From positions 131,501 through 195,500 of the forward strand of contig NZ_FUZU01000002.1 of the NCBI RefSeq assembly GCF_900167975.1: a stretch of 64,000 bases of DNA, written 5' to 3'. The position numbers and the translations under genes were made by a program. Source of the DNA: Ohtaekwangia koreensis. Lineage in GTDB: Bacteria > Bacteroidota > Bacteroidia > Cytophagales > Cyclobacteriaceae. The notes under the pieces were generated by a model, which worked only from the letters and a program-made list of their open reading frames with translations, was not told the DNA's origin and searched no databases. Within the stretch, counting starts at the first letter, position 1, and every line of letters starts with the position of its first letter. This document shows positions 1 to 64,000 of the stretch, one piece after another.

Positions 1-70
1 TCTTTCCGATGCCGGGAAGTTTTGCAATTTGGTTGACAGCTTCTTCTACAAATTTCGAAGGATACTCCAC
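1..70 (-). CDS. recR: RecR recombination mediator, N-terminal 23 residues only (runs off the window)
   Basis: Reading leftward from a GTG at 70, the translation starts VEYPSKFVEEAVNQIAKLPG, followed by IGK. This is the highly conserved opening of RecR, which loads RecA at gaps together with RecF and RecO; the PGIGK stretch belongs to its helix-hairpin-helix. The start is fixed as GTG because an in-frame TAA (80-82) lies three codons upstream and no ATG or TTG intervenes. The gene continues beyond base 1. It lies just downstream of clpS on the same strand, with a gap of about 55 bases. Confidence 0.85.
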   Translation of the reverse strand, partial: MEYPSKFVEEAVNQIAKLPGIGK

Positions 71-125
71 AAGTTGGCGTTAGTGATTTTGAATTGATTG
101 ACGATCTTGATCGACTACAACACGA

Positions 126-413
126 CTACAGAATACGAGCATCGATGCCTGCTTCGCAGATCGCTTCGCGCAAAGGCTTCAGAAAATCGAATGTCCCATT
201 TTTAACGGCACACTTTCCTTTATAGTGAATGAGAAGTGTGCACTGCTCAGCCTGTTCCGGAGTATGCTTGCACACCCGAATCAAAGTTTCGATCACATGA
301 TCAAATGTATTAACATCATCATTGAACACAACCAGATCCATCAGGTCGGTTGTTTCAACAGCCTCCAGCACATCTACATCTGTTAATATTTCTTCCTGAT
401 ACGCGGGTTTCAT
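126..413 (-). CDS. clpS: ClpS, adaptor of the ClpAP/ClpCP protease
   Basis: 95 residues from the ATG at 413, the usual ClpS length; an upstream in-frame ATG would add 30 unconserved residues. ClpS delivers N-degron substrates (proteins with destabilising N-terminal residues) to the Clp ATPase in the cytoplasm. The diagnostic segment VVFNDDVNTFDHVI is present, with the DD and H residues that bind the substrate's N-terminal amino group, followed by the helical core ending in a GTFDFLKPLRE-type C-terminus. It is divergent from the symporter at 506 and upstream of recR. The arginyltransferase-family gene at 52.7 kb could belong to the same N-degron pathway, which is inference. Confidence 0.93.
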   Translation of the reverse strand: MKPAYQEEILTDVDVLEAVETTDLMDLVVFNDDVNTFDHVIETLIRVCKHTPEQAEQCTLLIHYKGKCAVKNGTFDFLKPLREAICEAGIDARIL

Positions 414-505
414 AACTGCAAAAATACGTTGTGAAATTGACTCATTCAAGATGGATTTGGAATTGATCCGATTTCCTGATTTTTTGCGCTGCAAACTACA
501 CAATC

Positions 506-1972
506 ATGACTCCAACACTGGTTGCTACCATAATGGTTATCTACTTCGGTGCATTGATTTTCATTTCGATAATCACCTCCCGGGGCGCTGATACCAATAC
601 TTTTTTTACCGGCAACAGACAATCGCCCTGGTATCTAGTGGCATTCGGCATGATTGGCTCATCATTATCAGGCGTCACTTTTATTTCAGTCCCGGGAAAT
701 GTAGGCAAGGTTGGGTTTGGTTATTTCCAGGTAGTGCTTGGTTATCTGGTCGGATACTGGCTGATTATCGGAATCCTGATGCCACTTTATTATCGCCTCA
801 ATCTTATTTCAATCTATACCTATCTTGAGCAACGCTTCAGTTTCTGGACCTATAAAACCGGAGCATTTTTCTTTCTTGTGTCTCGTACCATAGGTTCATC
901 TCTTCGTTTGTTTCTGGCTGCCACGGTGCTTCAGTTATTTTTATTCGATGCATGGCACGTTCCATTCTTTGTTACGGTAGCAACTACTATAATTCTGATC
1001 TGGGTATATACTTTCAAAGGCGGTATAAAAACCATTGTATGGACGGACTCCTTCCAGACTATATTTTTGATTTCAGCAGTATGCATTGCAGTGTGGCAGA
1101 TCACAAGTCAATTAGGAATGTCGTTCTCTGAAATGGTAAATGCTGTTAGCTCCAGCAAGTATTCTAAAATGTTTTACTTCGATGATGTAAACTCCACGCA
1201 ATTTTTCTGGAAGCAATTTATAGGAGGAGCCTTCATTACGCTTACCATGACGGGCATGGACCAGGAGATTATGCAGAAAAATCTCACGTGTAAAAATCTT
1301 GGCGAAGCACAGAAGAACATGTTTTGGTTCAGCTTACTGCTTGTATTCGTGAACTTGCTGTTCATTACACTTGGCGCATTGCTATATATGTATAGTTCAA
1401 CCAACGGCGTCGCGTTACCAGCAAGTTCGGATGAATTATTTCCACGTCTTGCTTTTAATGAACTCGGATTGGCAGTAGGGATTTTCTTTTTACTCGGCAT
1501 CACCGCTTCGTCTTATGCAAGTGCCGATTCTGCTCTGGCAGGATTGACCACTTCGTTTTGCATCGACTTCTTAAATTTCAAAGACAAGAATGAAGACGTG
1601 AAGCGTAAACAAAAATTTATGGTACACCTGGGGTTCTCTCTATTGTTCCTCATTATCATTCTGGTATTTAAGGAGATCAATGAGCGGTCGGTCATTGATG
1701 CGGTGCTAAATATAGCAGGGTATACATATGGACCTCTGCTTGGCCTCTTTTCATTTGGATTATTTACCAAGCGACAAGTACGCGACAAGCTTGTTCCTAT
1801 CGTATGCGTACTCTCCCCGGCAATCTCTTACCTCATCAGTCTCAATTCAGAAAAGCTATTTAATGGCTATAAATTCGGAATTGAAATTCTGGTGGCGAAC
1901 GGAATTATTACTTTCATCGGGTTGTGGCTTATTTCGAGAAAAAGTACGGCAGAGGAAATAAAGGCGATCTAG
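506..1972 (+). CDS. Sodium/solute symporter (SSS family), substrate unknown
   Basis: 488 residues with about 13 hydrophobic segments, the normal size and topology for the SSS family, which uses the sodium gradient to import sugars, amino acids, vitamins or sialic acid. The conserved early region is visible: FFTGNRQSPWYLVAFGMIGS, followed by SLSGVTFISVPG. The segment near residue 250 (MTGMDQEIMQKNLTCKN) is typical of the glucose/inositol-like branch common in Bacteroidota. The substrate cannot be told from sequence, and there is no enzyme neighbour to suggest one. The ATG at 506 is divergent from clpS. Confidence 0.9.
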   Translation: MTPTLVATIMVIYFGALIFISIITSRGADTNTFFTGNRQSPWYLVAFGMIGSSLSGVTFISVPGNVGKVGFGYFQVVLGYLVGYWLIIGILMPLYYRLNLISIYTYLEQRFSFWTYKTGAFFFLVSRTIGSSLRLFLAATVLQLFLFDAWHVPFFVTVATTIILIWVYTFKGGIKTIVWTDSFQTIFLISAVCIAVWQITSQLGMSFSEMVNAVSSSKYSKMFYFDDVNSTQFFWKQFIGGAFITLTMTGMDQEIMQKNLTCKNLGEAQKNMFWFSLLLVFVNLLFITLGALLYMYSSTNGVALPASSDELFPRLAFNELGLAVGIFFLLGITASSYASADSALAGLTTSFCIDFLNFKDKNEDVKRKQKFMVHLGFSLLFLIIILVFKEINERSVIDAVLNIAGYTYGPLLGLFSFGLFTKRQVRDKLVPIVCVLSPAISYLISLNSEKLFNGYKFGIEILVANGIITFIGLWLISRKSTAEEIKAI

Positions 1973-2011
1973 TTCTATACTATATAAGAGATAGTGGAGA
2001 TATAGCACTAT

Positions 2012-2048
2012 AAAAAAAGGAAAAGGCTACCTCAATCCGAAGCAGCCT
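2012..2048 (-). terminator. Intrinsic terminator for the leftward gene at 2107-2412
   Basis: On the minus strand, AGGCTGC pairs with GTAGCCT (7 bp with one G-T pair) around an 11-base loop, and a T-rich run of about a dozen bases follows. It sits between convergent genes. Confidence 0.7.
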
Positions 2049-2106
2049 AGACCCGATTAAAACCAACCCCACTGTATCTTTACGTGATCATCTTAAAAAG
2101 ATGTAA

Positions 2107-2412
2107 TCACTTTTGTTTGCTTATATATTGAAACTCCTGCACATCGTCACCTTTTGTAAGGCGGATAACGTAAGTGCCTTGCTGCACACTTCCAAAGTCA
2201 ATGATCATCTTACGCTTTTGCAGATTCTGCGAAGTCATGAGTTCACCATTAGCCTGAAAGACTTCAACTTTTGCTCCCTTAAATTTCTTTTGAGCTTTTA
2301 TCACAAAGAGTTCTCTTTGTTTATAAACAGGTGCCGGTATAATGTCATCTGCTATTGCAGATGAAGTGATAAAGAGACAACCAGCAACAAGAACTTTGAT
2401 AAGGGTTTTCAT
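2107..2412 (-). CDS. Small secreted protein made almost only of a type IX sorting-domain-like fold
   Basis: 101 residues. Residues 1-21 form a signal peptide (MKTLIKVLVAGCLFITSSAIA). The remaining ~80 residues (ELFVIKAQKKFKGAKVEVFQ, then ...IIDFGSVQQGTYVIRLTKGD) have the alternating beta pattern of Por-secretion C-terminal sorting domains: a 'v.v.d..G' strand, then 'idf...qGtYvirl'. Those domains normally sit at the end of a large cargo protein, whereas here the domain is nearly the whole mature protein. It could be a stand-alone periplasmic or surface protein using the same fold, or a remnant of a longer gene. Its own terminator follows. Confidence 0.65.
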   Translation of the reverse strand: MKTLIKVLVAGCLFITSSAIADDIIPAPVYKQRELFVIKAQKKFKGAKVEVFQANGELMTSQNLQKRKMIIDFGSVQQGTYVIRLTKGDDVQEFQYISKQK

Positions 2413-2502
2413 AAGTCGTTGTTTGAAACTCCTTATTGCTAACCCTGTGCCATCGGCATGAATACCTTAAAAACGGTTATTTAGAAGGTTTTTTATTACA
2501 CC

Positions 2503-2889
2503 TTATCCAAGTTTGGGACGTTTTTTTCTCGGTTTGGCAACATCTAACGCTAATTCTGCCGAAGGATTCCAGAAAACATCGGCAAAGTGTACTATTTTAT
2601 CGTTGACCACCGCTATCCCTTCTTTTTTTAGAAGTCGCTCCATTTTTTCAGGTGGCTTAAAATGATGTTTTCCGGAAAGCAAACCTTTACTGTTCACGAC
2701 TCTGTGTGCAGGCACATCTTTCGGGCAGCCGTGCATTGCCCAGCCAACCATCCTCGCACTCGATTTCAATCCAAGATATTGGCCTATTGCACCATAACTT
2801 GTGACACGGCCGGGAGGAATGAGTCGCGCAACTTCAAATACATCGGTAAAGAAATTTTTATCAGTTTGCTTCTTTTTGGTACGTACCAT
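2503..2889 (-). CDS. Alkyltransferase-like protein (ATL): MGMT homologue with the acceptor cysteine replaced by alanine
   Basis: 128 residues. The family motifs of O6-alkylguanine-DNA alkyltransferase are clear: PGRVTSYGAIG with the base-flipping Tyr32, the ARMVGWAMH segment with the arginine finger Arg46, and the active-site loop. That loop reads PAHRVV (residues 60-65) where methyltransferases have PCHRV. Without the cysteine it cannot remove the alkyl group. ATL proteins instead bind alkylated guanine and hand the lesion to nucleotide excision repair; most known ATLs carry Trp or Ala at this position. The single-domain architecture without the AdaA or N-terminal ribonuclease-like part also fits ATL. 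It is divergent from the secreted protein at 2958. Confidence 0.9.
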   Translation of the reverse strand: MVRTKKKQTDKNFFTDVFEVARLIPPGRVTSYGAIGQYLGLKSSARMVGWAMHGCPKDVPAHRVVNSKGLLSGKHHFKPPEKMERLLKKEGIAVVNDKIVHFADVFWNPSAELALDVAKPRKKRPKLG

Positions 2890-2957
2890 ACTGGAAAATT
2901 TTCATCTTATTAACTTTGCGCCTCCTTGGACAACTTGAACTAACTTAAACTTTTATC

Positions 2958-4496
2958 GTGAAGCACTTAAATATTTTCATTTTTTTGTTTTGTAGCTGCT
3001 TAACCACCCTAGCCCAAAACCATCATTTGGTTTTCCCTGACTCAGCTGGGTGGAATGTTTTGAATGAAAATCAAGAACTAGCTTTCCGGGTAAAGATCGC
3101 TCCTGAGATTCCTGCATTCTTTTCCATAGAAGGTGCTGAAGGACTAAATATGAATTTTGATACGCTCGGTAATTTCAGCTGGAAGCCATCGTATGATCTG
3201 GTTGACCGCGTAGCACAGACAAAAGATATTACCGTCATTTTTCAGGCGACCTTACGCGATGGTAAACGCGAACGAAAGCCAATAACTTTCACCATAAAGC
3301 ATGTTAACCGCCCGCCGGTTGTAGAAGACTTGCCAGTATTTTATGTGAAGCAATCTAATCTCAATACGTACCAGATCGCCAACGACTATGTATATGATCC
3401 GGATGGCGACCCGATTGTAATTAAATCTATTCAGTCGCAGATGCCTGAAGGTTCAGGCTTATCTTCTCTTGGCCAGTTTACATGGACACCTTCACGAAGT
3501 CAGTTTTCATCTCTCAAGAATAATTCTTTGCAAGTAGAATTTATTGTTCAGGATCAACCCGACAAAGCTGAAACTAAAGGCAGGCTAAAAATTTCTCAGA
3601 CACAACAGGATCTTCCTCCGGAGATATTGATCGTGCCTGGTGATTCTCTCTTCTCCATTAAAGAAGATGAGACTCTGAATCTTAAAATATATATATCCGA
3701 TCCAAATGGTGATGACAACGTTCGTAGCGTTGGCTTTATTCCGAACGATAAGCGTGTGCCTTCAACAGGATTGAAAGAAAACACATTGTTGCAATCAGAA
3801 TTTACCTGGACGCCCGGATATGAATTCGTTGATGATGCACAAAATTCTATTACCACAGAAATTGTATTCTTTGTTATTGATAAGTCCAACAACCGTACTC
3901 AACGCAAAGTCCGGATCAAAATAACGGATACCGAAAACCTTATTAAAAAAGACGGGCACCTGTACCAGAAGTATAGGAGCAATTTGGTCGATGCATTGAT
4001 CCTCATTCAGCAATTGGATGCTAATCAGAAAAAATTAAATGCAGACTATAAGAAAGCGAAGAAGGGTAAGAAGAACCGTTCCATTGTGAATGCATCTCTC
4101 GGTGCTGTAACAGGCTTCACCCCTGCTGTTGTTGACAACTCAGATCAATCCAAAGTGGTGTCAGCGGTAGGTGGTACAACGGTGTTGACGTTGGGTACAC
4201 TGGAAGCAACTGAAGTAGTAGGGCGTTCGAAGGAGAACATTCTGGAGAAGATTAAAATTGGCATTGACATCCGCAATAAGATACAATCTCTCGGTGACGA
4301 ATTCGCCCGGAAGTATGCGCTGAAGTCTTCACGAAGGAACGCTGAATTCGATAAAGACATTGAAAAATTGCGGGCCAACCTGAATGATCAACGTATTGTG
4401 TTGCTGGAACTTGACGCTTATGCCAAGAATGCAGCCAAAATTGACGACAGAGAGATCAAAAAGGTATTTGTTGACTTCGCTGACGAACAGAAATAA
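2958..4496 (+). CDS. Secreted protein with three cadherin/Ig-like repeats and a helical C-terminus
   Basis: 512 residues. A signal peptide covers residues 1-19, ending LAQ. Three beta-sandwich repeats follow, each closing in an F.W.P motif: FSWKP near 72, FTWTP near 178 and FTWTP near 280. The second and third contain DPDGDP and DPNGDD, typical of calcium-binding cadherin/putative-Ig repeats. After residue ~325 the protein becomes lysine-rich and helical, with a glycine/alanine-rich patch around 375-425 that could insert in or lie on a membrane, then a coiled-coil-like tail. No type IX C-terminal domain is seen, so export is probably only to periplasm or envelope. Function unknown. Confidence 0.75.
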   Translation: MKHLNIFIFLFCSCLTTLAQNHHLVFPDSAGWNVLNENQELAFRVKIAPEIPAFFSIEGAEGLNMNFDTLGNFSWKPSYDLVDRVAQTKDITVIFQATLRDGKRERKPITFTIKHVNRPPVVEDLPVFYVKQSNLNTYQIANDYVYDPDGDPIVIKSIQSQMPEGSGLSSLGQFTWTPSRSQFSSLKNNSLQVEFIVQDQPDKAETKGRLKISQTQQDLPPEILIVPGDSLFSIKEDETLNLKIYISDPNGDDNVRSVGFIPNDKRVPSTGLKENTLLQSEFTWTPGYEFVDDAQNSITTEIVFFVIDKSNNRTQRKVRIKITDTENLIKKDGHLYQKYRSNLVDALILIQQLDANQKKLNADYKKAKKGKKNRSIVNASLGAVTGFTPAVVDNSDQSKVVSAVGGTTVLTLGTLEATEVVGRSKENILEKIKIGIDIRNKIQSLGDEFARKYALKSSRRNAEFDKDIEKLRANLNDQRIVLLELDAYAKNAAKIDDREIKKVFVDFADEQK

Positions 4497-4514
4497 AGAA
4501 AGTTTTCACTGGTA

Positions 4515-4545
4515 TTTGCCGGTTTAAAGGAAAACTATACATTTG
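4515..4545 (+). promoter_or_regulatory. Bacteroidota-type promoter of tRNA-Ser
   Basis: TTTG at 4515-4518, then exactly 19 bases, then TACATTTG at 4538-4545. This matches the -33 TTTG / -7 TAnnTTTG promoter of the Bacteroidota primary sigma factor and ends 24 bases before the tRNA. Confidence 0.75.
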
Positions 4546-4569
4546 CACTCCTTAAATAAACCGGTACAC

Positions 4570-4654
4570 AGAGGAGTGGTAGAGCGGTTTATTGCACCGG
4601 TCTTGAAAACCGGAGACTGTAACAGGTCCGGGGGTTCGAATCCCTCCTCCTCTG
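4570..4654 (+). tRNA. tRNA-Ser (anticodon TGA)
   Basis: An 85-base class II tRNA. The acceptor AGAGGAG (4570-4576) pairs perfectly with CTCCTCT (4647-4653), with G as the discriminator base. The anticodon stem CCGGT/ACCGG encloses loop CTTGAAA, giving anticodon TGA. A long variable arm follows, then a T-arm with loop TTCGAAT. CCA is not encoded. It reads UCN serine codons. A good promoter lies upstream and a strong terminator downstream. No copy of the tRNA 3' end was seen elsewhere in the window, so there is no evidence that it served as an attachment site for the island that follows. Confidence 0.95.
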
Positions 4655-4678
4655 CTGAGTCACACTCATTGACTTAAC

Positions 4679-4712
4679 AAAACCCCGAAATTCGTTCAAT
4701 TTCGGGGTTTTT
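4679..4712 (+). terminator. Intrinsic terminator after tRNA-Ser
   Basis: A near-perfect stem has arms AAAACCCCGAAATT (4679-4692) and AATTTCGGGGTTTT around a 5-base loop and runs straight into a T tract. It would work in both directions. Confidence 0.9.
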
Positions 4713-5256
4713 AATTTCCAGGAAACATTATTTTGAACATTATTGGTCACTATAAAGTGGCAAATTCGGTGCATCTGATGATTGCTTATGAAGTGCATCG
4801 AATCATCGAAATTCGCTTAAAACACAGTCCTCATAAATTTTAGTTCGAGTTACTTCAGAAATACCAGACTCTCTATTTCTGTCTAGCAGCTAAATCGAAC
4901 GAGAAAACACGAGTACGTGGAATGTAAGCGGTTCCTATTTTACAAGTCGGAAGCACAATGCTAAGTTTGAATCTATCCTGGCCTTGTTAAGCGGTTGTAT
5001 TTTTTTGCACTTCAGAAATATTCCAGGTTAAGAAAACGAATCAGATCAATAAAAATAGGAACTCGAAAGATTCTTATTACACTTGAATTGATGAATCCGT
5101 AATTCACGCAAGTGAAATCAAATGAAACCGATTGGATATGAGTGAAATTATTTTGACGACTAGAATTGAACTTGAACGTATCATTGCCAATTCGCTTCAA
5201 GGAACTGATCAATCAGGAAGGGCCCTACCAACAAGGGTGCTTCCTCAGTGGAGAAA
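4713..5256. other. Gene-poor stretch with a possible excisionase remnant
   Basis: No convincing gene is seen between the tRNA terminator and the end of the leftward gene at 5257. From an ATG at 5138 a short reading frame begins MSEIILTTRIELERIIANSL. This resembles the opening of small helix-turn-helix excisionase-type proteins common on Bacteroidota mobile elements, where a TT.eEL pattern precedes the HTH. The HTH itself is missing and the frame then runs antisense through the next gene. At most this is a truncated mobile-element remnant at the island edge, and the call is weak. Confidence 0.2.
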
Positions 5257-5943
5257 TTACTTTGCTGGTCGTCTATCAAACAAAGCTTTCCGAACTGGCT
5301 CAACAATCTGGTCTACTTTGTTTTTTCGAACGGGTATATCTAGGTACGCTCCTGCTGTATATTCGGTGGGGGTGATTCGCCTCAAATGCCTTCTAAACAA
5401 CCTCTCGTCAATAGTCGCATTAGGATTTTGCTCGCGTAACTGTTTAATAAATTGCTGAAAGAACCAAATTGGAACACCATCTTCAGTCCAATCTTCGTAA
5501 TAGAAATATTCTTCCGTTTCGATGAATCCCTTTACCACGCTGATACAAAAGCCGACACATGTCATATACTCCTCAACTCCGCTTTGAGAAAAATATCGTC
5601 CTTCTTTGTCGTAATAATCACCTGCAAAGAAGTATCCGTACGTTGGATTAGCATTTTGCTGGATCACTAAACAATGTGCATAAAAAGCAGAAACTTCCTC
5701 TTTGGAAACGAATTTCAATTTCTTAAAAATGAAAGCCCTGGTCACGTTGTCATTGAATTCTACATCACTACCTGTGTAATGGAATAGATTGTAGTTGCCT
5801 TGATAAGCGATCACCAATCCCGAATGGTGAGCAACGCCATCCTTGTCCACGTAGATGGCCACGCCAACGAAATCGGAATCAATTTCATGTGAGTCTGTTC
5901 GGAGAAGCTCACCATTTATTTCTTCGAGTGTAATTAACATCAA
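5257..5943 (-). CDS. Unknown 228-residue protein with a permuted papain/NlpC-like residue pattern
   Basis: I do not recognise the family. A histidine motif comes first: HHSGLVIAYQGNYNLFHYTG (residues 39-58, with His39/His40 and His55). It is followed about 75 residues later by MTCVGFCISVVKG (Cys129 and Cys133). This order, 'H.G..i....v.H' and then a cysteine at the start of a helix, is that of circularly permuted papain-like amidases of the NlpC/LRAT/YiiX type. The acidic, aromatic middle (140-160) is unassigned. There is no signal peptide, so it should act in the cytoplasm. It is the last gene of a three-gene leftward operon, 3 bases after the preceding stop, divergent from a ubiquitin-like conjugation operon. 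A peptidase acting on ubiquitin-like conjugates is therefore an attractive but unproven idea. Confidence 0.55.
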   Translation of the reverse strand: MMLITLEEINGELLRTDSHEIDSDFVGVAIYVDKDGVAHHSGLVIAYQGNYNLFHYTGSDVEFNDNVTRAFIFKKLKFVSKEEVSAFYAHCLVIQQNANPTYGYFFAGDYYDKEGRYFSQSGVEEYMTCVGFCISVVKGFIETEEYFYYEDWTEDGVPIWFFQQFIKQLREQNPNATIDERLFRRHLRRITPTEYTAGAYLDIPVRKNKVDQIVEPVRKALFDRRPAK

Positions 5944-5946
5944 GTG

Positions 5947-6891
5947 TTAGACTAAAGCTCCAATTTTAGACTCAAGTTTTTCTTTTACCGATTGCCGCAA
6001 CTGAGACACATCTTCCTGGTCTTTCAAGGATTTAGTAATTATCAAAATGGTCTTCAACGTACTAGCACTAAGTGAGTCATGATTGAAGAGTCGCATTAAT
6101 TTTCGGAGATATCCGAAATTTTTGCTTTCTATGTACTCCCTAAATTTACCGTGTAACAATACTAAAGCATCAACCTCATCCTTTTTGTTAAAGTCCTTGA
6201 TGAGTTCAGTGAAGAGATTGTAAATAGCTTCTTCAGTATAAAAATCGCAAAAGGTATACTTAATGGCACCGTTTGTTTTTTTCGTACGCCAAACAGATAG
6301 CATTACTGATTGGTAGAGAAATTTGTTGACCTTGATAGCCTCACTCTCACCACAACCCACAGTATACTTCTCTTCACTATTTCCGGCAATTATGTGGATG
6401 TTCGGAATCTTTCCACCCACTTCAATTAATTTTCCGGAAAGAAAAATCAGGTCGGTATCACTAGTAATTCTCTGTCTTGTCGCCTTTACTCTGAATTTTT
6501 TAGATGATTTAATCTTTTCAAGAACAGGAACCTTGGACGATCGGGTGTAAAAATTTGCTTCATACTCAAGACCATTTTCTTGAATCAAAGACTGAATCGA
6601 TAACCAGTTTTCAACAAGATATTTGTTTGTTGATTTGTTCTGAGTTACCTCATCAAAGTCCTCATGAACTTTTTTGATTATGGCTTCCGAAGCTTCCGCA
6701 ACCAAAGTAGCTGAACCTTTAAGAATTTGAATCTTTACATTCTGGTCGTTGGCCGAATCGGATAAAATATTCGTGAGAGATTGCATAAGGGTTACAAGAG
6801 ATCTAGTAGCAACCATCGACATTGCTGCAAGATCAACATCCTTTCCTTTCGCGTCTTTGACTATTTTAAACTCTATCTTGTTTCCAGACAT
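5947..6891 (-). CDS. Unknown 314-residue cytoplasmic protein, partner of the HTH-ImmA/IrrE gene
   Basis: Not recognised as a named domain. The N-terminus (IEFKIVKDAKGKDVDLAAMS) is followed by 'VKIQILKGSATLVAEAS' near residue 52, a beta-hairpin-like unit that occurs in small uncharacterised proteins found beside regulators. A lysine/arginine-rich middle (SSKKFRVKATRQR) suggests nucleic-acid contact. The C-terminal ~90 residues are helical. There is no signal peptide or membrane segment. It lies 50 bases downstream of the HTH-ImmA/IrrE gene and 3 bases upstream of the papain-like candidate. It may be the proteolysis target or cofactor of the metallopeptidase, or a DNA/RNA-binding effector; nothing decides between these. 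Confidence 0.6.
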   Translation of the reverse strand: MSGNKIEFKIVKDAKGKDVDLAAMSMVATRSLVTLMQSLTNILSDSANDQNVKIQILKGSATLVAEASEAIIKKVHEDFDEVTQNKSTNKYLVENWLSIQSLIQENGLEYEANFYTRSSKVPVLEKIKSSKKFRVKATRQRITSDTDLIFLSGKLIEVGGKIPNIHIIAGNSEEKYTVGCGESEAIKVNKFLYQSVMLSVWRTKKTNGAIKYTFCDFYTEEAIYNLFTELIKDFNKKDEVDALVLLHGKFREYIESKNFGYLRKLMRLFNHDSLSASTLKTILIITKSLKDQEDVSQLRQSVKEKLESKIGALV

Positions 6892-6941
6892 GATTCTGGG
6901 TTAAGGAAGTGAATAGGTTTTGGCATTTTTAAAATATCCGA

Positions 6942-8060
6942 CTAGAATAAATTCCACGGATCCGCTTTGTACCGTTCCGGAATTTGATCCCTAACCGACT
7001 CCTTGAATCGATGAAGTGTCGAATACGAAACAAGTTCGTTGTGCGCAAGTAAACCCACAACTATGGATGGATGAATATCCTTCTCATCTGAGAACTCAAT
7101 TACTTTTTCTTCTGTAATATAGTTTGTATCGTTTTCGAAGTGCTCTAAGATATCAGGCTGTAGCAGGACTTTTTCAGCATTCTCGTTAGCTTCCAACTCT
7201 TTCGCAGAGGTTGACTTCTTAGTAGTGTCATCTATAAAAATCGCTTCTCTCTCATCCTTAGTCAAGTGTAAAGTGATATGACTCAATTCGTGCGCAAGAG
7301 TGAACCAAAAATTGTCTACCCGATCATAACGACCTGTTAAGGCAACAACAGGGCCTTCAGCTGACAAGAAGGCAGCACCATCGAGATAGGTTTTTGAAAG
7401 ATGGGAGAGAAACACAAATTTGACTCCGACTTGCACCAACTCATTCAGGAAGTTTTTTATACCTCCTTCTTTATTTGTGTATGAGTGAACATCAGTCATT
7501 AGTTCAGCTAATGCCTTTTTTTGAAATGGTTTTGCTTTAATTGTTTTTGAAAAATTTAAAGCCATTTGATGCCAGATCAGGGCGTTGTTTTGATTGAAAG
7601 TATTTTCGAATGCAGAAGAAGTTCGGTATTCAAGTCGTGTTCGATCTGTCTCCAAGAAAGATAGGTCTAGCTCTTTGCCCTTGGAAATATTCCAGAACCG
7701 TCTCAATTCTTTATCAAGGTCTTCGCCTTCCTTTATCCATCTCTTTTTAATCAGTTCATTTATTGGCATGTATTTGTATACATCAGCCTTCAATCTGACC
7801 TTATCATTATTCCCTGTATTGTTTTCGAGTTGAAATTTTGCACCCAATTCTATCCATTGAAGTGCTGTCAATTCAAAAACCTCTGCAAGTGACTTTGCAA
7901 TGTCAAGTGAGATTGGCTTTTTGTCCTTAATTATTTCGTTTGTGTGCTTGAGGGAAATTGACAGAATGTAAGATAAGTCGTCTTGGGTCCAATCCTTTTC
8001 CTTCAATAAACATTTCAAAGCCTCACCAGGGCTCCGAAAATCCTTCGTGCTTACACTCAT
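6942..8060 (-). CDS. XRE/HigA-type HTH regulator fused to an ImmA/IrrE metallopeptidase
   Basis: 372 residues. The N-terminal ~75 residues form a HigA-like helix-turn-helix (WTQDDLSYILSISLKHTNEI, then ...SLDIAKSLAEVFELTALQWI). The C-terminal half is an ImmA/IrrE zinc peptidase. The catalytic motif HELSH is at residues 257-261 in FTLAHELSHITLHL, and the downstream KELEANENAEKVLLQP supplies the usual third ligand and helix. ImmA of ICEBs1 and IrrE/DdrO of Deinococcus derepress genes by cleaving repressors; fused forms combine DNA binding and protease. It is the first gene of the leftward operon and divergent from the ubiquitin-like operon. Three TWACC-N5-GGTAA inverted repeats upstream (8171-8269) are candidate binding sites. 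Confidence 0.85.
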   Translation of the reverse strand: MSVSTKDFRSPGEALKCLLKEKDWTQDDLSYILSISLKHTNEIIKDKKPISLDIAKSLAEVFELTALQWIELGAKFQLENNTGNNDKVRLKADVYKYMPINELIKKRWIKEGEDLDKELRRFWNISKGKELDLSFLETDRTRLEYRTSSAFENTFNQNNALIWHQMALNFSKTIKAKPFQKKALAELMTDVHSYTNKEGGIKNFLNELVQVGVKFVFLSHLSKTYLDGAAFLSAEGPVVALTGRYDRVDNFWFTLAHELSHITLHLTKDEREAIFIDDTTKKSTSAKELEANENAEKVLLQPDILEHFENDTNYITEEKVIEFSDEKDIHPSIVVGLLAHNELVSYSTLHRFKESVRDQIPERYKADPWNLF

Positions 8061-8170
8061 AGAGTTAGTTTACTGTCTGTAGCGATTTAAAGAACAAAAT
8101 TTTAAACTTCTAATTATAAGGCAATTAGAATGACCAAAGCTAAAGCTTTACTGGAAGTACAAGACAAATA

Positions 8171-8185
8171 TAACCTATTTGGTAA
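8171..8185. promoter_or_regulatory. Candidate operator copy 1, TAACC-N5-GGTAA
   Basis: TAACCTATTTGGTAA, with arms ACC/GGT extended by A-T pairs. It lies 110 bases upstream of the HTH-ImmA/IrrE start. It is the closest to that gene of three copies sharing the same arms. Confidence 0.6.
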
Positions 8186-8221
8186 CATTCTAAAATGATT
8201 TTTTGACGTGTATTTCAGAGA

Positions 8222-8236
8222 TAACCCAATAGGTAA
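8222..8236. promoter_or_regulatory. Candidate operator copy 2, TAACC-N5-GGTAA
   Basis: TAACCCAATAGGTAA keeps both arms of copy 1 with a different spacer. It starts 51 bases after the start of copy 1. Confidence 0.6.
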
Positions 8237-8254
8237 ACAATTAAATTTATTTTA

Positions 8255-8269
8255 TTACCTAATTGGTAA
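8255..8269. promoter_or_regulatory. Candidate operator copy 3, TTACC-N5-GGTAA
   Basis: TTACCTAATTGGTAA has perfect 5-base arms around a 5-base spacer. It starts 33 bases after the start of copy 2. The site of action (leftward promoter, rightward promoter or both) is not resolved. Confidence 0.6.
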
Positions 8270-8328
8270 TTACAGAATTTTACTTTTACTTTTGAGCACC
8301 TGATCGGTTTTGGCAGTCCAATTGACGC

Positions 8329-8362
8329 AAAAAAAAATCAGGCAGAGTGTCTACCTGATTTT
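8329..8362 (-). terminator. Hairpin with a T9 tail on the minus strand
   Basis: Arms AAAATCAGG (8334-8342) and CCTGATTTT (8354-8362) pair perfectly. On the minus strand the stem runs into nine Ts, an ideal terminator for a leftward transcript. On the plus strand only four Ts follow. No leftward gene is visible to its right before the ubiquitin-like operon. Confidence 0.65.
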
Positions 8363-8500
8363 GGTGTAGAAATCTCGGATTAATCGGTCCAAGAAGTTCT
8401 TTTGTGATTCGCACTGCAAAAGTACTTACTATTTCTAACCATTCCAAATAGACATTCTTGTTCTAGTATAGATTACAGTACTTAAAGTTAGTAAGCCCGA

Positions 8501-8628
8501 TTAAAGTTCAAGTGCACACTTCCATGTAAAAAAGCGCAAGCTTCCCATCAGGAAGGTTGCTCTATACGATCCTGTATTGAGGATTGTGTAGAGAGAGGGT
8601 TATCATTTCTTATTACTTGAACTTTTAA
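8501..8628 (+). ncRNA. Predicted three-stem structured RNA upstream of the ubiquitin-like operon
   Basis: P1: TTAAAGTTCAAGTG (8501-8514) pairs with ACTTGAACTTTTAA (8615-8628), with one bulged T. It encloses two hairpins. P2: GCAAGCTTCC (8536-8545) pairs with GGAAGGTTGC (8551-8560) over a 5-base loop, with one G-G mismatch. P3: CTCTATACGATCCT (8560-8573) pairs with AGGATTGTGTAGAG (8580-8593) over a 6-base loop. Two positions in P3 pair only as G-U on the plus strand and would be A-C mismatches on the other, so the RNA reads rightward. P1 closes 12 bases before the ATG at 8641. It could be a cis-regulatory leader that hides the start region, or an independent small RNA. It resembles no riboswitch I recognise. 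No folding software was run. Confidence 0.6.
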
Positions 8629-8640
8629 TTGGAAACAATA

Positions 8641-9132
8641 ATGAATCAATTTAACAATGAGGATTTGGCCTCAAAAAAAACCAAAACTTTCAAAGCGTTA
8701 GTAGATGACGTTTTGGTAAAATTCGACCATCCTAAAGTAACTGGTAAGGAATTACTGACGGGAGCAGGGGTAAAAAACCTGGAATGTGTATCGCTGTTCC
8801 AAAAGCTCAAAGGCTGTGACTTTGAACGAATTAGTCTGGATGAAAAAGTTGATCTTTCTCATCCTAGTTTGGAGAAGTTCGTAGTCAAACCTCCTGACTC
8901 TTGGAACTACACTATTGATGAAGAGCCGGAAACCAGCACAGAGGCTAAGCTATCAGCAAATCAAATTTTAGCCAATGCCGGTATCACACCTGTTACCGAC
9001 TATTACCTGGTAGAATTTGATAGCACTGGTAATGAAATAACCCATAAGGATACTCCAGATGCTCCGATTCAACTGAAATGCCCTGGATCAAAATTCGTGT
9101 CTGTATTTAAAGGCGAAACCCCTGTTTCGTAA
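8641..9132 (+). CDS. Tandem ubiquitin-like protein (multiubiquitin-type, two beta-grasp domains)
   Basis: 163 residues from the ATG at 8641 (a TTG four codons earlier is less likely). There are two multiubiquitin-type repeats. Repeat 1 is residues ~15-84 (KVTGKELLTGAGVKNLECVS, then ...DEKVDLSHPSLEKFVVKP). Repeat 2 is ~88-163 (KLSANQILANAGITPVTDYY, then ...PIQLKCPGSKFVSVFKG). Both show the pattern 'vtg.elL..aG......L', 'i.vDL', 'eKFv.v'. The C-terminus is GETPVS and lacks a di-glycine, as I recall for this family, so how the conjugation site is exposed is unclear. It is the modifier for the E2 and JAB-E1 encoded 7 bases downstream. A structured RNA precedes it. Confidence 0.85.
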   Translation: MNQFNNEDLASKKTKTFKALVDDVLVKFDHPKVTGKELLTGAGVKNLECVSLFQKLKGCDFERISLDEKVDLSHPSLEKFVVKPPDSWNYTIDEEPETSTEAKLSANQILANAGITPVTDYYLVEFDSTGNEITHKDTPDAPIQLKCPGSKFVSVFKGETPVS

Positions 9133-9139
9133 CATTAAT

Positions 9140-9493
9140 ATGGCACGGGCTGATTTTATCAATCAATTGAAAGCTCTTGGGTTTGAAACCCAAGAGCTTA
9201 GCAATAGTATCGTAGCGATCGAGTACCTTGTTCCCATCGGGAAAAACAAGGGAAAAACAGTGCGGCTTGGGTTTCAAGTACAGGACGACTTTCCCATGAA
9301 TTGCCCCGCTGGTCTTCATTTCAATGCGGTAAACGCAGATAACTGGAAGGAGCCTCGTCAAAATGTAAGCGACAGCCCACTTGGATCCGGATGGAGATAC
9401 TGGAGTAGGCGATTTCCAGACTGGAACCGAACGGATCGATCTGTAAGAACATTCCTTGCGCATGTGAGAAACATTCTAACCAGAATCGAATGA
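9140..9493 (+). CDS. E2-like conjugating protein (prokaryotic E2 family)
   Basis: 117 residues, the compact size of bacterial E2-like proteins. Strand region 'AIEYLVPIGKNKGKTVRLGF' leads into the proline motif FPMNCPAGLHF (residues 51-61), equivalent to the P-x-x-P-P turn of E2 folds. Then comes GWRYWSRRFPDW (84-95) and a final helix RTFLAHVRNIL. It should accept the ubiquitin-like protein from the E1 and pass it to a target. Cys55, inside the proline motif, is the only cysteine, so the nucleophile is either an unusually placed cysteine or another residue such as one of the serines near 77-83. It lies between the modifier gene and the E1 gene and overlaps the E1 start by 4 bases (ATGA), implying translational coupling. 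Confidence 0.8.
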   Translation: MARADFINQLKALGFETQELSNSIVAIEYLVPIGKNKGKTVRLGFQVQDDFPMNCPAGLHFNAVNADNWKEPRQNVSDSPLGSGWRYWSRRFPDWNRTDRSVRTFLAHVRNILTRIE

Positions 9494-10929
9494 AGAGTTA
9501 TAGTATGAATATGACTAGCGCCATCCATGATGCGCTAGTCAAACACTTAATTCGGCCGGATGGGCAAGAGGATCTATGTTTCGCTACTTATGTTCCAAGC
9601 ACTGGCGCGATGCGAACTACTGGGATAATTACCGAGATAATTCTTCCTAATGAAGGTGACCGAAACGTACATTGGAATGTAGGCTTTATGCCAGAGTATT
9701 TTGAAAGGGCAATCCGTATTGCGCGAGGTAAAAAACAAGGCTTGGTGTTCTTACACTCGCACTTAACGTCTGGCTGGCAGGGAATGAGCAAAGACGATGT
9801 TGTTGCCGAAACTAGACTTGCCCCCGCTGCCTTCTCAACTACTTCATTTCCTCTCGTTGGACTAACGATGGGAACTGATGGTGCATGTAGTGCAAGATTC
9901 TGGATAAAGGATCCTCACGCAAAGAGATCATATCAAAGATTTTGGTGTGAGAATGTCAGGGTTATTGGCAAGAAGCTTTCAATAACCTTTAACGACCATC
10001 TTCTCAAACCTGCCTTCAACTCCGAACAACAGATGCGCACCATATCTGCATGGGGCCCAAAAATTCAAGAGGATCTCTCGAGGATAAAAATAGTAATAGC
10101 CGGACTCGGTAGTGTCGGGAGCATCATCGCGGAAATTTTGGCAAGAGCTGGTTTTTCAAATTTTATTTTGATTGACTTTGACTTAGTCGAACTGAAAAAC
10201 CTAGATCGATGTAGCGGAATGTTCAAAGAAGATGTTGGACGATTCAAAGTTGACACCGTTCGAGATGCAATCTTGAAATGTGCTACCTCTCCAGATGTTA
10301 GAGTTAGAGTTGTGCCATTTAGTATTTGCGAGACGGAGGGATTTCACGCAGCCCTAGATGGCGATATAGTGTTCTCTTGTGTTGACCGGCCATGGCCAAG
10401 ACAAGTGCTGAATTTTATTTCTTACGCGCACTTAGTCCCCATAATTGATGGTGGCATTTTAGTCAGAACTAACAGCAGCAATACTCGAATTATTGGAGCT
10501 GATTGGAAAGCACAGACGGTTGGTTACAAACGTGCCTGCCTGGAATGCTTGGGTCAATACAAAACGGAAAATGCCATCCTTGAGAGAAACGGGTTTCTGG
10601 ACGATCCGAGTTATGTGTTAGGCCTTGTGGAGGATAAGGCCTATAAAGAAGCACACGAAAATGTTTTTCCATTCAGTTCAAACTTGGCTTCGCTTGAGGT
10701 GTTGCAGCTGCTAAGCTTATTCATCGCTCCCTCTGGGTTAGCAGATGTTGGTCAACAGATGTTCCACTTTACATTGGGTACGATGGATCAAGATAAAACA
10801 AAAGAGTGCTGCACTGGATGTTACTTTCAGTCAATTGTAGGCAAAGGTGATAGCACTGGAGTACAAGTATACGATCGACATTTAGTAGCAGAGAATGCGA
10901 GAGCAATTCAACTATCTACCTCTAAATGA
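9490..10929 (+). CDS. JAB deconjugase-ThiF/E1 activating enzyme fusion
   Basis: 479 residues. The N-terminal JAB/JAMM zinc peptidase has the motif LHSHLTSGWQGMSKDD: His89 and His91, Ser100 and Asp103, with a candidate general-base glutamate at ~49. This domain removes or trims ubiquitin-like proteins. The C-terminal ThiF/E1 domain starts near 190. It has the ATP-binding glycine motif GLGSVGS (205-211), then LIDFDLVELKNLDR (227-240). Cysteines fitting a zinc site are CLEC (350-353) and CCTGC (440-444); Cys350 or a neighbour may also be the catalytic cysteine. It would adenylate the modifier C-terminus and transfer it to the E2. Domain order and neighbours match bacterial ubiquitin-like cassettes described from comparative genomics. 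A strong terminator follows. Confidence 0.88.
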   Translation: MKSYSMNMTSAIHDALVKHLIRPDGQEDLCFATYVPSTGAMRTTGIITEIILPNEGDRNVHWNVGFMPEYFERAIRIARGKKQGLVFLHSHLTSGWQGMSKDDVVAETRLAPAAFSTTSFPLVGLTMGTDGACSARFWIKDPHAKRSYQRFWCENVRVIGKKLSITFNDHLLKPAFNSEQQMRTISAWGPKIQEDLSRIKIVIAGLGSVGSIIAEILARAGFSNFILIDFDLVELKNLDRCSGMFKEDVGRFKVDTVRDAILKCATSPDVRVRVVPFSICETEGFHAALDGDIVFSCVDRPWPRQVLNFISYAHLVPIIDGGILVRTNSSNTRIIGADWKAQTVGYKRACLECLGQYKTENAILERNGFLDDPSYVLGLVEDKAYKEAHENVFPFSSNLASLEVLQLLSLFIAPSGLADVGQQMFHFTLGTMDQDKTKECCTGCYFQSIVGKGDSTGVQVYDRHLVAENARAIQLSTSK

Positions 10930-10953
10930 GCCACACTTTCAACACACCAAAAC

Positions 10954-10982
10954 AAAAAAGCTCTGAAGATCAGAGCTTTTTT
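10954..10982. terminator. Bidirectional terminator closing the ubiquitin-like operon
   Basis: Arms AAAAAAGCTCTGA and TCAGAGCTTTTTT pair perfectly over a 3-base loop, with A and T tracts on both sides. It can also end the leftward HTH gene at 11065. Confidence 0.92.
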
Positions 10983-11064
10983 CTACTTAAATAGCCGAGA
11001 CGAGCAGACCCTTGAGGCAAACTCCTCTATGAAGCCTCAATAGACTCATATATACTTGCCAAAT

Positions 11065-11274
11065 CTATTTCTTCGTAGGCACCAACAATTCCCTAATATC
11101 AACATCAAGTAATCTTGCTACTTCAACAAGAGTTTCCAACGGAGGTTGAACGTCATTTCGGCACCAACGAGATATAGTTGTAGTATTCATGCCGAGCTCT
11201 TCTGCTAACCATTTGTTTGTTCTTCTTTTTTCAACCAACACAACCTTGATGCGATTTATTTCCTTAAAAGCCAT
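11065..11274 (-). CDS. Small XRE-type HTH regulator (copy 1)
   Basis: 69 residues, all one helix-turn-helix domain of the Cro/C1 type. The recognition part is WLAEELGMNTTTISRWCRND, followed by QPPLETLVEVARLLDVDIRELL. It closely resembles the HTH protein at 22157-22369: both start with a 'RLKVVL.EK+.TNK.LA' segment, share ISRWC/VSRWC, and have the same C-terminal helix. Each copy is divergent from a ~110-residue protein, so the pair forms a module present twice in the window. A shared sequence element lies in the divergent intergenic region. Probable autoregulator. Confidence 0.88.
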   Translation of the reverse strand: MAFKEINRIKVVLVEKRRTNKWLAEELGMNTTTISRWCRNDVQPPLETLVEVARLLDVDIRELLVPTKK

Positions 11275-11338
11275 TCGTTTTTGTCCTAGCAGTGAATCGT
11301 TTCAATCAAATTTAGGATTTGATAATCAAACAGAAACG

Positions 11339-11426
11339 GCACTTAAAACGCATCATTAAAAGTTTTTAATGCACTTTATAATGCATACTATGCATTTTTA
11401 AATTATCATTGTGCACTTAAATACAT
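11339..11426. promoter_or_regulatory. Divergent control region with repeated and palindromic elements
   Basis: Four elements are seen. GCACTTAAAACGCAT (11339-11353) recurs as GCACTTAAATACAT at 11413-11426 and as GCGCTTAAAACACAT at 22090-22104 in the second module. CATTAAAA-GT-TTTTAATG (11354-11371) is a perfect inverted repeat. AATGCAT-ACT-ATGCATT (11380-11396) is another. These are likely binding sites for the adjacent HTH protein. Confidence 0.5.
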
Positions 11427-11431
11427 CTGTT

Positions 11432-11740
11432 ATGCAGGATAAAAATCTCATCATTTCTTTAATCAAAGATGATTTAACTAACAACAAACTTGTCAGCGGC
11501 CTTAGTAATCTTGGGCTCAGCGCAGGCGATTACCATTTACAACTAAGTGGAACAATCCTAACAATGATCGGCCTGGATACCGAGGATGATTCCATCCACG
11601 ACCTATATTTCCAGCTAACCCAGCAAAGTGAATCGCTTGATCTTTCCAATATCAGCACCCGCGAGCAGCAGTTGGATGGCATGGCGCAGTCTATATATAG
11701 CGAGCTGTCACGAAGAAAAGCATTGAGCAACCAGGTTTAA
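11432..11740 (+). CDS. Conserved ~100-residue protein of the HTH module (copy 1)
   Basis: 102 residues from the ATG at 11432; an upstream GTG at 11411 lies inside a repeated operator-like element and is less likely. No named domain recognised. The pattern 'LIKDDL.NNKLVSGLSNLGL', 'YHLQLSGTILTMIGLDTEDD', 'hDLYFQL', ending in a helix with 'MAQSIYSEL', is shared with the protein at 21658-21993 ('LLKQELKSYRFFNGLREIGL', 'LLLTYIGFDDEEN', 'DFYFALL', 'LALRVYLEL'). It is all-helical, acidic and cytoplasmic. Both copies are divergent from related HTH genes, suggesting an adaptor, antirepressor or toxin-antitoxin-like partner; the function is not known. Confidence 0.7.
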   Translation: MQDKNLIISLIKDDLTNNKLVSGLSNLGLSAGDYHLQLSGTILTMIGLDTEDDSIHDLYFQLTQQSESLDLSNISTREQQLDGMAQSIYSELSRRKALSNQV

Positions 11741-11906
11741 TAAGCATCAACAGTCATCATAAAAGAGCTATGCAGCTACCTTACCTATATCCCTGGCAGG
11801 CACAGAGTATGGATAAAGTATAAGTATCAAATCATTTCCAGTCGGTAAGCCGGGTATATTTGGAAGTAAACTTATATACCACATCTGCAGACATAAAGGC
11901 AACAGC

Positions 11907-11935
11907 AAAAGGCCCCGATAAATCGGGGCCTTTTT
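11907..11935 (+). terminator. Intrinsic terminator
   Basis: AAGGCCCCGAT and ATCGGGGCCTT form an 11-bp stem with a 2-base loop, followed by a T tract. It would end the rightward gene at 11432 and can work in the opposite direction. Confidence 0.9.
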
Positions 11936-11996
11936 ATTGGATAGGGTTTTTCACAATCGAGAGCGCAGCGATCTAGCGGCAACTCCCTACCTAAAG

Positions 11997-12866
11997 CTAT
12001 TTCTTCTTCTTTTTAGAGAGTACCAGGTAGCCATCCGATGTTGTATCATCCTTATCACCTATTCTGAATTGTCCTCCCAGTGAGAGTTTTTTATCCGTGA
12101 GTTCGTCAATTATATATTCGTTAGACTCATCGCTTGTAAGGGTGAGTCTCATGGCTTGTCTGCCTTCAACCACAACGTGATCTAGCTTCCATTTAAAGTT
12201 TTGCTCAGCTTTGTTAGGACAATCTTTTGCTGTGCTGCCATACCACCACGTTCCCGTGTTATCAGCACGAAGTTCAATTTGTACATCTTTCTTGCACTTG
12301 TCGTCTGTCCATATCAGGAGATCGTATGAGGTAGCCCCGGCATTTCGGTATGCTTCAGCATCTACACGTCTCATCAAATCATAGTCATAGTAACCAACAA
12401 TTCTGGCACGCTCTGCTTCTATGTCGATCTTGGCATCGCCCGGAAATAAATAACCAATCGGTGTAATAGATGTAAGGGGAGACATTACTATCCATCCATC
12501 AGTACCTCCACTGATCCACGCAATCCTGCGCTTCTTACCAAAGTATGTCTCCATGGTACGACTAATGGAAACGGTTAATTCAGTACCGTTGTTATCAACC
12601 TTATATTCTCTACTGCTCTTGTTTTTAGTAGCAACATCGGTAACACCCTTTATTTTATAGCGAATGATTTTACTGCCGAGATGAGTAATTATACTATCTT
12701 CCGATACGATTACTTCAGCCTGTTCATGAACGGGCTTGGAATAAAAATTATTACTATACTTCTTGTAATCAAACCAGCGATTGTCCTTAAAGGAAGTAGT
12801 AGACTGAGCGTTAGCTTGATTCAAAAAGAGAATGAAAAAAAGGAAGACAAGAATTGTATTGCGCAT
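11997..12866 (-). CDS. Secreted hypothetical protein, beta-rich
   Basis: 289 residues. A clear signal peptide covers 1-20 (MRNTILVFLFFILFLNQANA). The rest is beta-rich with no recognised domain. Two cysteines (KCKKD near 192 and KDCPNK near 214) could form a disulphide, consistent with a periplasmic or outer-membrane location. The protein ends in a poly-lysine tail (SKKKKK). There is no lipobox and no type IX sorting domain. It is a single gene with a long gap on both sides. Confidence 0.65.
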   Translation of the reverse strand: MRNTILVFLFFILFLNQANAQSTTSFKDNRWFDYKKYSNNFYSKPVHEQAEVIVSEDSIITHLGSKIIRYKIKGVTDVATKNKSSREYKVDNNGTELTVSISRTMETYFGKKRRIAWISGGTDGWIVMSPLTSITPIGYLFPGDAKIDIEAERARIVGYYDYDLMRRVDAEAYRNAGATSYDLLIWTDDKCKKDVQIELRADNTGTWWYGSTAKDCPNKAEQNFKWKLDHVVVEGRQAMRLTLTSDESNEYIIDELTDKKLSLGGQFRIGDKDDTTSDGYLVLSKKKKK

Positions 12867-12997
12867 AATTGGTAAGGTTGATTTTTTTAGGAAGCTAATA
12901 CTAAAATAGTGAGTCCTGCTGCTATAAAGGATAGAATGGATTATGCTACGGTATAATGATTTATAATGAGTCGAGAATACGTCATTCCATATATAGT

Positions 12998-13249
12998 TTA
13001 AACAATCCTTGACTCTGAATACAAATCATAAGCAGCTACTAATGATTCGCGACCGGTTGACGTTTTATAAATTTCGTACTCGCTGATTTCAGCGCGCTGC
13101 TCTGCATAAACAGGACGATAATTTGATTCGTATTCATCCCAAATTATAAGCATGTAACTATATCGTATTTTACTTGCCCTGCCATTTTCCATCCAAAGAT
13201 TAAAAACCTCTTCGTCCAGTGATTTCGGAAAGCCTGATCCATCAAACAT
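12998..13249 (-). CDS. Conserved small protein, 83 residues, unknown
   Basis: Starts MFDGSGFPKSLDEEVFNLWM and continues with a mixed helix/strand pattern (YSYMLIIWDEYESNYRPVYA, ...ESLVAAYDLYSESRI). It is acidic and aromatic-rich, with no signal peptide or membrane segment. The composition and clean start are protein-like, and nothing overlaps it. I do not recognise the family. Confidence 0.55.
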   Translation of the reverse strand: MFDGSGFPKSLDEEVFNLWMENGRASKIRYSYMLIIWDEYESNYRPVYAEQRAEISEYEIYKTSTGRESLVAAYDLYSESRIV

Positions 13250-13335
13250 ATAAAAGCTTATTATATAGTGGGAAATTTAGACAATAGCATTCATTTGGCA
13301 ATGAATACACCTATGCGTTTAATCATCAAAAAAAG

Positions 13336-13848
13336 CTAACCTTTAAACAAACTTTGTTTGTATCCCATCACCAGGAAATCAACAAACGTGAGCCAGAAAA
13401 CTACATGGCCTATCACGAACATAATATTTCCTTGCTCATCTGAAATCATGTTTAGAAAAATCAATGGGACGGGAGTATAAAACGTGAAGACGGTTAACAG
13501 CTTCAATATATCAAGATGATTCTTTGTTTTCTTTGCCAGGAAATGAGCCATATATACCAGTGGCAGAAGTAACCATGGCAGTACGAGTAGCTCATCGGCT
13601 CCCGCCAAATGCAAAATCTTGAATAGAACCCCAAGAATTAAAACAGCAATAACAGCTTTCGCCACTTTAAAGTAACGCGTATTTCGAAATGTTCCATTTA
13701 ACAGCATCATAATAATACCCATCACTTCAGCTATCGTGAGAAATCTTTCAGCATAATCTCTATCAAAAACTGATACCGGCAATGATAGAAAACAACCAAC
13801 CGCGAGCAGCAGCAGAATACTGATAACTGCAATCAAAAATTTATTCAT
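13336..13848 (-). CDS. Integral membrane protein, 170 residues, unknown
   Basis: Five hydrophobic segments are visible: residues ~4-24, 38-54 (weak), 62-82, 88-107 and 115-160 (two close segments). A short charged loop KKTKNHLD lies between the fourth and fifth. There are no catalytic motifs. It is a single leftward gene with no informative neighbour. Confidence 0.6.
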   Translation of the reverse strand: MNKFLIAVISILLLLAVGCFLSLPVSVFDRDYAERFLTIAEVMGIIMMLLNGTFRNTRYFKVAKAVIAVLILGVLFKILHLAGADELLVLPWLLLPLVYMAHFLAKKTKNHLDILKLLTVFTFYTPVPLIFLNMISDEQGNIMFVIGHVVFWLTFVDFLVMGYKQSLFKG

Positions 13849-14187
13849 AGGTAGACATTAGGAGTCGCGAAATATATCCCTTCGATGTTTAACTTAAAAG
13901 GATGATCGTATATGCGCACAAACATATCCATCTTTCACGTGTCGCAACACAAACTATATCTCAAAAGAATCAAGCGAACGCATCCAATATTGAATACAAA
14001 ACGTAGTTGATTGAGAGTCTATATTAAAGCATGTCGGATGGCTTGAGAGTGTATTATTTACGCGAACACTTTATTTTGTCGCAATTCGCCCGCTTGAAAG
14101 TCGTTTTTCACCAACCTCGAGGTTGTATTCTTATACTATGTTTGCATTAACAAAACGAAACAAACTATCACTTAAACATTAATATTT
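13849..14187. promoter_or_regulatory. Upstream region of the SRPBCC gene with a perfect 14-base palindrome and a -7 element
   Basis: No gene is seen here. CAACCTCGAGGTTG (14112-14125) is a perfect palindrome. TATGTTTG (14137-14144) matches the Bacteroidota -7 consensus TAnnTTTG and lies 44 bases before the ATG at 14188. No good -33 TTTG stands at the expected distance. The palindrome falls where a -33 element would be, so a bound factor could activate or block the promoter. Confidence 0.45.
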
Positions 14188-14616
14188 ATGGAAACAACAA
14201 CCCGAAACGCGATCACTGTAGAAGCAACCGTTAAAGCCCCGGTAGAAAAAGTTTGGGAAATATGGTCCGAGCCGAAACATATCACGCAATGGTGTCAGGC
14301 ATCTGACGACTGGCATGCTCCACACGCTGAAAATGATTTACAAACAAATGGAAAGTTCAAGACTACCATGGCTGCTAAAGATGGCAGCATGAGTTTCGAC
14401 TTTGGTGGAGTATATACCAACGTTGAGCCCTATAAACTAATTGAATATGCCATGGAGGACGGTCGCAAAGTAAAGATCGCATTCGAGGCCAACGGTGCTG
14501 AAACAAAAGTGATAGAAACATTTGATCCTGAAGATACCAACCCAATCGAGATGCAACGGGGTGGCTGGCAGGCCATTCTTGATAACTTCAAGAAGTACGC
14601 AGAAGTAAATCTATAG
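14188..14616 (+). CDS. SRPBCC/AHSA1-family protein
   Basis: 142 residues, one START-like (Bet v 1) domain. It opens 'ITVEATVKAPVEKVWEIWSE', has the W..W pair (ITQWCQASDDWHAP), then FDFGGVYTNVEPYKLIEYAM, and ends in the long helix GGWQAILDNFKKYAE. AHSA1-type proteins bind hydrophobic ligands or act as chaperone cofactors; the ligand is unknown. A 14-base palindrome and a -7 element lie upstream. Confidence 0.85.
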   Translation: METTTRNAITVEATVKAPVEKVWEIWSEPKHITQWCQASDDWHAPHAENDLQTNGKFKTTMAAKDGSMSFDFGGVYTNVEPYKLIEYAMEDGRKVKIAFEANGAETKVIETFDPEDTNPIEMQRGGWQAILDNFKKYAEVNL

Positions 14617-14652
14617 TATATACCTCGGTGACTGCATTTACAAAGACACGTT

Positions 14653-14958
14653 ATGGCAACGCTAAAAAAGAATCTTAGAGTTTGTAAAGCAGGACACACA
14701 TACTATAAAAGCAGCGATTGCCCAACCTGTCCGGTTTGCGAACAAGAACGCAAACCGGCAGCAGGTTTTCTCTCTACAATCAGTGCACCCACGAGGCGAG
14801 CGCTAGAAGCTGCCGGTATTAAAACATTGCATCAACTTTCGCAATGGAGTGAGTCCGATATATTGAAGCTACATGGTGTAGGACCAAGCAGTATACCCAA
14901 ATTACGCAAAGCGCTGTACGCTGAGAAACTCACCTTCTCCAAGAGCAAGTCAGACTGA
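14653..14958 (+). CDS. Zinc-ribbon plus helix-hairpin-helix protein (RNA polymerase alpha-CTD-like)
   Basis: 101 residues. The N-terminal zinc ribbon uses Cys11 plus Cys23, Cys26 and Cys29 (CPTCPVCE). The C-terminal domain (residues ~40-92) is the alpha-CTD/HhH fold: 'APTRRALEAAGIKTLHQLSQ', 'LKLHGVGPSSIPKLRKAL'. Such stand-alone proteins are common in Bacteroidota. The fold binds DNA non-specifically or at UP elements; the role is unknown. It is 36 bases downstream of the SRPBCC gene and possibly co-transcribed. Confidence 0.8.
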   Translation: MATLKKNLRVCKAGHTYYKSSDCPTCPVCEQERKPAAGFLSTISAPTRRALEAAGIKTLHQLSQWSESDILKLHGVGPSSIPKLRKALYAEKLTFSKSKSD

Positions 14959-14994
14959 TTCATAAAACCATTGAGCGCTATATATAGTAGCGTC

Positions 14995-15477
14995 CTAAAT
15001 TTCTTTTTCATACATCTTTAATCCGCTTGCGAGCCTGTTAATAGTTTTCGCGAGGCGATCAATTTTTGTTTCCTCCTTTTTGGCAGAATATATATACTCT
15101 ACATAAAAATTACGCTCACTTTCTGAAAGTGTATTGAAGAACCTCCATGCAGCGGGTTCATCTTGCAGGCAGAGTATCATTTCTTCGGGTACCTCCAACG
15201 GTTCGTTGTCGGGGTATAGAATAATGTGTACATAATCGCCTACGTCTTTTTTTATTTTCTTACGGATCTCGGCTTTTACCGGCAAGAATAATTTGCCATT
15301 CCCCATCGGCATCAGGTGATACTTTCGGATTTCGTAACCATCAATGGTGCCCCTTACTTTTACCCAACCGAAGTGTGCTTTTTTATCCTGCGGTATTTCA
15401 GGTATGCGTGCAAAGGTCCAGCCGCCCTTCCCTTGAAATTTCTCCAGGATATATTTCTTATTAACAATAGGTTTCAT
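14995..15477 (-). CDS. YdeI/OmpD-associated family protein with a DUF1905 domain
   Basis: 160 residues. The first half is a DUF1905 beta-barrel-like domain (KYILEKFQGKGGWTFARIPE, VRGTIDGYEIRKYHLMPMGN, LPVKAEIRKKI, GDYVHIILYPD). The second half is the YdeI 'bacteriocin-protection' helical domain (AAWRFFNTLSESERNFYVEY, ending with I..A.....R). It is cytoplasmic. The family is linked by name to bacteriocin protection, but its biochemical activity is unknown. Confidence 0.85.
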   Translation of the reverse strand: MKPIVNKKYILEKFQGKGGWTFARIPEIPQDKKAHFGWVKVRGTIDGYEIRKYHLMPMGNGKLFLPVKAEIRKKIKKDVGDYVHIILYPDNEPLEVPEEMILCLQDEPAAWRFFNTLSESERNFYVEYIYSAKKEETKIDRLAKTINRLASGLKMYEKEI

Positions 15478-15683
15478 GTAGAAGCATCTGTAGGATGAAC
15501 GTATCTGTACTTCGCGAAAATACTATTTTAGGAATAAACCACCATTTCTCACCAACCGTAAAAAGTATAAGCAATCTATAGAAAGATATAAATATGCTAC
15601 AGCCTTTTCATTTCAGTAGAAGTATATTTCATGAATTTTAGGCAGCAACGGTTAACATTAGTTCTTCTCAAAAAATACGCTGC

Positions 15684-16382
15684 CTAATCTTTAATAAGTC
15701 GCACATACGTGCCGTGTGCTTTATATAACCCACATCGCATTATAGTATTGTTGGCATGATGTATACCGCGTCCCCAAGCATCATTTGCCTGTTGATCGCG
15801 CTCGGTGGCACTGGCCATATAGGTAAATTCGTCAACACCCGAAAAGCCTCCTTCTTTACTTCGATACCCACCGAGCAGCGCACAGAATCCGCTGGTGGTA
15901 TCACCACTGCATTTCAATCGCACACCAGCCTCTGCTATACCCACAAACTCCTCCAGCGCTATCCATTCATCGTTAGTCGGCACATGCCACCCTTCCGGAC
16001 TAAACCCTCGCGCATCGTTGATGGCATACCAGTTATAGATACGTCCATATTTACCACCCATGCCTGCATCATTTTTATAATAGCACCACGCTGGCTTTCC
16101 TTCTCTGCCGGCTCGCTCCCATTCTTCAGCAGATTTTGCGTGCGGTATAGAGTCTCCATTGCTGAAGGTGGCGCCATCAAAATTATGAGCCATCCATACC
16201 TGGTTGCCTATTTTAACTTCTGCGATGGTATTGGCGTGAAGGGTATCATTTCCATTTGAGGAACCTCCACACGAAATGAATAACCATGAAACGAACAGTA
16301 TTAAAACCGGCAGTATGATCAGCTGCCTATAATGATGCTGGTGATCGTTCTCGCTATAGCAGGACGGTTTGATGAGTTTCAT
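15684..16382 (-). CDS. FISUMP-domain lipoprotein
   Basis: 232 residues from the ATG at 16382. The signal sequence ends in a lipobox (LFISC), giving an acylated cysteine and an outer-membrane or surface location. Mature residues match the Fibrobacter succinogenes major paralogous domain: VKIGNQVWMAHNFDGATFSN, GDSIP, YGRIYNWYAINDARGF, PEGWHVPTNDEWIALEEF, and a C-terminal ..GTYVRLIKD. The domain is widespread in surface proteins of Bacteroidota and Fibrobacter; its role is unknown. It lies 48 bases downstream of the VOC-like gene and may share its transcript. Confidence 0.88.
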   Translation of the reverse strand: MKLIKPSCYSENDHQHHYRQLIILPVLILFVSWLFISCGGSSNGNDTLHANTIAEVKIGNQVWMAHNFDGATFSNGDSIPHAKSAEEWERAGREGKPAWCYYKNDAGMGGKYGRIYNWYAINDARGFSPEGWHVPTNDEWIALEEFVGIAEAGVRLKCSGDTTSGFCALLGGYRSKEGGFSGVDEFTYMASATERDQQANDAWGRGIHHANNTIMRCGLYKAHGTYVRLIKD

Positions 16383-16430
16383 AGGTTTACCCCAATAACG
16401 TAACAATCTAACCGGAGGATACAGCTTTAT

Positions 16431-17369
16431 TTATTCAGTAAACACAATGAAGAAATTGTAATCCTTAGCATAGTATATAATACTGTTGCCTTTGATTATC
16501 AGGTTTTGATCTTTGAGCAACTGCCTGACTATATTCAATGATTTTACCTTAACAGTGAATCCAAAAATACCTTCCGTTCCGGGCGACTTGAAATTGCCGA
16601 GTATATCAGCTCCTTCACTACTACTCACCACGATTAATTCGCTTGACTCGGCTTTTAGTACCTGTGCCTGAATACCCAGATACGTGGACGCACCTTTATT
16701 GATAAAACCGAGCTTCGTAAAATTTGATATATACTTTGCAGGATCTTTTGAAATCCACCAAACCGATTTCAACGACAGCGATTGATTAGCATGCGTTGTA
16801 TTTACTTCACGCTCTTTCCAATTCTTGTTCCTGTATTCAATGTAGAATAAATCGTTACCGGAAGGTTCAACACTTAGCCATATAGGGTTCGCGTTTGATT
16901 TGAATGGCACGGCACACTGTTGAAGCAATAGCATTACTGAGTCTGCGGATTTTACGGATAGCGCAAGGCTGGTTCCTCCCGCTCGGTGCTTGAGAAAGTT
17001 TGAGTAGTAGTTACCGATAGCGAATGAACTATCCAACGGTGTGATGAACTCCAGATATGTACCGTCTTGAAATTTTACGAAGAAGTTACTGATTCCTTCA
17101 TGCGCTCTGCCGTTTTTCACCGTAAACTTCAGGCGGTCGGAAAATAAAGTCTTTGCTTCATTCAGATCACGCACAACTATAGGAACATGATCTATACCTA
17201 TAACCAGCTTATGCAGATTCGCTTCTTCGCATAGCGGCTGCGACCAGGCTGCAAAGCCTGCGCTCAAGTATATAAATGCCATTACAATGCCCTTTATAGC
17301 CATGAGCCCAAGTACTGACAAAACTGCCGACTCACCAAAGAAACTTCTTATTTTTGAGCTGTTTTTCAA
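16431..17369 (-). CDS. Exported glyoxalase/VOC-like protein
   Basis: 312 residues as the longest frame. An internal ATG at 17303 gives a cleaner signal peptide (MAIKGIVMAFIYLSAGFAAW), so the true start is uncertain. Residues from ~55 match the glyoxalase-like VOC fold: 'GIDHVPIVVRDLNEAKTLFS', 'FTVKNGRAHEGISNFFVKFQ', 'YLEFITPL'. A second, weaker VOC half lies in the C-terminus. Enzymes of this shape bind a metal, but a full ligand set is not obvious. The substrate is unknown. Confidence 0.7.
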   Translation of the reverse strand: MKNSSKIRSFFGESAVLSVLGLMAIKGIVMAFIYLSAGFAAWSQPLCEEANLHKLVIGIDHVPIVVRDLNEAKTLFSDRLKFTVKNGRAHEGISNFFVKFQDGTYLEFITPLDSSFAIGNYYSNFLKHRAGGTSLALSVKSADSVMLLLQQCAVPFKSNANPIWLSVEPSGNDLFYIEYRNKNWKEREVNTTHANQSLSLKSVWWISKDPAKYISNFTKLGFINKGASTYLGIQAQVLKAESSELIVVSSSEGADILGNFKSPGTEGIFGFTVKVKSLNIVRQLLKDQNLIIKGNSIIYYAKDYNFFIVFTE

Positions 17370-17745
17370 AAAGCAAGGTAAGAGCTAGGTATAGCGATCC
17401 TAAGGCCCTCCTTAACCCTTCCTATACCCCTTGCTTAATTCATGTTATAGTGGCAGGGGACGGAAGAAAATTGGTAGTATTACTATCAGCTTTCACGTAA
17501 TCTAACGCCTAGCTTGGTTTTGGGAAACAAATTCAGTGCGCTCGGAAAGAATTTTAATACTCCCGGAAACAATTCATCAAATAGTGAAAGGCCTCAATTA
17601 TATTTCCGCATCTCCTTGCATTAAAGATGAATGATTGAAGTAATAGCGTGTGCTAAAGTCTTAGGCGACTACAAGTTTACCGATGAAGAATTAGGAAAAC
17701 ATTTAATTACCATAAAAAGCTGTGCGATATCATTAAAAAATAAAT
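17370..17745. other. Intergenic stretch with one short doubtful reading frame
   Basis: The only coding-like piece is a 47-residue frame at 17631-17774 starting MIEVIACAKVLGDYKFTDEE and ending VVVRFQN. It overlaps the start of the next gene by 29 bases. It could be a small real protein or the 3' remnant of a lost gene. No terminator or repeat is evident. Confidence 0.25.
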
Positions 17746-18504
17746 ATGGAGTTGTTGTCCGTTTTCAAAACTGAAAATCAACGAGAACTGTTAACCAGCC
17801 TATTGCCAGGAGCAATTGCAAGCTGGCCTTACACTTACTTGATTGTGCATTCTTTGCCGTATGATGTTCAATCAGCGCTAACTGAATGGACTATTATCCC
17901 CATAGTTCTCGGTTTCTTATTAGTCAGCTGGGGCACGGGCCTTTTCCTTACAGATGTTGCCTCTAACATTGAAGTCAGACTTGAAATGATTTTTTTAAAA
18001 TTGAAGACAACACCCAAACAAGCAACGGCAGTTTCTCCTTTTTCTTTGAAGGATAATACTTTAGCAACATTCAGATTGTTATTTGGGTGGCTTTTAATAT
18101 TATTCAATTGCTGGGAATTACTTCTGGGTAAATTCGTGAGGGATCGAATAAATGATAAATCAGTTGACCAGCTTAGCGAAGAGTTTTACGATCGATGGGC
18201 AAGATATTTAGCTATCTGTATTTCTACGAAAGAGCCGGTAATAGTAAAATATTACAGAGGTATATTAAACAGGTTTAGATTTGAACTAACGATAATAGCT
18301 GCGATATGTATAATGCTACTTGGACACCTCGCTATTTGTATCACCCATGAACAAACATCCAATATAGATTGGGGGAAGACAAGCCTTTATCTGGGTATAC
18401 TAATTGTAATTCTCACTTTTCTTTTCATTGAAGCGTTTAAAGGAATCGAATTACTGCATGATCTGAGGCAAGAATTGATTGACACGTGTTCCGAAAAATC
18501 ATGA
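17746..18504 (+). CDS. Membrane protein of unknown function
   Basis: 252 residues with about four membrane segments: ~19-37 (weak), 49-70, 108-126 as a re-entrant or interfacial segment, then 183-203 and 213-233. Between them lies a charged cytoplasmic stretch (FVRDRINDKSVDQLSEEFYD, RWARYLA). It has no recognised domain. It sits in the accessory zone, convergent with the WYL regulator, whose coding end lies 36 bases beyond its stop. Confidence 0.6.
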   Translation: MELLSVFKTENQRELLTSLLPGAIASWPYTYLIVHSLPYDVQSALTEWTIIPIVLGFLLVSWGTGLFLTDVASNIEVRLEMIFLKLKTTPKQATAVSPFSLKDNTLATFRLLFGWLLILFNCWELLLGKFVRDRINDKSVDQLSEEFYDRWARYLAICISTKEPVIVKYYRGILNRFRFELTIIAAICIMLLGHLAICITHEQTSNIDWGKTSLYLGILIVILTFLFIEAFKGIELLHDLRQELIDTCSEKS

Positions 18505-18539
18505 CTATATGCTCGGATCATATTTACGCTTAAAAAGGG

Positions 18540-19526
18540 TCAATAGAATTCTGCCATTCCCATTATGGTTTTTTTTAATTCTTCGCGTAGAAGAATTGGC
18601 CTTCGAATTTCAAGGCCATCACCATAGCTCAACAAAACTGATTTCAATTCATAATTCAAAATGAGGTTGAGATGGATTAACATGCTTCCGTCTTTAAAAT
18701 ATCTAACTACTTCTTGATTTAAGTGAATTGGTTTTGAAAGGACATAGGGCTTAGCATGCTTATATACTTTTATCTCAACCTTTTCAGGTATTGCATTTTC
18801 AGGTATAGAAACTCCAATCAAATTATTAAAATAATCGCTTGGATTAAAAAGAGTATTTTCGACATAGGATACACTTGATGGACGTATTCTCTTTATTCTA
18901 TCGAGCGCGTAGATAGTAATTCTACTTGCATTTTCTTCCCTTCCTATCAAGAACCATCGATTCCTAAATTCTTTCAATAAATATGGATGTACATTTTTTT
19001 CGCTAGGTTGAGGGTGAGTGTAGGGCTGATAAGACAGTCTTAATACATTTTTACTCTTAATTGCTTCAAGAAGCTCATATATATACTCGCCTCCTTGTGA
19101 GGTTGTATGCCTCTCAAATTGAATATAAATCTGTTGATCATAGGTCTCAACATTTATTCGATTCTCAAGCTTTCGGGTAATATATTCTACATCCTGAGAT
19201 AACGTAAAGTTATCCACTGCTTTTAAAATCTGAATTGCATTTTTTAGGCTAGCTAGATCATCCTCATCGATAGGGATATTTTTTAATGAAAATTTTCGGG
19301 TATAATAGTAAAAGTTATCACTCTTTTCGGGCCTATGTATAGGCGCATCTTTTTTGTCAATCAGATAGTTTAAGTCTCGCAACAAAGTCCTTTTACTAAT
19401 GAAAGGCTGGCTATCTCCAAGCCGTTGATTAACTCTATCAAGCAACTCTTGAAACGTCCACTTTCTGGCATCTAGCAATTCATCAAGAATTTCAATTCTT
19501 AAATCTTGACTTTTTGTAACAGGCAT
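18540..19526 (-). CDS. WYL-domain transcriptional regulator
   Basis: 328 residues. The N-terminal winged HTH is residues ~8-75 (TFQELLDRVNQRLG, ISKRTLLRDLNYLIDKK). The WYL domain is ~150-220, with the signature region HPYLLKEFRNRWFLIGREE (Trp191-Phe192-Leu193 in the WYL position) and ITIYALDRIKRI. A C-terminal WCX-type extension reaches 328. WYL regulators sense ligands such as nucleic acids and often repress phage-defence operons. An inverted repeat (19552-19566) lies 25 bases upstream of its start, and a near-identical one is downstream of the adjacent toxin-antitoxin genes, so it probably controls itself and the rightward genes. Confidence 0.9.
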   Translation of the reverse strand: MPVTKSQDLRIEILDELLDARKWTFQELLDRVNQRLGDSQPFISKRTLLRDLNYLIDKKDAPIHRPEKSDNFYYYTRKFSLKNIPIDEDDLASLKNAIQILKAVDNFTLSQDVEYITRKLENRINVETYDQQIYIQFERHTTSQGGEYIYELLEAIKSKNVLRLSYQPYTHPQPSEKNVHPYLLKEFRNRWFLIGREENASRITIYALDRIKRIRPSSVSYVENTLFNPSDYFNNLIGVSIPENAIPEKVEIKVYKHAKPYVLSKPIHLNQEVVRYFKDGSMLIHLNLILNYELKSVLLSYGDGLEIRRPILLREELKKTIMGMAEFY

Positions 19527-19551
19527 ATAGCAATAAGTTTATATGAATAGG

Positions 19552-19566
19552 TGACAATAGTTGTCA
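19552..19566. promoter_or_regulatory. Inverted repeat, candidate WYL operator 1
   Basis: TGACAATAGTTGTCA has 6-base arms (TGACAA/TTGTCA) around TAG. It lies between the divergent WYL gene and the antitoxin gene, 25 bases from the WYL ATG. It shares TGACAATAG.TGTCA with the element at 20815-20835. Confidence 0.65.
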
Positions 19567-19689
19567 TCAAGATGTATTAAGTTTGTATCCTATAAAAATC
19601 CTCTATAATCCTTTAAATTCTAACGAATTATACTATCTTGGCATAAAGTTTTCTTAGGGACCTATGCCATAGGGTTGATTGTCATCGAC

Positions 19690-20298
19690 ATGAAAATTCC
19701 AAGCAGTAGCCATCCGAGCATCCATAACGTGGATAAGATCGGTAATCTTATTATCTATCTCACGGATCAGATATGGAAGAATTACCATCAGCAATTATTT
19801 CTAACGAAACTCCTCAAACTTCTTTATATCATTGACGAGACGTCCGTAAAAGAGACTGGAGTTCCTATCACAGGTTTGAATTATAAAGTGTGGAAAATGG
19901 GACCGGTTGCATATAACATATATGTTGACTTAATGAAAAACAATTCTGAGCAACTTTCATTTTATGCAGAAGCTAAAAAATGCGAGAACAAAAATGATCG
20001 GGAGGTAGCACTGATTAAATCCGTCAATAAATTTGATGATTCTGAGTTCTCTGACTACGAAATTGAGTTAATAGATAAGATCATCAGGGACTATGGTAGC
20101 CTAACGAGTGAAACGCTGATTAACCATCTACATAAAGAGGGAACATTGTGGGACAAAATCGTCAAGGAAAAGAACTTAGAAGAGTTATTTGAAACTAAGC
20201 AGACATCCTCCTACATCATTGATTTATCCGACCTTATTGCTAACGATCCAATTAAACTTGAAAATTTTAAAAACGCACAGGAATCCTTAAACCTTTAG
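19690..20298 (+). CDS. Panacea-domain (SocA-like) antitoxin
   Basis: 202 residues from the ATG at 19690 (a TTG at 19675 is the alternative). The Panacea/DUF4065 signature is clear: 'LFLTKLLKLLYIIDETSVKE', 'GVPITGLNYKVWKMGPVAYN', 'IYVDLM', and the late 'DYEIELIDKIIRDYGSLTSE' followed by 'LINHLHKEGTLW'. In PanAT systems this domain neutralises toxins of many unrelated folds. It is followed after 6 bases by a PemK-like gene, so the two are translated together. It is divergent from the WYL regulator. Confidence 0.87.
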   Translation: MKIPSSSHPSIHNVDKIGNLIIYLTDQIWKNYHQQLFLTKLLKLLYIIDETSVKETGVPITGLNYKVWKMGPVAYNIYVDLMKNNSEQLSFYAEAKKCENKNDREVALIKSVNKFDDSEFSDYEIELIDKIIRDYGSLTSETLINHLHKEGTLWDKIVKEKNLEELFETKQTSSYIIDLSDLIANDPIKLENFKNAQESLNL

Positions 20299-20304
20299 CC
20301 AATA

Positions 20305-20787
20305 GTGTTTTCTCCTCCTAACATCATTTTAATTAGAAATTTTGACTTTGAACGAAATGGCACGCAACCAAAAGATAAATTTATGGTTGTCATTTTACGA
20401 ATAGGTACAGATGCAATCGTTGCGCCATTGACAACTTCCAAAGACTATATTCCGGACGAACATAAAGGCCAGAGGTGTGTTATTCACCACCCGAGCAAAT
20501 TGCATTGCTATTGTATACCTAAATCCCTAGTGGTGGGTAAGAATGGGTTTGCATTTTCAAAAGACACCTATATTCAAGTACAAGCTAATTTAACAAAGCG
20601 CACTATATCTCACCTAAAGTTCAGATATGAAGATACAGGTGCAGCTAGCCTCCAAGACCAATTAACCGACACCGAATATAGCGATCTTCTTTACTGTATA
20701 TATAAAAGTAAATTCGTTCCACGCGGTATCAGAAAAGACCTTGCACCAATCATAGAAAAATTAGAAAAGGCTCGTTCTACTAACTAA
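20305..20787 (+). CDS. PemK/MazF-like toxin partner of the Panacea antitoxin
   Basis: 160 residues from a GTG at 20305, six bases after the antitoxin stop; the close spacing decides the start. The opening 'PNIILIRNFDFERNGTQPKD', 'KFMVVILRIGTDAIVAPLTT', 'SK' follows the PemK-like strand order (G.I..v.F, kp..vvl, plTtS). The characteristic TTS triplet sits at residues 43-45. The C-terminal helical half is longer than in MazF. If the fold is right it is an endoribonuclease that cuts mRNA. The catalytic residues cannot be confirmed by eye. Confidence 0.65.
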   Translation: MFSPPNIILIRNFDFERNGTQPKDKFMVVILRIGTDAIVAPLTTSKDYIPDEHKGQRCVIHHPSKLHCYCIPKSLVVGKNGFAFSKDTYIQVQANLTKRTISHLKFRYEDTGAASLQDQLTDTEYSDLLYCIYKSKFVPRGIRKDLAPIIEKLEKARSTN

Positions 20788-20814
20788 TATCGATCTTCTT
20801 CCTAAATCTCTAAT

Positions 20815-20835
20815 CAGTGACAATAGATGTCACTG
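20815..20835. promoter_or_regulatory. Inverted repeat, candidate WYL operator 2
   Basis: Perfect 8-base arms CAGTGACA and TGTCACTG around ATAGA. The core repeats the sequence at 19552-19566. It lies 28 bases after the toxin stop and 106 bases before the YegP-type gene, placing that gene under the same probable control. Confidence 0.65.
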
Positions 20836-20940
20836 ACCATTTCTACATTCACATTATCAAAGCAAAACATGAGCGTTTCGAAGTCGCGAAGTTGAAGTCT
20901 TTGATCTTATTTGATTTTTCAAAACAAAAAAAACAAAAAA

Positions 20941-21279
20941 ATGAACTACCCTAAATTTCAGCTGTTAAGGAGCAGCAACAGTCAGTACTACTTCGTGTTA
21001 CGCTCAAAAGGAAATGGAGAAGTGATTCTAAAAGCCAGTGAAACCTATACCACTAAGCAAAATTGCAACAGCGCCATTGATTCTGTAAGGATAAATGCAC
21101 CATACGACTCGCGTTATACTAAAAAGGATAGTCTTTCAAATTATACTTTTAACTTGAAAGCGGCCAATGGGCAGATTCTTAGCAACAGTGAAAGCTATAC
21201 ATCTTCATCTGCCAGAGACAACGGCATAGAGGCAGTAAAACGTGACGCTCCGGGTGCTCCTGTAGAAGATCTCACATAG
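20941..21279 (+). CDS. YegP/DUF1508-family protein, two repeats
   Basis: 112 residues from the ATG at 20941; an earlier in-frame ATG at 20911 would add a lysine-rich leader. There are two DUF1508 repeats of ~48 residues. Repeat 1 is 'FQLLRSSNSQYYFVLRSKGN', 'GEVILKASETYTTKQNCNSA', 'IDSV'. Repeat 2 is 'YTFNLKAANGQILSNSESYT', 'SSSARDNGIEAVK'. The fold is a small beta-beta-alpha unit of unknown function, often found in Bacteroidota and Proteobacteria in two copies. A WYL-type inverted repeat lies upstream. Confidence 0.88.
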   Translation: MNYPKFQLLRSSNSQYYFVLRSKGNGEVILKASETYTTKQNCNSAIDSVRINAPYDSRYTKKDSLSNYTFNLKAANGQILSNSESYTSSSARDNGIEAVKRDAPGAPVEDLT

Positions 21280-21303
21280 AGACCTTAGTCTGCCGAAGGT
21301 CAA

Positions 21304-21489
21304 ATGGCAGGATTTGTATCACTTAAATTTTGTATGATGAATGTTTCAGCTCGAAAAGATCAGGTAACTGTGTGTAAAGGCAATACCTGTCTTACAGTTG
21401 TCGGAGAACTTGCAAAAGCATTAGCTTTTGTTGCAGTCATTGGCGTTACCGTATGGACTGTAAATGAAATTACAAAAGTTTTCAAGTAG
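21304..21489 (+). CDS. Small single-pass membrane protein next to YegP
   Basis: 61 residues. The N-terminus has Cys10 and a Cys24-x4-Cys29 pair (TVCKGNTCLTVV). One strong membrane helix spans ~38-56 (AKALAFVAVIGVTVWTVNEI). A start at 21334 (MMNVS...) is also possible. It lies 24 bases after the YegP-type gene and before a terminator, so the two form an operon. No family recognised. Confidence 0.5.
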   Translation: MAGFVSLKFCMMNVSARKDQVTVCKGNTCLTVVGELAKALAFVAVIGVTVWTVNEITKVFK

Positions 21490-21495
21490 TCCTAG

Positions 21496-21521
21496 AGCCT
21501 GGTATTTCCCAGGCTTTTTTT
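21496..21521 (+). terminator. Intrinsic terminator of the YegP operon
   Basis: AGCCTGG pairs with CCAGGCT and a run of seven Ts follows immediately. It lies 7 bases after the stop of the small membrane protein. Confidence 0.9.
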
Positions 21522-21657
21522 CTTATAACACTCATGTATATATTCTCAATCTCTGGTTAATTATACCATGCAGTTAAAGTACGTTAACGTGTGACCAGAG
21601 CATCAACAAAAGTTTCTAACTCACTACGTAGTGTATTTTTAGGTATCGAAGTATAGC

Positions 21658-21993
21658 TTAATCTTTCTTCAACTCTTGCCGACTTTTCAGTTCGGCCACA
21701 AGTTCCAGATACACCCTTAGAGCGAGTTTCATTACAGTTTCTTCATTAGGTTGGAAGTACGTGCTATACTTTTCAAGTAAAGCGAAATAGAAATCATAGG
21801 TTGCATTCTCTTCATCATCAAAACCTATATAGGTTAGCAGAAGCGAACTGAAGTCTGAATGATAGAAAGAATCATCAAGGCCAATCTCACGCAGGCCGTT
21901 AAAAAATCTATAGCTTTTAAGCTCTTGTTTGAGGAGTTGAAGAATGAGTTCTTTTTGAGAAGGCAGTTCTGATGGGCAACATTTAGTCGTCAT
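21658..21993 (-). CDS. Conserved ~110-residue protein of the HTH module (copy 2)
   Basis: 111 residues. It aligns along its length with the protein at 11432-11740: an amphipathic start 'ILQLLKQELKSYRFFNGLRE', 'IGLDDSFYHSDFSSLLLTYI', 'GFDDEENATYDFYFALLEKY', and a final helix 'LALRVYLELVAELK'. The extra N-terminus has two adjacent cysteines (TKCCPS). It is divergent from the HTH gene at 22157, mirroring the first module. No known function. Confidence 0.7.
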   Translation of the reverse strand: MTTKCCPSELPSQKELILQLLKQELKSYRFFNGLREIGLDDSFYHSDFSSLLLTYIGFDDEENATYDFYFALLEKYSTYFQPNEETVMKLALRVYLELVAELKSRQELKKD

Positions 21994-22089
21994 AAAATAT
22001 TTTTAGATGCTTTGCTGTCATAAATATAACATCCATAAGCATATAAATAACAACAAATGATATTAATAATACTTTAATGACAATAATAT

Positions 22090-22104
22090 GCGCTTAAAAC
22101 ACAT
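22090..22104. promoter_or_regulatory. Element shared with the first HTH module
   Basis: GCGCTTAAAACACAT differs at two positions from GCACTTAAAACGCAT at 11339-11353. It lies 52 bases upstream of the HTH start at 22157. Its reappearance in the matching intergenic region of the paralogous module makes it a probable regulator site. Confidence 0.5.
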
Positions 22105-22156
22105 TTAAAGCACTAATTTTCAAACACTTAGTTTTGTTCGAAACGTTTAAGAAACT

Positions 22157-22369
22157 ATGAGCAAAACAGCAAGTCCTGAATATAACCGGCTCAAGGTCGT
22201 ACTGGCAGAAAAGAAAAAGACCAATAAAGAACTTGCAGATTATTTGAATGTACAGCCGGGCACCGTTTCACGATGGTGCACAAATGATAGCCAGCCAAGT
22301 ATTGCTACACTATTTGAAATTGCCAAATACCTAGATATAAAAGTATCTTCGCTGTTGGTTGAACAATAG
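22157..22369 (+). CDS. Small XRE-type HTH regulator (copy 2)
   Basis: 70 residues, one Cro/C1-type HTH ('KKKTNKELADYLNVQPGTVS', 'RWCTNDSQPSIATLFEIAKY', 'LDIKVSSLL'). It is a paralogue of 11065-11274. It is divergent from the ~110-residue protein. A broken partial copy of its 5' end lies at 22931-23010. Confidence 0.88.
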   Translation: MSKTASPEYNRLKVVLAEKKKTNKELADYLNVQPGTVSRWCTNDSQPSIATLFEIAKYLDIKVSSLLVEQ

Positions 22370-22457
22370 AGAATTGAAGCGTTGGAATTTATCACACCCT
22401 TCACATATATGTATAGTATAAAAATTACTGTCATTAAACACAGATGTAATTACTACT

Positions 22458-22922
22458 ATGCCTGATTCTCCTGATCGTTATGAGCAACATTCATACCTCC
22501 CCAGCGGGTACTGGACTGGCTTTTACGTTTATTACCATAGCCAAGAGCGACATGAAATGCTGCTGATGCTTGACTTTATAAACGGTAACATCTCAGGCAA
22601 CGGACATGATGACGTTGGTGCTTTCACGTTCGAAGGTCGTTATGATCTTACATCGATGACGTGTCGTTTTATGAAACACTATAGCACACATCAAATCGAT
22701 TATCATGGACAGATCGATGAAAATGGTATATGGGGAAAGTGGTATTACGTTTACTATCCTGGCATGGGCATTGATGAAGCTGCATTCAATAAACTCATGT
22801 CTGAATTCAGACAGCAGTTCGCTGGAGGCTTTCACATCTGGCCACGCAATAAAGAATTCTCTGCCCACGAAATGGCCATCAGAAAATTGAAGGAAGAAGA
22901 AGTAGTGAAACTGGTGGAGTGA
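22458..22922 (+). CDS. Conserved hypothetical protein, 154 residues
   Basis: Begins MPDSPDRYEQHSYLPSGYWT, then alternating strands rich in Tyr and Gly ('GFYVYYHSQERHEMLLMLDF', 'NGNISGNGHDDVGAFTFEGR', 'IDYHGQIDENGIWGKWYYVY'). The pattern suggests a small beta-barrel or lipocalin-like sheet, followed by a helical tail. No signal peptide. It is 88 bases downstream of the HTH gene. Family not recognised. Confidence 0.6.
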   Translation: MPDSPDRYEQHSYLPSGYWTGFYVYYHSQERHEMLLMLDFINGNISGNGHDDVGAFTFEGRYDLTSMTCRFMKHYSTHQIDYHGQIDENGIWGKWYYVYYPGMGIDEAAFNKLMSEFRQQFAGGFHIWPRNKEFSAHEMAIRKLKEEEVVKLVE

Positions 22923-22930
22923 TTGATATT

Positions 22931-23010
22931 ATGAGCAACGTAATAAGTCTTGAATATACTTAGCTCAAGGTCGTACTAATCAGAAAAGACAGCTTGAACA
23001 GTAAAGATTT
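22931..23010 (+). pseudogene. Broken partial copy of the HTH gene at 22157
   Basis: From ATGAGCAA onward the DNA parallels the start of the HTH gene. The shared blocks are ATGAGCAA, AGTC.TGAATATA, GCTCAAGGTCGTACT and CAGAAAAGA. The CGG codon of the intact gene has become TAG, and one inserted base shifts the frame after GTACT. Similarity fades by about 23010. It is a dead tandem or dispersed duplication. Confidence 0.75.
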
Positions 23011-23189
23011 TCCTCAAAGAACTTAAATTCGTTACGTAAACTATACAGTTCTATTAGCTCCATTTCCGCACAAAATATTTCGATTTCGGACACAATATAT
23101 ATTTGCTCATTTAATTCCACCCGAAAAAAAGCGTTTCGCTTTGGATCACGCTTTGCAGGTATATGCGTGATCGTATTAACTCTTCACGT

Positions 23190-25550
23190 ATGCTCAGAAA
23201 TTATTTCAAGGTCGCATTTCGGAATCTCGTAAGAAGCAAAGGCTTTACATTTATCAACGTGTCAGGACTTGCTGTAGGAATGGCTACAGCGATTATAATT
23301 TTTGTATGGATACACCACGAAGTAAGCTTCGATACTTTTCATGTGAATCAACCGAATATATACCAGGCATGGAATAGAGGCCGGATGAACGACAAGATCG
23401 AATGCTGGCCCTATACACCAAAAGTTCTTGGTCCAACACTCAAAGCAGAATATGAAGAGGTGGCCGAGGTAGCGCGAACTTTTAGTCGATGGTTTGTTAC
23501 TATTGTAGACGATCGTAAAGTATCAACAAAGGCACTTATAGCAGATCCATCTTTTCTGAAAATATTTACCTTTCCCTTGCTGGAAGGTAATGCCAGCACA
23601 GCACTCAACGATAGCTATTCCATTGTGGTAACAGAGAAAATGGCGCTCAAAATGTTTGACGACATTCATGCACTGGGTAAAGAAATCAAAATCGACAATG
23701 AGCTATACCGTGTAACCGGTGTTATGAAAGACCTGCCTCCCAATACCGATTTCGATTTCGAGTATATATTATCCTCGGAGTACATGAAGCGCACAAACGA
23801 TGATGACATAAACTGGGCAAACAATGGTATATTTACCTATGTTCAACTCAACGATGGACATTCTTTCGCATCGGTAAGTGAAAAGATCAAAGACGTTATC
23901 ATTCGTCACAGCGAAGGGCTTGTTAAGGAGGAGATTATACTTCACCCGATCAGTCGCTGGCATTTATACTCACGGTTCGAAAACGGAAAATCTGTAGGAG
24001 GACGAATAGAAACGGTGCAACTATTCGCCATTATCGGAGGATTCGTTTTACTGGTAGCCTGCATAAACTTCATGAACTTAAGCACTGCGCGCAGTGAAAA
24101 ACGCGCAAAAGAGGTTGGTGTACGCAAAGTTGCCGGTGCCGACAAAGCATTACTGGTAGGACAGTTTCTAATCGAGTCAATTTTACTGTCCGGTATATCT
24201 GCAGGTATAGCCGTTGTGTTAGTACAGTTAATGTTACCGTATTTCAGTACACTCGTTGGCCAAACCATTTCTGTACCCTTTACACACCTATATTTCTGGA
24301 TAGCGCTGATTGCTTTCACGATTATCACCGGTATCATTGCAGGCAGTTACCCGGCATTCTTCCTTTCATCATTCAAACCAGTTACGGTGTTAAAGGGTAC
24401 ATTCAAGAAGAGTTCTTCGCGCATCAACCCAAGAAAGATACTGGTGGTTACGCAATTCACATTTGCTATCGTACTTATTATAGCTACCATGGTAGTGGTA
24501 CAACAGATACGCTATACGCAAACACGCGATCGTGGCTATAATGCAAAGGCACTGGTATACCATTGGATGACGGGCGCTCTGTATGAAAATTATATACCTT
24601 TAAAAAATGAACTCATCAACTCGGGTATAGCTTCAAGTGTAACGAAAACGCTTTCACCCATGAGCATGATTATGAGTGACACCTGGGATCTGCAATGGCA
24701 AGGTAAAAATCCGGAAGACAAAACTGACTTTGGCCGAATGTCGGCAGATGAAGGACTAGTAGAAACAGCATCGCTCCGATTGATACAAGGTCGCGATATG
24801 GATCTTCAGAAATATCCTACTGATTCAACAGCGATGCTCATTAACGAAGCAGCAGCAAAAGCATTTGGATTCAAAGACCCGATTGGTCAGACTATAAAAG
24901 AAACGGATGGCACCGAATATCACATCATAGGTGTAGTGAAAGATTTTATTACCGGCTCTCCCTATCAAACTATAAAGCCCTTGGTTATTGAAGGTGTGAA
25001 AGGAAGCGGCTTCAACGTTATTCACATTAAACTGAAAGAAGGTATATATCCACAGAAAGCCATCGCGGGTATACAAGCACTCTTTCAAAAGTATAATCCG
25101 GAATATCCGTTCGAATTTCATTTTTCTGATGACGACTACGCACAAAAGTTTGAAGATACCGAACGAACAGCATCACTTACCTCTGTATTCACTATACTAA
25201 CAATCTTCATTTCATGTCTTGGACTATTCGGACTCGCCAGCTATATGGCTGAAGTAAGAGTAAAAGAAATAGGCATACGAAAAGTTTTAGGTGCATCGGT
25301 AATCCGCATCACTGCGTTACTGTCTAAAGACTTTGCAACACTGGTGTTCATCGCTATACTTATTGGCACACCCATCGCGTGGTATGCTATGGATCAATGG
25401 CTGCAAGGCTATACATACCGAACAAACATAGACTGGTGGATATTTATACTCGCAGGAGCGCTATGCAGTACACTCGCACTGGTTACGGTAGGCTACCAAT
25501 CTATTAAAGCAGCATTGGAGAATCCGGTGAAGAGTCTACGGAATGAATAA
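23190..25550 (+). CDS. ABC transporter permease, MacB/FtsX type
   Basis: 786 residues from ATG 23190 (MLRNYFKVAFRNLVRSKGFT), the standard opening of this Bacteroidota family; the frame is open 9 codons further upstream. There are two MacB-like periplasmic core domains and two FtsX membrane blocks. After TM1 (~29-45) comes a long periplasmic domain, three TMs at ~275-375 with 'VACINFMNLSTARSEKRAKE', 'VGVRKVAGA', a second TM1 at ~420-440, a second periplasmic domain, and a final block with 'RVKEIGIRKVLGAS'. These permeases pair with an ATPase for export of lipoproteins, antibiotics or peptides, or act in cell-envelope signalling. No ATPase gene is adjacent. Confidence 0.92.
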   Translation: MLRNYFKVAFRNLVRSKGFTFINVSGLAVGMATAIIIFVWIHHEVSFDTFHVNQPNIYQAWNRGRMNDKIECWPYTPKVLGPTLKAEYEEVAEVARTFSRWFVTIVDDRKVSTKALIADPSFLKIFTFPLLEGNASTALNDSYSIVVTEKMALKMFDDIHALGKEIKIDNELYRVTGVMKDLPPNTDFDFEYILSSEYMKRTNDDDINWANNGIFTYVQLNDGHSFASVSEKIKDVIIRHSEGLVKEEIILHPISRWHLYSRFENGKSVGGRIETVQLFAIIGGFVLLVACINFMNLSTARSEKRAKEVGVRKVAGADKALLVGQFLIESILLSGISAGIAVVLVQLMLPYFSTLVGQTISVPFTHLYFWIALIAFTIITGIIAGSYPAFFLSSFKPVTVLKGTFKKSSSRINPRKILVVTQFTFAIVLIIATMVVVQQIRYTQTRDRGYNAKALVYHWMTGALYENYIPLKNELINSGIASSVTKTLSPMSMIMSDTWDLQWQGKNPEDKTDFGRMSADEGLVETASLRLIQGRDMDLQKYPTDSTAMLINEAAAKAFGFKDPIGQTIKETDGTEYHIIGVVKDFITGSPYQTIKPLVIEGVKGSGFNVIHIKLKEGIYPQKAIAGIQALFQKYNPEYPFEFHFSDDDYAQKFEDTERTASLTSVFTILTIFISCLGLFGLASYMAEVRVKEIGIRKVLGASVIRITALLSKDFATLVFIAILIGTPIAWYAMDQWLQGYTYRTNIDWWIFILAGALCSTLALVTVGYQSIKAALENPVKSLRNE

Positions 25551-25552
25551 CT

Positions 25553-25574
25553 AAATAGAGCAATGACTCTATTT
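25553..25574. terminator. Small bidirectional terminator between convergent genes
   Basis: AAATAGAG and CTCTATTT pair over a 6-base loop. It lies between the permease stop and the end of the leftward secreted protein, overlapping the latter's stop. Confidence 0.5.
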
Positions 25575-28424
25575 CATTAAATGCACGTATCCTGAAATAG
25601 GTCTATCGGTGCATTCATTTCGTATAGTATAAAAATAAGTACCGAACGAGAGATCCTGGCCATTCCATGTGTTATCATAACGCTCTGAATAGTATACTCT
25701 CTCACCCCATCGATTTACAACTTTAAGACTTGAACCTTTCAACGATTTATCTACAACAAAATAATCGTTGTAGCCATCATCATTCGCAGTTAGAACATTA
25801 GGAATAAATATACTTTCCATATATACCGGGAGAGCATGAAGAATATCACTCTGTGTTTTTCCGCATACATTTTGCACCTCAACATGATAGTAACCAGAAT
25901 CTCCGGAAGCTAGTTCTACAATGTGTACACCCTCGTTCATCAACGCATTGTCTTTATACCATGCTATATCATCATAATCTCCTTCGTACAACAATTGCCG
26001 GTCGCACTTACTTTTTGCTATCAGAGGCTTCTCTGGCGCGCGTAAAACTTTTATGCTTAACTGTTTTGATACAGAAGTAAAGCATCTGTTGAATACAGTA
26101 ACGGATACTTCACCGGCTTCAGCGCGATCCGTTAAGTTCAATGTGAGTGTATTTGCAACTGACGATTGAACGCTAAAACCTACAGGATATGACCAAGTAT
26201 AGGAAACATTGGATTGCTCAGGTTGCGCTACAAATATTACTGATTCTGTTTGTATACAGAATTCAGCATTACCAGCTATTTCTGTAGGAACAAGGGGCGG
26301 TTGCACCAGTTCAACTATAAGAGGTTGCGAGGTCGAGTTTTTACATAAACCTTTAGACACGGCCTGTATCGTTACAGCATGTATACCCTTTGGAAAATCA
26401 ACGGTAATTACAGAGTTGTCTGGCTGTAGCTTTTTCACATTACCCGACGGTGAAATAATCCAATCATAACTATTGGCATTTGTAGCAGATGCCATGTATT
26501 GAACGTTGCTTTGCCCTGCACAAAGTTCAGAGGGCCCTGTAATAATGGGTGCTGACGGCTCAGGGCTTACTACTACTGTCAACGTTTCAGACAATTGGCT
26601 TTCTCCACATCCGTTTTCTGCTTTAACCTGTATAGTCGCTGTGGCATTGGGTAATAATGCTATAACATTAACTTGATTTGCAGCCTGCGCTATAGTGTTT
26701 ACATTGGATGACAGAGTCCATATATATTTATCAACACCTTCGTTTTGTGACGTAGTATAGATTGATGATACCCCAGCACAGATTAATGCGGGGCCCGTGG
26801 GCCGTTCTGGTTGCTCAGGCTTACGTGCCATTTTCAGACTTGCAGAGAACTCTGTACGTGGATAACATTCAAAGTAGGGAACAACTGTAAACGAGGTATT
26901 TTCTTTGTACTCATTTATTTTCACTGCTATCGATGGCAGTGTTGTAACAAAAGAACCGGACGTTGACTCTATGCCTTCAGGAAAATACCAGGTAAAACTT
27001 GTCGCAAGGTCGGCTCCCTTCGCCTCAAACTCTACAACATTATCAACGCATATAGCCTTAAGATTGCTAATTGCAATATCAGGCAGCTTACCGCTCTTAA
27101 TAAGAAACGCAGTATACCAACTACCACCTTTCATATCAAAGCAGCCGACTGTAAAATCCGCGTAAAAGTTACTAGTTATATAGAATTCGTTTTTTGAATT
27201 AAAAACAGCATGAGCTCTGTAGCTCGGATAAGACTCTGGATTGAGAAACATGTAACGTTTGAAATTTCCGGTTGCGTCTGTTGTAAGTATAAACGATTGT
27301 TTTGTAACACTTGAGGATACATAATCATCGTCATAAGCAAACCGTTTGCCTGAGGACCCACAAATATTAAGTTCATTAGTATTCGGATTTATATTGAGAC
27401 TCCCCGGTAGCATGTCATCACTATACATCGTCTTTGCCCACAAAAAACTTCCTTCAGAACTAATTTTAGTAAGAAACCCGGTACGATCGTCAATATCGTT
27501 CTGGGCCTTCAATGTTATCGTGCCTAGTCTAGCAGCACCGTTAAAATACCCCAGCATAAAAATATCACCCATCTGGTCGATTTGAACTTCAACACCACGA
27601 GCATCATCCAGTGCATGTTCAGTCGGATCGACTTGATTGGACCATATATAGCTGCCATCACTCTTCAGTTTGTATATAAAAGCACTATAAAAAAAGGGTG
27701 CTTGCAGTGTTTCACCCGCAAAATTGATCCTTCCGGTAAAGTCTCCAATAATTATAATGTTATTGCTTGCGTCCGTTCTAATATGTTCTATTGAAGGTTG
27801 CACACAACAACCCATATATATCATTGGCTCCGACCACATAAGAATTCCATTGGAATCATATGCTGCTACCAAGAGGTTGTCCATATCGACAAAGCCCCCT
27901 ACAATTATATTATTAAACCTATCACTTGTAATGGCATGACCAGCCGAGTTTTGATTACCGTACTGCCTTACCCAAATAAGATCACCAGCTAAATTTAGCT
28001 TAGCAATAAAAGCACTCCCATTATTCGGATCCAGAGTCGGATCTAAAAATGCCGATCCCTTCGAAAAAACTCCTGTTATTAAAACATTGTTATCACTATC
28101 TATAGCCATGTCACTACCGGAGTCCCAGCCATCGCCTCCAATTTGTTTTATCCAAAGAATATTGCCTTCAGGATTATACTTGATTAATAACAAGTCTTCT
28201 GTTCCTGCAGACTCAAATTGAACACCTTCGAATTTCACCCGACCTTGTAAAACATAAAGAACATAAAGGTTTTCATCAGCATCCAATTCCATCTCAATAG
28301 TAAAGACACCTTCATCATAAGCAACATCTTCTGACTGATGCGCCCACATTATTTCCTGGGCTAATACAGATACAACATTCACTAACAGAAACAGAAGTAA
28401 TGCAGGTAAACTATAACTATACAT
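25569..28424 (-). CDS. Large secreted protein with beta-propeller-type repeats, PKD-like domains and a type IX C-terminal domain
   Basis: 951 residues from the ATG at 28424, giving a signal peptide MYSYSLPALLLFLLVNVVSV ending LAQ. Residues ~40-440 hold SBBP-like repeats of the type 'G.dllliKYnpeGnilW.kqiGG', forming a probable beta-propeller. Residues ~450-850 hold several Ig/PKD-like units each with a cysteine pair ('aeFCiqtesviFvA'). The C-terminal ~85 residues are the gliding-motility-associated sorting domain (IFIPNVLTANDDGYNDYFVV, VVNRWGERVYYS, YDNTWNGQDLSFGTYFYTI, GYVHLMK). It is exported by type IX secretion and either attached to the surface or released. Probable adhesin or surface protein. 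Confidence 0.9.
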   Translation of the reverse strand: MYSYSLPALLLFLLVNVVSVLAQEIMWAHQSEDVAYDEGVFTIEMELDADENLYVLYVLQGRVKFEGVQFESAGTEDLLLIKYNPEGNILWIKQIGGDGWDSGSDMAIDSDNNVLITGVFSKGSAFLDPTLDPNNGSAFIAKLNLAGDLIWVRQYGNQNSAGHAITSDRFNNIIVGGFVDMDNLLVAAYDSNGILMWSEPMIYMGCCVQPSIEHIRTDASNNIIIIGDFTGRINFAGETLQAPFFYSAFIYKLKSDGSYIWSNQVDPTEHALDDARGVEVQIDQMGDIFMLGYFNGAARLGTITLKAQNDIDDRTGFLTKISSEGSFLWAKTMYSDDMLPGSLNINPNTNELNICGSSGKRFAYDDDYVSSSVTKQSFILTTDATGNFKRYMFLNPESYPSYRAHAVFNSKNEFYITSNFYADFTVGCFDMKGGSWYTAFLIKSGKLPDIAISNLKAICVDNVVEFEAKGADLATSFTWYFPEGIESTSGSFVTTLPSIAVKINEYKENTSFTVVPYFECYPRTEFSASLKMARKPEQPERPTGPALICAGVSSIYTTSQNEGVDKYIWTLSSNVNTIAQAANQVNVIALLPNATATIQVKAENGCGESQLSETLTVVVSPEPSAPIITGPSELCAGQSNVQYMASATNANSYDWIISPSGNVKKLQPDNSVITVDFPKGIHAVTIQAVSKGLCKNSTSQPLIVELVQPPLVPTEIAGNAEFCIQTESVIFVAQPEQSNVSYTWSYPVGFSVQSSVANTLTLNLTDRAEAGEVSVTVFNRCFTSVSKQLSIKVLRAPEKPLIAKSKCDRQLLYEGDYDDIAWYKDNALMNEGVHIVELASGDSGYYHVEVQNVCGKTQSDILHALPVYMESIFIPNVLTANDDGYNDYFVVDKSLKGSSLKVVNRWGERVYYSERYDNTWNGQDLSFGTYFYTIRNECTDRPISGYVHLMK

Positions 28425-28668
28425 GTGTGGCTCGGTAGGATAAGGCAAATATAATTACTCATGGTTCCTCTTCAAAAAGAACTTTTCCTCTCGATGTCAC
28501 TTGTATGTTTAATCAAGACTGTGTAGCAGCCAAATCCATACCCCATTGTAAGTCATCTCCGATTACAACCGGGAAATGCATAAGCAGCGCGTTGAAAGAT
28601 ATAGATCCGTCAGGAAGCATGTTTGTACTTTTACACCCATAATTATGCTACAATAAAATTACACCAAA

Positions 28669-28773
28669 ATGAAACTAGGAGTAAACATCGTAAACCAAAA
28701 CACGCTTCCTAAATACGCCTCGTATTTAACGGGAAAAGCCGTTGGGTTTTATCCTGGGTATATGTATAGATAA
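28669..28773 (+). pseudogene. 34-residue frame with a dUTPase-like opening, probably a fragment
   Basis: MKLGVNIVNQNTLPKYASYL, followed by a non-conserved tail and stop. The 'vnivN....LPkYa' start resembles the first strand of dUTP diphosphatase, but the GMD motif and everything beyond are missing. It may instead be a short unrelated peptide. The rest of 28449-28956 shows no gene. Confidence 0.25.
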
Positions 28774-28795
28774 ACATCACACTGCTGATACATAC

Positions 28796-28826
28796 AAGCC
28801 CCGGGTAAACCAATCCGGGGCTTTTT
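28796..28826 (+). terminator. Intrinsic terminator
   Basis: AAGCCCCGG and CCGGGGCTT pair over a 10-base loop, followed by TTT and an AT-rich tail. It lies after the 34-residue frame. Confidence 0.85.
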
Positions 28827-28956
28827 ATTTTCCCCGATAGTCAAAAGTATATATCGTCCGGTGAAAACATTGGAGTGGCGCTGCCATGTCTTTTCTGAAC
28901 GTATATATAATACGCTATATCTAATACAATTATTAACACTCTTATTAAATAAACTA

Positions 28957-29597
28957 ATGAAAGAATACCACAAGATTCAGACTGTATTTTTGCGCAGTCC
29001 TGAAACCAATTTTAAACAACTGATGGAAGGCCACTGGGCATTACCGGAATTTGAAACACTGAAGGACATTCCGTGGACCTGGACCGAAAAGATTGACGGT
29101 ACCAACATCCGCATTATGTGGAATCGTAGTGAGGTGCGCTTCGGCGGTAAAACTGATGATGCACATATACCAACCTTTCTGCTAAATGTACTGCAACAGA
29201 AATTACCGCAGAGACTATGAAACAAATCTTTACTGATGCAACTGAAGTATGTATGTACGGTGAAGGTTACGGTAACAAAATCCAGAAGGAGGATAATCGC
29301 TACATCGCTCACCGTACAGACTTTATTTTGTTCGATGTAAAAGTAGGTAACTTCTGGCTGTCTCGCGAAAATGTAGAAGACATTGCGAACAAATTAAAAA
29401 TAGATATCGTACCAATTATCGGTACCGGTACATTACTGGAAGCAGTTGAGTTTGTAAAGAAAGGTTAAACCTCTACCATGGCACAGGATAAAAAGCACAT
29501 CGCAGAAGGTCTCATCATGAAGCCTAAAGTAGATTTGTTTAATCGTCATGGCCAGCGAATTATAGCTAAAATCAAATTCCGTGATTTCAAGCGGTAG
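28957..29597 (+). pseudogene. RNA ligase (Rnl2-like family), broken by a frameshift and a stop
   Basis: Start MKEYHKIQTVFLRSPETNFK, then the nucleotidyl-transfer motif I EKIDGTN (lysine nucleophile), then FGGKTDD. Near 29203-29212 the frame shifts: the first frame ends QQKLPQRL, while the other continues TAETMKQIFTDATEVCMYGE, then GYG. One missing base in the AAATTACC stretch explains it. The second frame runs through LFDVKVGNFWLS to FVKKG, where TAA (29466-29468) replaces a sense codon. It reopens into STMAQDKKHIAEGLIMKPK, which holds the EGLIMKP motif, and ends FRDFKR. The family repairs or seals RNA. All key motifs survive, so the damage looks recent, unless a sequencing error is involved. 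Confidence 0.8.
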
Positions 29598-29900
29598 ATT
29601 GTTTTACATATTTTATCACTAGCGGGGGATTAATTCCTCCGCTAAGTATTATAATAAAATCGTATTAAGGGCGATACAAAATCTAGATCTTTATCAACAT
29701 CGCTATAACGATGTTTCATTTTAGTAATTCATTTAGCGATCGTTAACAAAACATACTAAAACCGTTAGCTTGTATTTAGTACATGCGCATATGAATTTAT
29801 TTCATATAATCACTCAGTCTACCGGCAAAAGACGAATAAAATAAATAATTAATTAACCATTGAAATCTATATTTGTTACAGTTGCCTACAGCAACTCCAT
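29598..29900. other. Intergenic, no gene seen
   Basis: An AT-rich stretch of about 300 bases between two broken genes. No open frame of note, no clear hairpin and no good promoter match was seen. Confidence 0.5.
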
Positions 29901-30568
29901 ATGAACTCACCCCTGCCTGACCCTCAACAATTTATTTCCGACAAACGAAGGAAGTATGAAATCACTGCTGTATTTCTGGTGGGCATCGGCAAAATCATCT
30001 TCATGGATTTACTCCAATGGCGACTTCCATTTATAGCTATTGTCATTATTGGATGGACTATATATGTAGTCAGGCAAAGCAGAAGAGTAAAAGGAATACT
30101 TCATTATTGGGGCTTTCGCCTGGACACTTCAAAGAAGTAGCTCTCAAAATTCTACCCTTTGGTACTATTTCTGTTATCACATTCTTTGTTGTTGGCTACA
30201 AGCTTGATACTATCAACCTGAGCTGGCATATAATTCCAATCTTAATTCTCTATCCTATTTGGGGCATCATTCAACAATTTCTTGTTATAGGTTTAGTGGC
30301 AGGAAATCTGCAGCACTTAAAAGCAAAGCGGCCAAATACCTTTATAACTATTACAGTAACGGCTATACTTTTTGGCTTAATGCATTATCCTGATTACTGG
30401 TTGATGGCCGGCACATTTATCCTCGCTTTACTGTACGGCTATATATATCAACGTTCCCGAAATGTATATGTACTGGGATTGTTCCACGGATGGCTCGGTG
30501 CATTATTTTATTACACAGTGGTGGGTCGCGATCCATTTGTTGAGGTCTTTGGAAGATTATTTTTATGA
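29901..30568 (+). pseudogene. CPBP-family membrane protein, split by a frameshift
   Basis: The first part (29901-30140) runs MNSPLPDPQQFISDKRRKYE to HYWGFRLDTSKK-stop. The second frame continues FKEVALKILPFGTISVITFF, then four to five more TMs to 30568. A one-base loss near 30126-30132 (GACAC|TTCAAAG) would join the two as ...RLDTFKEVALKI. The CPBP (CAAX-protease-like) histidine motifs are present: ILFGLMHYPDYW and GLFHGWLGALF. The usual EExxxR glutamate pair reads QQFLVIG instead, so even an intact protein might not be a protease. A decayed paralogue lies at 34870-34965. Confidence 0.75.
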
Positions 30569-30577
30569 TCAAATTCA

Positions 30578-30606
30578 ATTGTCTCGGGATTAATCTCAAG
30601 GCATGG
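30578..30606. repeat. Degenerate copy of a palindromic intergenic repeat
   Basis: A worn version (TGTCTCGGGATTAATCTCAA) of the palindrome with arms GCCTCGGGAT/ATCCCGAGGC found intact at 35099-35128. It lies directly after the CPBP pseudogene. The rest of 30569-30881 shows no gene. Confidence 0.55.
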
Positions 30607-30858
30607 TATAGGGAATGCTAGTGAAACAGCAAATTTTCAATACCAGTAGGTTATAAATCTAACGCTGCGGGCACATATGCTCTTGTAGTAGTTTTCTCAG
30701 ATAAACTTTCGGAGATAAGGACGCTGTAATGAAACAATATTACCACCTACCCACAACGCTTCCCATTGATGTGTACAGATATATACTGCAATTAGCGACA
30801 CATTATTACAAGCACTTGAATTTTTATTTTTATTACTGTCAAAAGCGGCCTTAAATTG

Positions 30859-30866
30859 TAGATTTG
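30859..30866 (+). promoter_or_regulatory. -7 element upstream of the giant secreted protein
   Basis: TAGATTTG matches TAnnTTTG and lies 15 bases before the ATG at 30882. No TTTG was seen at the expected -33 spacing. Confidence 0.35.
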
Positions 30867-30881
30867 CGGCGTCTTGTCTAT

Positions 30882-33800
30882 ATGAAATCAGTATTTACTT
30901 TGTTGGCAGCTATATTCGTTGCCCTTTCAGGCAATTGTCAGTGTATGAACGGCTTTGAAAAGCTGTATCCAGAGCGCTCCGTAGACTATTCACTTGATTT
31001 TGGGAAGTCAGTCTCGATGTACGACAACTACCTCGCAGTGGGTGTTCCTGACAGCGACACGGTAGGTCGTCAATCAGGTATAGTTTACATCTACGAGAAA
31101 TCAAATGATACGTGGGTAAAGATTGCATCAATGATTGCATCTCAGCCTGTTGTCAATCTTCGGTTGGGGATAAGTGTTAAGCTCTCGAAAAATTATCTTC
31201 TAGTTTCAGCGGAAGCAAATGGCGGTCAAGTTCTGCTTTATAAGAAGCCAGCATCAGGATGGGCGTCCGCAACAGAGTTCAGTACTCTCTCAGTACCCGG
31301 AACTGCATCTTTTGGTACCGCCTATTTTCACCCCGTTGACATTTCGGTTGATGAAAATACTATTGTAGTGGCGGATGCCTTGAAAGCCCATAATTTTAAT
31401 CCTACAACTATCGCGGGTAGTCTCTTTGTTTTTCATAAAGACCCCGGTATATCCTGGAGTAATGCTATATCGCCATTGGAAATAAAAGCTACATACAATG
31501 TTTCAGACTTCGGAAGGACCGGGGTATATATTTCAGGAAACAGAATTATTACAGGTACACCCTTTACGCCTTCGGCCCACGGCAATATATTCATATATAA
31601 CGACCCTTCAGGAAGTTTTTCAAACTTCACTCTGGAGGCACTGCTATCTCCATCTACAAACTATAGTGCTTGGGTGGATAATCTTGTGGTGCTGGAAGAT
31701 GGAATCATGTGGTCAGCGTCCGGAGGTGGTCAGCTGCAACTGATGTATTTCGAAAAACCTGTCAGTGGAAATTGGGGAAATGCGACACCAACCTATATAC
31801 TTGATCCGGACGGCCAAACATTGATTCCAAATGCAAGCTCACTCCGTCTTGCTACAAATGGTACTGATCTATACGCAGCCAGTAAGAATGTATTCGGAAG
31901 TACAACTTTGACATGGTTGAAAAAAGGAGCTACTGGCTGGGCCGCTCCAACCTGGCAAACAATCGATACGAGATCATCCACGGTTAGCCGATACGGGCTC
32001 GTAATTGCTGCAAATCAGCATACGGATGTCGTTGCCGGATATATACCTAATCCGAACAAGACTTCCGTATCGAACGCGATCGCCACGTATTCAAAAACAT
32101 CATCTGATAAATGGGTATCGTCATCATTATATACCATACCAACGAGTACGCGTAATCATGCTTTTGGCAGTCGGATGACACTACAAGGTGATTTTGTATT
32201 TGTAAGCGCTATTCGCGACAATACTTTGAAAGCCGAAGCTGGCAAAGTATATATTTATAAAAAAAACGGCTTGCAATGGAACCAAGTGTCAACAATTATA
32301 CCTAACCCAACCACCTACTCAAATGTAAATTTTGGAAGCGCTTTGGCTGCCAGTGAAAAATTCATTGCTATTGGCGCAAACAACTGGGGTGCGATAGGTC
32401 GGGTCTTCATTTATAAACGGGATCAAGACGATTGGAATAGTCCACAGTTTTTTCAGGAAATCGTAATTCCTAATCCACAGAATACAGTTATTGCCTCGGG
32501 GGACAATGTAGCGATGAGTGACCGGTGGTTGTTGATTCCGTATGGCGATCAATCCCCATCACTTGATACAAGAGTGGCGATCTATGAATATGATGGTAAC
32601 TCCTGGATATACCGGCAATCAGTGTCAACGGGATATTTTAACTTGTTTTCAAAATTCACAACGGTTGGAGTTGCCATTGAGGGGGATACCTTCGTTGCTG
32701 GTGGACAGGTTTTTCAATTAGAAGCTAACAGCACATGGATAAACACGGCAAAGCTATCTCCTACTGATCCTGAGAACCTCCGATTTTCTTATCCAACCTT
32801 TGTGTTGGTTCAAAATGGATCAGACTTCGGACAGACCGTAGCTATTAAAAACAACACAATTTACATTGGAGCCCCACGCAAGGATTTTGAAGGGACATGG
32901 GATGTAGGCGCAGTATATGTATATAAATCAGGCGGTTCTTGGTCGAGCAGAACAGAATCCGTTAAGCTTCTTCCCGATATAAAACAACAAAGTGGATTCT
33001 TTGGTGCATCTGTATTTCCATCAGAAAGCTCTGTAATGGTAGGAGTACCTGTTGCAGAATTCTTCGCCAGCGCAGATCTTAATAACAATAAGCCCACAAA
33101 TATACCAGGCAAGGCGATATTGTTTGAAGCAGCCGATGAATGGTGGTCATCCGCTTATCTTTCCAAAGTCTTTAAAGGAGAAATGAGTGTACGGGATAAT
33201 TTTGGTATTCAGGTTGCAATGAATGAGCAAAATATATTTATCGCTTCGTCATTGGAAGATATATCAACCGGCCGAACCGCAGGAACGGTATATATTACCG
33301 ATATACCACTTGCGATGAAGCCAGCGCCTCAACTTTGTAACGAGTCGGGTAGTACAATAACACTCACCGCGAAGCCATCAGGTGGTACATGGACAGGAAA
33401 AGGAATTATAGATGCTGCACTTGGTATATTTGATCCATCTATAGCAGGAACGGGATCACACGAGATTACCTACACACCCACGGGTTGCTTGTCGAGTGGA
33501 AAGATTAGCGTAAAGGTGAACGCTAAACCTCCAGCTATCATTACCGTTGATAAAGAATATTGGGTATGCCAGGAAGCCGACATTTCCATTCCATTAAAAG
33601 TAAAAGAAATAACAGACAGTGACTATCAATGGTTTTTCCGAGAAAACGATAGCCAATCTTTTATATACCTCGGCGAAGCCAGCCTTACAATGGATGCGTC
33701 CCAACGTGGTGAGTACATGGCAAAAGTCTACAATCAAGCATGCGAAACATTTTCAGAAATAATTACAATCCACAATGAATCGATCGATGTTCTCGCTAAT

Positions 33801-34790
33801 CCGCTTGGAGAGGTTTGTGGTACTCCTCCTGAAGGGTTAGACCTTACGGCTTCACCAACCGGCGGTACATGGTCTGGCTCCGGCGTAGTAAACAACCGAT
33901 TCGTCATGAATCATCTTGCTAATGGAGGCTATACTCTGTATTATAGTTATACATCTGCTCGTGGTTGCTATTATCAGAACCAAACGACCGTAAAAGTTGC
34001 CCGGCTCTCTACTCCCGTGATCAATCGTACCGGAAATTTATGCGAGCAGGGATCCGTAAAACTTTCAATTGACACTACTCCGCTTGCAGGCACTATCTAT
34101 TCGTGGAGTAAACAAGAAGACAATGGAGGTGATTATTTAGAACAAGGAACGGGGAATTCATTAGAAACTTCATCACCAGGAAACTATATGGTTTCACTTA
34201 AGAAAGACTTTTGCGAGGTTGCCTCACTCGCTATTAGTATAAAAGATAATTTCTCGATGGCACTGGTCCCTGAAAACGTAAAGTCAGAAGTTTGCCATGA
34301 AAATGATTTTTCCTTCAGCGTTCCTTCCGATCCACGAGCGACATACGAATGGCTATATTCAGCCGACAATGAGCAGCCTGAAACACTTTCTGAATTGACT
34401 AACAGCATTCACCCAACAAAATCAGGGTACTACTCTGCAGTTATAAAGAAGGGAGCCTGTTCGTATACAACTTCTCCAAAGTACATCTATATACATTCAA
34501 AAGACTCTGTATTTGTTCCAAATGTATTTACGCCGAATGGTGACGGGAAAAACGATTCGTTTCAGATCACAGTACTAAGTAAAGATGACGACCAAACGGA
34601 TAACGACAACGAGGACAAAGCCAGCTATACTATCTTTAACCGATATGGAAGGTCGGTTTTTTCAGCGCCAAATAACCAGGTTTGGAATGGCAACGAACTA
34701 AATACAGGAATTTACTATTGGTCCGGGGTGTACCATACCTGTAGCGGTGTGCCGGTCAAAATAAAGGGTTGGGTGCATTTAGTAAAGTGA
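30882..34790 (+). CDS. Giant secreted protein with FG-GAP/propeller repeats, PKD-like domains and a type IX C-terminal domain
   Basis: 1302 residues from the ATG at 30882 (MKSVFTLLAAIFVALSGNCQ as signal peptide); six codons upstream are also open. Residues ~25-810 are repeats of the form 'fG.sv.....lavG.p......G.vyiY.k..d.W' (FG-GAP/propeller type). From ~810 come Ig/PKD-like units with 'GGTWTGKGIIDAALGIFDP', twice ('GGTWSGSGVVNNRFVMNHL' the second time). The end is the gliding-motility-type sorting domain: VFVPNVFTPNGDGKNDSFQI, YTIFNRYGRSVFSAPNNQVW, NTGIYYWSGVYH, KGWVHLVK. It is exported by type IX secretion and probably surface-attached. It has a second large paralogue-like neighbour at 25.6-28.4 kb, with broken genes between. 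Confidence 0.92.
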   Translation: MKSVFTLLAAIFVALSGNCQCMNGFEKLYPERSVDYSLDFGKSVSMYDNYLAVGVPDSDTVGRQSGIVYIYEKSNDTWVKIASMIASQPVVNLRLGISVKLSKNYLLVSAEANGGQVLLYKKPASGWASATEFSTLSVPGTASFGTAYFHPVDISVDENTIVVADALKAHNFNPTTIAGSLFVFHKDPGISWSNAISPLEIKATYNVSDFGRTGVYISGNRIITGTPFTPSAHGNIFIYNDPSGSFSNFTLEALLSPSTNYSAWVDNLVVLEDGIMWSASGGGQLQLMYFEKPVSGNWGNATPTYILDPDGQTLIPNASSLRLATNGTDLYAASKNVFGSTTLTWLKKGATGWAAPTWQTIDTRSSTVSRYGLVIAANQHTDVVAGYIPNPNKTSVSNAIATYSKTSSDKWVSSSLYTIPTSTRNHAFGSRMTLQGDFVFVSAIRDNTLKAEAGKVYIYKKNGLQWNQVSTIIPNPTTYSNVNFGSALAASEKFIAIGANNWGAIGRVFIYKRDQDDWNSPQFFQEIVIPNPQNTVIASGDNVAMSDRWLLIPYGDQSPSLDTRVAIYEYDGNSWIYRQSVSTGYFNLFSKFTTVGVAIEGDTFVAGGQVFQLEANSTWINTAKLSPTDPENLRFSYPTFVLVQNGSDFGQTVAIKNNTIYIGAPRKDFEGTWDVGAVYVYKSGGSWSSRTESVKLLPDIKQQSGFFGASVFPSESSVMVGVPVAEFFASADLNNNKPTNIPGKAILFEAADEWWSSAYLSKVFKGEMSVRDNFGIQVAMNEQNIFIASSLEDISTGRTAGTVYITDIPLAMKPAPQLCNESGSTITLTAKPSGGTWTGKGIIDAALGIFDPSIAGTGSHEITYTPTGCLSSGKISVKVNAKPPAIITVDKEYWVCQEADISIPLKVKEITDSDYQWFFRENDSQSFIYLGEASLTMDASQRGEYMAKVYNQACETFSEIITIHNESIDVLANPLGEVCGTPPEGLDLTASPTGGTWSGSGVVNNRFVMNHLANGGYTLYYSYTSARGCYYQNQTTVKVARLSTPVINRTGNLCEQGSVKLSIDTTPLAGTIYSWSKQEDNGGDYLEQGTGNSLETSSPGNYMVSLKKDFCEVASLAISIKDNFSMALVPENVKSEVCHENDFSFSVPSDPRATYEWLYSADNEQPETLSELTNSIHPTKSGYYSAVIKKGACSYTTSPKYIYIHSKDSVFVPNVFTPNGDGKNDSFQITVLSKDDDQTDNDNEDKASYTIFNRYGRSVFSAPNNQVWNGNELNTGIYYWSGVYHTCSGVPVKIKGWVHLVK

Positions 34791-34869
34791 TGATCATACT
34801 TTATCAATTTCCCCGGAAAGATTATTCGTGTATGCTTCCGCTATATTTACAGTCTCTACGTACCGCAGA

Positions 34870-34965
34870 AGTGCCTTATTTATAGCCACTGTCATTTTTG
34901 AAATAGACATAGTTCAAAGCAGAAGAGTAAAAAAAATGCTTCTAAGAAGCGATCAAAATTGTGTC
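34870..34965 (+). pseudogene. Decayed fragment of a CPBP-family gene
   Basis: Similar to 30030-30150 of the frameshifted CPBP gene: TTATAG(C)..TGTCATT.TTG, then AAAGCAGAAGAGTAAAA, a TACTTC/TGCTTC block, and AAGAAG...TCAAAATT, with an internal deletion of about 30 bases. Like the longer copy, it is followed by the palindromic repeat. It is not translatable. Confidence 0.6.
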
Positions 34966-34986
34966 CGGCATTATTTCAATTATATC

Positions 34987-35018
34987 CTTTGCCTCGGAAT
35001 TTAATCCCGAGGCAAGGG
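34987..35018. repeat. Palindromic intergenic repeat, copy 2
   Basis: TTGCCTCGG and CCGAGGCAA pair, extended by CCTT/AGGG, with an AATTTAATC centre. Compared with 35099-35128 it has one extra base and one change in the centre. Confidence 0.65.
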
Positions 35019-35098
35019 ATATAATGTGGATGAAGCTCATTATGAAAGTCCTCCTATCAGAAGCACAACACATCAGGCTAAAAAAAAACACAAACATG

Positions 35099-35128
35099 AA
35101 TTGCCTCGGGATTAATCCCGAGGCAATT
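35099..35128. repeat. Perfect 30-base palindrome, terminator-like
   Basis: Arms AATTGCCTCGGGATT and AATCCCGAGGCAATT form a fully self-complementary 30-mer just downstream of the VOC gene's stop. On the minus strand a T-rich stretch begins about 10 bases beyond it, so it may end the VOC-SRPBCC-ArsR transcript. It is the best-preserved of three copies within 4.6 kb. Confidence 0.75.
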
Positions 35129-35134
35129 TATAGT

Positions 35135-35551
35135 TTAGCCTTTTGGCATTTTTGCCATGTCCATGTAGAGAACATTCCAGCGATGGCCATCGAGGTCGCT
35201 AAAGCCCATGCCATACATCCATCCCTGATTGTCACCAGGACCATTATATACTATGCCTCCGGCATCTTTTACTTTCTTTGCAATTTCGTCTACTTCTTCG
35301 CGACTCTCTGCATCGAACGAGATCAGCACTTCGCTTGATTGCTTTGTATTCGTGATTTCGTGGTTCGTAAAACTTTTAAAAACAGGTTCTTCAAAAAGCA
35401 TCACCACTACATTCTTGGTTCCAATTAGCAAGCATGCCGATATATCGGGGTTGGGAGCATTGGGGTTGAGCGGAAATCCAAGCTTTGTAAAAAACTCTTT
35501 TGACTTCGCTACATTTTTTACCGGAAGATTGATCCACAATTCTTTAGTCAT
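35135..35551 (-). CDS. VOC/glyoxalase-family protein
   Basis: 138 residues, one VOC domain. It starts MTKELWINLPVKNVAKSKEF, FTKLGF; mid 'VVVMLFEEPVFKSF'; end 'GMGFSDLDGHRWNVLYMDM' with the H..N-type final strand. Such PhnB/BLMA-like proteins are commonly co-encoded with an ArsR regulator and an SRPBCC protein, as here (third gene of the leftward operon, 50 bases after the SRPBCC gene). Substrate unknown. Confidence 0.88.
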   Translation of the reverse strand: MTKELWINLPVKNVAKSKEFFTKLGFPLNPNAPNPDISACLLIGTKNVVVMLFEEPVFKSFTNHEITNTKQSSEVLISFDAESREEVDEIAKKVKDAGGIVYNGPGDNQGWMYGMGFSDLDGHRWNVLYMDMAKMPKG

Positions 35552-35601
35552 TTCGTTAAGATTTAAGGGTTGAATAATATATACTATATTGCGAATCGTT
35601 G

Positions 35602-36087
35602 TTACTTTACCAGTAAGGCATCAAGTCTTTCGAAACCTTCCCTTACACCGCGCTCCATACCAGACTGCACCATACCATCGCGTGCTGCCACCGTTCTGAA
35701 CACAGATTGCATCGTGACACGTGTGCGATTGCCAGGGAGCACTTCGAACAATGCTGTATCCAGACTTACATGGCCGCGCTCAGGCAATCCTTCAAATTCA
35801 AAAGTCTGTATAGCTCGCTCCGGTGCAGACACTTCATGTACTACACCATTAAACGCATACTCGTTGCCCTTCTCGTCAGCATGTATATATCTATAGGAAC
35901 CACCCGTTCGCATATCGTATTTTTCGATGCGCATTTTCATGTTCTTCGGACCCAGCCACTGTACCACTAGGTCGGGTTCTATAAAAGCTTTGAACACCAT
36001 CTCGCGTGGCGCATCAAATTCGCGGTACATATAAATGTCTTGTTTGCCTGGCTCGGCAACAACCTTGAGTTGGTTTTTTGTTGTCAT
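35602..36087 (-). CDS. SRPBCC/AHSA1-family protein
   Basis: 161 residues with the AHSA1 START-like fold: '[20 protein letters not shown]', '[20 protein letters not shown]', 'RTGGSYRY', '[20 protein letters not shown]', and a final helix '[16 protein letters not shown]'. It overlaps the ArsR gene by 4 bases (ATGA), giving translational coupling. Members next to ArsR regulators are frequent; the ligand is unknown. Confidence 0.9.
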
Positions 36088-36428
36088 CGTTTTTTGTGTT
36101 TTTTAGTTGATTGCATTTTTACTAATAGTGTATCCAGCTTATCGAATCGATGTTCCCATTGTTTACGAAAAGGCTCCAGCCAGTCGGCAACCTCTGCTAA
36201 CTTCTTAACCTGTATTTCGCAGTACCTTTCTCTACCTTGATCTTTAATGATAATCAAACCGCACTCCGTAAGTATTTTAATGTGCTGCGAGATAGCCGGT
36301 CTGCTTACATCAAATTGCTCTGCTATTGTATTCAGGTTTAGCGACTTCTTTGAAATCAGATTCAAAATGTCCCTGCGCGTAGGATCTGCTATAGCCTGAA
36401 ATACATCTCTTCTTGCCTGTAGTGCCAT
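36084..36428 (-). CDS. ArsR-family HTH regulator
   Basis: 114 residues of winged HTH: '[20 protein letters not shown]', '[20 protein letters not shown]', '[20 protein letters not shown]'. The metal-binding cysteine motif of classical ArsR (ELCVCDL) is absent, so this belongs to the non-metal, SRPBCC-associated subgroup. First gene of an operon with the SRPBCC and VOC genes. The upstream AAGTATTTGCTTAC and AAGTAAACGCTTAC pair (36430-36475) is a probable operator. Confidence 0.9.
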
Positions 36429-36695
36429 ATATGTAAGTATTTGCTTACTAATATACGCGTAAGTAAACGCTTACGCAATAGTCACTACGTTTTTCTTAAC
36501 ATTCCGATGGCAGAATGTTCTGTTTCGTGATCTACAATACAAACATACAGTAAGAAATTTACCTGAAGGTGGGGCTAAAACGACATTATAAAAGGCTGAT
36601 TGCGACAAAAAATGCTCACCGCTACATAATGCGTACTTTTGCAAGCTATATACCTCAATATATAGCTGACTTTAAAATCATAAACTATAGTATCA

Positions 36696-37268
36696 TTACT
36701 CTATAACAATTTTATACTTATCGAGTAAGCCGGCAACTCCTGCCAAAGAGAACTTTGCTTTCTTCATTTTGTTTAATTCAGGTTCGAGTGAATAATTATA
36801 GGCAGTCCTGAAATCAGCACCTTCCAATATTGTATTTTCAAATGCTGCACTAAGCAAATCGCAATTATGGAAATTTACGTTGGTTAAATCTGCCTCTCTG
36901 AACTCCACTTCCTGAAGTTTACATTCTTTGAATGTAGTGCCCTTTATTTTTAGCTTATAAAAAGAGGAAAAATTCAAAACGCATCCTTCAAAGGAAAATG
37001 ACAGCAGCATTTTACTGCACTCATCAAAGCGTAATCCTAAATGTTTGCAGTTCTTAAATTTTGCATCTCTAAACGAAGTATTCCTCAACTTAGCCATGCT
37101 GAAGTCACAACTCTCAAACTTACATTGTGAGAAGATTATTTCAGCGAGTTCAGACCCTCCGAAATTACAGTTTCGAAACGTGCAATTCTCATATTCTCCT
37201 TTAGTGAGTGGCGTCTCTGTATAATTTACTCCTTCAAAATGTTCGTCTTCGGTATAGGGATTAATCAT
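36696..37268 (-). CDS. Pentapeptide-repeat protein
   Basis: 190 residues of right-handed quadrilateral beta-helix repeats A(D/N)LxX with central F or L: 'CTFRNCNFGGSELAEIIFSQ', 'CKFESCDFSMAKLRNTSFRD', 'EFREADLTNVNFHNCDLLSA', 'AFENTILEGADFRTAYNY'. A break near residue 75-90 divides it in two, as in Qnr and MfpA-type proteins, which mimic DNA and protect gyrase. The C-terminal 'LAGVAGLLDKYKIVI' resembles the dimerisation tail of that group. Whether it protects gyrase is inference. Confidence 0.88.
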   Translation of the reverse strand: MINPYTEDEHFEGVNYTETPLTKGEYENCTFRNCNFGGSELAEIIFSQCKFESCDFSMAKLRNTSFRDAKFKNCKHLGLRFDECSKMLLSFSFEGCVLNFSSFYKLKIKGTTFKECKLQEVEFREADLTNVNFHNCDLLSAAFENTILEGADFRTAYNYSLEPELNKMKKAKFSLAGVAGLLDKYKIVIE

Positions 37269-37518
37269 GGAATATATAGTTTGGGCTGTGCCTTAAAATA
37301 AATAAAGCTCCAAATATAGATCTGTAACCGTTTGCAACGAACACCTTGAAACAAACTATTCGCAACCGCATTTTACCTTGGAACGACACCGCTACAGGAG
37401 TCTATTATAGATCTGTTTCTGAGCACACTAAATTTTTTAGATTTTAAATAAAATGCGTTTATCTTCAAACCTTTAAAGATTTCTTAACCATTTACTAATA
37501 CCCGAACCCAATAGTTTA

Positions 37519-38769
37519 ATGAATATTAAGAGCCGTCTTATCGTAATGAACTTTCTACAGTTCTTTGTCTGGGGATCATGGCTGATTTCCATGGGTGGCT
37601 ACATGATTGTTACTCTGAAATTTACAGGCGGTCAAGTCGGCAGCATTTACGCCACCATGGGGCTTGCGTCTTTATTTATGCCATCCTTGATTGGTATTGT
37701 GGCCGACCGTTGGATAAACGCTGAGCGTCTCCTGGGTATTTGCCATCTTATTGGCGCGATGTCTTTGTTATATGCAGCACAGGTCAGCGATTACAGCACG
37801 ATGTATTTCACAATGCTGGTGAACTCCATGTTCTATATGCCTACCATAGCATTGAATAATTCTGTGTCGTATGCCGTTTTACAAAAAGACGGAATTGATG
37901 TTGTCAAGTTTTTCCCACCCATTCGCGTGTGGGGTACGGTTGGATTTGTTTTCGCAATGTGGGTAATCGATCTCGGTCGTTGGTCGCTAAGCCCTATACA
38001 ACTTTATGTAAGCGCGGCTTCCGGTATATTACTCGGATGCTATGCCTTTACACTACCGGCCTGTACACCGGCAAAAGTAAAAAGAGATGGATCGTTCTTG
38101 TCATATCTTGGACTGGATGCCTTTGTATTGTTTAAAAAACCGCGCACAGCCGTGTTTTTTATTTTCGCTATGTTTCTGGGAGCCGCACTACAAATTACGA
38201 ATACATTTGGTGAAGCTTTTATTCACGACTTCACGGGTCAATATCCAGACTCCTTTGCTGTAAAACATCCGAGTATATTAATGTCTATATCTCAGATCTC
38301 CGAGACGTTGTTCATTCTTACCATACCTTTTTTCCTGCAGCGATTCGGAATTAAGAAAGTAATGCTGATGAGTATTTTTGCATGGGTATTGCGCTTTGGA
38401 TTATTTGGATTCGGAAATCCTGGAGACGGATTTATTCTTTTAGTACTCTCGATGATTATCTATGGAATGGCGTTTGACTTCTTTAATATATCGGGCTCGC
38501 TGTTCGTCAAGAACGAAGCCGACAACTCAATTTTGTCTAGTGCCCAAGGATTATTCATGCTCATGACGAATGGTGTTGGCGCATTTCTGGGAGGAGTGAT
38601 CAGTGGTTGGGTTGTCGATTATTTCACTGTGGATGGTATACGCGACTGGCAAAGTATCTGGCTCGCTTTTGCAGGATATACTTTGATCCTTGGAATTGTT
38701 TTTCCGTTCGTTTTTAAATACAAACACAATCCTTCATCAGAAATTACAGGCAGCCCAGGCGTTGCGTGA
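37519..38769 (+). CDS. MFS nucleoside:proton symporter (NupG family)
   Basis: 416 residues, 12 membrane segments. The family signature near the N-terminus is present: 'RLIVMNFLQFFVWGSWLISM', 'GGYM', then 'GSIYATMGLASLFMPSLIGI', 'VADRW'. The 'SVSYAVLQ...FFPPIRVWGT', 'VGFVFAMW' segment and the C-terminal half (VKNEADNSILSSAQGLFMLM, TNGVGAFLGG) also match. It imports nucleosides with protons across the inner membrane. It is monocistronic and followed by a long hairpin repeat. Confidence 0.9.
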   Translation: MNIKSRLIVMNFLQFFVWGSWLISMGGYMIVTLKFTGGQVGSIYATMGLASLFMPSLIGIVADRWINAERLLGICHLIGAMSLLYAAQVSDYSTMYFTMLVNSMFYMPTIALNNSVSYAVLQKDGIDVVKFFPPIRVWGTVGFVFAMWVIDLGRWSLSPIQLYVSAASGILLGCYAFTLPACTPAKVKRDGSFLSYLGLDAFVLFKKPRTAVFFIFAMFLGAALQITNTFGEAFIHDFTGQYPDSFAVKHPSILMSISQISETLFILTIPFFLQRFGIKKVMLMSIFAWVLRFGLFGFGNPGDGFILLVLSMIIYGMAFDFFNISGSLFVKNEADNSILSSAQGLFMLMTNGVGAFLGGVISGWVVDYFTVDGIRDWQSIWLAFAGYTLILGIVFPFVFKYKHNPSSEITGSPGVA

Positions 38770-38813
38770 GATATCCGATATAAGAGAGTGACTCCTATAG
38801 GGAGAAATGCAAA

Positions 38814-38898
38814 CTCCCGCAGAAAGCGCAGATTGACGCAGATTTTTTTAAATACAATCACGTATTTAGTCTGCGTTAACCTGTGAAATCTGCGGGAG
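38814..38898. repeat. Long imperfect hairpin of the CTCCCGCAGA / GCGCAGATTGACGCAG type
   Basis: The left arm (38814-38841) and right arm (38871-38898) are 28 bases each and pair at roughly four positions out of five, opening with CTCCCGCAG/CTGCGGGAG. An inner stem AAATAC/GTATTT closes the centre. The internal GCAGATT units are themselves repeated. Similar 'cgcagattgacgcaga' repeats are widespread between genes in Bacteroidota. It lies between the nucleoside transporter and the Crp gene and may act as a terminator. Confidence 0.7.
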
Positions 38899-38963
38899 AT
38901 TTATTTTCAAGCTTTCTGCGTAAAATATTATTTTAGCGCCTTCAAACCGACTTATACCCTCGC

Positions 38964-39545
38964 ATGTACGAAGCGCTACGAAAATATATCAACCATTATA
39001 CTTCCTCTGAAATCCCGGATGCAGACTTTGATCTCGTATCAAAAGCATTTATACCAAAGCATTTTATTAAAAGGCAGTTCCTTTTACAAGAGGGCGACAT
39101 CTGTAAGTATGGTGCTTTTATAGTGAAAGGTGCCATGCGCCAGTACTCGCTCGTGAACGGAGTTGAGAACATTGTATACTTTGGCATCGAGAATTGGTGG
39201 ATGGTAGATCGCGAAAGCTATATCATGCTTACGCCGTCACAGTATAACATTGATGCTATAGAAGATTGTGATGTACTGCTGGTGACATATGAGAAAATGC
39301 AACCCCTGATTGAGTCCGTGCCGTTGATTGCTAAAATGATAAACCAAATGGACCAGCGTCATTCTATCGCGATGCAAAAGCGTATTCACAATGCGATTAG
39401 CTTAACAGCAGAGGATCGTTTCTTAGATCTCATGAAAAGCAATCCTGCGTTCCTCCAGCGGTTTCCGCAAAATATGATCGCCTCTTATCTCGGCATCACA
39501 CCAGAGTCGCTGAGCCGGATCAGAAAGAAACTTGCCACGAAGTAA
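38964..39545 (+). CDS. Crp/Fnr-family regulator
   Basis: 193 residues. The cyclic-nucleotide-binding-like domain ('KRQFLLQEGDICKYGAFIVK', 'GAMRQYSLVNGVENIVYFGI', 'ENWWM') is followed by the helical hinge and a C-terminal HTH ('FPQNMIASYLGITPESLSRI', 'RKKLA'). The full phosphate-binding cassette for cAMP is not obvious, as in most Bacteroidota members with unknown effectors. It is a paralogue of 54136-54708. Confidence 0.9.
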   Translation: MYEALRKYINHYTSSEIPDADFDLVSKAFIPKHFIKRQFLLQEGDICKYGAFIVKGAMRQYSLVNGVENIVYFGIENWWMVDRESYIMLTPSQYNIDAIEDCDVLLVTYEKMQPLIESVPLIAKMINQMDQRHSIAMQKRIHNAISLTAEDRFLDLMKSNPAFLQRFPQNMIASYLGITPESLSRIRKKLATK

Positions 39546-39741
39546 ACAACTATGTTTAACTCATACCTATCTCACACGGTATAGCAATATTATACGCGGG
39601 CGTTATCGTATATATATAACCCGACATACCAGACTACCAAGCTTTCGAGTACGCTTATAGCGAACATTTCCTATCAAATGTCAAGTGTCGTTCTTATCAT
39701 TTGATATTTAGCAGCCGCTTCTTTTCATAGATGTTTGCATC

Positions 39742-40635
39742 ATGAAAACAGCACAACAACGATCCATAAAAGGAAGCTACAGTGGCATGAATTCAAAAGT
39801 TGGGGAACTTTTAGTGAACCGTTTACTTCCCGGTTTAAACGTCCATGCTATCGGTCCGTATGTATTTCTCGATCACCTTTATCCTACAGCACAAAAAGCT
39901 AAAAAGCCAGAGAGTCCCTCAGGCAAGTTCGCACATCCGCATCGTGGTATTGCTACGTTTACCTATATATTCAGTGGCTCGCTAGAGCATTATGACAGTC
40001 ATGGAGGGCATGGTATAGTAGAAGCTGGTGGAGCTCAGTGGATGAAAGCGGGAAACGGTGTTGTACATGACGAACACAACAGCCCGGAGTTCCAGCGCAC
40101 AGGTGGAATTTTACATGCTTTGCAATTTTGGATCAACCTGCCTGCGGTACATAAAGCTGAGGAACCAGATTACCTGGCCGTACAAGCGAATGATATTCCT
40201 GAAATAGAATTACCGGAGCATGCGGGTACCCTCCGCGTTGTAATCGGCAGCCTCGGCGATCGGCAATCGCCTGTTAAGACCTATAGCAAACAGTATCTAT
40301 ACCATATCATTTTACAACCGAAGTCAAAGTTCACGCTGACGATTCCTTTAAAGCAAGAGACCGCGGCTTTTATACCAGTAGGTGAAGTAAATGTTAACGG
40401 ACAAGATTTTGGGAAAAGTGAATTGGTAACATTTCACCTGGAAGATGGCGAGATAGAATTAGTCAACAGAGGTATATCTCCGGCAGACATCATTCTGTTT
40501 GGAGGTGAACAATATGCCGAGCCTATAGTAGCAGAAGGACCTTTCGTAATGAATTCACGAACTGAAATAGCCCAAGCGTATAACGACTTTTTCGCTGGCA
40601 AATATGGCACGATCACATATAAGTCAATAGAATAA
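39742..40635 (+). CDS. Pirin-family bicupin
   Basis: 297 residues. The N-terminal cupin has the metal-binding motif AHPHRGIATFTYIFSGSLEH and later WMKAGNGVVHDEH, giving the His/His/His/Glu set of pirins. The second cupin ends with 'ILFGGEQYAEPIVAEGPFVM', 'NS', the family's C-terminal signature. Some pirins have quercetinase activity and others regulate transcription; the role is not decidable. It lies downstream of the Crp gene and may be its target. A paralogue is at 62875-63729. Confidence 0.92.
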   Translation: MKTAQQRSIKGSYSGMNSKVGELLVNRLLPGLNVHAIGPYVFLDHLYPTAQKAKKPESPSGKFAHPHRGIATFTYIFSGSLEHYDSHGGHGIVEAGGAQWMKAGNGVVHDEHNSPEFQRTGGILHALQFWINLPAVHKAEEPDYLAVQANDIPEIELPEHAGTLRVVIGSLGDRQSPVKTYSKQYLYHIILQPKSKFTLTIPLKQETAAFIPVGEVNVNGQDFGKSELVTFHLEDGEIELVNRGISPADIILFGGEQYAEPIVAEGPFVMNSRTEIAQAYNDFFAGKYGTITYKSIE

Positions 40636-40778
40636 CAGCTCAGTAAAGGGATAAAAGATCTATGGCTATAGCTATAACACTTATCAAAGGTCAATGGTCT
40701 TTCTTACCCTTTATCATTTAAAAGCAATTTCACATCCTGCACCTTTGAATCATTAAACAAACACAAACTATATCTTTT

Positions 40779-41306
40779 ATGAAAAATACAATTTGGAACA
40801 TCGATCCAGCACATTCTGAAATTCAATTTAAAGTAAAGCATCTTGTTATCAGTACTGTTACCGGAAGCTTTACTCAATTTACAGGAGCAGCAGAGGCTAC
40901 AGAAGATTTTGATGATGCAAAGATCTCATTCGAAGCGGACATTAATTCCCTCTCCACAAACAATGAGCAACGTGATGGTCACCTGAAGGGCTCAGATTTT
41001 TTTGACGCAGAGAAATTCCCGAAAATCAAATTCTCCTCTGTGAACTTTAGTAAGAATGGAAATGACGACTTTGAACTGGAAGGTGATCTCACTATAAAAG
41101 GCGCTACACGCAGGTTAAAACTTTCGGTAACACATAACGGTATAGCAAAAGATCCGTGGGATAATGTGAAGGCCGGTTTTGAGTTATCAGGGAAAATCAG
41201 TCGCAAAGATTTTGGTCTTACGTGGAACACGTTAACTGAAACCGGTGGTGCTGTAGTGGGTGATGAAGTAAAACTTATCGCCAGCGTTCAACTTGTAAAA
41301 CAGTAA
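40779..41306 (+). CDS. YceI-family lipid-binding protein, cytoplasmic form
   Basis: 175 residues, a single lipocalin-like YceI barrel: 'WNIDPAHSEIQFKVKHLVIS', 'TVTGSFTQFTGAA', 'DGHLKGSDFFDAEKFPKIKF', 'FELEGDLTIKGATRRLKLSV', 'GKISRKDFGLTW', ending 'VVGDEVKLIASVQL'. The family binds isoprenoid chains. There is no signal peptide, unlike E. coli YceI. It is followed after 24 bases by the F420-dehydrogenase-like gene, suggesting one transcript. Confidence 0.93.
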   Translation: MKNTIWNIDPAHSEIQFKVKHLVISTVTGSFTQFTGAAEATEDFDDAKISFEADINSLSTNNEQRDGHLKGSDFFDAEKFPKIKFSSVNFSKNGNDDFELEGDLTIKGATRRLKLSVTHNGIAKDPWDNVKAGFELSGKISRKDFGLTWNTLTETGGAVVGDEVKLIASVQLVKQ

Positions 41307-41330
41307 TCTTCAAACTATAAATATACTTTT

Positions 41331-41936
41331 GTGAAAATTGGAATTATAGGTGCCGGTAATATTGGTAAAGCCTTTGCCCGCCACGCTGCCCAGGCAGGAT
41401 ATACCGTTGTGATCAGTAACAGTCGTGGTCCGGAAAGCCTTGCAGATATAGTACAGGAAATCGGTCACGGCATACAGGCCGTAACAACGGATGAAGCTAT
41501 ACAAGCCGATGTGATCTTTCTCGCGGTTAACTGGAAGCAGGTGCCCGAGGTGGTGAGCAATGTTAATCAATGGAATGGCAAGATTGTAATCGATCCTACC
41601 AATGCCATTGCTTTTCCACAATTCAAGCCGCTAGACTTAGGGAATAAAACATCGAGTGAAATTATAGCTGAACTTATTCCGGGTGCACGTGTTGTAAAAG
41701 CGTTCAACACCTTACCTGCCGCGCTATTGGCTGCAGACCCAAATGACAGCAACGGGAAACGTGTTGTATTTATATCCGGGAACGATGCTGAAGCGAAAAA
41801 TATAGTAAAGGAAATTGCTAACCGTATCGGATTCGCAGATATAGATCTTGGTGATCTTTCGCAAGGAGGAAAAATCCAGCAGTTTGGCGGGCCGCTGCCC
41901 GCACTTAATCTTATCAAGCTGGAATCTAAATACTAA
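41331..41936 (+). CDS. NADP-dependent F420-reductase-like (NAD(P)-binding) protein
   Basis: 201 residues. The Rossmann start MKIGIIGAGNIGKAFARHAA has the GxGxxG motif, followed by 'VISNSRGPESLADIVQE', 'VIFLAVNWKQVPEV', 'IDPTNAI', 'ARVVKAFNTLPA' and 'KRVVFISGNDAEAKNIVKEI'. This is the F420-dependent NADP oxidoreductase-like family, found in organisms without F420 as a general NADP reductase. The start is an unusual GTG at 41331, because no ATG fits the conserved KIGIIG. Confidence 0.88.
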   Translation: MKIGIIGAGNIGKAFARHAAQAGYTVVISNSRGPESLADIVQEIGHGIQAVTTDEAIQADVIFLAVNWKQVPEVVSNVNQWNGKIVIDPTNAIAFPQFKPLDLGNKTSSEIIAELIPGARVVKAFNTLPAALLAADPNDSNGKRVVFISGNDAEAKNIVKEIANRIGFADIDLGDLSQGGKIQQFGGPLPALNLIKLESKY

Positions 41937-42014
41937 AAAAAATAAGCTATACATTAATCACCAGTGTAATCGTACGATGCGAATTCCACTGGTGATTACT
42001 GATGTAATAGTATA

Positions 42015-42527
42015 TTATTTTTTCTTTTCACGTAGCAACACAAGTTGCCCAAGGTGATAACTCAGGTGAGTTGTTCTGCTGATCAGCACATTCAATTTAT
42101 TTCGGTGCGGCTCATTTACAAAGGCCTCTGCAGATACTGCTTCATGACGGGTAAGCCACGCATCCAAATCCAGTTGATTGAAATTTTGCAGGAGCAATGC
42201 ATTTACATCGTTCCAATATTTCTTCAGTTCTGATACTGGTGGCATCTCAAACCCTGATTTATCAGGACTTGTAATAAAAACTTGTTCCAATTGAGGATAC
42301 AGTTTTTTACCAAATCCAAGTAACGGTAGTATAGCATCGTTAACTGCCGCCAAATGACCAAGTATATATATACCAGTATTCTTTCCGGGCGCTATTTCTT
42401 TTAAAAGCGCTTCCTCCGGGATAATTTCAAGAAGATCATTAATTCTGTTGACTTGTAATGTCCATGCTTTAATAAAAGTGCTCACCAGTAAGTCCTGGCC
42501 TGATACGGTTTGATCGGTGGATGTCAT
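42015..42527 (-). CDS. DinB-family protein
   Basis: 170 residues, a four-helix bundle. Three spaced histidines would hold a metal: 'GIYILGHLAAVNDAIL', 'WLTRHEAVS', and 'SRTTHLSYHLGQLVLLR'. DinB-like enzymes include thiol-dependent S-transferases for bacillithiol or mycothiol. Another DinB gene lies at 51219. Confidence 0.88.
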   Translation of the reverse strand: MTSTDQTVSGQDLLVSTFIKAWTLQVNRINDLLEIIPEEALLKEIAPGKNTGIYILGHLAAVNDAILPLLGFGKKLYPQLEQVFITSPDKSGFEMPPVSELKKYWNDVNALLLQNFNQLDLDAWLTRHEAVSAEAFVNEPHRNKLNVLISRTTHLSYHLGQLVLLREKKK

Positions 42528-42676
42528 AATGTTTTGGGTTTAAAAAGTGTGAGGTTCTACACTCGTCCTTCTACAAAGAATCGGAAGGCATAGTTCCTTG
42601 CCAACGCATTTTAATTTTCGGTTTGCACATCTATTACAACCTCAAGTGCAGTACGCGCACACAACGCTGGTCACAG

Positions 42677-44515
42677 CTATTGATTGGACGGATCCAGTTT
42701 TAAACCCATCACGAGTATATCATCAGTCTGGTCGTGGGTTCCTTTCCACTCGTCCATTGTTCTTTGCAGAATATTCATCTGCTCCTTCATTGGTAAGTGA
42801 TGGATCTCCAGCAAGAGTTTGTTCAATCGCTTCGATAAAAATTTCCCATTGTCTTTGCCTCCAAACTGATCTTTATAACCATCTGAAAACAAATATACCA
42901 AGGTAGGCTTGTCAATTGTGATGGCGTGTTTTTTGAAAAGGAATTCATGTTTATTTTTCACGCCACCGATAGAATGAACATCACCCTTTACCTGGAATAA
43001 TCTGTTATCCTGAATATATACCAATGGATTTTTAGCTCCGGAAAATTCAAGAATTCTTTCACGCTGCCTATAGATGCATAACGCCACATCCATACCATCG
43101 TTGTTTCCGGATATATCCTGGCGTAGCGCAGTGCGAATCTCCTGATCGAGAGAATCCAATATCCGGTTGGTTTCAGTGATACCGCGGTTCACTAAACCAT
43201 TCAACGCATTGATACCGATCATAGACATAAATGCACCAGGGACTCCGTGACCTGTGCAATCCACGGCAGCAAATGCTATATCACCATGATGCTCTCCATT
43301 TTTAATATCGGATAACCAATAAAAATCTCCGCTTACAGTATCGCGTGGCTGGAAAAGTATAAATGAGTTATCAAATATACCGGGATGCTGATCAATCTTC
43401 GGAAGCATCGCCTCCTGGATTCGCTTGGCGTAATTTATACTGCTCTTGATATTTTTATTCTGCTGATCAATCTTTTCATTCGTCTTGATCTTCTTACGAT
43501 AGTTAATGACCAATACCGTGATGAGTGCCAGCGACAACAAGCTCCCGCCAATGATAGAGTTACGCACAAGTGCTTCCTTCTCAATTCGAGTTTCTTGTTC
43601 TTTAATACGCACGTCAGCCAACTCCTTATCTTTTTGCAAAAGATCAATGGCCATCTGACGATTCTTACTGATCGCTTCAACTTCTTTCAGCGAATCTTCT
43701 GTGACCCGAAGCGAATTTTCAATAAGGCGTAGCGAGTCATTCGTCTGCTGAAGTATTTTGGTTTGCTCGGTCAACTTTGATTGTGTTGCCCGTTTTTCAA
43801 TTCCCGCTTTCGCGATGTGTTGCTGCAACTCTTTTACTTCACGCTTCTTTAACTCTTCGCTCTGTTGTGCCTTTACCAACAAATTATACTGTGCTTTATA
43901 CTCTGCAGATTTTCTTGCATTTCCATCTTTGCTATAATATTCTGCCAACAGCTGATAACACTTTTGCTGTAACTCTGTATCACCTTGCGATATTGCCAGT
44001 GACAATGCTTCGTCTGCAAACTCAATGGATTTTTTATACTTCCCGGCAAGGCTATAGCTCGATGCCAGGTTCATATACTCCTCTTTTACCAGGGTACCAT
44101 CCTTCAGTTGTTGCGCTGTACCTAAAGCGTTCTGAAAGTTTTCCTGTGCTTTCGAGTATTTTTTTATTTCCACATTTAGCATCCCCAGCTGATGGGAAGC
44201 TGTATATAGCAACGACAGGTCGCCTGATTTTTTAATATATACCTGTGCTTGATTTAGCTGATCGATTGCTTTGTTAGTCTCTTTTGATTCATGATACGAT
44301 TTCGCGATCGCGATAGCATATTGAGATGCTTTCTTATAGTCTTTACTCTTTACTGCCTGACTATAAAGCTTAAGGTCATCAGACAAATTTGTTTGCGATT
44401 GACTGTTTGCCTGACCGAGAATGCCAAAAAAAAGAAGGATGCTAAGTGAAACACACTTAGCATTTACAAACAGGGAATTATTTCCCCGCCCGTGAAATAG
44501 ATTATAGCCTGACAT
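42677..44515 (-). CDS. TPR-containing sensor with a SpoIIE-type PP2C phosphatase domain
   Basis: 612 residues from the ATG at 44515, giving a signal peptide ending SQS. Upstream frame extension is unlikely. Residues ~30-250 are tetratricopeptide repeats ('LYTASHQLGMLNVEIKKYSK', 'EEYMNLASSYSLAGKYKKSI') in the periplasm. A coiled coil follows (250-325), then one membrane helix (IIGGSLLSLALITVLVINYR). The C-terminal cytoplasmic SpoIIE domain has 'SGDFYWLSDI', 'IAFAAVDCTGHGVPGAFMSM' and 'IGGVKNK', 'YLFSDGYKDQFGG', which carry the metal-binding aspartates. It probably dephosphorylates an anti-sigma-factor antagonist in response to a periplasmic signal; no such partner is adjacent. Confidence 0.9.
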   Translation of the reverse strand: MSGYNLFHGRGNNSLFVNAKCVSLSILLFFGILGQANSQSQTNLSDDLKLYSQAVKSKDYKKASQYAIAIAKSYHESKETNKAIDQLNQAQVYIKKSGDLSLLYTASHQLGMLNVEIKKYSKAQENFQNALGTAQQLKDGTLVKEEYMNLASSYSLAGKYKKSIEFADEALSLAISQGDTELQQKCYQLLAEYYSKDGNARKSAEYKAQYNLLVKAQQSEELKKREVKELQQHIAKAGIEKRATQSKLTEQTKILQQTNDSLRLIENSLRVTEDSLKEVEAISKNRQMAIDLLQKDKELADVRIKEQETRIEKEALVRNSIIGGSLLSLALITVLVINYRKKIKTNEKIDQQNKNIKSSINYAKRIQEAMLPKIDQHPGIFDNSFILFQPRDTVSGDFYWLSDIKNGEHHGDIAFAAVDCTGHGVPGAFMSMIGINALNGLVNRGITETNRILDSLDQEIRTALRQDISGNNDGMDVALCIYRQRERILEFSGAKNPLVYIQDNRLFQVKGDVHSIGGVKNKHEFLFKKHAITIDKPTLVYLFSDGYKDQFGGKDNGKFLSKRLNKLLLEIHHLPMKEQMNILQRTMDEWKGTHDQTDDILVMGLKLDPSNQ

Positions 44516-44839
44516 ATAGACAAGCAATTTTGCGAACTTCCTTTGACTATATGCTGCGCAACGGTTTAAAAAACTTACACGGGCAAGATGGAAAGCAAGC
44601 ATCAGACAATTAAAACTGACAAAGAGTGCTTTACAGTTCTTTTTAAGAAGAGGATCATTCGAAAAGCGAAGATCGCGATGCATAGCGGTAGGCGGTTGTT
44701 ACTTTGTTCAGACGATTGGGCCGGCCATTTTTACTATCCGATTCGATGAAAGTCCAAAGCGGAGCCAATGGTTACTATAAAAGTATATTACTTTTGTGCA
44801 TCTGTAAAATTTTAAGGTGATATATAATTTACAAACCCT

Positions 44840-45142
44840 ATGATTGCAACGCTTGTCCATGTCTATGTAAAACCAGAATTTGTAGAAGCTTTCATTGAGG
44901 CTACCCGTGTGAATCATGAAAACTCGATACAGGAGCCCGGTAACCTTCGTTTCGATATCCTCCAGGACGCACAAGACACGGGAAAATTTATACTATATGA
45001 AGCGTATGCATCGGAGCAAGATGCCATTGCACACAAAGAAACCTCTCACTATTTCACTTGGAGAGACACTGTAGGTCCATGGATGGCTCAGCCACGTGAA
45101 GGTATAAAACACGCACTGCTATTTCCAACAGCGAAAAAGTAA
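44840..45142 (+). CDS. Antibiotic-biosynthesis-monooxygenase (ABM) domain protein
   Basis: 100 residues, one dimeric alpha/beta ABM fold: 'MIATLVHVYVKPEFVEAFIE', 'PGNLRFDILQDAQDTGKFIL', 'YEAYASEQDAIAHKETSHY', 'FTWRDTV'. The family includes LsrG and quinol monooxygenases. A -7 element TACTTTTG lies at 44789-44796. It is followed after 3 bases by an iron-containing alcohol dehydrogenase, so both act in one pathway, perhaps on a small carbonyl or quinone-like metabolite. Confidence 0.9.
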   Translation: MIATLVHVYVKPEFVEAFIEATRVNHENSIQEPGNLRFDILQDAQDTGKFILYEAYASEQDAIAHKETSHYFTWRDTVGPWMAQPREGIKHALLFPTAKK

Positions 45143-45145
45143 TTC

Positions 45146-46321
45146 ATGATCACTGCTTTTAACTTTGCGACAACACCACAGCTACATTTCGGAGTTGGTA
45201 AAATTTCCGTGTTGCCCTCCTCCATCAAAGCATTTGGTTCCAGAGTGCTCCTGGTCACAGGTGCACATTCTTTCACATCATCACCTTATAGTCGCAGTCT
45301 TTTAGATCAGGTACAATCTCTTGCCATTGCCGTTGAACAATACATAATTGAAAAAGAACCTACACCTGCCATGATCGACAGTGCTGTACAAAAATTTTCA
45401 ATGTTCTCTCCGGATGTTATTGTGGCGATTGGTGGCGGTAGTGTACTGGATGCTGGCAAAGCTATAGCAGCGATGCTTCCATTGAATGAATCGGTAAAAG
45501 ATTACCTGGAGGGTGTGGGCACAAAGTCTGCGCACCCGGGTATAAAGATTCCATTTATTGCAGTTCCTACCACTGCAGGGACAGGAAGTGAAGCGACTAA
45601 AAATGCGGTGCTATCGGAGACCGGTGAAAACGGTTATAAGAAATCGCTTCGGCATAACAACTTTGTCCCCAACGTTGCCATTGTTGACCCTTCTTTAACG
45701 CTGAGCTGTTCGCCCGCTATAACTGCTGCGAGTGGTATGGATGCCTTTACTCAACTTCTCGAATCCTATCTTTCTACAACGGCAAATCCTCTAACGGATG
45801 CATTAGCATATAGGGGATTACAACATATTGCAAATTCTCTTTTGGTTGCATACAACGAAGGCTCTGATATACTTGCGCGTGCAGACATGGCGTTGGCTTC
45901 CTATATCTCCGGTGTCACATTGGCGAATGCCGGGCTCGGATTAGTACATGGCTTTGCTTCTTCAATTGGAGGATATTTTGAAATACCACATGGTACGATT
46001 TGTAGTTCATTGATGTTCGCAGCAAATAAAATAACGGTGCGTAAACTACGTGTAGGGAATAATGGAAATGAAGCACTGTTGAAGTACGCAGCAATAGGAA
46101 AAGTCTTTTCGAAAGCTGAAGGCAAATCGGATGATTACTATACCGATGCACTTCTGGAGTTGATTGAAACGTGGGCACACGAAATGAGTATACCGAGTCT
46201 TTCTAAAAGTGGAGTTGATCCCGCTTATTTCGAAAAAATCGTAAAGGCTACGGATAATAAAAATAACCCGGTAGCTCTTGATCGGGGCGAAATGTTTGAA
46301 GTACTCGAAATGGCAAGCTGA
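45146..46321 (+). CDS. Iron-containing alcohol dehydrogenase (group III)
   Basis: 391 residues. The NAD-binding GGGSVLDAGKA motif is near residue 93. The active-site metal ligands lie in the helices with 'GMDAFTQLLESYLS', 'GLGLVHGFASSIGGYFEIPH' (two histidines) and 'GTICSSLM'. The family oxidises short-chain alcohols or reduces aldehydes such as lactaldehyde or 1,3-propanediol. Substrate unknown. Co-transcribed with the ABM gene. Confidence 0.92.
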   Translation: MITAFNFATTPQLHFGVGKISVLPSSIKAFGSRVLLVTGAHSFTSSPYSRSLLDQVQSLAIAVEQYIIEKEPTPAMIDSAVQKFSMFSPDVIVAIGGGSVLDAGKAIAAMLPLNESVKDYLEGVGTKSAHPGIKIPFIAVPTTAGTGSEATKNAVLSETGENGYKKSLRHNNFVPNVAIVDPSLTLSCSPAITAASGMDAFTQLLESYLSTTANPLTDALAYRGLQHIANSLLVAYNEGSDILARADMALASYISGVTLANAGLGLVHGFASSIGGYFEIPHGTICSSLMFAANKITVRKLRVGNNGNEALLKYAAIGKVFSKAEGKSDDYYTDALLELIETWAHEMSIPSLSKSGVDPAYFEKIVKATDNKNNPVALDRGEMFEVLEMAS

Positions 46322-46734
46322 GTATATATAACGGCATTATATATCTTCCTGATACAAACGGCAGATTTCAGATATTCTATTCTCTAATCTCCTGAAGCTG
46401 TGAACGAATCTATATACTTTCCTTCCTGCACTAGGAAGGCCACTATCTCAGTGTTAAAACTTTTAATCGATGTTATTGAAACTTAATTGCTGTGCGGATT
46501 GTAGTTTTTATAACTGTGAGTAATTGATTGGAGCCCTTCATAACACAATGAATTCAAGGGTTTCCGCCTTTTTAAATACAGGAATGCAGCCATAAAAACT
46601 ATGAAACAGATTTCGCAATCTTTTTGCAAATAATTCGGTATATTGCTAGTCATTTCTGTTTTGAGAAAAAGATAGCCCCCGCTACTCCATTCCCGACTCA
46701 CAAAGATTTTTGTTACAATCATTTAAAATTGCCT
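46322..46734. other. Intergenic and cold-shock 5' leader region
   Basis: About 400 bases without a convincing gene. A hairpin CCTTCC/GGAAGG (46421-46439) lacks a T tract. The following cold-shock gene is preceded by a long AT-rich stretch that could be an untranslated leader. A leftward 79-residue frame (46483-46722) has no protein-like pattern. Confidence 0.4.
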
Positions 46735-47190
46735 ATGGCCAGACCTCAAGAAACATTCAACAAGAAAGAACTAGAAAAAAAGAGACTTCAGAAAAGGAAG
46801 GAAAAAGAGCAACGCAAAGAAGATCGGAAGGCTAACGCCAAAGAAGGGAGTAGCCTGGAAGACATGATGGCTTACGTAGATGAAAATGGTAACATCACTT
46901 CTACTCCACCGGATCCTACCAAAAAGAGAGCTACGATTAAAACAGAAGATGTTGTTATCGGCTCACGTAATAATGAAGGCGCTGCATCTGTAAGCACCCG
47001 AAAAGGGAAGGTTACATTTTTCAACAGTGCTAAAGGCTTCGGCTTTATCAGAGATTCAGAAACCAAAGAAAGTATATTCGTTCGTAGCAATGGTCTCGCC
47101 ACGGCTATCAAGGAAAATGATACAGTAACATTTGAAACTGAGCGCGGACTTAAAGGTCTTAATGCTATAAAAGTAAAAGTGATCCGGTAG
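46735..47190 (+). CDS. Cold-shock-domain protein with a lysine-rich N-terminal extension
   Basis: 151 residues from the ATG at 46735 (MARPQETFNKKELEKKRLQK). Residues 1-45 are a highly charged helix. A linker follows. The C-terminal ~62 residues are a cold-shock domain with RNP-1 KGFGFIRD and RNP-2 ESIFVRS, in the order KGKVTFFNSAKGFGFI. Proteins of this shape bind single-stranded RNA; the extension may add nonspecific RNA binding or a partner contact. It is convergent with the plain cold-shock protein at 47283. Confidence 0.9.
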   Translation: MARPQETFNKKELEKKRLQKRKEKEQRKEDRKANAKEGSSLEDMMAYVDENGNITSTPPDPTKKRATIKTEDVVIGSRNNEGAASVSTRKGKVTFFNSAKGFGFIRDSETKESIFVRSNGLATAIKENDTVTFETERGLKGLNAIKVKVIR

Positions 47191-47224
47191 CAAAGGATCG
47201 CTTTTCTCTTTCAGAATATGATAC

Positions 47225-47262
47225 AAAAAAAATAACCATCTTCATCAGGTGGTTATTTTTTT
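47225..47262. terminator. Bidirectional terminator between two cold-shock genes
   Basis: AAAAATAACCA and TGGTTATTTTT pair over an 11-base loop, with A and T tracts on either side. It serves both convergent genes. Confidence 0.88.
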
Positions 47263-47282
47263 AACGTGTTGAGCAACTATAA

Positions 47283-47474
47283 TTAGTCGATAAGTCTTAC
47301 GTTCACCGCATTCAGGCCTTTCTTGCCTCTCTCAACTTCATATTCAACTTGATCTTTCTCGCGTATTTCATCGATAAGTCCTGAAGAATGTACGAAGATA
47401 TCTTCGTTTGAGTCGGTTGGTTTAATGAATCCAAAACCTTTGGCTTCATTAAAGAATTTTACTGTTCCTTGCAT
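47283..47474 (-). CDS. Cold-shock protein (CspA family)
   Basis: 63 residues, the minimal cold-shock OB fold: MQGTVKFFNEAKGFGFIKPT with RNP-1 and NEDIFVHSSGL with RNP-2, ending in 'ERGKKGLNAVNVRL'. It is an RNA chaperone that melts structure at low temperature. A ~270-base AT-rich leader upstream (47475-47744) has no other gene and fits the long 5' leader usual for cold-inducible csp mRNAs. Confidence 0.95.
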   Translation of the reverse strand: MQGTVKFFNEAKGFGFIKPTDSNEDIFVHSSGLIDEIREKDQVEYEVERGKKGLNAVNVRLID

Positions 47475-47744
47475 TGTTAATTTTTTAAAAAAGATAAAAT
47501 AATTGCAGTAAGCATTTAGCTCTAAATAATTACCAGTAACTATCCTATTAATTTTTGTCTCGTAGACGAGACGAAGAAATAATGAATTAATTATGAAATT
47601 AAAAGATGGGATTAATAAAAAGCTATTCGATAATTACTTGTTCCCCTAAAACTTAAATACTTGTCAAATGTAGCGCTTAATATATATATATCCTAGTGAA
47701 AGTGAAAAAGCTTTTGATTATATTAAAAACCATCAGATTCTAAC

Positions 47745-48002
47745 TCAGAGGTTACAACTGAAGTTTTGCTTCCACCAAAAGCTGAAGTTTGAACTTGGGT
47801 AATCCGCTGCAATCTTATAGCCAAGATATGTAACAGCTTCTTCAAGGGTAGCACCCTGCAAAGGGAAACGCTTCTCTTCCTTGTTTACTATATAGTAATA
47901 ACCACCTTCTGAAAATAGAGTGACCTTAATATTAAGGTCACTGCTATATATATGTTGAAGTACTTCACCAACATAGCTTCTATCAATAATGCGTTGTGTC
48001 AT
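47745..48002 (-). CDS. Small hypothetical protein, 85 residues
   Basis: Starts MTQRIIDRSYVGEVLQHIYS. It has strands 'IKVTLFSEGGYYYIVNKEEK' and helix 'GATLEEAVTYLGYKIAADYP', ending FWWKQNFSCNL. This is a compact alpha/beta pattern with no signal peptide. Not recognised. It is followed on the same strand by the cold-shock gene and preceded by another hypothetical. Confidence 0.55.
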   Translation of the reverse strand: MTQRIIDRSYVGEVLQHIYSSDLNIKVTLFSEGGYYYIVNKEEKRFPLQGATLEEAVTYLGYKIAADYPSSNFSFWWKQNFSCNL

Positions 48003-48086
48003 GTGTTGTTACCCACCGTAAAGATTCGAAATTCGTATTCGTTTTAACTGGTAACGAACTTTACCCCTGACTACTAATGCAAATGA

Positions 48087-48443
48087 CTACGCTGCTGCCA
48101 GTTTAGTAACACAAAGCGTAAACTGCTTCGAAAGTGTAAATTCATATCTGCCTGCATCCATCAACTCATTAGCTTTTTTTGATAATGATAATACATACAA
48201 CAGATCCTGAGCTGTTACTGAATCCTTAATATTATTTATTGCCCTTCCTTGATATGCCTGCAGTGTAAAGGTATAACCCTTTTTCTCCTTAGGATTCAAA
48301 GACTTGAACTCATGTCCATACAATTTATATTCCTGCGGGCCTTCTTCAGAGGCGATCATAAGCTGAAGTATAGCCGGACGGTATTTACTCCAAAGTGATA
48401 CATATACCTGGCTTGAGATTGAACTGAAGAATTTAGGATCCAT
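48087..48443 (-). CDS. Hypothetical protein, 118 residues
   Basis: Starts MDPKFFSSISSQVYVSLWSK. It has 'ILQLMIASEEGPQEYKLYGH', 'EFKSLNPKEKKGYTFTLQAY', then a helical second half (TAQDLLYVLSLSKKANELMD). The pattern recalls small regulatory or phage-like proteins common in Bacteroidota. No named domain. It lies 48 bases downstream of the primary sigma factor gene on the same strand. Confidence 0.55.
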   Translation of the reverse strand: MDPKFFSSISSQVYVSLWSKYRPAILQLMIASEEGPQEYKLYGHEFKSLNPKEKKGYTFTLQAYQGRAINNIKDSVTAQDLLYVLSLSKKANELMDAGRYEFTLSKQFTLCVTKLAAA

Positions 48444-48490
48444 TTTTTATTATGTGTTAAAACTTATTGCGGTTTAAGGAGGTTTGCTTG

Positions 48491-49354
48491 TTAGCCGAGG
48501 TAAGACTTCAAAGACTTACTTCTGGAAGTGTGACGAAGTCTGCGTGTTGCTTTTTCTTTAATCTGGCGCACACGTTCACGTGTAAGGTTGAACTTATCAC
48601 CGATCTCCTCCAAAGTCATTGGATGATTTCCATTTAATCCAAAGTAATCTGAAATCACTTCCGATTCTCTTTGAGTTAACGTTGCGAGTGCACGCGACAC
48701 TTCACGCTTCAACGAGTCCATTATCAATGCAGAATCCGGAGTTTCTTCGCTGCTGCTTTCAAGCACATCGAGTAAACTGTTTTCTTCACCGTTCACAAAA
48801 GGAGCATCAACAGAAACATGTCTGCCTGATACACGCATTGTGTTCTCAACTTCTTCAACTGTTACCTGCATTACCTCCGCTAGTTCTTCTGCAGAAGGCT
48901 CGCGTTGAAACTTTTGTTCCAACTCTGAAAATGTTCTTGATATCTTATTTAAAGAACCTACACGGTTCAAAGGCAAACGAACAACACGAGATTGTTCTGC
49001 CAAAGCCTGCAGTATAGATTGACGAATCCACCACACAGCATATGAAATAAATTTAAATCCGCGGGTTTCATCAAAGCGCATTGCCGCTTTTATTAGACCT
49101 ACGTTTCCTTCGTTGATCAGATCACCAAGTGTTAAACCATTATTCTGATACTGCTTCGCCACCGATACAACAAATCGAAGGTTGGCTTTCGTAAGCTTCT
49201 CTAATGCTATCTGGTCACCATTTCTGATCCTTTTAGCCAGTTCAACTTCCATCTCCGCAGTGATCAGATCTACTTTACCAATTTCTTGTAAGTATTTATC
49301 CAGGGACTGACTCTCCCGGTTTGTAATCTGCTTAACGATCTTTAATTGCCTCAT
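48491..49354 (-). CDS. rpoD: Primary RNA polymerase sigma factor (sigma-70 group 1, Bacteroidota type)
   Basis: 287 residues, the short form usual for Bacteroidota, without region 1.1 and the non-conserved region. Region 1.2/2 is [20 protein letters not shown]. The 2.1-2.4 core is '[20 protein letters not shown]', '[20 protein letters not shown]', '[16 protein letters not shown]'. Region 3 follows, then region 4 with '[20 protein letters not shown]', '[20 protein letters not shown]'. It recognises TTTG / TAnnTTTG promoters, such as the one at 4515-4545. Confidence 0.95.
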
Positions 49355-49411
49355 TGAAATGAATTTTGATTAAGTACTATAATACGTAAACTAGCTTACG
49401 AAGCATAAGGT

Positions 49412-50506
49412 TCAAACTGGCTTAACGCCCAACTGTTTCAATAGTTTGGCATGCCCGTATAAGGCGCCAACAAACGTACGCGCACTTTTATAAGGCAAGC
49501 CGAATTCGAGTGCAGTTTCTTTAACGATACCTGCTATTTTTCTATAGTGAACATGGCAAATATTGGGAAATAAATGGTGTTCAATCTGATAATTCAGACC
49601 TCCAACATACCACGAGAACCAACGGCTTTTATTTCCGAAGTTAGTGGTAGTGAGTAGTTGGTGTACCGCCCAATTATTTTCAAGTGTATTTGTTTCATCC
49701 GGCAACGGGAATTCTGTTCCTTCAATTACATGTGCCGGTTGAAAAATAATTGCAAGGATGAACCCGGCAATGTAGTGCATTATCACAATACCAAGTACAA
49801 TCTGCCACCACACCAACGATGTAAATACAACTGGAATAACAAATATATAGCCTATATATAGAAGTTTTGATCCGATCAGGATAACCCATTCGCGGCCTAT
49901 ATGCATGTTGTTCTTTTTAGCAAGGCCATTCCGGTCATATTTAACTATACGTGTGAAGTCTTTAATTGACAACCACACGAGCGTCATAAGGCCGTACAAA
50001 AACCAGGCATATATAAACTGATATTGATGTATCTTTTTCCAATTTGAATGAGGTGTTAATCGCAATACACCTCTCGGGCTTACATCTTCATCTTCTTCGT
50101 GAACATTGGTATAGGAATGATGAAGAACGTTGTGCTGCATTTTCCAGTTAAAAGCATTTGCACCGATAAGGTTCATTGAATAACCGATAAGTGTATTCAA
50201 CCATTTCTTTTTTGAATAAGCACCATGATTTGCATCGTGCATAACAGATAATCCTATTCCTGCGAGACCCAAACTCATGATCACAACAAGCAGTATCAGC
50301 CAGGCTGTGCCCGTTACTCCTCCACCTACAATGATACCGTAGGGTACAAAGTACAGCGCAAACATGAAAATTGTTTTGATAACCATTTCTGAGTTTGCAT
50401 GCCGGGTTATTCCTTCTACTTTGAAATAGTCATTTACCCTTTTATTTAATGTGACAGAAAAATCGCGACTTGTGGATGCAAACTGTATGGTTTTCTGATT
50501 CGTCAT
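49412..50506 (-). CDS. Membrane fatty-acid desaturase (linoleoyl-CoA / front-end type)
   Basis: 364 residues. The three histidine boxes for the di-iron site are present: HDANHGAYS (~92-100), HNVLHHSYT (~126-134) and QIEHHLFP (~308-315), with Gln in the first position of the last box as in front-end desaturases. Four membrane helices. No cytochrome b5 domain is fused, so an external electron donor is needed. It introduces a double bond into membrane acyl chains, which suits a cold-responsive neighbourhood next to cold-shock genes. Confidence 0.93.
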   Translation of the reverse strand: MTNQKTIQFASTSRDFSVTLNKRVNDYFKVEGITRHANSEMVIKTIFMFALYFVPYGIIVGGGVTGTAWLILLVVIMSLGLAGIGLSVMHDANHGAYSKKKWLNTLIGYSMNLIGANAFNWKMQHNVLHHSYTNVHEEDEDVSPRGVLRLTPHSNWKKIHQYQFIYAWFLYGLMTLVWLSIKDFTRIVKYDRNGLAKKNNMHIGREWVILIGSKLLYIGYIFVIPVVFTSLVWWQIVLGIVIMHYIAGFILAIIFQPAHVIEGTEFPLPDETNTLENNWAVHQLLTTTNFGNKSRWFSWYVGGLNYQIEHHLFPNICHVHYRKIAGIVKETALEFGLPYKSARTFVGALYGHAKLLKQLGVKPV

Positions 50507-50770
50507 TGACTAAATGCTAGTGTTTAATAGCGGATTTCAGCGCCAGGTAGATTAAATAAATAATAGAACCGAGACTTGTGTCTCTTTTCAATTGATAAAA
50601 TCGAGTAGGAGGGATATTCTTTCAGAGAAAATGGCCTTCAGCAGGATTCAAGGAATTGAAACGCAAAGATACAAATTTTTGCTGAATAACCGTTCGATGG
50701 TCGCTGGAAGTGGCAGGAAGATCTTTGCAAGGTTTAAGGGGAAAGAGTAAACTTCTGTAGACAAATTCAC

Positions 50771-51049
50771 TTATAGCTCGCAAAAAATCGTCTTCATCGC
50801 AGAGTCACCCTTTTTATAATTGGGGCCTGGCTTGGTAAAAAATTCATTCAACAACTTTAAATCTTCGATTTTAGACACATCAAACAACGGCTCTGGCTGT
50901 GTGCCACCTGAAAGCTGATACGCGCGCAGTAACTCGGTGTTTTTGGTACCAAGCCCATAGCATTGTGGTTCTATATGACGCAACTTTCCATTATAAACAA
51001 ATTGCATCCGTTGCTTATTCCTGATCGCGTGTATAATGTGTAAATTCAT
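50771..51049 (-). CDS. Compact WYL-like domain protein without an HTH
   Basis: 92 residues: 'IIHAIRNKQRMQFVYNGKLR', 'HIEPQCYGLGTKNTELLRAY', 'QLSGG', 'LFDVSKIEDLKLLNEFF'. This is the beta-barrel plan of the WYL domain (i..Ai....i.f.Y.g..r.v.P...g......l..yq..g......f.vs.I..l), and no DNA-binding part is present. A stand-alone ligand-binding version; function unknown. Confidence 0.65.
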   Translation of the reverse strand: MNLHIIHAIRNKQRMQFVYNGKLRHIEPQCYGLGTKNTELLRAYQLSGGTQPEPLFDVSKIEDLKLLNEFFTKPGPNYKKGDSAMKTIFCEL

Positions 51050-51161
51050 GAAATACCAAATATAGCCGATTCAGATGCGATGTTCATTATTAAAATATAG
51101 TGAATCGAAAAGATAAGCGTTGGTATAACGTATAACATATGAAAAGAAAAACCATCTAAAA

Positions 51162-51197
51162 ACAAAAACAGGAGTTCGCGTTAACGCAAACTCCTGT
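51162..51197 (-). terminator. Intrinsic terminator for the DinB gene at 51219
   Basis: CAGGAGTT and AACTCCTG close a stem containing GCGTTAACGC. On the minus strand the stem leads into a T-rich tail. Confidence 0.75.
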
Positions 51198-51218
51198 GTA
51201 TACATTGCCACATATATA

Positions 51219-51761
51219 TTAGTTACGATCCCAGAATGCAGGTGGTTCAATTCCCAGAGAGCGCAAGTATACATATCCTTGGCCACGGTGGTGGATCTCA
51301 TTGTCAATCCAATAAAATACGGTAAAGAATATAGTGCCTTCATACAGACCGAAAGCGCGGTCTACATCCTGAAAACGATGTGGTGGAATTTGAGGCCACA
51401 GCTCGTTGATCTTTTCTGTGGTTTCATCCCAAAGCTTGAGCACTTCCGCTTTTGTACCAGGAGCGCGCCTTGAAAAGAGTTCATTTGTTTCTTCACCACT
51501 TATCCATTTACCAGTAATCACCCCTTCCAGACCAGGTACAGCCATAACAATCATCTCCATTACCAGCTCCGAAAAAGGACGCATGCCACCAATAGAATAC
51601 GTAAAAAATTTATCTTCAGGATACGCCTCAATTGCTCTGCGTGTAATCCGACGGTGGCCCTGCCAGTGTTCCAACAATTGTTCTGGAGTGATCACTAGTC
51701 CAACATTTTCCTTGGTTTCAATCAAATCGTTTTTCATATACTTTGGGTTTAATGTTTTCAT
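51219..51761 (-). CDS. DinB-family protein
   Basis: 180 residues from the ATG at 51761. A four-helix bundle with histidines at 'LLEHWQGHRRITRR', 'RRAPG', and the late 'WIDNEIHHRGQGYVYLRSLG', the metal-binding end. 'ALYPEDKFFTYSIGGMRPFS'-like sequence in the middle marks the DUF664/DinB subgroup. Probably a thiol-dependent enzyme; substrate unknown. Confidence 0.85.
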   Translation of the reverse strand: MKTLNPKYMKNDLIETKENVGLVITPEQLLEHWQGHRRITRRAIEAYPEDKFFTYSIGGMRPFSELVMEMIVMAVPGLEGVITGKWISGEETNELFSRRAPGTKAEVLKLWDETTEKINELWPQIPPHRFQDVDRAFGLYEGTIFFTVFYWIDNEIHHRGQGYVYLRSLGIEPPAFWDRN

Positions 51762-52003
51762 TAATGATGTAAAGAAACCCATGCGAAGTGACAGCCTTAT
51801 GTCAGGAAGTATTTTTAATGCAAAGTTTTTTTTGAAGACTTACGTTATTGACCTTGATGAAAGCCTAATCTATAGATATAAATAATTTCAGGCTTCATTA
51901 ACCATTGAAACAACGAGAGCCCTACTTATTACTTTGCAGCACTTTGAATTAAACGAATACAAGCTTCTTGGGCTCTGCGAGTTTGTTATCGCCACCACCA
52001 ACA

Positions 52004-52444
52004 TCACTCATTCAAAAAAGCCGACATCTCCCGAACGGCTAGATCAAGCTCCTTCGCACTGTTTGTCAACTTCTCTAAGAAACGATCACTGTCATTGTCT
52101 GGATGTCCGGTCTCATCGACTTCCAACTTCATTAGATGTACAAGCCCAAGAATGCGTGCCAACGGTCCTCTTACTTTATGTGAATTAAAGAATGCATACT
52201 CCAGGAGCTTTTTATTCTGAAGTTCAATCTCTTCCTTCTGTGCAAATAACTCTTCTGATTTTTTACGAATATCTGCTTCCTTTTCAGATAATTCCTGCAG
52301 CATTTTATACAACATTTGCCGCTGCGCAATCAGCTGACCGTTTAATCGTTCAAGCTCGGTATTTCGATGTGATTCGGTCTCCAGCTTTAACCGAAATTCA
52401 TCTATATCGCCCCCATCCCTGTCCTTAAGTTCCCTTGTATTCAC
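52004..52444 (-). CDS. Stand-alone histidine-kinase dimerisation domain with a coiled coil
   Basis: 146 residues. Residues ~15-80 are a coiled coil (LERLNGQLIAQRQMLYKMLQ, ELSEKEADIRKKSEELFA). Then comes an H-box, YAFFNSHKVRGPLARILGLV, with the phospho-acceptor His89, and a second helix. The ATP-binding HATPase domain is absent: the frame stops at ...REMSAFLNE. So it is a phosphotransfer or dimerisation fragment, either the remnant of a kinase or a dedicated phosphorelay protein. No response regulator is adjacent. Confidence 0.8.
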   Translation of the reverse strand: MNTRELKDRDGGDIDEFRLKLETESHRNTELERLNGQLIAQRQMLYKMLQELSEKEADIRKKSEELFAQKEEIELQNKKLLEYAFFNSHKVRGPLARILGLVHLMKLEVDETGHPDNDSDRFLEKLTNSAKELDLAVREMSAFLNE

Positions 52445-52672
52445 GCTCTTATACTTTACTCTAAACTCATCTATAAAAAAATTGCAAAGCTTATCTCAGG
52501 CATGGCTACTGAGAGCAATCGAGCTTCATAAATATCACATAAAGCCGTCAGGTCTCTGTTCAGCAAACATTGCCAGAGATAGGATAGAGTAGGAACAAAT
52601 ATAAATCTGTGAATAAAAAAATGTTGTCGGGTTTATTGCGTATCCGGTGTATCAATAATTCCCTACTGAGAC

Positions 52673-53767
52673 CTACGTAATTATACCGAGATTTTTCTTT
52701 GCGTTAAGAAATGTAATTATCCAGTCAACCATTTCGGCTGATGCAGTTGTAGAAAGAACGGCTTGCTCCTCTTTTATTATATACTCTGAATAAAAGTCAG
52801 GATCAGCATTGGGAGCGTTGGGAGCATATACTGGTACACATTGGAGTAAATGATATTGATCATCACGTACATCAAAGACGATAACGTGATTCAAGTCATC
52901 ATCCACATGATCAGAACAGAACAGCATAATTGGAAAATCGAAAAGCTGAGCGTTCATGAGTTCGGGGAATAAGTTCGCATCAAAAAATTCATACTTCAGA
53001 ATTTTACTTTCCAATTTTGATTGCGCTAAAAGTTTTTGAACTTCCTTCAATCTTAGAAGCATTACTTCGTATGGAATATCATCAGGAAAGAATTTTTCAA
53101 GTGGCATCCACTGCTGTGACTTTAGTTGCAGAAATTGAATTGCAGATTTACCGATCGACAATTTATAGTCAAAGGCTGCATAACCGGGAACAAAATAGCC
53201 AGGGTAGAAGTATTGCATCGACAATCCTTTACAATACTCCATCTTCAAATAGATAAGAAATTTGCCCAGGCTATATTTACCATAGTCATGATCGTATACT
53301 GCGGCTATACCTGCTGAGCTGTCTGCACCCACATCAAAAAAACCAATGGCAATTAATTTATTGCCATCATACACGGCAGCCTCATACGTGTTGTATATAT
53401 TAACCGGTGAAAAATCTGCTAGCAGTAATTGACCGAGCGTGCCCATTGGCTCAAATGGCAAATGCTTTTTATACTGGCTATAGAGCTCTTCTTTCTCCGG
53501 AGTAATTATCGCGGGTCTTATTTCAGTTCTAAAGCCTGCATTTCTCTTGAATAGTTTATCGCGGGTTTTGTCTTGAGAGAACTCATGAAGTTTTACCCGA
53601 AGCCATATAGCGCTGTAAAACTCATTCTTGAAATGAACAAAATTCGTAGTGAATATATTCTGCCTCATTCTGAACCAACCTCGTTCGAGGTAAGCATCCA
53701 ACTCATGGGGCGCTAACCGTACAGGACAGCGGACCTGCGCCAACATACCTCTCTCCTTCAAATTCAT
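52673..53767 (-). CDS. Arginyltransferase-family (ATE/Bpt-like) protein lacking the N-terminal cysteine cluster
   Basis: 364 residues from the ATG at 53767. The N-terminal part follows the ATE layout ('ERGWFRMRQNIFTTNFVHFK', ..., 'HEFSQDKTRDKLFKRNAGFR'). The C-terminal GNAT-like ATE domain is clear: 'YEAAVYDGNKLIAIGFFDVG', 'GIAAVYDHDYGKYSLGKFLI', 'YLKMEYC', 'YFYPGYFVPGYAAFDYKLSI'. Known ATE/Bpt enzymes transfer Arg or Leu from tRNA to protein N-termini, making N-degrons for ClpS/ClpAP. The C..C cluster of ATE/Bpt N-terminal domains is missing here, replaced by hydrophobic residues, so specificity or activity may differ. Confidence 0.85.
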   Translation of the reverse strand: MNLKERGMLAQVRCPVRLAPHELDAYLERGWFRMRQNIFTTNFVHFKNEFYSAIWLRVKLHEFSQDKTRDKLFKRNAGFRTEIRPAIITPEKEELYSQYKKHLPFEPMGTLGQLLLADFSPVNIYNTYEAAVYDGNKLIAIGFFDVGADSSAGIAAVYDHDYGKYSLGKFLIYLKMEYCKGLSMQYFYPGYFVPGYAAFDYKLSIGKSAIQFLQLKSQQWMPLEKFFPDDIPYEVMLLRLKEVQKLLAQSKLESKILKYEFFDANLFPELMNAQLFDFPIMLFCSDHVDDDLNHVIVFDVRDDQYHLLQCVPVYAPNAPNADPDFYSEYIIKEEQAVLSTTASAEMVDWIITFLNAKKNLGIIT

Positions 53768-53769
53768 AA

Positions 53770-54126
53770 TTAACAACTATCGGATCGTGTCACCAGTGAT
53801 TTCTTCTGCGAAAGAAAAGGAATTCCTTTAAATATAAAAGTATACGGCAACCAATATAGATCGGAGCCGACTGGCAAGGATGGTGAACGCAAGTTTTTCA
53901 TGAAATTCCCGTATTGTTTATTACAGATGTTATGCTTAAAAATTCCAGCCCATCGAATGAACAATACGTCACTACTTCCTTTGGTGAACCGGAAACAACT
54001 TTCACACATCTCGATATCCTGGATATATATAGAGCGCGGCATAAGGCCACCGCTTTTCAATTTTTCAGTTACTTTATCTACATCTTCCGCTTTATCTGGT
54101 TGACTGGCTAAGCAATATTTTGCCAT
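53770..54126 (-). CDS. Possible 118-residue gene upstream of the arginyltransferase gene
   Basis: Starts MAKYCLASQPDKAEDVDKVT, contains SIYIQDIEMCESCFRFTKGS and ends LSQKKSLVTRSDSC. Its stop lies 2 bases before the arginyltransferase ATG, which is operon-like spacing. Against it, its start falls only 9 bases from the divergent Crp gene start, leaving no room for two promoters, and no family is recognised. It could be a real small gene or a chance frame. Confidence 0.35.
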   Translation of the reverse strand: MAKYCLASQPDKAEDVDKVTEKLKSGGLMPRSIYIQDIEMCESCFRFTKGSSDVLFIRWAGIFKHNICNKQYGNFMKNLRSPSLPVGSDLYWLPYTFIFKGIPFLSQKKSLVTRSDSC

Positions 54127-54135
54127 CTTTACTTC

Positions 54136-54708
54136 ATGCACGAATCCCTACTAGCACATTTCAGGAGGTATATCTCTATCAATGATCATGAAGAAAAAAT
54201 CATCTGCAAGCATGTTACACACCGTGTTGTAAACAACAAAGAATATATTTTGAAAGAAGGGCAGATTTGCCATGCAAATTATTTCATTGTTAAAGGATGT
54301 TTCCGCATGTATTTATCTACAAACACAGGCACTGAACAAATCATCCAATTTGGTATTGACAATTGGTGGATTACAGATTATACAAGCCTGGAGATGCAAA
54401 AGCCTTCCATCTATACTATACAGGCTGTGGAGGATTCAGAGATCCTTGTAATCGATAAAAGAATTCAGGAGGAACTGTTCTCAGCCATTCCGAAATTAGA
54501 ACGATACTTCAGAATTATTTTGCAGCGCATTCACTCCGCCTACCTGATGAGAATTCATTATATATATAATATGTCAGGGGAAGAACGATACAATCACTTC
54601 AATGGCATGTTCCCTGAATTCGTGCAACGTGTGCCCCAGTATATGCTTGCCTCTTACCTTGGCTTTACGCCCGAATTCTTAAGCAAGATCAGGGCTCGAA
54701 AAAGCTAA
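54136..54708 (+). CDS. Crp/Fnr-family regulator
   Basis: 190 residues. The cNMP-binding-like barrel ('KEYILKEGQICHANYFIVKG', 'CFRMYLSTNTGTEQIIQFGI', 'DNWWITDYTSLEMQKPSIYT') is followed by the dimer helix and a shortened HTH ('FPEFVQRVPQYMLASYLGFT', 'PEFLSKIRARKS'). It is a paralogue of 38964-39545. It precedes the AhpD-like gene by 83 bases and may control it. Confidence 0.9.
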   Translation: MHESLLAHFRRYISINDHEEKIICKHVTHRVVNNKEYILKEGQICHANYFIVKGCFRMYLSTNTGTEQIIQFGIDNWWITDYTSLEMQKPSIYTIQAVEDSEILVIDKRIQEELFSAIPKLERYFRIILQRIHSAYLMRIHYIYNMSGEERYNHFNGMFPEFVQRVPQYMLASYLGFTPEFLSKIRARKS

Positions 54709-54791
54709 CCAGATTTTTCCGTTCTTGAACAAGATTAAGTTTTTTGTTCAGTCGGCATCCCTCCTTTGCATAAACAAAAAAATATCTGTTT

Positions 54792-55232
54792 ATGGGAAAG
54801 AGAACAAAAATGAATGTAACTGTACCCGAAGGTTACGGAGTGATGATTGCCTTTGAAAAGTACCTGGCTTCCACCGAGCTTTCAACAACGCACAAGGACC
54901 TGATTAAAATCCGCGCTTCACAGTTAAATGGTTGTTCATACTGTGTTGATTTGCACGCGAAGGATGCTCGAAAGGCGGGTGAACGCGAACAACGCATTTA
55001 TGCATTGACTTGCTGGAGAGATACACCATTCTTTTCGGATGAAGAGGAGGCAATTCTGGCGCTTACTGAAGAGGTGACCTTGATACATCAACGTGTGTCT
55101 GATGCTACCTATGACCATGCTGTTAAGACGCTTGGGGAGAAATATACAGCCCAGGTAATCATGGCTATTATTGCGATCAATGGCTGGAACAGAATTGGAA
55201 TTGCTACGAACATGGAACCATCACTGAACTAA
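54792..55232 (+). CDS. Carboxymuconolactone-decarboxylase/AhpD-like protein
   Basis: 146 residues. The conserved segment 'TTHKDLIKIRASQLNGCSYC', 'VDLHAKDARKAGE' carries the CxxC...H catalytic triad of AhpD-like peroxidase subunits. A later helix 'YTAQVIMAIIAINGWNRIGI' closes the bundle. Members give alkylhydroperoxidase activity or act with a partner. Together with the Crp gene it forms a common Bacteroidota pair. Confidence 0.92.
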   Translation: MGKRTKMNVTVPEGYGVMIAFEKYLASTELSTTHKDLIKIRASQLNGCSYCVDLHAKDARKAGEREQRIYALTCWRDTPFFSDEEEAILALTEEVTLIHQRVSDATYDHAVKTLGEKYTAQVIMAIIAINGWNRIGIATNMEPSLN

Positions 55233-55261
55233 TATACTATAGAACAAAGTTCATATGCCAA

Positions 55262-55304
55262 AATCCAGGCGAGGAGTATCGTATATATATCCTCCCCTGG
55301 ATAT
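55262..55304. terminator. Bidirectional terminator between convergent genes
   Basis: ATCCAGG and CCTGGAT pair, and internal GAGGA/TCCTC extends the stem around an AT-rich loop. It lies between the AhpD-like gene and the leftward secreted protein. Confidence 0.65.
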
Positions 55305-55309
55305 TTACA

Positions 55310-55777
55310 TTAATTAGATGCTGTCTTTTTATCCTTGGTCACAATGGAGGCCAGGATCATTCCATCCGGCATTTCCTTCGAAGAATAGTACAGATTTACC
55401 TTAGCTTTTCCTTTGGAAAGCATGAGTATATCTTTTACACTACAATGCATGCCTGTGTCTGTACCACTCACATCGGTGTATTTCCATTCCTTCAATAGCT
55501 GGTCGTTACCATCCTTAATCGAAATGTTTCTTGCTGTTCCTATTTTTCCACAATGATTATAGTATATAGCTAATTCATCGTTGGCCACACTTTCATCAAG
55601 TGATAAAGAGGGGACGCTTGCCTGCCGGGAAACATATTGCTGCAGTATCAGTTTATCATTCAAATAAACTTTGTAGCTATCAGCACCTGTATCTCCGGAG
55701 AACGAAAACAGAATTGCACTGGCAGCAATCCACATGAGCAGTTTTACTGCACGAAGTTTACTGATCGTTGGTTTCAT
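55310..55777 (-). CDS. Exported hypothetical protein, 155 residues
   Basis: The N-terminal hydrophobic segment (KLLMWIAASAILFSFSG) is a signal peptide or anchor. The mature part is beta-rich ('YKVYLNDKLILQQYVSRQAS', 'DELAIYYNHCGKIGTARNIS', 'LLKEWKYTDVSGTDTGMHCS'), with two cysteines (~76 and ~112) that could form a disulphide. No named domain. Confidence 0.65.
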   Translation of the reverse strand: MKPTISKLRAVKLLMWIAASAILFSFSGDTGADSYKVYLNDKLILQQYVSRQASVPSLSLDESVANDELAIYYNHCGKIGTARNISIKDGNDQLLKEWKYTDVSGTDTGMHCSVKDILMLSKGKAKVNLYYSSKEMPDGMILASIVTKDKKTASN

Positions 55778-55985
55778 AAAATTAAATTTAGGTGTGTAAG
55801 AAATTTGTCTGTATGACTATTACACGGTAAAGAAAGGCAGCCGGATCAGTCCAAAATAATTTGCTTGATCATCGGAATGTTTTACTTGATGATATGCCGA
55901 TCGTATGCCAACGTATGCAAAACATCCTTGTTCTGAAGATATTCAGAACGTTGCTTTTGAGAATTTAATTTTTCAATATTCGCGC

Positions 55986-56360
55986 ATGCAACCGACATTA
56001 TACGATCAAATCGGAGAAGAGAATTTACGCACGTTGGTCGATCGTTTTTATGATCTTGTTTTTGAGAATGAGCAGATCTCTCATTTGTTCAAAAATGACA
56101 AGAATGAGATCAAGGAAAAACAACGTTTATTCCTGATACAATTTCTTGGCGGCCCTGACCTATATTCTGAAAAGTATGGACATCCGAGATTACGCGCGCG
56201 CCACATGCCCCATGTTATAACACAGGACGATGCCGTAGCCTGGCTCTCGTGTATGTCCGCGGCTATAACGAGTCTCACAATTGAGGAATCCATTAAGGAT
56301 GAAATATTTAAGCGACTTGTCCCTACCGCGATGTTTATGGTGAATCGCCAGGAATACTGA
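55986..56360 (+). CDS. Truncated haemoglobin, group II
   Basis: 124 residues from the ATG at 55986; an in-frame ATG at 55905 would add 27 residues without globin character. The 2/2 globin fold follows the group II pattern: 'LYDQIGEENLRTLVDRFYDL', 'VFENEQISHLF', 'RLFLIQFLGGPDLYSEKYGH', 'PRLRARHMPHVI' with proximal haem His in RARH, and 'DAVAWLSCMSAAI' with the Trp at G8. It binds O2, NO or sulphide and may detoxify peroxide or NO. Confidence 0.93.
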   Translation: MQPTLYDQIGEENLRTLVDRFYDLVFENEQISHLFKNDKNEIKEKQRLFLIQFLGGPDLYSEKYGHPRLRARHMPHVITQDDAVAWLSCMSAAITSLTIEESIKDEIFKRLVPTAMFMVNRQEY

Positions 56361-56444
56361 AACGCTCACCATTTTTCATGAAAAAATCACCATACTTTAG
56401 CTTTCGGAATTCAGGATTTTTGAGGCAATCACAGAATAATTGCA

Positions 56445-56789
56445 ATGGAAGTCGAGATGATAGAAAACCCGATTGTAAGAGCCGCTATCGTAGCGATGAA
56501 AAATCGTAAGCGCGATGCTTGGATTGAACTATTTGCTGAGAACGTAACGTTTACCGATGACGGGCATGAGAGAAGTTTTAAAGAATGGTCGCACGGCGAG
56601 CTCTTCAATACTTCACTCCCGTATCTTTCATCTATTGACACAGTGGAAGACAATGGACTTACCATTTACGGTAAATTTCATTCTTCACGGTGGGGCGACT
56701 TCAAAACGTTTTTGTCGTTTCAGATTGACAACCATAAAATTACCAGGCTCGAGGTTGGCCCGGTAAATTTCAAGCAGGTATATTTATAG
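56445..56789 (+). CDS. SnoaL/NTF2-like protein
   Basis: 114 residues, one alpha+beta cone fold: 'IVRAAIVAMKNRKRDAWIEL', 'FAENVTFTDDG', 'YGKFHSSRWGDFKTFLSFQI', 'DNHKITRLEVGP'. Used in many small enzymes and ligand-binding proteins. It is followed after 36 bases by an AraC-type regulator, possibly in one transcript. Confidence 0.85.
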   Translation: MEVEMIENPIVRAAIVAMKNRKRDAWIELFAENVTFTDDGHERSFKEWSHGELFNTSLPYLSSIDTVEDNGLTIYGKFHSSRWGDFKTFLSFQIDNHKITRLEVGPVNFKQVYL

Positions 56790-56825
56790 TATAGATTAAA
56801 TCTCGTCCACATAAAATTTAACATT

Positions 56826-57215
56826 ATGTATCAAGGCAGAAGCGAAGAGATCTTTGAAAATTACCTCCGTATAATCAGTGAGCATTTACAGGACGTGATA
56901 CAAGGGAAACTGGACACGATGTATGAACTTCAGGAAATAGCTGAAAGATTATTCATACACCCCACACACTTGAGTAACGTTATCAAAAAACTGACCGGAA
57001 AACATCCCTGCTATTTTTACGAACAAAAGATTCTGGATATAGCAAAAACTCTCCTCAATGACAGCAAGCATTCCATTGCTGATGTCGCGCACATCCTGAC
57101 GTACGATCCTTCAAATTTCACAAAGTGGTTTAAATCTTACGCAGGAATAAGCCCGTCACAATATCGGAAGCAGTTGCAGCAAAAATTCACGGAGACTTCG
57201 AGTCTCGCAGCATAG
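56826..57215 (+). CDS. AraC-family regulator, DNA-binding domain only
   Basis: 129 residues: two HTH motifs of the AraC/XylS type ('LQEIAERLFIHPTHLSNVIK', 'KLTGKHPCYFYEQKILDIAK', 'SIADVAHILTYDPSNFTKWF', 'KSYAGISPSQYRKQ'). No effector domain, so it responds through another protein or constitutively. Its stop lies directly against the convergent peroxiredoxin-like gene (57216). Confidence 0.92.
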   Translation: MYQGRSEEIFENYLRIISEHLQDVIQGKLDTMYELQEIAERLFIHPTHLSNVIKKLTGKHPCYFYEQKILDIAKTLLNDSKHSIADVAHILTYDPSNFTKWFKSYAGISPSQYRKQLQQKFTETSSLAA

Positions 57216-57740
57216 TCATAGAATTGCATCTATAGGCAAGTGATCGCCTATATATCTTCCATAATGAATGTTGGCAAGTTTCCCATCTTCACCAATTACA
57301 AATTCACTGGGAATGGTTGATGCATGGCCGTCCTGTTTCATCGGCTTCTTAAACAGTCTTTTCCCTTGTGTTACCTTCGATACTATACCATTGAACAGAC
57401 TTCGTAAGGCCTTTCCTAAAGATTGTTCTATATAATAAGCTTGATAGAGCGCGTTCTCCGGGTCTGCTATAAAATGAAAAGGATAATCATTCCTGCCCAG
57501 GTATTCCTTCATTTTCTCTGTTGATGATTCATATACCATCAATACTGTAATATTATTCTTTTTGAAATGTTCTGCTTGTTTCAATAATGTGTGCATGCGC
57601 AGATTACAAACCGGACACCCGGCATTTCTTTCGAAGGCAAGATATACTTTCTTCCCGCGCAGGTTTTTCAGGTTGATACTTGCACCATACACATCGGTGG
57701 TAGAAAAATCAGGCGCTTGCTGATACAGAGATAGCTTCAT
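57216..57740 (-). CDS. Peroxiredoxin/thioredoxin-fold (AhpC-TSA) protein
   Basis: 174 residues. Thioredoxin fold with 'GKKVYLAFERNAGCPVCNLR', where Cys40 and Cys43 are a CxxC-type pair, then 'MLVYESSTEKMKEYLGRNDY', 'PFHFIADPENALYQAYYIE'. The wider AhpC/TSA family reduces peroxides; this AhpC-like subgroup with CxxC in the first position is uncharacterised. It is 131 bases upstream of the ECF sigma gene's end on the same strand and may be in its regulon. Confidence 0.85.
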   Translation of the reverse strand: MKLSLYQQAPDFSTTDVYGASINLKNLRGKKVYLAFERNAGCPVCNLRMHTLLKQAEHFKKNNITVLMVYESSTEKMKEYLGRNDYPFHFIADPENALYQAYYIEQSLGKALRSLFNGIVSKVTQGKRLFKKPMKQDGHASTIPSEFVIGEDGKLANIHYGRYIGDHLPIDAIL

Positions 57741-57871
57741 GTGATTAAATGTTTTTGAATACTGGTTTTATACCTGCACCGAAGTCAGCAGCATCGTTCT
57801 ATATACATAGAAGATATTGTCTGATCTTCATGTCGCTGGAGTATACTTTAATACCAGAGATTCGTATTCAA

Positions 57872-58414
57872 TCACCCATGGTCAATGAATATTTTTCGTG
57901 CCTGTTCCAGGCATTTATACTTTTGATTATCGAAGGTGTGCGTATTGCTATAGCCCATCTCTTCCATGAGCTTTTCGCGGGTGGCCCCGCGCAAGAATGT
58001 CTTCGTAAGAAAAATTACACAGTGCCGCGAAATCCTGCTGAACACGCGCTTAATAACATTATGCTTTACCCTGTTCTCTTCTTTTTGTTCCCACTCTGCA
58101 AGCGTCAAATCTTCCAGTTCATAATCGGGTTCAAGTGATGTTACGCGTTTAGCGGCGCGTAGTCGTTTAAGCCAAAGATTTGAAGCGACTGCTATAATAT
58201 AGGTCTTGATGGAGGAGGTGAGCACAAAATCTTTTTTCGGCACTTTGTCAAGAAGTACGATAATGGTCTCCTGAAAGATATCTTCTGCATCCGCAGTTGT
58301 ACCACTGTTTCGTTTTATGAAGCGTTCAATCGCAGGATAATAGAATGTATATAACAGATCGTATGCTGCATTATTACGCTGCTTAAGATTGGACAGTACT
58401 TTACTTTCGTCCAT
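57872..58414 (-). CDS. ECF sigma factor
   Basis: 180 residues: region 2 'NNAAYDLLYTFYYPAIERFI', 'TTADAEDIFQETIIVLLDKV', 'SIKTYIIAVASNLWLKRLRA', and region 4 'RVFSRISRHCVIFLTKTFLR', 'GATREKLMEEMGYSNTHTFD', 'NQKYKCLEQARKI'. Similar to Bacteroidota ECF factors controlled by anti-sigma proteins; no anti-sigma gene is adjacent. A rightward frame over the same bases (57749-58138) is not protein-like. Confidence 0.92.
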   Translation of the reverse strand: MDESKVLSNLKQRNNAAYDLLYTFYYPAIERFIKRNSGTTADAEDIFQETIIVLLDKVPKKDFVLTSSIKTYIIAVASNLWLKRLRAAKRVTSLEPDYELEDLTLAEWEQKEENRVKHNVIKRVFSRISRHCVIFLTKTFLRGATREKLMEEMGYSNTHTFDNQKYKCLEQARKIFIDHG

Positions 58415-58666
58415 AGAACTCCTTTTTTAAGAGTAATACCCGTTTGTGACTTTCAATCACCCATCAAGGTAAAATTTATTTTCGACTCGCTTAAATTAAA
58501 ACGGACATGTCCGCTAGCCAATAGCTGCGCGGATAGACAGACATTTATGAATTTTTCAGTTGTTCTGCTCACAAAACTAAATCCACAAAACCTAACGCAA
58601 TGAAAATTAATGGGATAGAAAATTGATCAACAAACACACGCCCGGCAGAGAAAAAAATTTTCTAAG

Positions 58667-58780
58667 ATGATAAACGATTTCAGGGTGTCAGGCGTTTTAC
58701 CACCGATAGCGATCGTTATCGGTATCGGGCCAGGCTTCATAAGGTATTTGAACAGGCGTCCGGTGCTTATGTATAACTAA
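58667..58780 (+). CDS. Possible 37-residue hydrophobic peptide
   Basis: MINDFRVSGVLPPIAIVIGI, then GPGFIRYLNRRPVLMYN. It has a Pro/Gly/Ile-rich hydrophobic centre with basic ends, so it could sit in a membrane. It lies 15 bases upstream of the second small frame and its Shine-Dalgarno sequence. No family recognised. It could be a real small protein or an incidental frame in a structured region: CCGATA and TATCGG near 58702-58721 form an inverted repeat inside it. Confidence 0.35.
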   Translation: MINDFRVSGVLPPIAIVIGIGPGFIRYLNRRPVLMYN

Positions 58781-58795
58781 AAGAAAGGAGGTACC

Positions 58796-58864
58796 ATGTC
58801 TAGTCCCAAGCACATTTTATCAATTAATCGTACACTAAAATTTTTCACAGGTGTGAAGAATTGA
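58796..58864 (+). CDS. Possible 22-residue peptide with a strong Shine-Dalgarno sequence
   Basis: MSSPKHILSINRTLKFFTGV then KN. AAAGGAGG ends 5 bases before its ATG, a perfect Shine-Dalgarno sequence, which is rare in this phylum. The gene end overlaps an inverted repeat (ACTAAAATTT...AAATTTTAGT) spanning 58826-58893. It may be a small protein, a leader peptide, or a chance frame inside an RNA that ends at the terminator. Confidence 0.4.
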   Translation: MSSPKHILSINRTLKFFTGVKN

Positions 58865-58921
58865 GGAGTTGGTAACCTCGTGAAATTTTAGTTACAGGTA
58901 AAATTTGAATGAGGATTCTAT

Positions 58922-58953
58922 AATATCCGGCACGCTGTGCCGGATATTTTTTT
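58922..58953 (+). terminator. Strong intrinsic terminator
   Basis: AATATCCGGCAC and GTGCCGGATATT pair over a 3-base loop, then run into seven Ts. It ends the small-frame transcript, upstream of the CadD gene, which has its own -7 element TAACTTTG at 59015-59022. Confidence 0.92.
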
Positions 58954-59042
58954 GTCTATATCTGCCGCCACGCAGCGTGTTATATTTTATTACAGCCGGC
59001 ACGAGAAGTATTTCTAACTTTGCAGCCTACCTCGTGTATTGA

Positions 59043-59672
59043 ATGATCGAAACAATCATCACGGCTATCTTAGCATTCGCTTCCACCAATGTAGATGACT
59101 TGTTCATTCTAATGATCTTGTTTACGCTCACATCCGATACATTTCGAAAGAAAAATATACTTGCCGGTCAGTACCTGGGCATTATAACGCTTGTTGTCAT
59201 CAGCTTGATTGGCTCACTCATCGGTATCATTATACCAACAGTATATATTGGTTTTTTAGGATTCTTCCCCATTTATCTGGGAATCATGAAGCTGATTACT
59301 TTTTTCAAAAGAAAAGATGAAAATGAGCAGGAAGAAGTATTGGAAATCCCGCAAAGGAATAAAAGCATTTTATCATCGCTGGTTGGAGCTTCAACACTGA
59401 GCGCTGCTTCTATTACAATTGCGAATGGTGCCGATAACATTGGAATCTATATACCACTGTTCGTCAACCTATCGATTATAGACCTGGTGATAACCATCGG
59501 AATTTTCATGCTGTTGGTTTTTATTTGGGTGAAGGCTGCCGAATACCTGGCGCGCCACCCTGCATTAAAAGAAACACTGGCAAAGTATAATCACATTCTC
59601 TTTCCAATTATACTGATCGGATTGGGAATCTATATACTCGTGGAGAGCAAATCCTACAGCCTTGTTTTATAA
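59043..59672 (+). CDS. Cadmium-resistance transporter family protein (CadD-type)
   Basis: 209 residues, six membrane segments in two triplets. The first opens 'AILAFASTNVDDLFILMILF' with the conserved N-V-D-D. The repeat in the second half is 'ASITIANGADNIGIYIPLFV', with N-G-A-D-N. These two motifs mark the CadD/LysE-related family, which exports metal ions or small cations. The substrate is not proven. TAACTTTG at 59015-59022 is a likely -7 promoter element. Confidence 0.9.
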   Translation: MIETIITAILAFASTNVDDLFILMILFTLTSDTFRKKNILAGQYLGIITLVVISLIGSLIGIIIPTVYIGFLGFFPIYLGIMKLITFFKRKDENEQEEVLEIPQRNKSILSSLVGASTLSAASITIANGADNIGIYIPLFVNLSIIDLVITIGIFMLLVFIWVKAAEYLARHPALKETLAKYNHILFPIILIGLGIYILVESKSYSLVL

Positions 59673-59737
59673 ATACAACCACAAGGTAAAGTACCCCGTA
59701 GTTGTATTGTTCTGTATGAGTGGGTATATACCGAAAA

Positions 59738-60532
59738 TCAAATGATCAGTTTTGCAGTGCCACCATCTACGCGCAGTGCTGTTCCGTTGGTAGCAGACGA
59801 AACGGGACTCGCTACATATGCCACCAGGTTGGCCACTTCTTCTACCGAAGCGAAGCGTTGCAGTAATGAAGTAGGACGTGCTGTCTTGAAAAAATTCTTC
59901 TCAGCTTCCTCTGCAGATATATTCTGAGACGCTGCAAGTTGTTTTACAAATTCCTCAACACCTTCTGATTTTGTTGGCCCAGGCAATACAGAGTTCACGG
60001 TAACGCTAGTACCTTTTGTAAGTTCAGCTAAACCTCGACTGATCGACAACTGTGCCGTTTTTGTCATACCGTAGTGAATCATTTCTTCCGGTATATTAAT
60101 AGCAGACTCACTGGAAATAAAAATGATTCTGCCCCAGTTCTTTGCTTTCATTTTCGAAAAGAAATGTCGCGACAAGCGAACGCCACTCAGCACATTTATT
60201 TCATAAAAACGAAGCCAGTCTTCATCGGTGATTTCTTCGAATGGTTTTGGCTCGAATATTCCTGCATTATTTACCAGTATATCTATATCCGGCAATTTAC
60301 TCAGCAACGTCTTCACGTCTTCAGCTTTCGAAAAATCAGCCGCCACACCGGACACTTTTCCTGATGGAACAAGTTGCTTTAATTCTCTTACAGCTGCATC
60401 TATACGCGGCTGCGTACGGCCGTTAATGATGACGGTTGCACCTTCTGCCAGCAAGCGCTGCGCTATAGCAAACCCTATACCTTGTGTTGAGCCGCTTACG
60501 AAAGCAGTCTTATCTGTTAATTGTAAATCCAT
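59738..60532 (-). CDS. Short-chain dehydrogenase/reductase (SDR)
   Basis: 264 residues. Cofactor motif TGxxxGIG appears as SGSTQGIGFAIA, NNAG as ILVNNAGIF, and the catalytic tetrad as Ser plus YGMTK (SSESAINIPEEMIHYGMTKT). It uses NAD(P)H; substrate unknown. It is followed upstream on the same strand by DoxX and then a quinone-oxidoreductase-like gene. The three form a probable operon of redox functions (SDR last, 6 bases after DoxX). Confidence 0.93.
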   Translation of the reverse strand: MDLQLTDKTAFVSGSTQGIGFAIAQRLLAEGATVIINGRTQPRIDAAVRELKQLVPSGKVSGVAADFSKAEDVKTLLSKLPDIDILVNNAGIFEPKPFEEITDEDWLRFYEINVLSGVRLSRHFFSKMKAKNWGRIIFISSESAINIPEEMIHYGMTKTAQLSISRGLAELTKGTSVTVNSVLPGPTKSEGVEEFVKQLAASQNISAEEAEKNFFKTARPTSLLQRFASVEEVANLVAYVASPVSSATNGTALRVDGGTAKLII

Positions 60533-60538
60533 AGTTTT

Positions 60539-60931
60539 TTATTTTTTTAAAAGATTATCAACCGCCAACGTGTTGTGCTGAATGAACGAAAGCAGCACAG
60601 CAAAAAAAGCAGCGTGAAATAATTGAGATGTAAGTGCTTCCCAGTTTTCAATCAAGGTAGTACCCAGAATAAGTGCGATCATCATTACACCACCTGCAAT
60701 CAACGATACGCGAGTGAACAAACCAATCAACAGTAGAAGTCCTATAGCAAACTCGGCTATAGGTAATGCATAACTGAAAGGTATCACCAGTGCAGATGGC
60801 AATATTGATTTCTCGAAGCAGCTTACCATCCACTGGCTAAAGCCGTTTAGTTTAGGAAGGCGTACAAGGCCATGCCCGAACATACTCGCAGCAATGGCTA
60901 ACCGTAACAAAAGAAAAGCGGTTGGGTTCAT
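60539..60931 (-). CDS. DoxX-family membrane protein
   Basis: 130 residues, four membrane helices: 'LLLRLAIAASMFGHGLVRLP', 'ALPIAEFAIGLLLLIGLFTR', 'VSLIAGGVMMIALILGTTLI', 'LFHAAFFAVLLSFIQ'. DoxX relates to the thiosulphate:quinone oxidoreductase subunit and to DoxX-SodA-type membrane redox complexes. Here it sits between an SDR and a quinone-reductase-like gene. Confidence 0.92.
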   Translation of the reverse strand: MNPTAFLLLRLAIAASMFGHGLVRLPKLNGFSQWMVSCFEKSILPSALVIPFSYALPIAEFAIGLLLLIGLFTRVSLIAGGVMMIALILGTTLIENWEALTSQLFHAAFFAVLLSFIQHNTLAVDNLLKK

Positions 60932-60998
60932 ATATAGTTCGTGTTATAGTATATAGTTGTATTCATTTTAATGAATGTGAGCCTGGGCAGTTAATATG

Positions 60999-61940
60999 TT
61001 AAAGTGTCACGACAACTTTTCCTTTAACCCTTCCGGTTTCCTGCAGTAAATGTGCTTTGCCCATATCGTGAAAGGGGAATGTCTGATGTATATGTGAACG
61101 GATAATTTTCCTGTCCAGAAAATCAGCTATCCTTTTCATGTCCTCTCCATTGGATTGTACTAAAAAGAAATAACCATTAATTCCGTTTTGCTTGGCTTTC
61201 TCTGCAAGCGCTTCAGGTAAACCACCGGGTATACTTATAATCGTGCCACCGCGCTTCACAACGGAGATGCTACTGTCAAAAACATCTGCACCGATGGCAT
61301 CGAGCACAAAATCCACATCTTGTACGGCATCTTGTAAACGCTGCGACTGGTAATCAATATGCTGGTCTGCACCGAGTCTCGAAACAAATTCCTTGTTCGC
61401 TGCCGAAGATGTACAGATTACGTAAGCACCTAAATGTTTTGCAAGCTGCACCGCATAATGACCTACCCCACCAGACGCTGCATGGATTAATACTTTATTA
61501 CCAGGCTGAATGTTTGCCTTCGTCACCAACGCCTGCCAGGCTGTAAGCGCTGCCAGTGTTGCTGCCGCAGCTTCTTCATGCGAAATACCCGAAGGCTTCA
61601 AAGCTATATGTGCCGCGGGTGCTGCTATATATTCGGCATATGCTTTACCATGCCCGGGAAAATTCACCATTCCAAAAACTTCATCTCCTTTTTTAAAGGG
61701 TGAAACATTTTTTCCGGTCTCGGTGATCACTCCGGAGATATCCCAACCTAAAATCAACGGATTGAGTTCCTTGAATCTTCCATACATTCCTTTACCGGCA
61801 CGGGTTTTAACATCTACAGGATTTATACTGATAGCTTTCACTTGTATTAAAACATCGTCATCGCCTACAACGGGAATCGCCAACTCTGTTTCAATAAGGT
61901 TTTCGACTCCACCGGGTTCTTTTAAAATAATTGCTTTCAT
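60999..61940 (-). CDS. NADP-dependent quinone-oxidoreductase-like protein (MDR superfamily)
   Basis: 313 residues. The GroES-like N-terminus ('ITLDDVLIQVKAISINPVDV'-like: VGDDDVLIQVKAISINPVDV, KTRAGKGMYGRF, 'ILGWDISGVITETGKNVSPF') is followed by the Rossmann domain 'VLIHAASGGVGHYAVQLAKH', 'LGAYVICTSSAANKEFVSRL'. No zinc ligands, as in quinone reductases. It reduces quinones or activated alkenes with NADPH. First gene of the three-gene operon. Confidence 0.92.
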   Translation of the reverse strand: MKAIILKEPGGVENLIETELAIPVVGDDDVLIQVKAISINPVDVKTRAGKGMYGRFKELNPLILGWDISGVITETGKNVSPFKKGDEVFGMVNFPGHGKAYAEYIAAPAAHIALKPSGISHEEAAAATLAALTAWQALVTKANIQPGNKVLIHAASGGVGHYAVQLAKHLGAYVICTSSAANKEFVSRLGADQHIDYQSQRLQDAVQDVDFVLDAIGADVFDSSISVVKRGGTIISIPGGLPEALAEKAKQNGINGYFFLVQSNGEDMKRIADFLDRKIIRSHIHQTFPFHDMGKAHLLQETGRVKGKVVVTL

Positions 61941-62026
61941 GCTTCATTGTTTTGCGATACAAAAATCGAATACCCTGATTCTTAAAACTTGTAAAATCAT
62001 GGGAATGTCTTGTACATTTACGGGAT

Positions 62027-62878
62027 ATGGAAATCAAGAACTTGTTTGAACCATTCGAGATTGAATACCTTGAAATGAAGGAATGCCCGGTAACTGCGCA
62101 CAAACATAATTTCTTTGAGCTGGTATATATACTGGAAGGAACCGGCATGCAATGCATCAATAAAAACAAACTCCCATATGCATCTGAGAAGCTATTCCTG
62201 CTCATGCCGCAGGATTGTCATTCCTTTGAAGTGAAAACCGTTACCAAGTTCTTCTTCATTCGTTTCAATGATATATACCTCAAAACACAAAGCAAAGAAT
62301 GGATCCAAAAACTGGAATTCATTTTTCAGAATAACACACACCTTCCCGGTTGTATTGTAAAGAATAAAACCGATAAGCCTCTTGTAAAAGCGATGGTCGA
62401 GGCGTTGATCCGTGAGCACATCAACAAACAACACTATCACCTGGAAGTAGTGAAGCAGATTGTAAATACACTGATCACAATCGTTGCACGAAATATATCG
62501 ATGAACATTCCCCTGAAGGAAAGTGTAAAGACCAACGCATCGCTGGAGATCATCAACTACATTCACCAGAATATATATTCCTCCGAGCACCTGAAAGCCG
62601 AAAGCATTGCGCAGCGATTTAACATTTCACCAACCTATATAAGCGAATACTTTAAAAAACTAACGGGCGAAAGTCTGCAGCAGTATATAATAGACTATAA
62701 GTTGAAACTGATTGAAACGCGCCTCCAATACAGCGATCTGCGCATGAACGAAATTGCTTACGAGTTGGGCTTTACTGATGAGAGTCACCTGACGAAGACC
62801 TTCAAGAAATATAAAGGAGTAAGTCCTTCGGAGTTCCGGAAACATTTTAACAACAAGATGAAAGTAGCCGTAGCATGA
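62027..62878 (+). CDS. AraC-family regulator with a cupin-like sensor domain
   Basis: 283 residues. The N-terminal cupin ('KECPVTAHKHNFFELVYILE', 'GTGMQCINKNKLPYASEKLF') and two HTH motifs at the end ('HLKAESIAQRFNISPTYISE', 'YFKKLTGESLQQYIIDYKLK', 'RMNEIAYELGFTDESHLTKT', 'FKKYKGVSPSEFRKHF'). It is divergent from the quinone-reductase operon and overlaps the pirin start by 4 bases (ATGA), so it likely controls one or both. Confidence 0.92.
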   Translation: MEIKNLFEPFEIEYLEMKECPVTAHKHNFFELVYILEGTGMQCINKNKLPYASEKLFLLMPQDCHSFEVKTVTKFFFIRFNDIYLKTQSKEWIQKLEFIFQNNTHLPGCIVKNKTDKPLVKAMVEALIREHINKQHYHLEVVKQIVNTLITIVARNISMNIPLKESVKTNASLEIINYIHQNIYSSEHLKAESIAQRFNISPTYISEYFKKLTGESLQQYIIDYKLKLIETRLQYSDLRMNEIAYELGFTDESHLTKTFKKYKGVSPSEFRKHFNNKMKVAVA

Positions 62879-63729
62879 GAACCGTTTCGAAAATATACCC
62901 GGCAGAGTCAAATCCTATAGGCAACCTGATAACGTACCGCGCGCTACCGACACGGTCGATTGATTATGTGGACCCGTTTCTGTTTCTTAATCATCATGGC
63001 CCCCAGATATACCCAAAGAATAATACGGGCTTACCCTTCGGCCCCCATCCACATCGTGGCATGGAAACCGTTACATTTATTCTCGATGGCGACATCTCGC
63101 ATAAAGACAGTGGCGGTCATGAAAGTATCATTCATGCGGGAGGTGTACAATGGATGACGGCCGGCAGCGGGCTTATTCATGCAGAAGTATCTTCCGATGA
63201 CTTTAAGAAGAACGGTGGTAAGCTTGAGATCCTTCAACTCTGGATAAATTTACCAGCGCGGTCAAAAATGACAACGCCGTTTTACAAGGGCTTTGAGAAA
63301 AATGATATACCAAGTATCACGCTTGATGACGGTAAAGTGAACGTTAATCTTATAGCAGGAAGCTGGAACTACAAAAAAGCTGCTTTTGAATCTGGCATCG
63401 GAGTACATTTAAATACTATATATTTTCAGCCAGGCGGCCGAATAACCATTCCGGTCGCCCAGGCTCACAACATTTTCTTTTATGTTATTCGCGGTGTGTT
63501 GCACGTAACCAATACAGATATACCTGCACTAAACCTGGCAACATTCAATCATGATGGCAACGAAGTAACCATAACAGCAAAAGAGGAAAGTATCTTACTC
63601 TTTGGCCATGCGCAACCGCTCCAGGAACCCGTTGTTGCACAAGGTCCTTTTGTTATGAATACCGAACAGGAGATCAAAGAAGCCTACCGGGATTATCAGC
63701 TTGGAAAATTTGGATCGTGGGATCATTAA
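62875..63729 (+). CDS. Pirin-family bicupin
   Basis: 284 residues. The metal motif PHPHRGMETVTFILDGDISH and 'WMTAGSGLIHAE' give the His/His/His/Glu site; the C-terminus 'ILLFGHAQPLQEPVVAQGPF', 'VMN' is the family signature. It is paralogous to 39742-40635. Coupled to the AraC gene, it may act on a small aromatic or quinone substrate together with the divergent quinone reductase, which is inference. Confidence 0.92.
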   Translation: MRTVSKIYPAESNPIGNLITYRALPTRSIDYVDPFLFLNHHGPQIYPKNNTGLPFGPHPHRGMETVTFILDGDISHKDSGGHESIIHAGGVQWMTAGSGLIHAEVSSDDFKKNGGKLEILQLWINLPARSKMTTPFYKGFEKNDIPSITLDDGKVNVNLIAGSWNYKKAAFESGIGVHLNTIYFQPGGRITIPVAQAHNIFFYVIRGVLHVTNTDIPALNLATFNHDGNEVTITAKEESILLFGHAQPLQEPVVAQGPFVMNTEQEIKEAYRDYQLGKFGSWDH

Positions 63730-63772
63730 TGGTATACAGAATGATCCAATCCCTTTCTCTATAATATATACT

Positions 63773-64000
63773 ATGCAGTGGATTACCCGTGAACGCCCGA
63801 AGATTGACCGTATAGCCTGTCCGTGGTTGATCAAAAGATTTATTGATCCGGAAGCAACGTTCATTTATGTTCCATTCAACCTGGTGAAAATAAAGGCTGC
63901 AGAACTCAACGCTATACCTTTTGATATACCGGATGTGGAGTTCACACATTATGGCGATGAATGTACCTTTGATTACTTCATACGAAAGTATGAGCTGAAA
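63773..64000 (+). CDS. ChrB-type (chromate resistance) protein, N-terminal 76 residues only
   Basis: Starts MQWITRERPKIDRIACPWLI, KRFIDPEATFIYVPFNL, then 'FDIPDVEFTHYGDECTFDYF'. This is the ChrB C-terminal domain as a free protein, with the conserved 'R.R...DR.acPWLI.rFiD' opening. The family is linked to chromate regulation and may have peroxidase-like activity. It continues past the end of the window. It is 43 bases downstream of the pirin gene and possibly in its operon. Confidence 0.88.
   Translation, partial: MQWITRERPKIDRIACPWLIKRFIDPEATFIYVPFNLVKIKAAELNAIPFDIPDVEFTHYGDECTFDYFIRKYELK

Follow-up and report, generated by a model that had tools for sequence, protein, structure and literature searches.

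A Bub operon and a divergent regulator gene

The window, a 64,000-nt stretch of DNA from Ohtaekwangia koreensis (GCF_900167975.1, NZ_FUZU01000002.1, positions 131,501-195,500; C5:131501-195500 in our genome numbering), contains a rightward operon whose first gene, 8641..9132 (+), encodes a BubA-like ubiquitin-like (Ubl) modifier. This assignment comes from Pfam (Multi_ubiq, PF14452) and from PDB matches to 9cd2 (1.9e-6), 9d59 and, weakly, Citrobacter BubA 9ea8 (0.0089). The modifier gene is followed by a gene for a 117-aa protein, 9140..9493 (+), and by the gene of a BubCD-like E1 protein with a Pfam ThiF match, 9490..10929 (+), presumed to be a JAB-E1 fusion, whose best solved relative is Citrobacter BubCD 9ea4 (1.7e-22 over residues 7-328). 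With a BubA-like multi-ubiquitin modifier and a BubCD-like E1/JAB protein, the operon is, judged by these matches, a Bub operon. The 117-aa protein gave no Pfam or NCBIfam match and was aligned across six operons at 55-82% identity; it is a putative E2-like conjugating protein, and from its position it should be the E2 of the operon.

Divergent from the operon lies an HTH-ImmA/IrrE regulator gene, 6942..8060 (-), in which Peptidase_M78 scores above the Pfam cut-off and HTH_19 below it (25.7 bits vs 30.2). PADLOC assigned the regulator to PD-Lambda-2_B at 3.7e-50, with a weak match to capP (1.8e-4). An HTH plus ImmA/IrrE peptidase adjoins the operon, which is the CapH+CapP type of arrangement. 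According to the parts of PMC13373217 used here, 219 of 544 Bub operons stand beside CapW or CapH+CapP controllers, and silencing of these operons is described there via protein regulators that respond to DNA damage. The window locus resembles those operons in its BubA and BubCD homologues and in the adjoining HTH/M78 peptidase gene, and differs from the CapH+CapP or CapW cases of the same partial source in that its regulator is a fusion closest to PD-Lambda-2_B. The likeness to PD-Lambda-2 is confined to this regulator, whereas the other genes of that system were not found: the two genes behind the regulator (228 and 314 aa, 5257-6891, minus strand) gave no Pfam, PADLOC or NCBIfam match. Further left, a tRNA gene at 4570-4654, a possible island insertion site, is the sole match of Rfam 15 above gathering threshold in the whole window. 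In a separate observation on the Rhodococcus plasmid pNAPH (L116 2318-3921), a RelE-like toxin and a HigA-ImmA antitoxin are encoded divergently from a Bub-like modifier/E1 operon, so that a toxin-antitoxin pair sits in the controller position.

In the stretch that separates the HTH-ImmA gene from the small RNA described below, a palindrome like TTACCTAATTGGTAA occurs in three copies at 8171, 8222 and 8255 (8171-8269) when up to 4 mismatches are allowed; at least three copies were found in 0 of 500 mononucleotide shuffles. The same search gave none in 8400-8640. These palindromes are perhaps operators of the HTH-ImmA gene.

Predicted fold of the leader and its comparison among relatives

The region directly before the modifier gene, 8497..8632 (+), is predicted to fold into a closed domain, with an MFE of -53.6 kcal/mol on the plus strand vs -37.1 kcal/mol on the minus strand. 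Folding of 8480-8650 gave -55.1 kcal/mol against -32.3 +/- 3.8 in dinucleotide shuffles (z -6.06; 0 of 200 shuffles as stable), and the element is single-copy in the 7.24-Mb genome (1 match at E <= 1). The domain is closed by helix P1, whose 5' arm (8497..8513) pairs with a 3' arm (8615..8632) ending 8 nt short of the BubA ATG at 8641; its 17 pairs have probabilities of 0.50-1.00, 12 of them 0.97 or more. P1 encloses hairpin P2 (8519..8555, plus strand; stem 8519-8523/8551-8555, probability 0.79), hairpin P3 (8561..8592, plus strand; 8561-8573/8580-8592, 13 pairs at 0.89-1.00) and a small additional hairpin between P3 and the P1 3' arm. By eye, the P2 loop CC(C) and a downstream AGGG might also form a pseudoknot.

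An earlier note on this DNA, made from the letters, had described a closing stem around a 10-bp and a 14-bp hairpin, and most of this description is borne out by the computed fold. The closing stem is longer than was claimed there, and its end, correctly placed 12 bases before the ATG for the stem as noted, moves to 8 bases before it in the extended helix. The 14-bp hairpin corresponds to P3, and both of its G-U pairs can be read on the plus strand; together with the stronger plus-strand fold they favour, as the note had it, a rightward RNA. The 10-bp hairpin (8536-8545/8551-8560, with one G.G mismatch) is a possible form and a minority one, with a probability of about 0.2 vs 0.79 for the P2 stem, and forcing it costs 1.5 kcal/mol (-52.1 vs -53.6). 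The statement that no known riboswitch class fits agrees with Rfam, where no family matched; the best sub-threshold match in 8060-8660 was rli38, at 23.9 bits with 49 needed. As far as prediction reaches, a real folded structure before the modifier gene is confirmed.

Relatives of the operon, named below by our handles for genomes (G) and loci (L), were collected by two routes. The E1 protein, searched against 295 genomes of the family, matched in 18 of them at 1e-15 or lower. Besides the window there are five close E1 relatives (G996, G844, G186, G829 and G919), 61-74% identical over most of the protein (G186, 64%), and G975 adds a sixth, a fragment located at the end of a contig. Seven further loci with Ubl operons came through the small-RNA model (G838, G836, G523, G730, G682, G511 and G756). 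A closing helix can be drawn before the modifier ATG in four of the five close relatives, G186 being the exception.

In the helix test, the best helix formed by positions -200..-76 with the last 32 bases ahead of the ATG was compared with those of 200 shuffles, the two arms being shuffled separately, in 13 loci including the window. Five loci reached p <= 0.05, namely the window (0.005), G996 (0.045), G844 (0.010), G829 (0.005) and G511 (0.005). The other eight gave 0.100 (G186), 0.144 (G756), 0.224 (G682), 0.244 (G730), 0.284 (G523), 0.348 (G919), 0.418 (G838) and 0.726 (G836). When the 5' arm alone was shuffled, G996 moved to 0.055 and G186 to 0.065 and the other verdicts were the same, leaving 4 of 13 significant. 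Fisher's combination over the 12 loci without the window was 1.2e-4 with both arms shuffled and 5.8e-5 with the 5' arm alone, values which overstate independence because the positives include two related pairs (window/G996 and G844/G829); the independent positives are therefore three. In control genes, the same test with 60 shuffles each gave p <= 0.05 in 6 of 110. An earlier and cruder helix test, based on duplex energy with the whole region shuffled, was negative, with Fisher values of 0.63 without the window and 0.30 with it.

Paired changes were found in the closing helix of the pair G844/G829, in which 12 of 12 P1 pairs form in both loci, with one double change from C-G to U-A and one change from G-C to G-U. 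Sliding the partner lowers the pairing to 29-46%, and the shuffle control for this pair (266 of 500) is uninformative because the alignment has two rows. Between G838 and G836, a double change from U-A to C-G in P2 was read from the alignment. The window and its closest relative, G996, have 66 of 154 leader columns in common: their P1 5' arms agree in all of 14 columns, and the interior differs widely save for a common AAGCTTCCC. By eye, leader interiors differ among the operon relatives, with patches common within pairs, such as AAGCTTCCC in window/G996 and TGATGGGAGGTCA in G838/G836. Of the 12 other operons, 11 had a fold z below zero over the 150 bases before the ATG (125 in G186), and the mean over the 12 was -1.5; G186 has no comparable structure (z +0.35, helix p 0.10). 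Pairing at homologous loci, which the earlier note had proposed as a check, is accordingly found for the closing helix in several operons, whereas the interior is mostly unconserved by eye.

More distant Ubl operons gave mixed values. Helix p was 0.085-0.935 in the five upstream regions of L086-L089, 0.025 in L078, 0.811 in L116, 0.706 in L034 and 0.881 in L035, and fold z was -6.1 in L088a, -3.6 in L078, -3.1 in L086, -3.0 in L089 and between -0.8 and +1.7 in the others.

A conserved candidate small RNA upstream of Ubl operons

On the minus strand between the regulator and the leader, a candidate small RNA of about 85 nt was delimited at 8329..8416 (ends approximate and inferred) by alignments, paired changes and model searches. 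It is preceded by a promoter-like sequence, 8417..8447 (-), with TTG at 8445-8447, a 20-nt spacer and TACTTTTG at 8417-8424, which from the consensus TTG/TAnnTTTG we take to be of Bacteroidota type. A terminator scan found an intrinsic-terminator-like hairpin at its end, 8334..8362 (-). The small RNA has no Rfam match, and a check of six loci revealed no ORF in it above 19 codons. The unit is better conserved than the leader, with 62 of 102 columns invariant over four operons. Across six operons, 96.4% of the cells in its two stems are paired, and 7 of 23 pairs carry changes on both sides, a number matched by 2 of 500 shuffles; the covariation score lies above 500 of 500 shuffles, and slid versions pair at 35-50%. 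The structure was derived from the same sequences, which favours it in this test. From these alignments, the small RNA appears to be a stronger find than the leader, and it matches no family described in Rfam. The suggestion in the earlier note of a separate RNA component of the system fits this divergent RNA better than the leader element.

Covariance models of the small RNA were searched in three draws of genomes, which partly overlap. In the family draw (295 genomes), 17 matched at E <= 0.01; six scored at least 71 bits, each of them next to a Ubl operon, and the other 11, at 42.3 bits or below, have no Ubl or ImmA genes beside them in the 2-12 kb fetched. In the order draw (390 genomes), 9 reached E <= 0.001; of these, six stand next to a Ubl operon (the window's own, G523, G730, G682, G756 and G511) and three do not in the 2-12 kb fetched. 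In the class draw (227 genomes) the window's alone among 10 matches lies beside a Ubl operon, 9 of 10 not doing so in the 2-12 kb fetched. Matches away from Ubl/ImmA genes (11 of 17, 3 of 9 and 9 of 10) were taken as terminator look-alikes and set aside.

The small RNA recurs beside three kinds of Ubl operon, and 11 loci have it on the upstream side of the Ubl gene. The first kind, as in the window, consists of modifier, 117-aa protein and E1. The second encodes a Ubl protein of about 308 aa with a DUF7665 domain, a JAB protein and a ThiF protein (domains tested in G836, read by eye in G838), and G682 was put in this kind from its Ubl and JAB genes only, these being the genes in view. The third has Multi_ubiq and DUF6791-ThiF proteins (tested in G523; G730, G756 and G511 by similarity to G523). 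The regulator beside these operons varies: some have an HTH-ImmA fusion, some have HTH and ImmA as two genes, and others have a sigma factor. In G838 and G836, whose Ubl operon is of another kind, regulator, small RNA and Ubl gene follow the same layout, with a gap of about 210 nt between small RNA and Ubl gene.

In a scan for the leftward unit of promoter and terminator, 11 of 13 Ubl upstreams had it (all but G838 and G186) vs 2 of 164 controls, and of these two, L087 is in fact a Ubl gene; 7 of the 13 Ubl upstreams had been chosen through the small RNA. The unit is present in 5 of the 6 loci found by the E1 protein alone (G186 lacks it) and in 1 of 5 more distant Ubl genes scanned (L086-L089).

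Other genes were seen in the same control regions. Genes of 141-159 aa stand between HTH-ImmA and the small RNA in L080 (5654-6094), L081 (4741-5181), L117 (1079-1504) and L118 (995-1474); they look PIN-like by eye, and those of L080 and L117 gave no Pfam match. Sigma factor genes near Ubl operons (L076 5693-6370, L077 837-1379 and L121 666-1271) are perhaps an alternative controller.

Possible modes of RNA control

We lean, by a narrow balance, towards reading the element as a folded 5' leader of the Bub operon mRNA that would mask translation of the modifier. In this model the rightward transcript would begin close to 8490, and therefore the whole 5' region would be a folded domain, with P1 tying the 5' end to the bases before the start. 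The 5' end of the transcript would pair immediately ahead of the BubA start and close a domain of two or three inner hairpins, and the region where ribosomes land would be held in or against the P1 helix, so that BubA and the downstream genes would be poorly made until the fold is opened. The fold might be opened by ribosomes or a protein, by the divergent small RNA, or through altered transcription. The conserved control region would have the order HTH-ImmA or related regulator, leftward small RNA of about 85 nt, leader and operon. The predicted fold, its position, the closing helix in several relatives and the linkage of small RNA and Ubl genes are the computed part of this model; leader transcription, translational repression and the opener are the part we infer.

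Structured 5' leaders that occlude translation starts are a general class of translational cis-regulators. The element resembles them in its folded 5' region and in the closing helix abutting the start codon, and differs in that it belongs to no Rfam class, has a fast-evolving interior and stands on a ubiquitin-like operon. Control of modifier translation, which the earlier note had put forward, gains from the suitable position and from closing helices in the equivalent position of several related operons, whereas conservation of the particular three-stem interior is not supported. The translation-regulating leader is accordingly a plausible reading, partly supported by comparison.

Two other readings concern the partners of the leader, and we regard both as unlikely. 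The inverted repeats could act as DNA, either as operators or as architectural sites used by the HTH regulator. Operator-like palindromes do stand near the window's HTH-ImmA gene, and in the distant Bub-type operon of G889 (L088) a 19-bp inverted repeat before the Ubl gene, with nearby GTGTGACA-like copies, is operator-like by eye. However, the window's palindrome is confined to 8171-8269 and absent at 8400-8640, the arms of P1, P2 and P3 are unlike one another, those of P1 lie about 100 nt apart, and both the much better fold of the plus strand (-53.6 vs -37.1 kcal/mol) and the G-U pairs favour RNA. Alternatively, the two RNAs could form a switch, P1 being opened or locked when the small RNA binds to the leader. 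In favour of this are the position of the small RNA, which in 11 loci is upstream of the Ubl gene, and an 8-mer of its hairpin loop that also occurs at the leader 5' end in the window (p 0.007), 7 bases of which recur in G996 (p 0.049), both p values coming from mononucleotide shuffles. The common motif, however, runs in the same sense and is not complementary, and over the whole set it is not significant, with a Fisher value of 0.35, in which two rows (window and G996) had the wrong loop. Moreover, cognate pairs of small RNA and leader interact no better than non-cognate ones (11 loci, permutation p 0.11). Direct pairing of the small RNA with the leader is not supported.

The repeats of G889, the 19-bp inverted one and several copies resembling GTGTGACA, stand at about 8750-8873 of L088, ahead of the Bub-type modifier gene. 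Related GCGTGACA...TGTCACGC repeats are present in L086 and L089, and together with those of L088 they look like operators of a shared regulator.

It is less probable still that the leader is processed into a free, trans-acting RNA, e.g. a decoy within the Ubl system or its scaffold. Its compact closed fold resembles many stable RNAs, but no terminator-like site was found on the plus strand in 8000-9200, and the element abuts the ATG. Nor does it have sequence relatives of its own: among 390 genomes of the order, 16 matched at E <= 0.01, namely its own and 15 short weak matches. Plasmids gave no relative and phages one 33-base match; in viral contigs an 18-base piece of the leader had no exact match, and the exact small-RNA pattern was likewise absent. 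Least credible, to the point that we reject it, is a retron RNA, a MITE or another mobile-element hairpin. Retron msr-msd RNA has closing arms around inner hairpins, which the leader's closing arms recall; the difference is that no reverse transcriptase adjoins the leader, RVT_1 matches in the genome being limited to C5:215990 and C4:1067018, and a MITE would not fit a single copy. The former gene (G000:C5:215990-216604; L037, L038), about 76 kb away and with an inverted-repeat region upstream, is by eye presumably retron-like, and the latter looks to us like a group II intron type.

Returning to the translation-masking leader, the main text of PMC13373217 does not contain the terms noncoding (in this spelling), small RNA or leader. 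A literature search, partly loose in its terms, did not find an RNA in Ubl operons, which does not establish absence from print. More broadly, we tentatively suggest, as a possibility that falls well behind the leader itself in probability, a layer of RNA control in Bub and related operons of this order. Two new families of RNA would make it up: the divergent small RNA, which is conserved, and a closed leader that evolves fast and covers the modifier start. With an ImmA-type protease or a sigma factor, they would keep protein conjugation off until infection or DNA damage. The predicted folded leader, with the small RNA that recurs beside Ubl operons, hints at RNA-based control of these systems, and the protein-level picture would be extended by RNA control in the form of a structured leader and of a small RNA that accompanies three kinds of Ubl operon.
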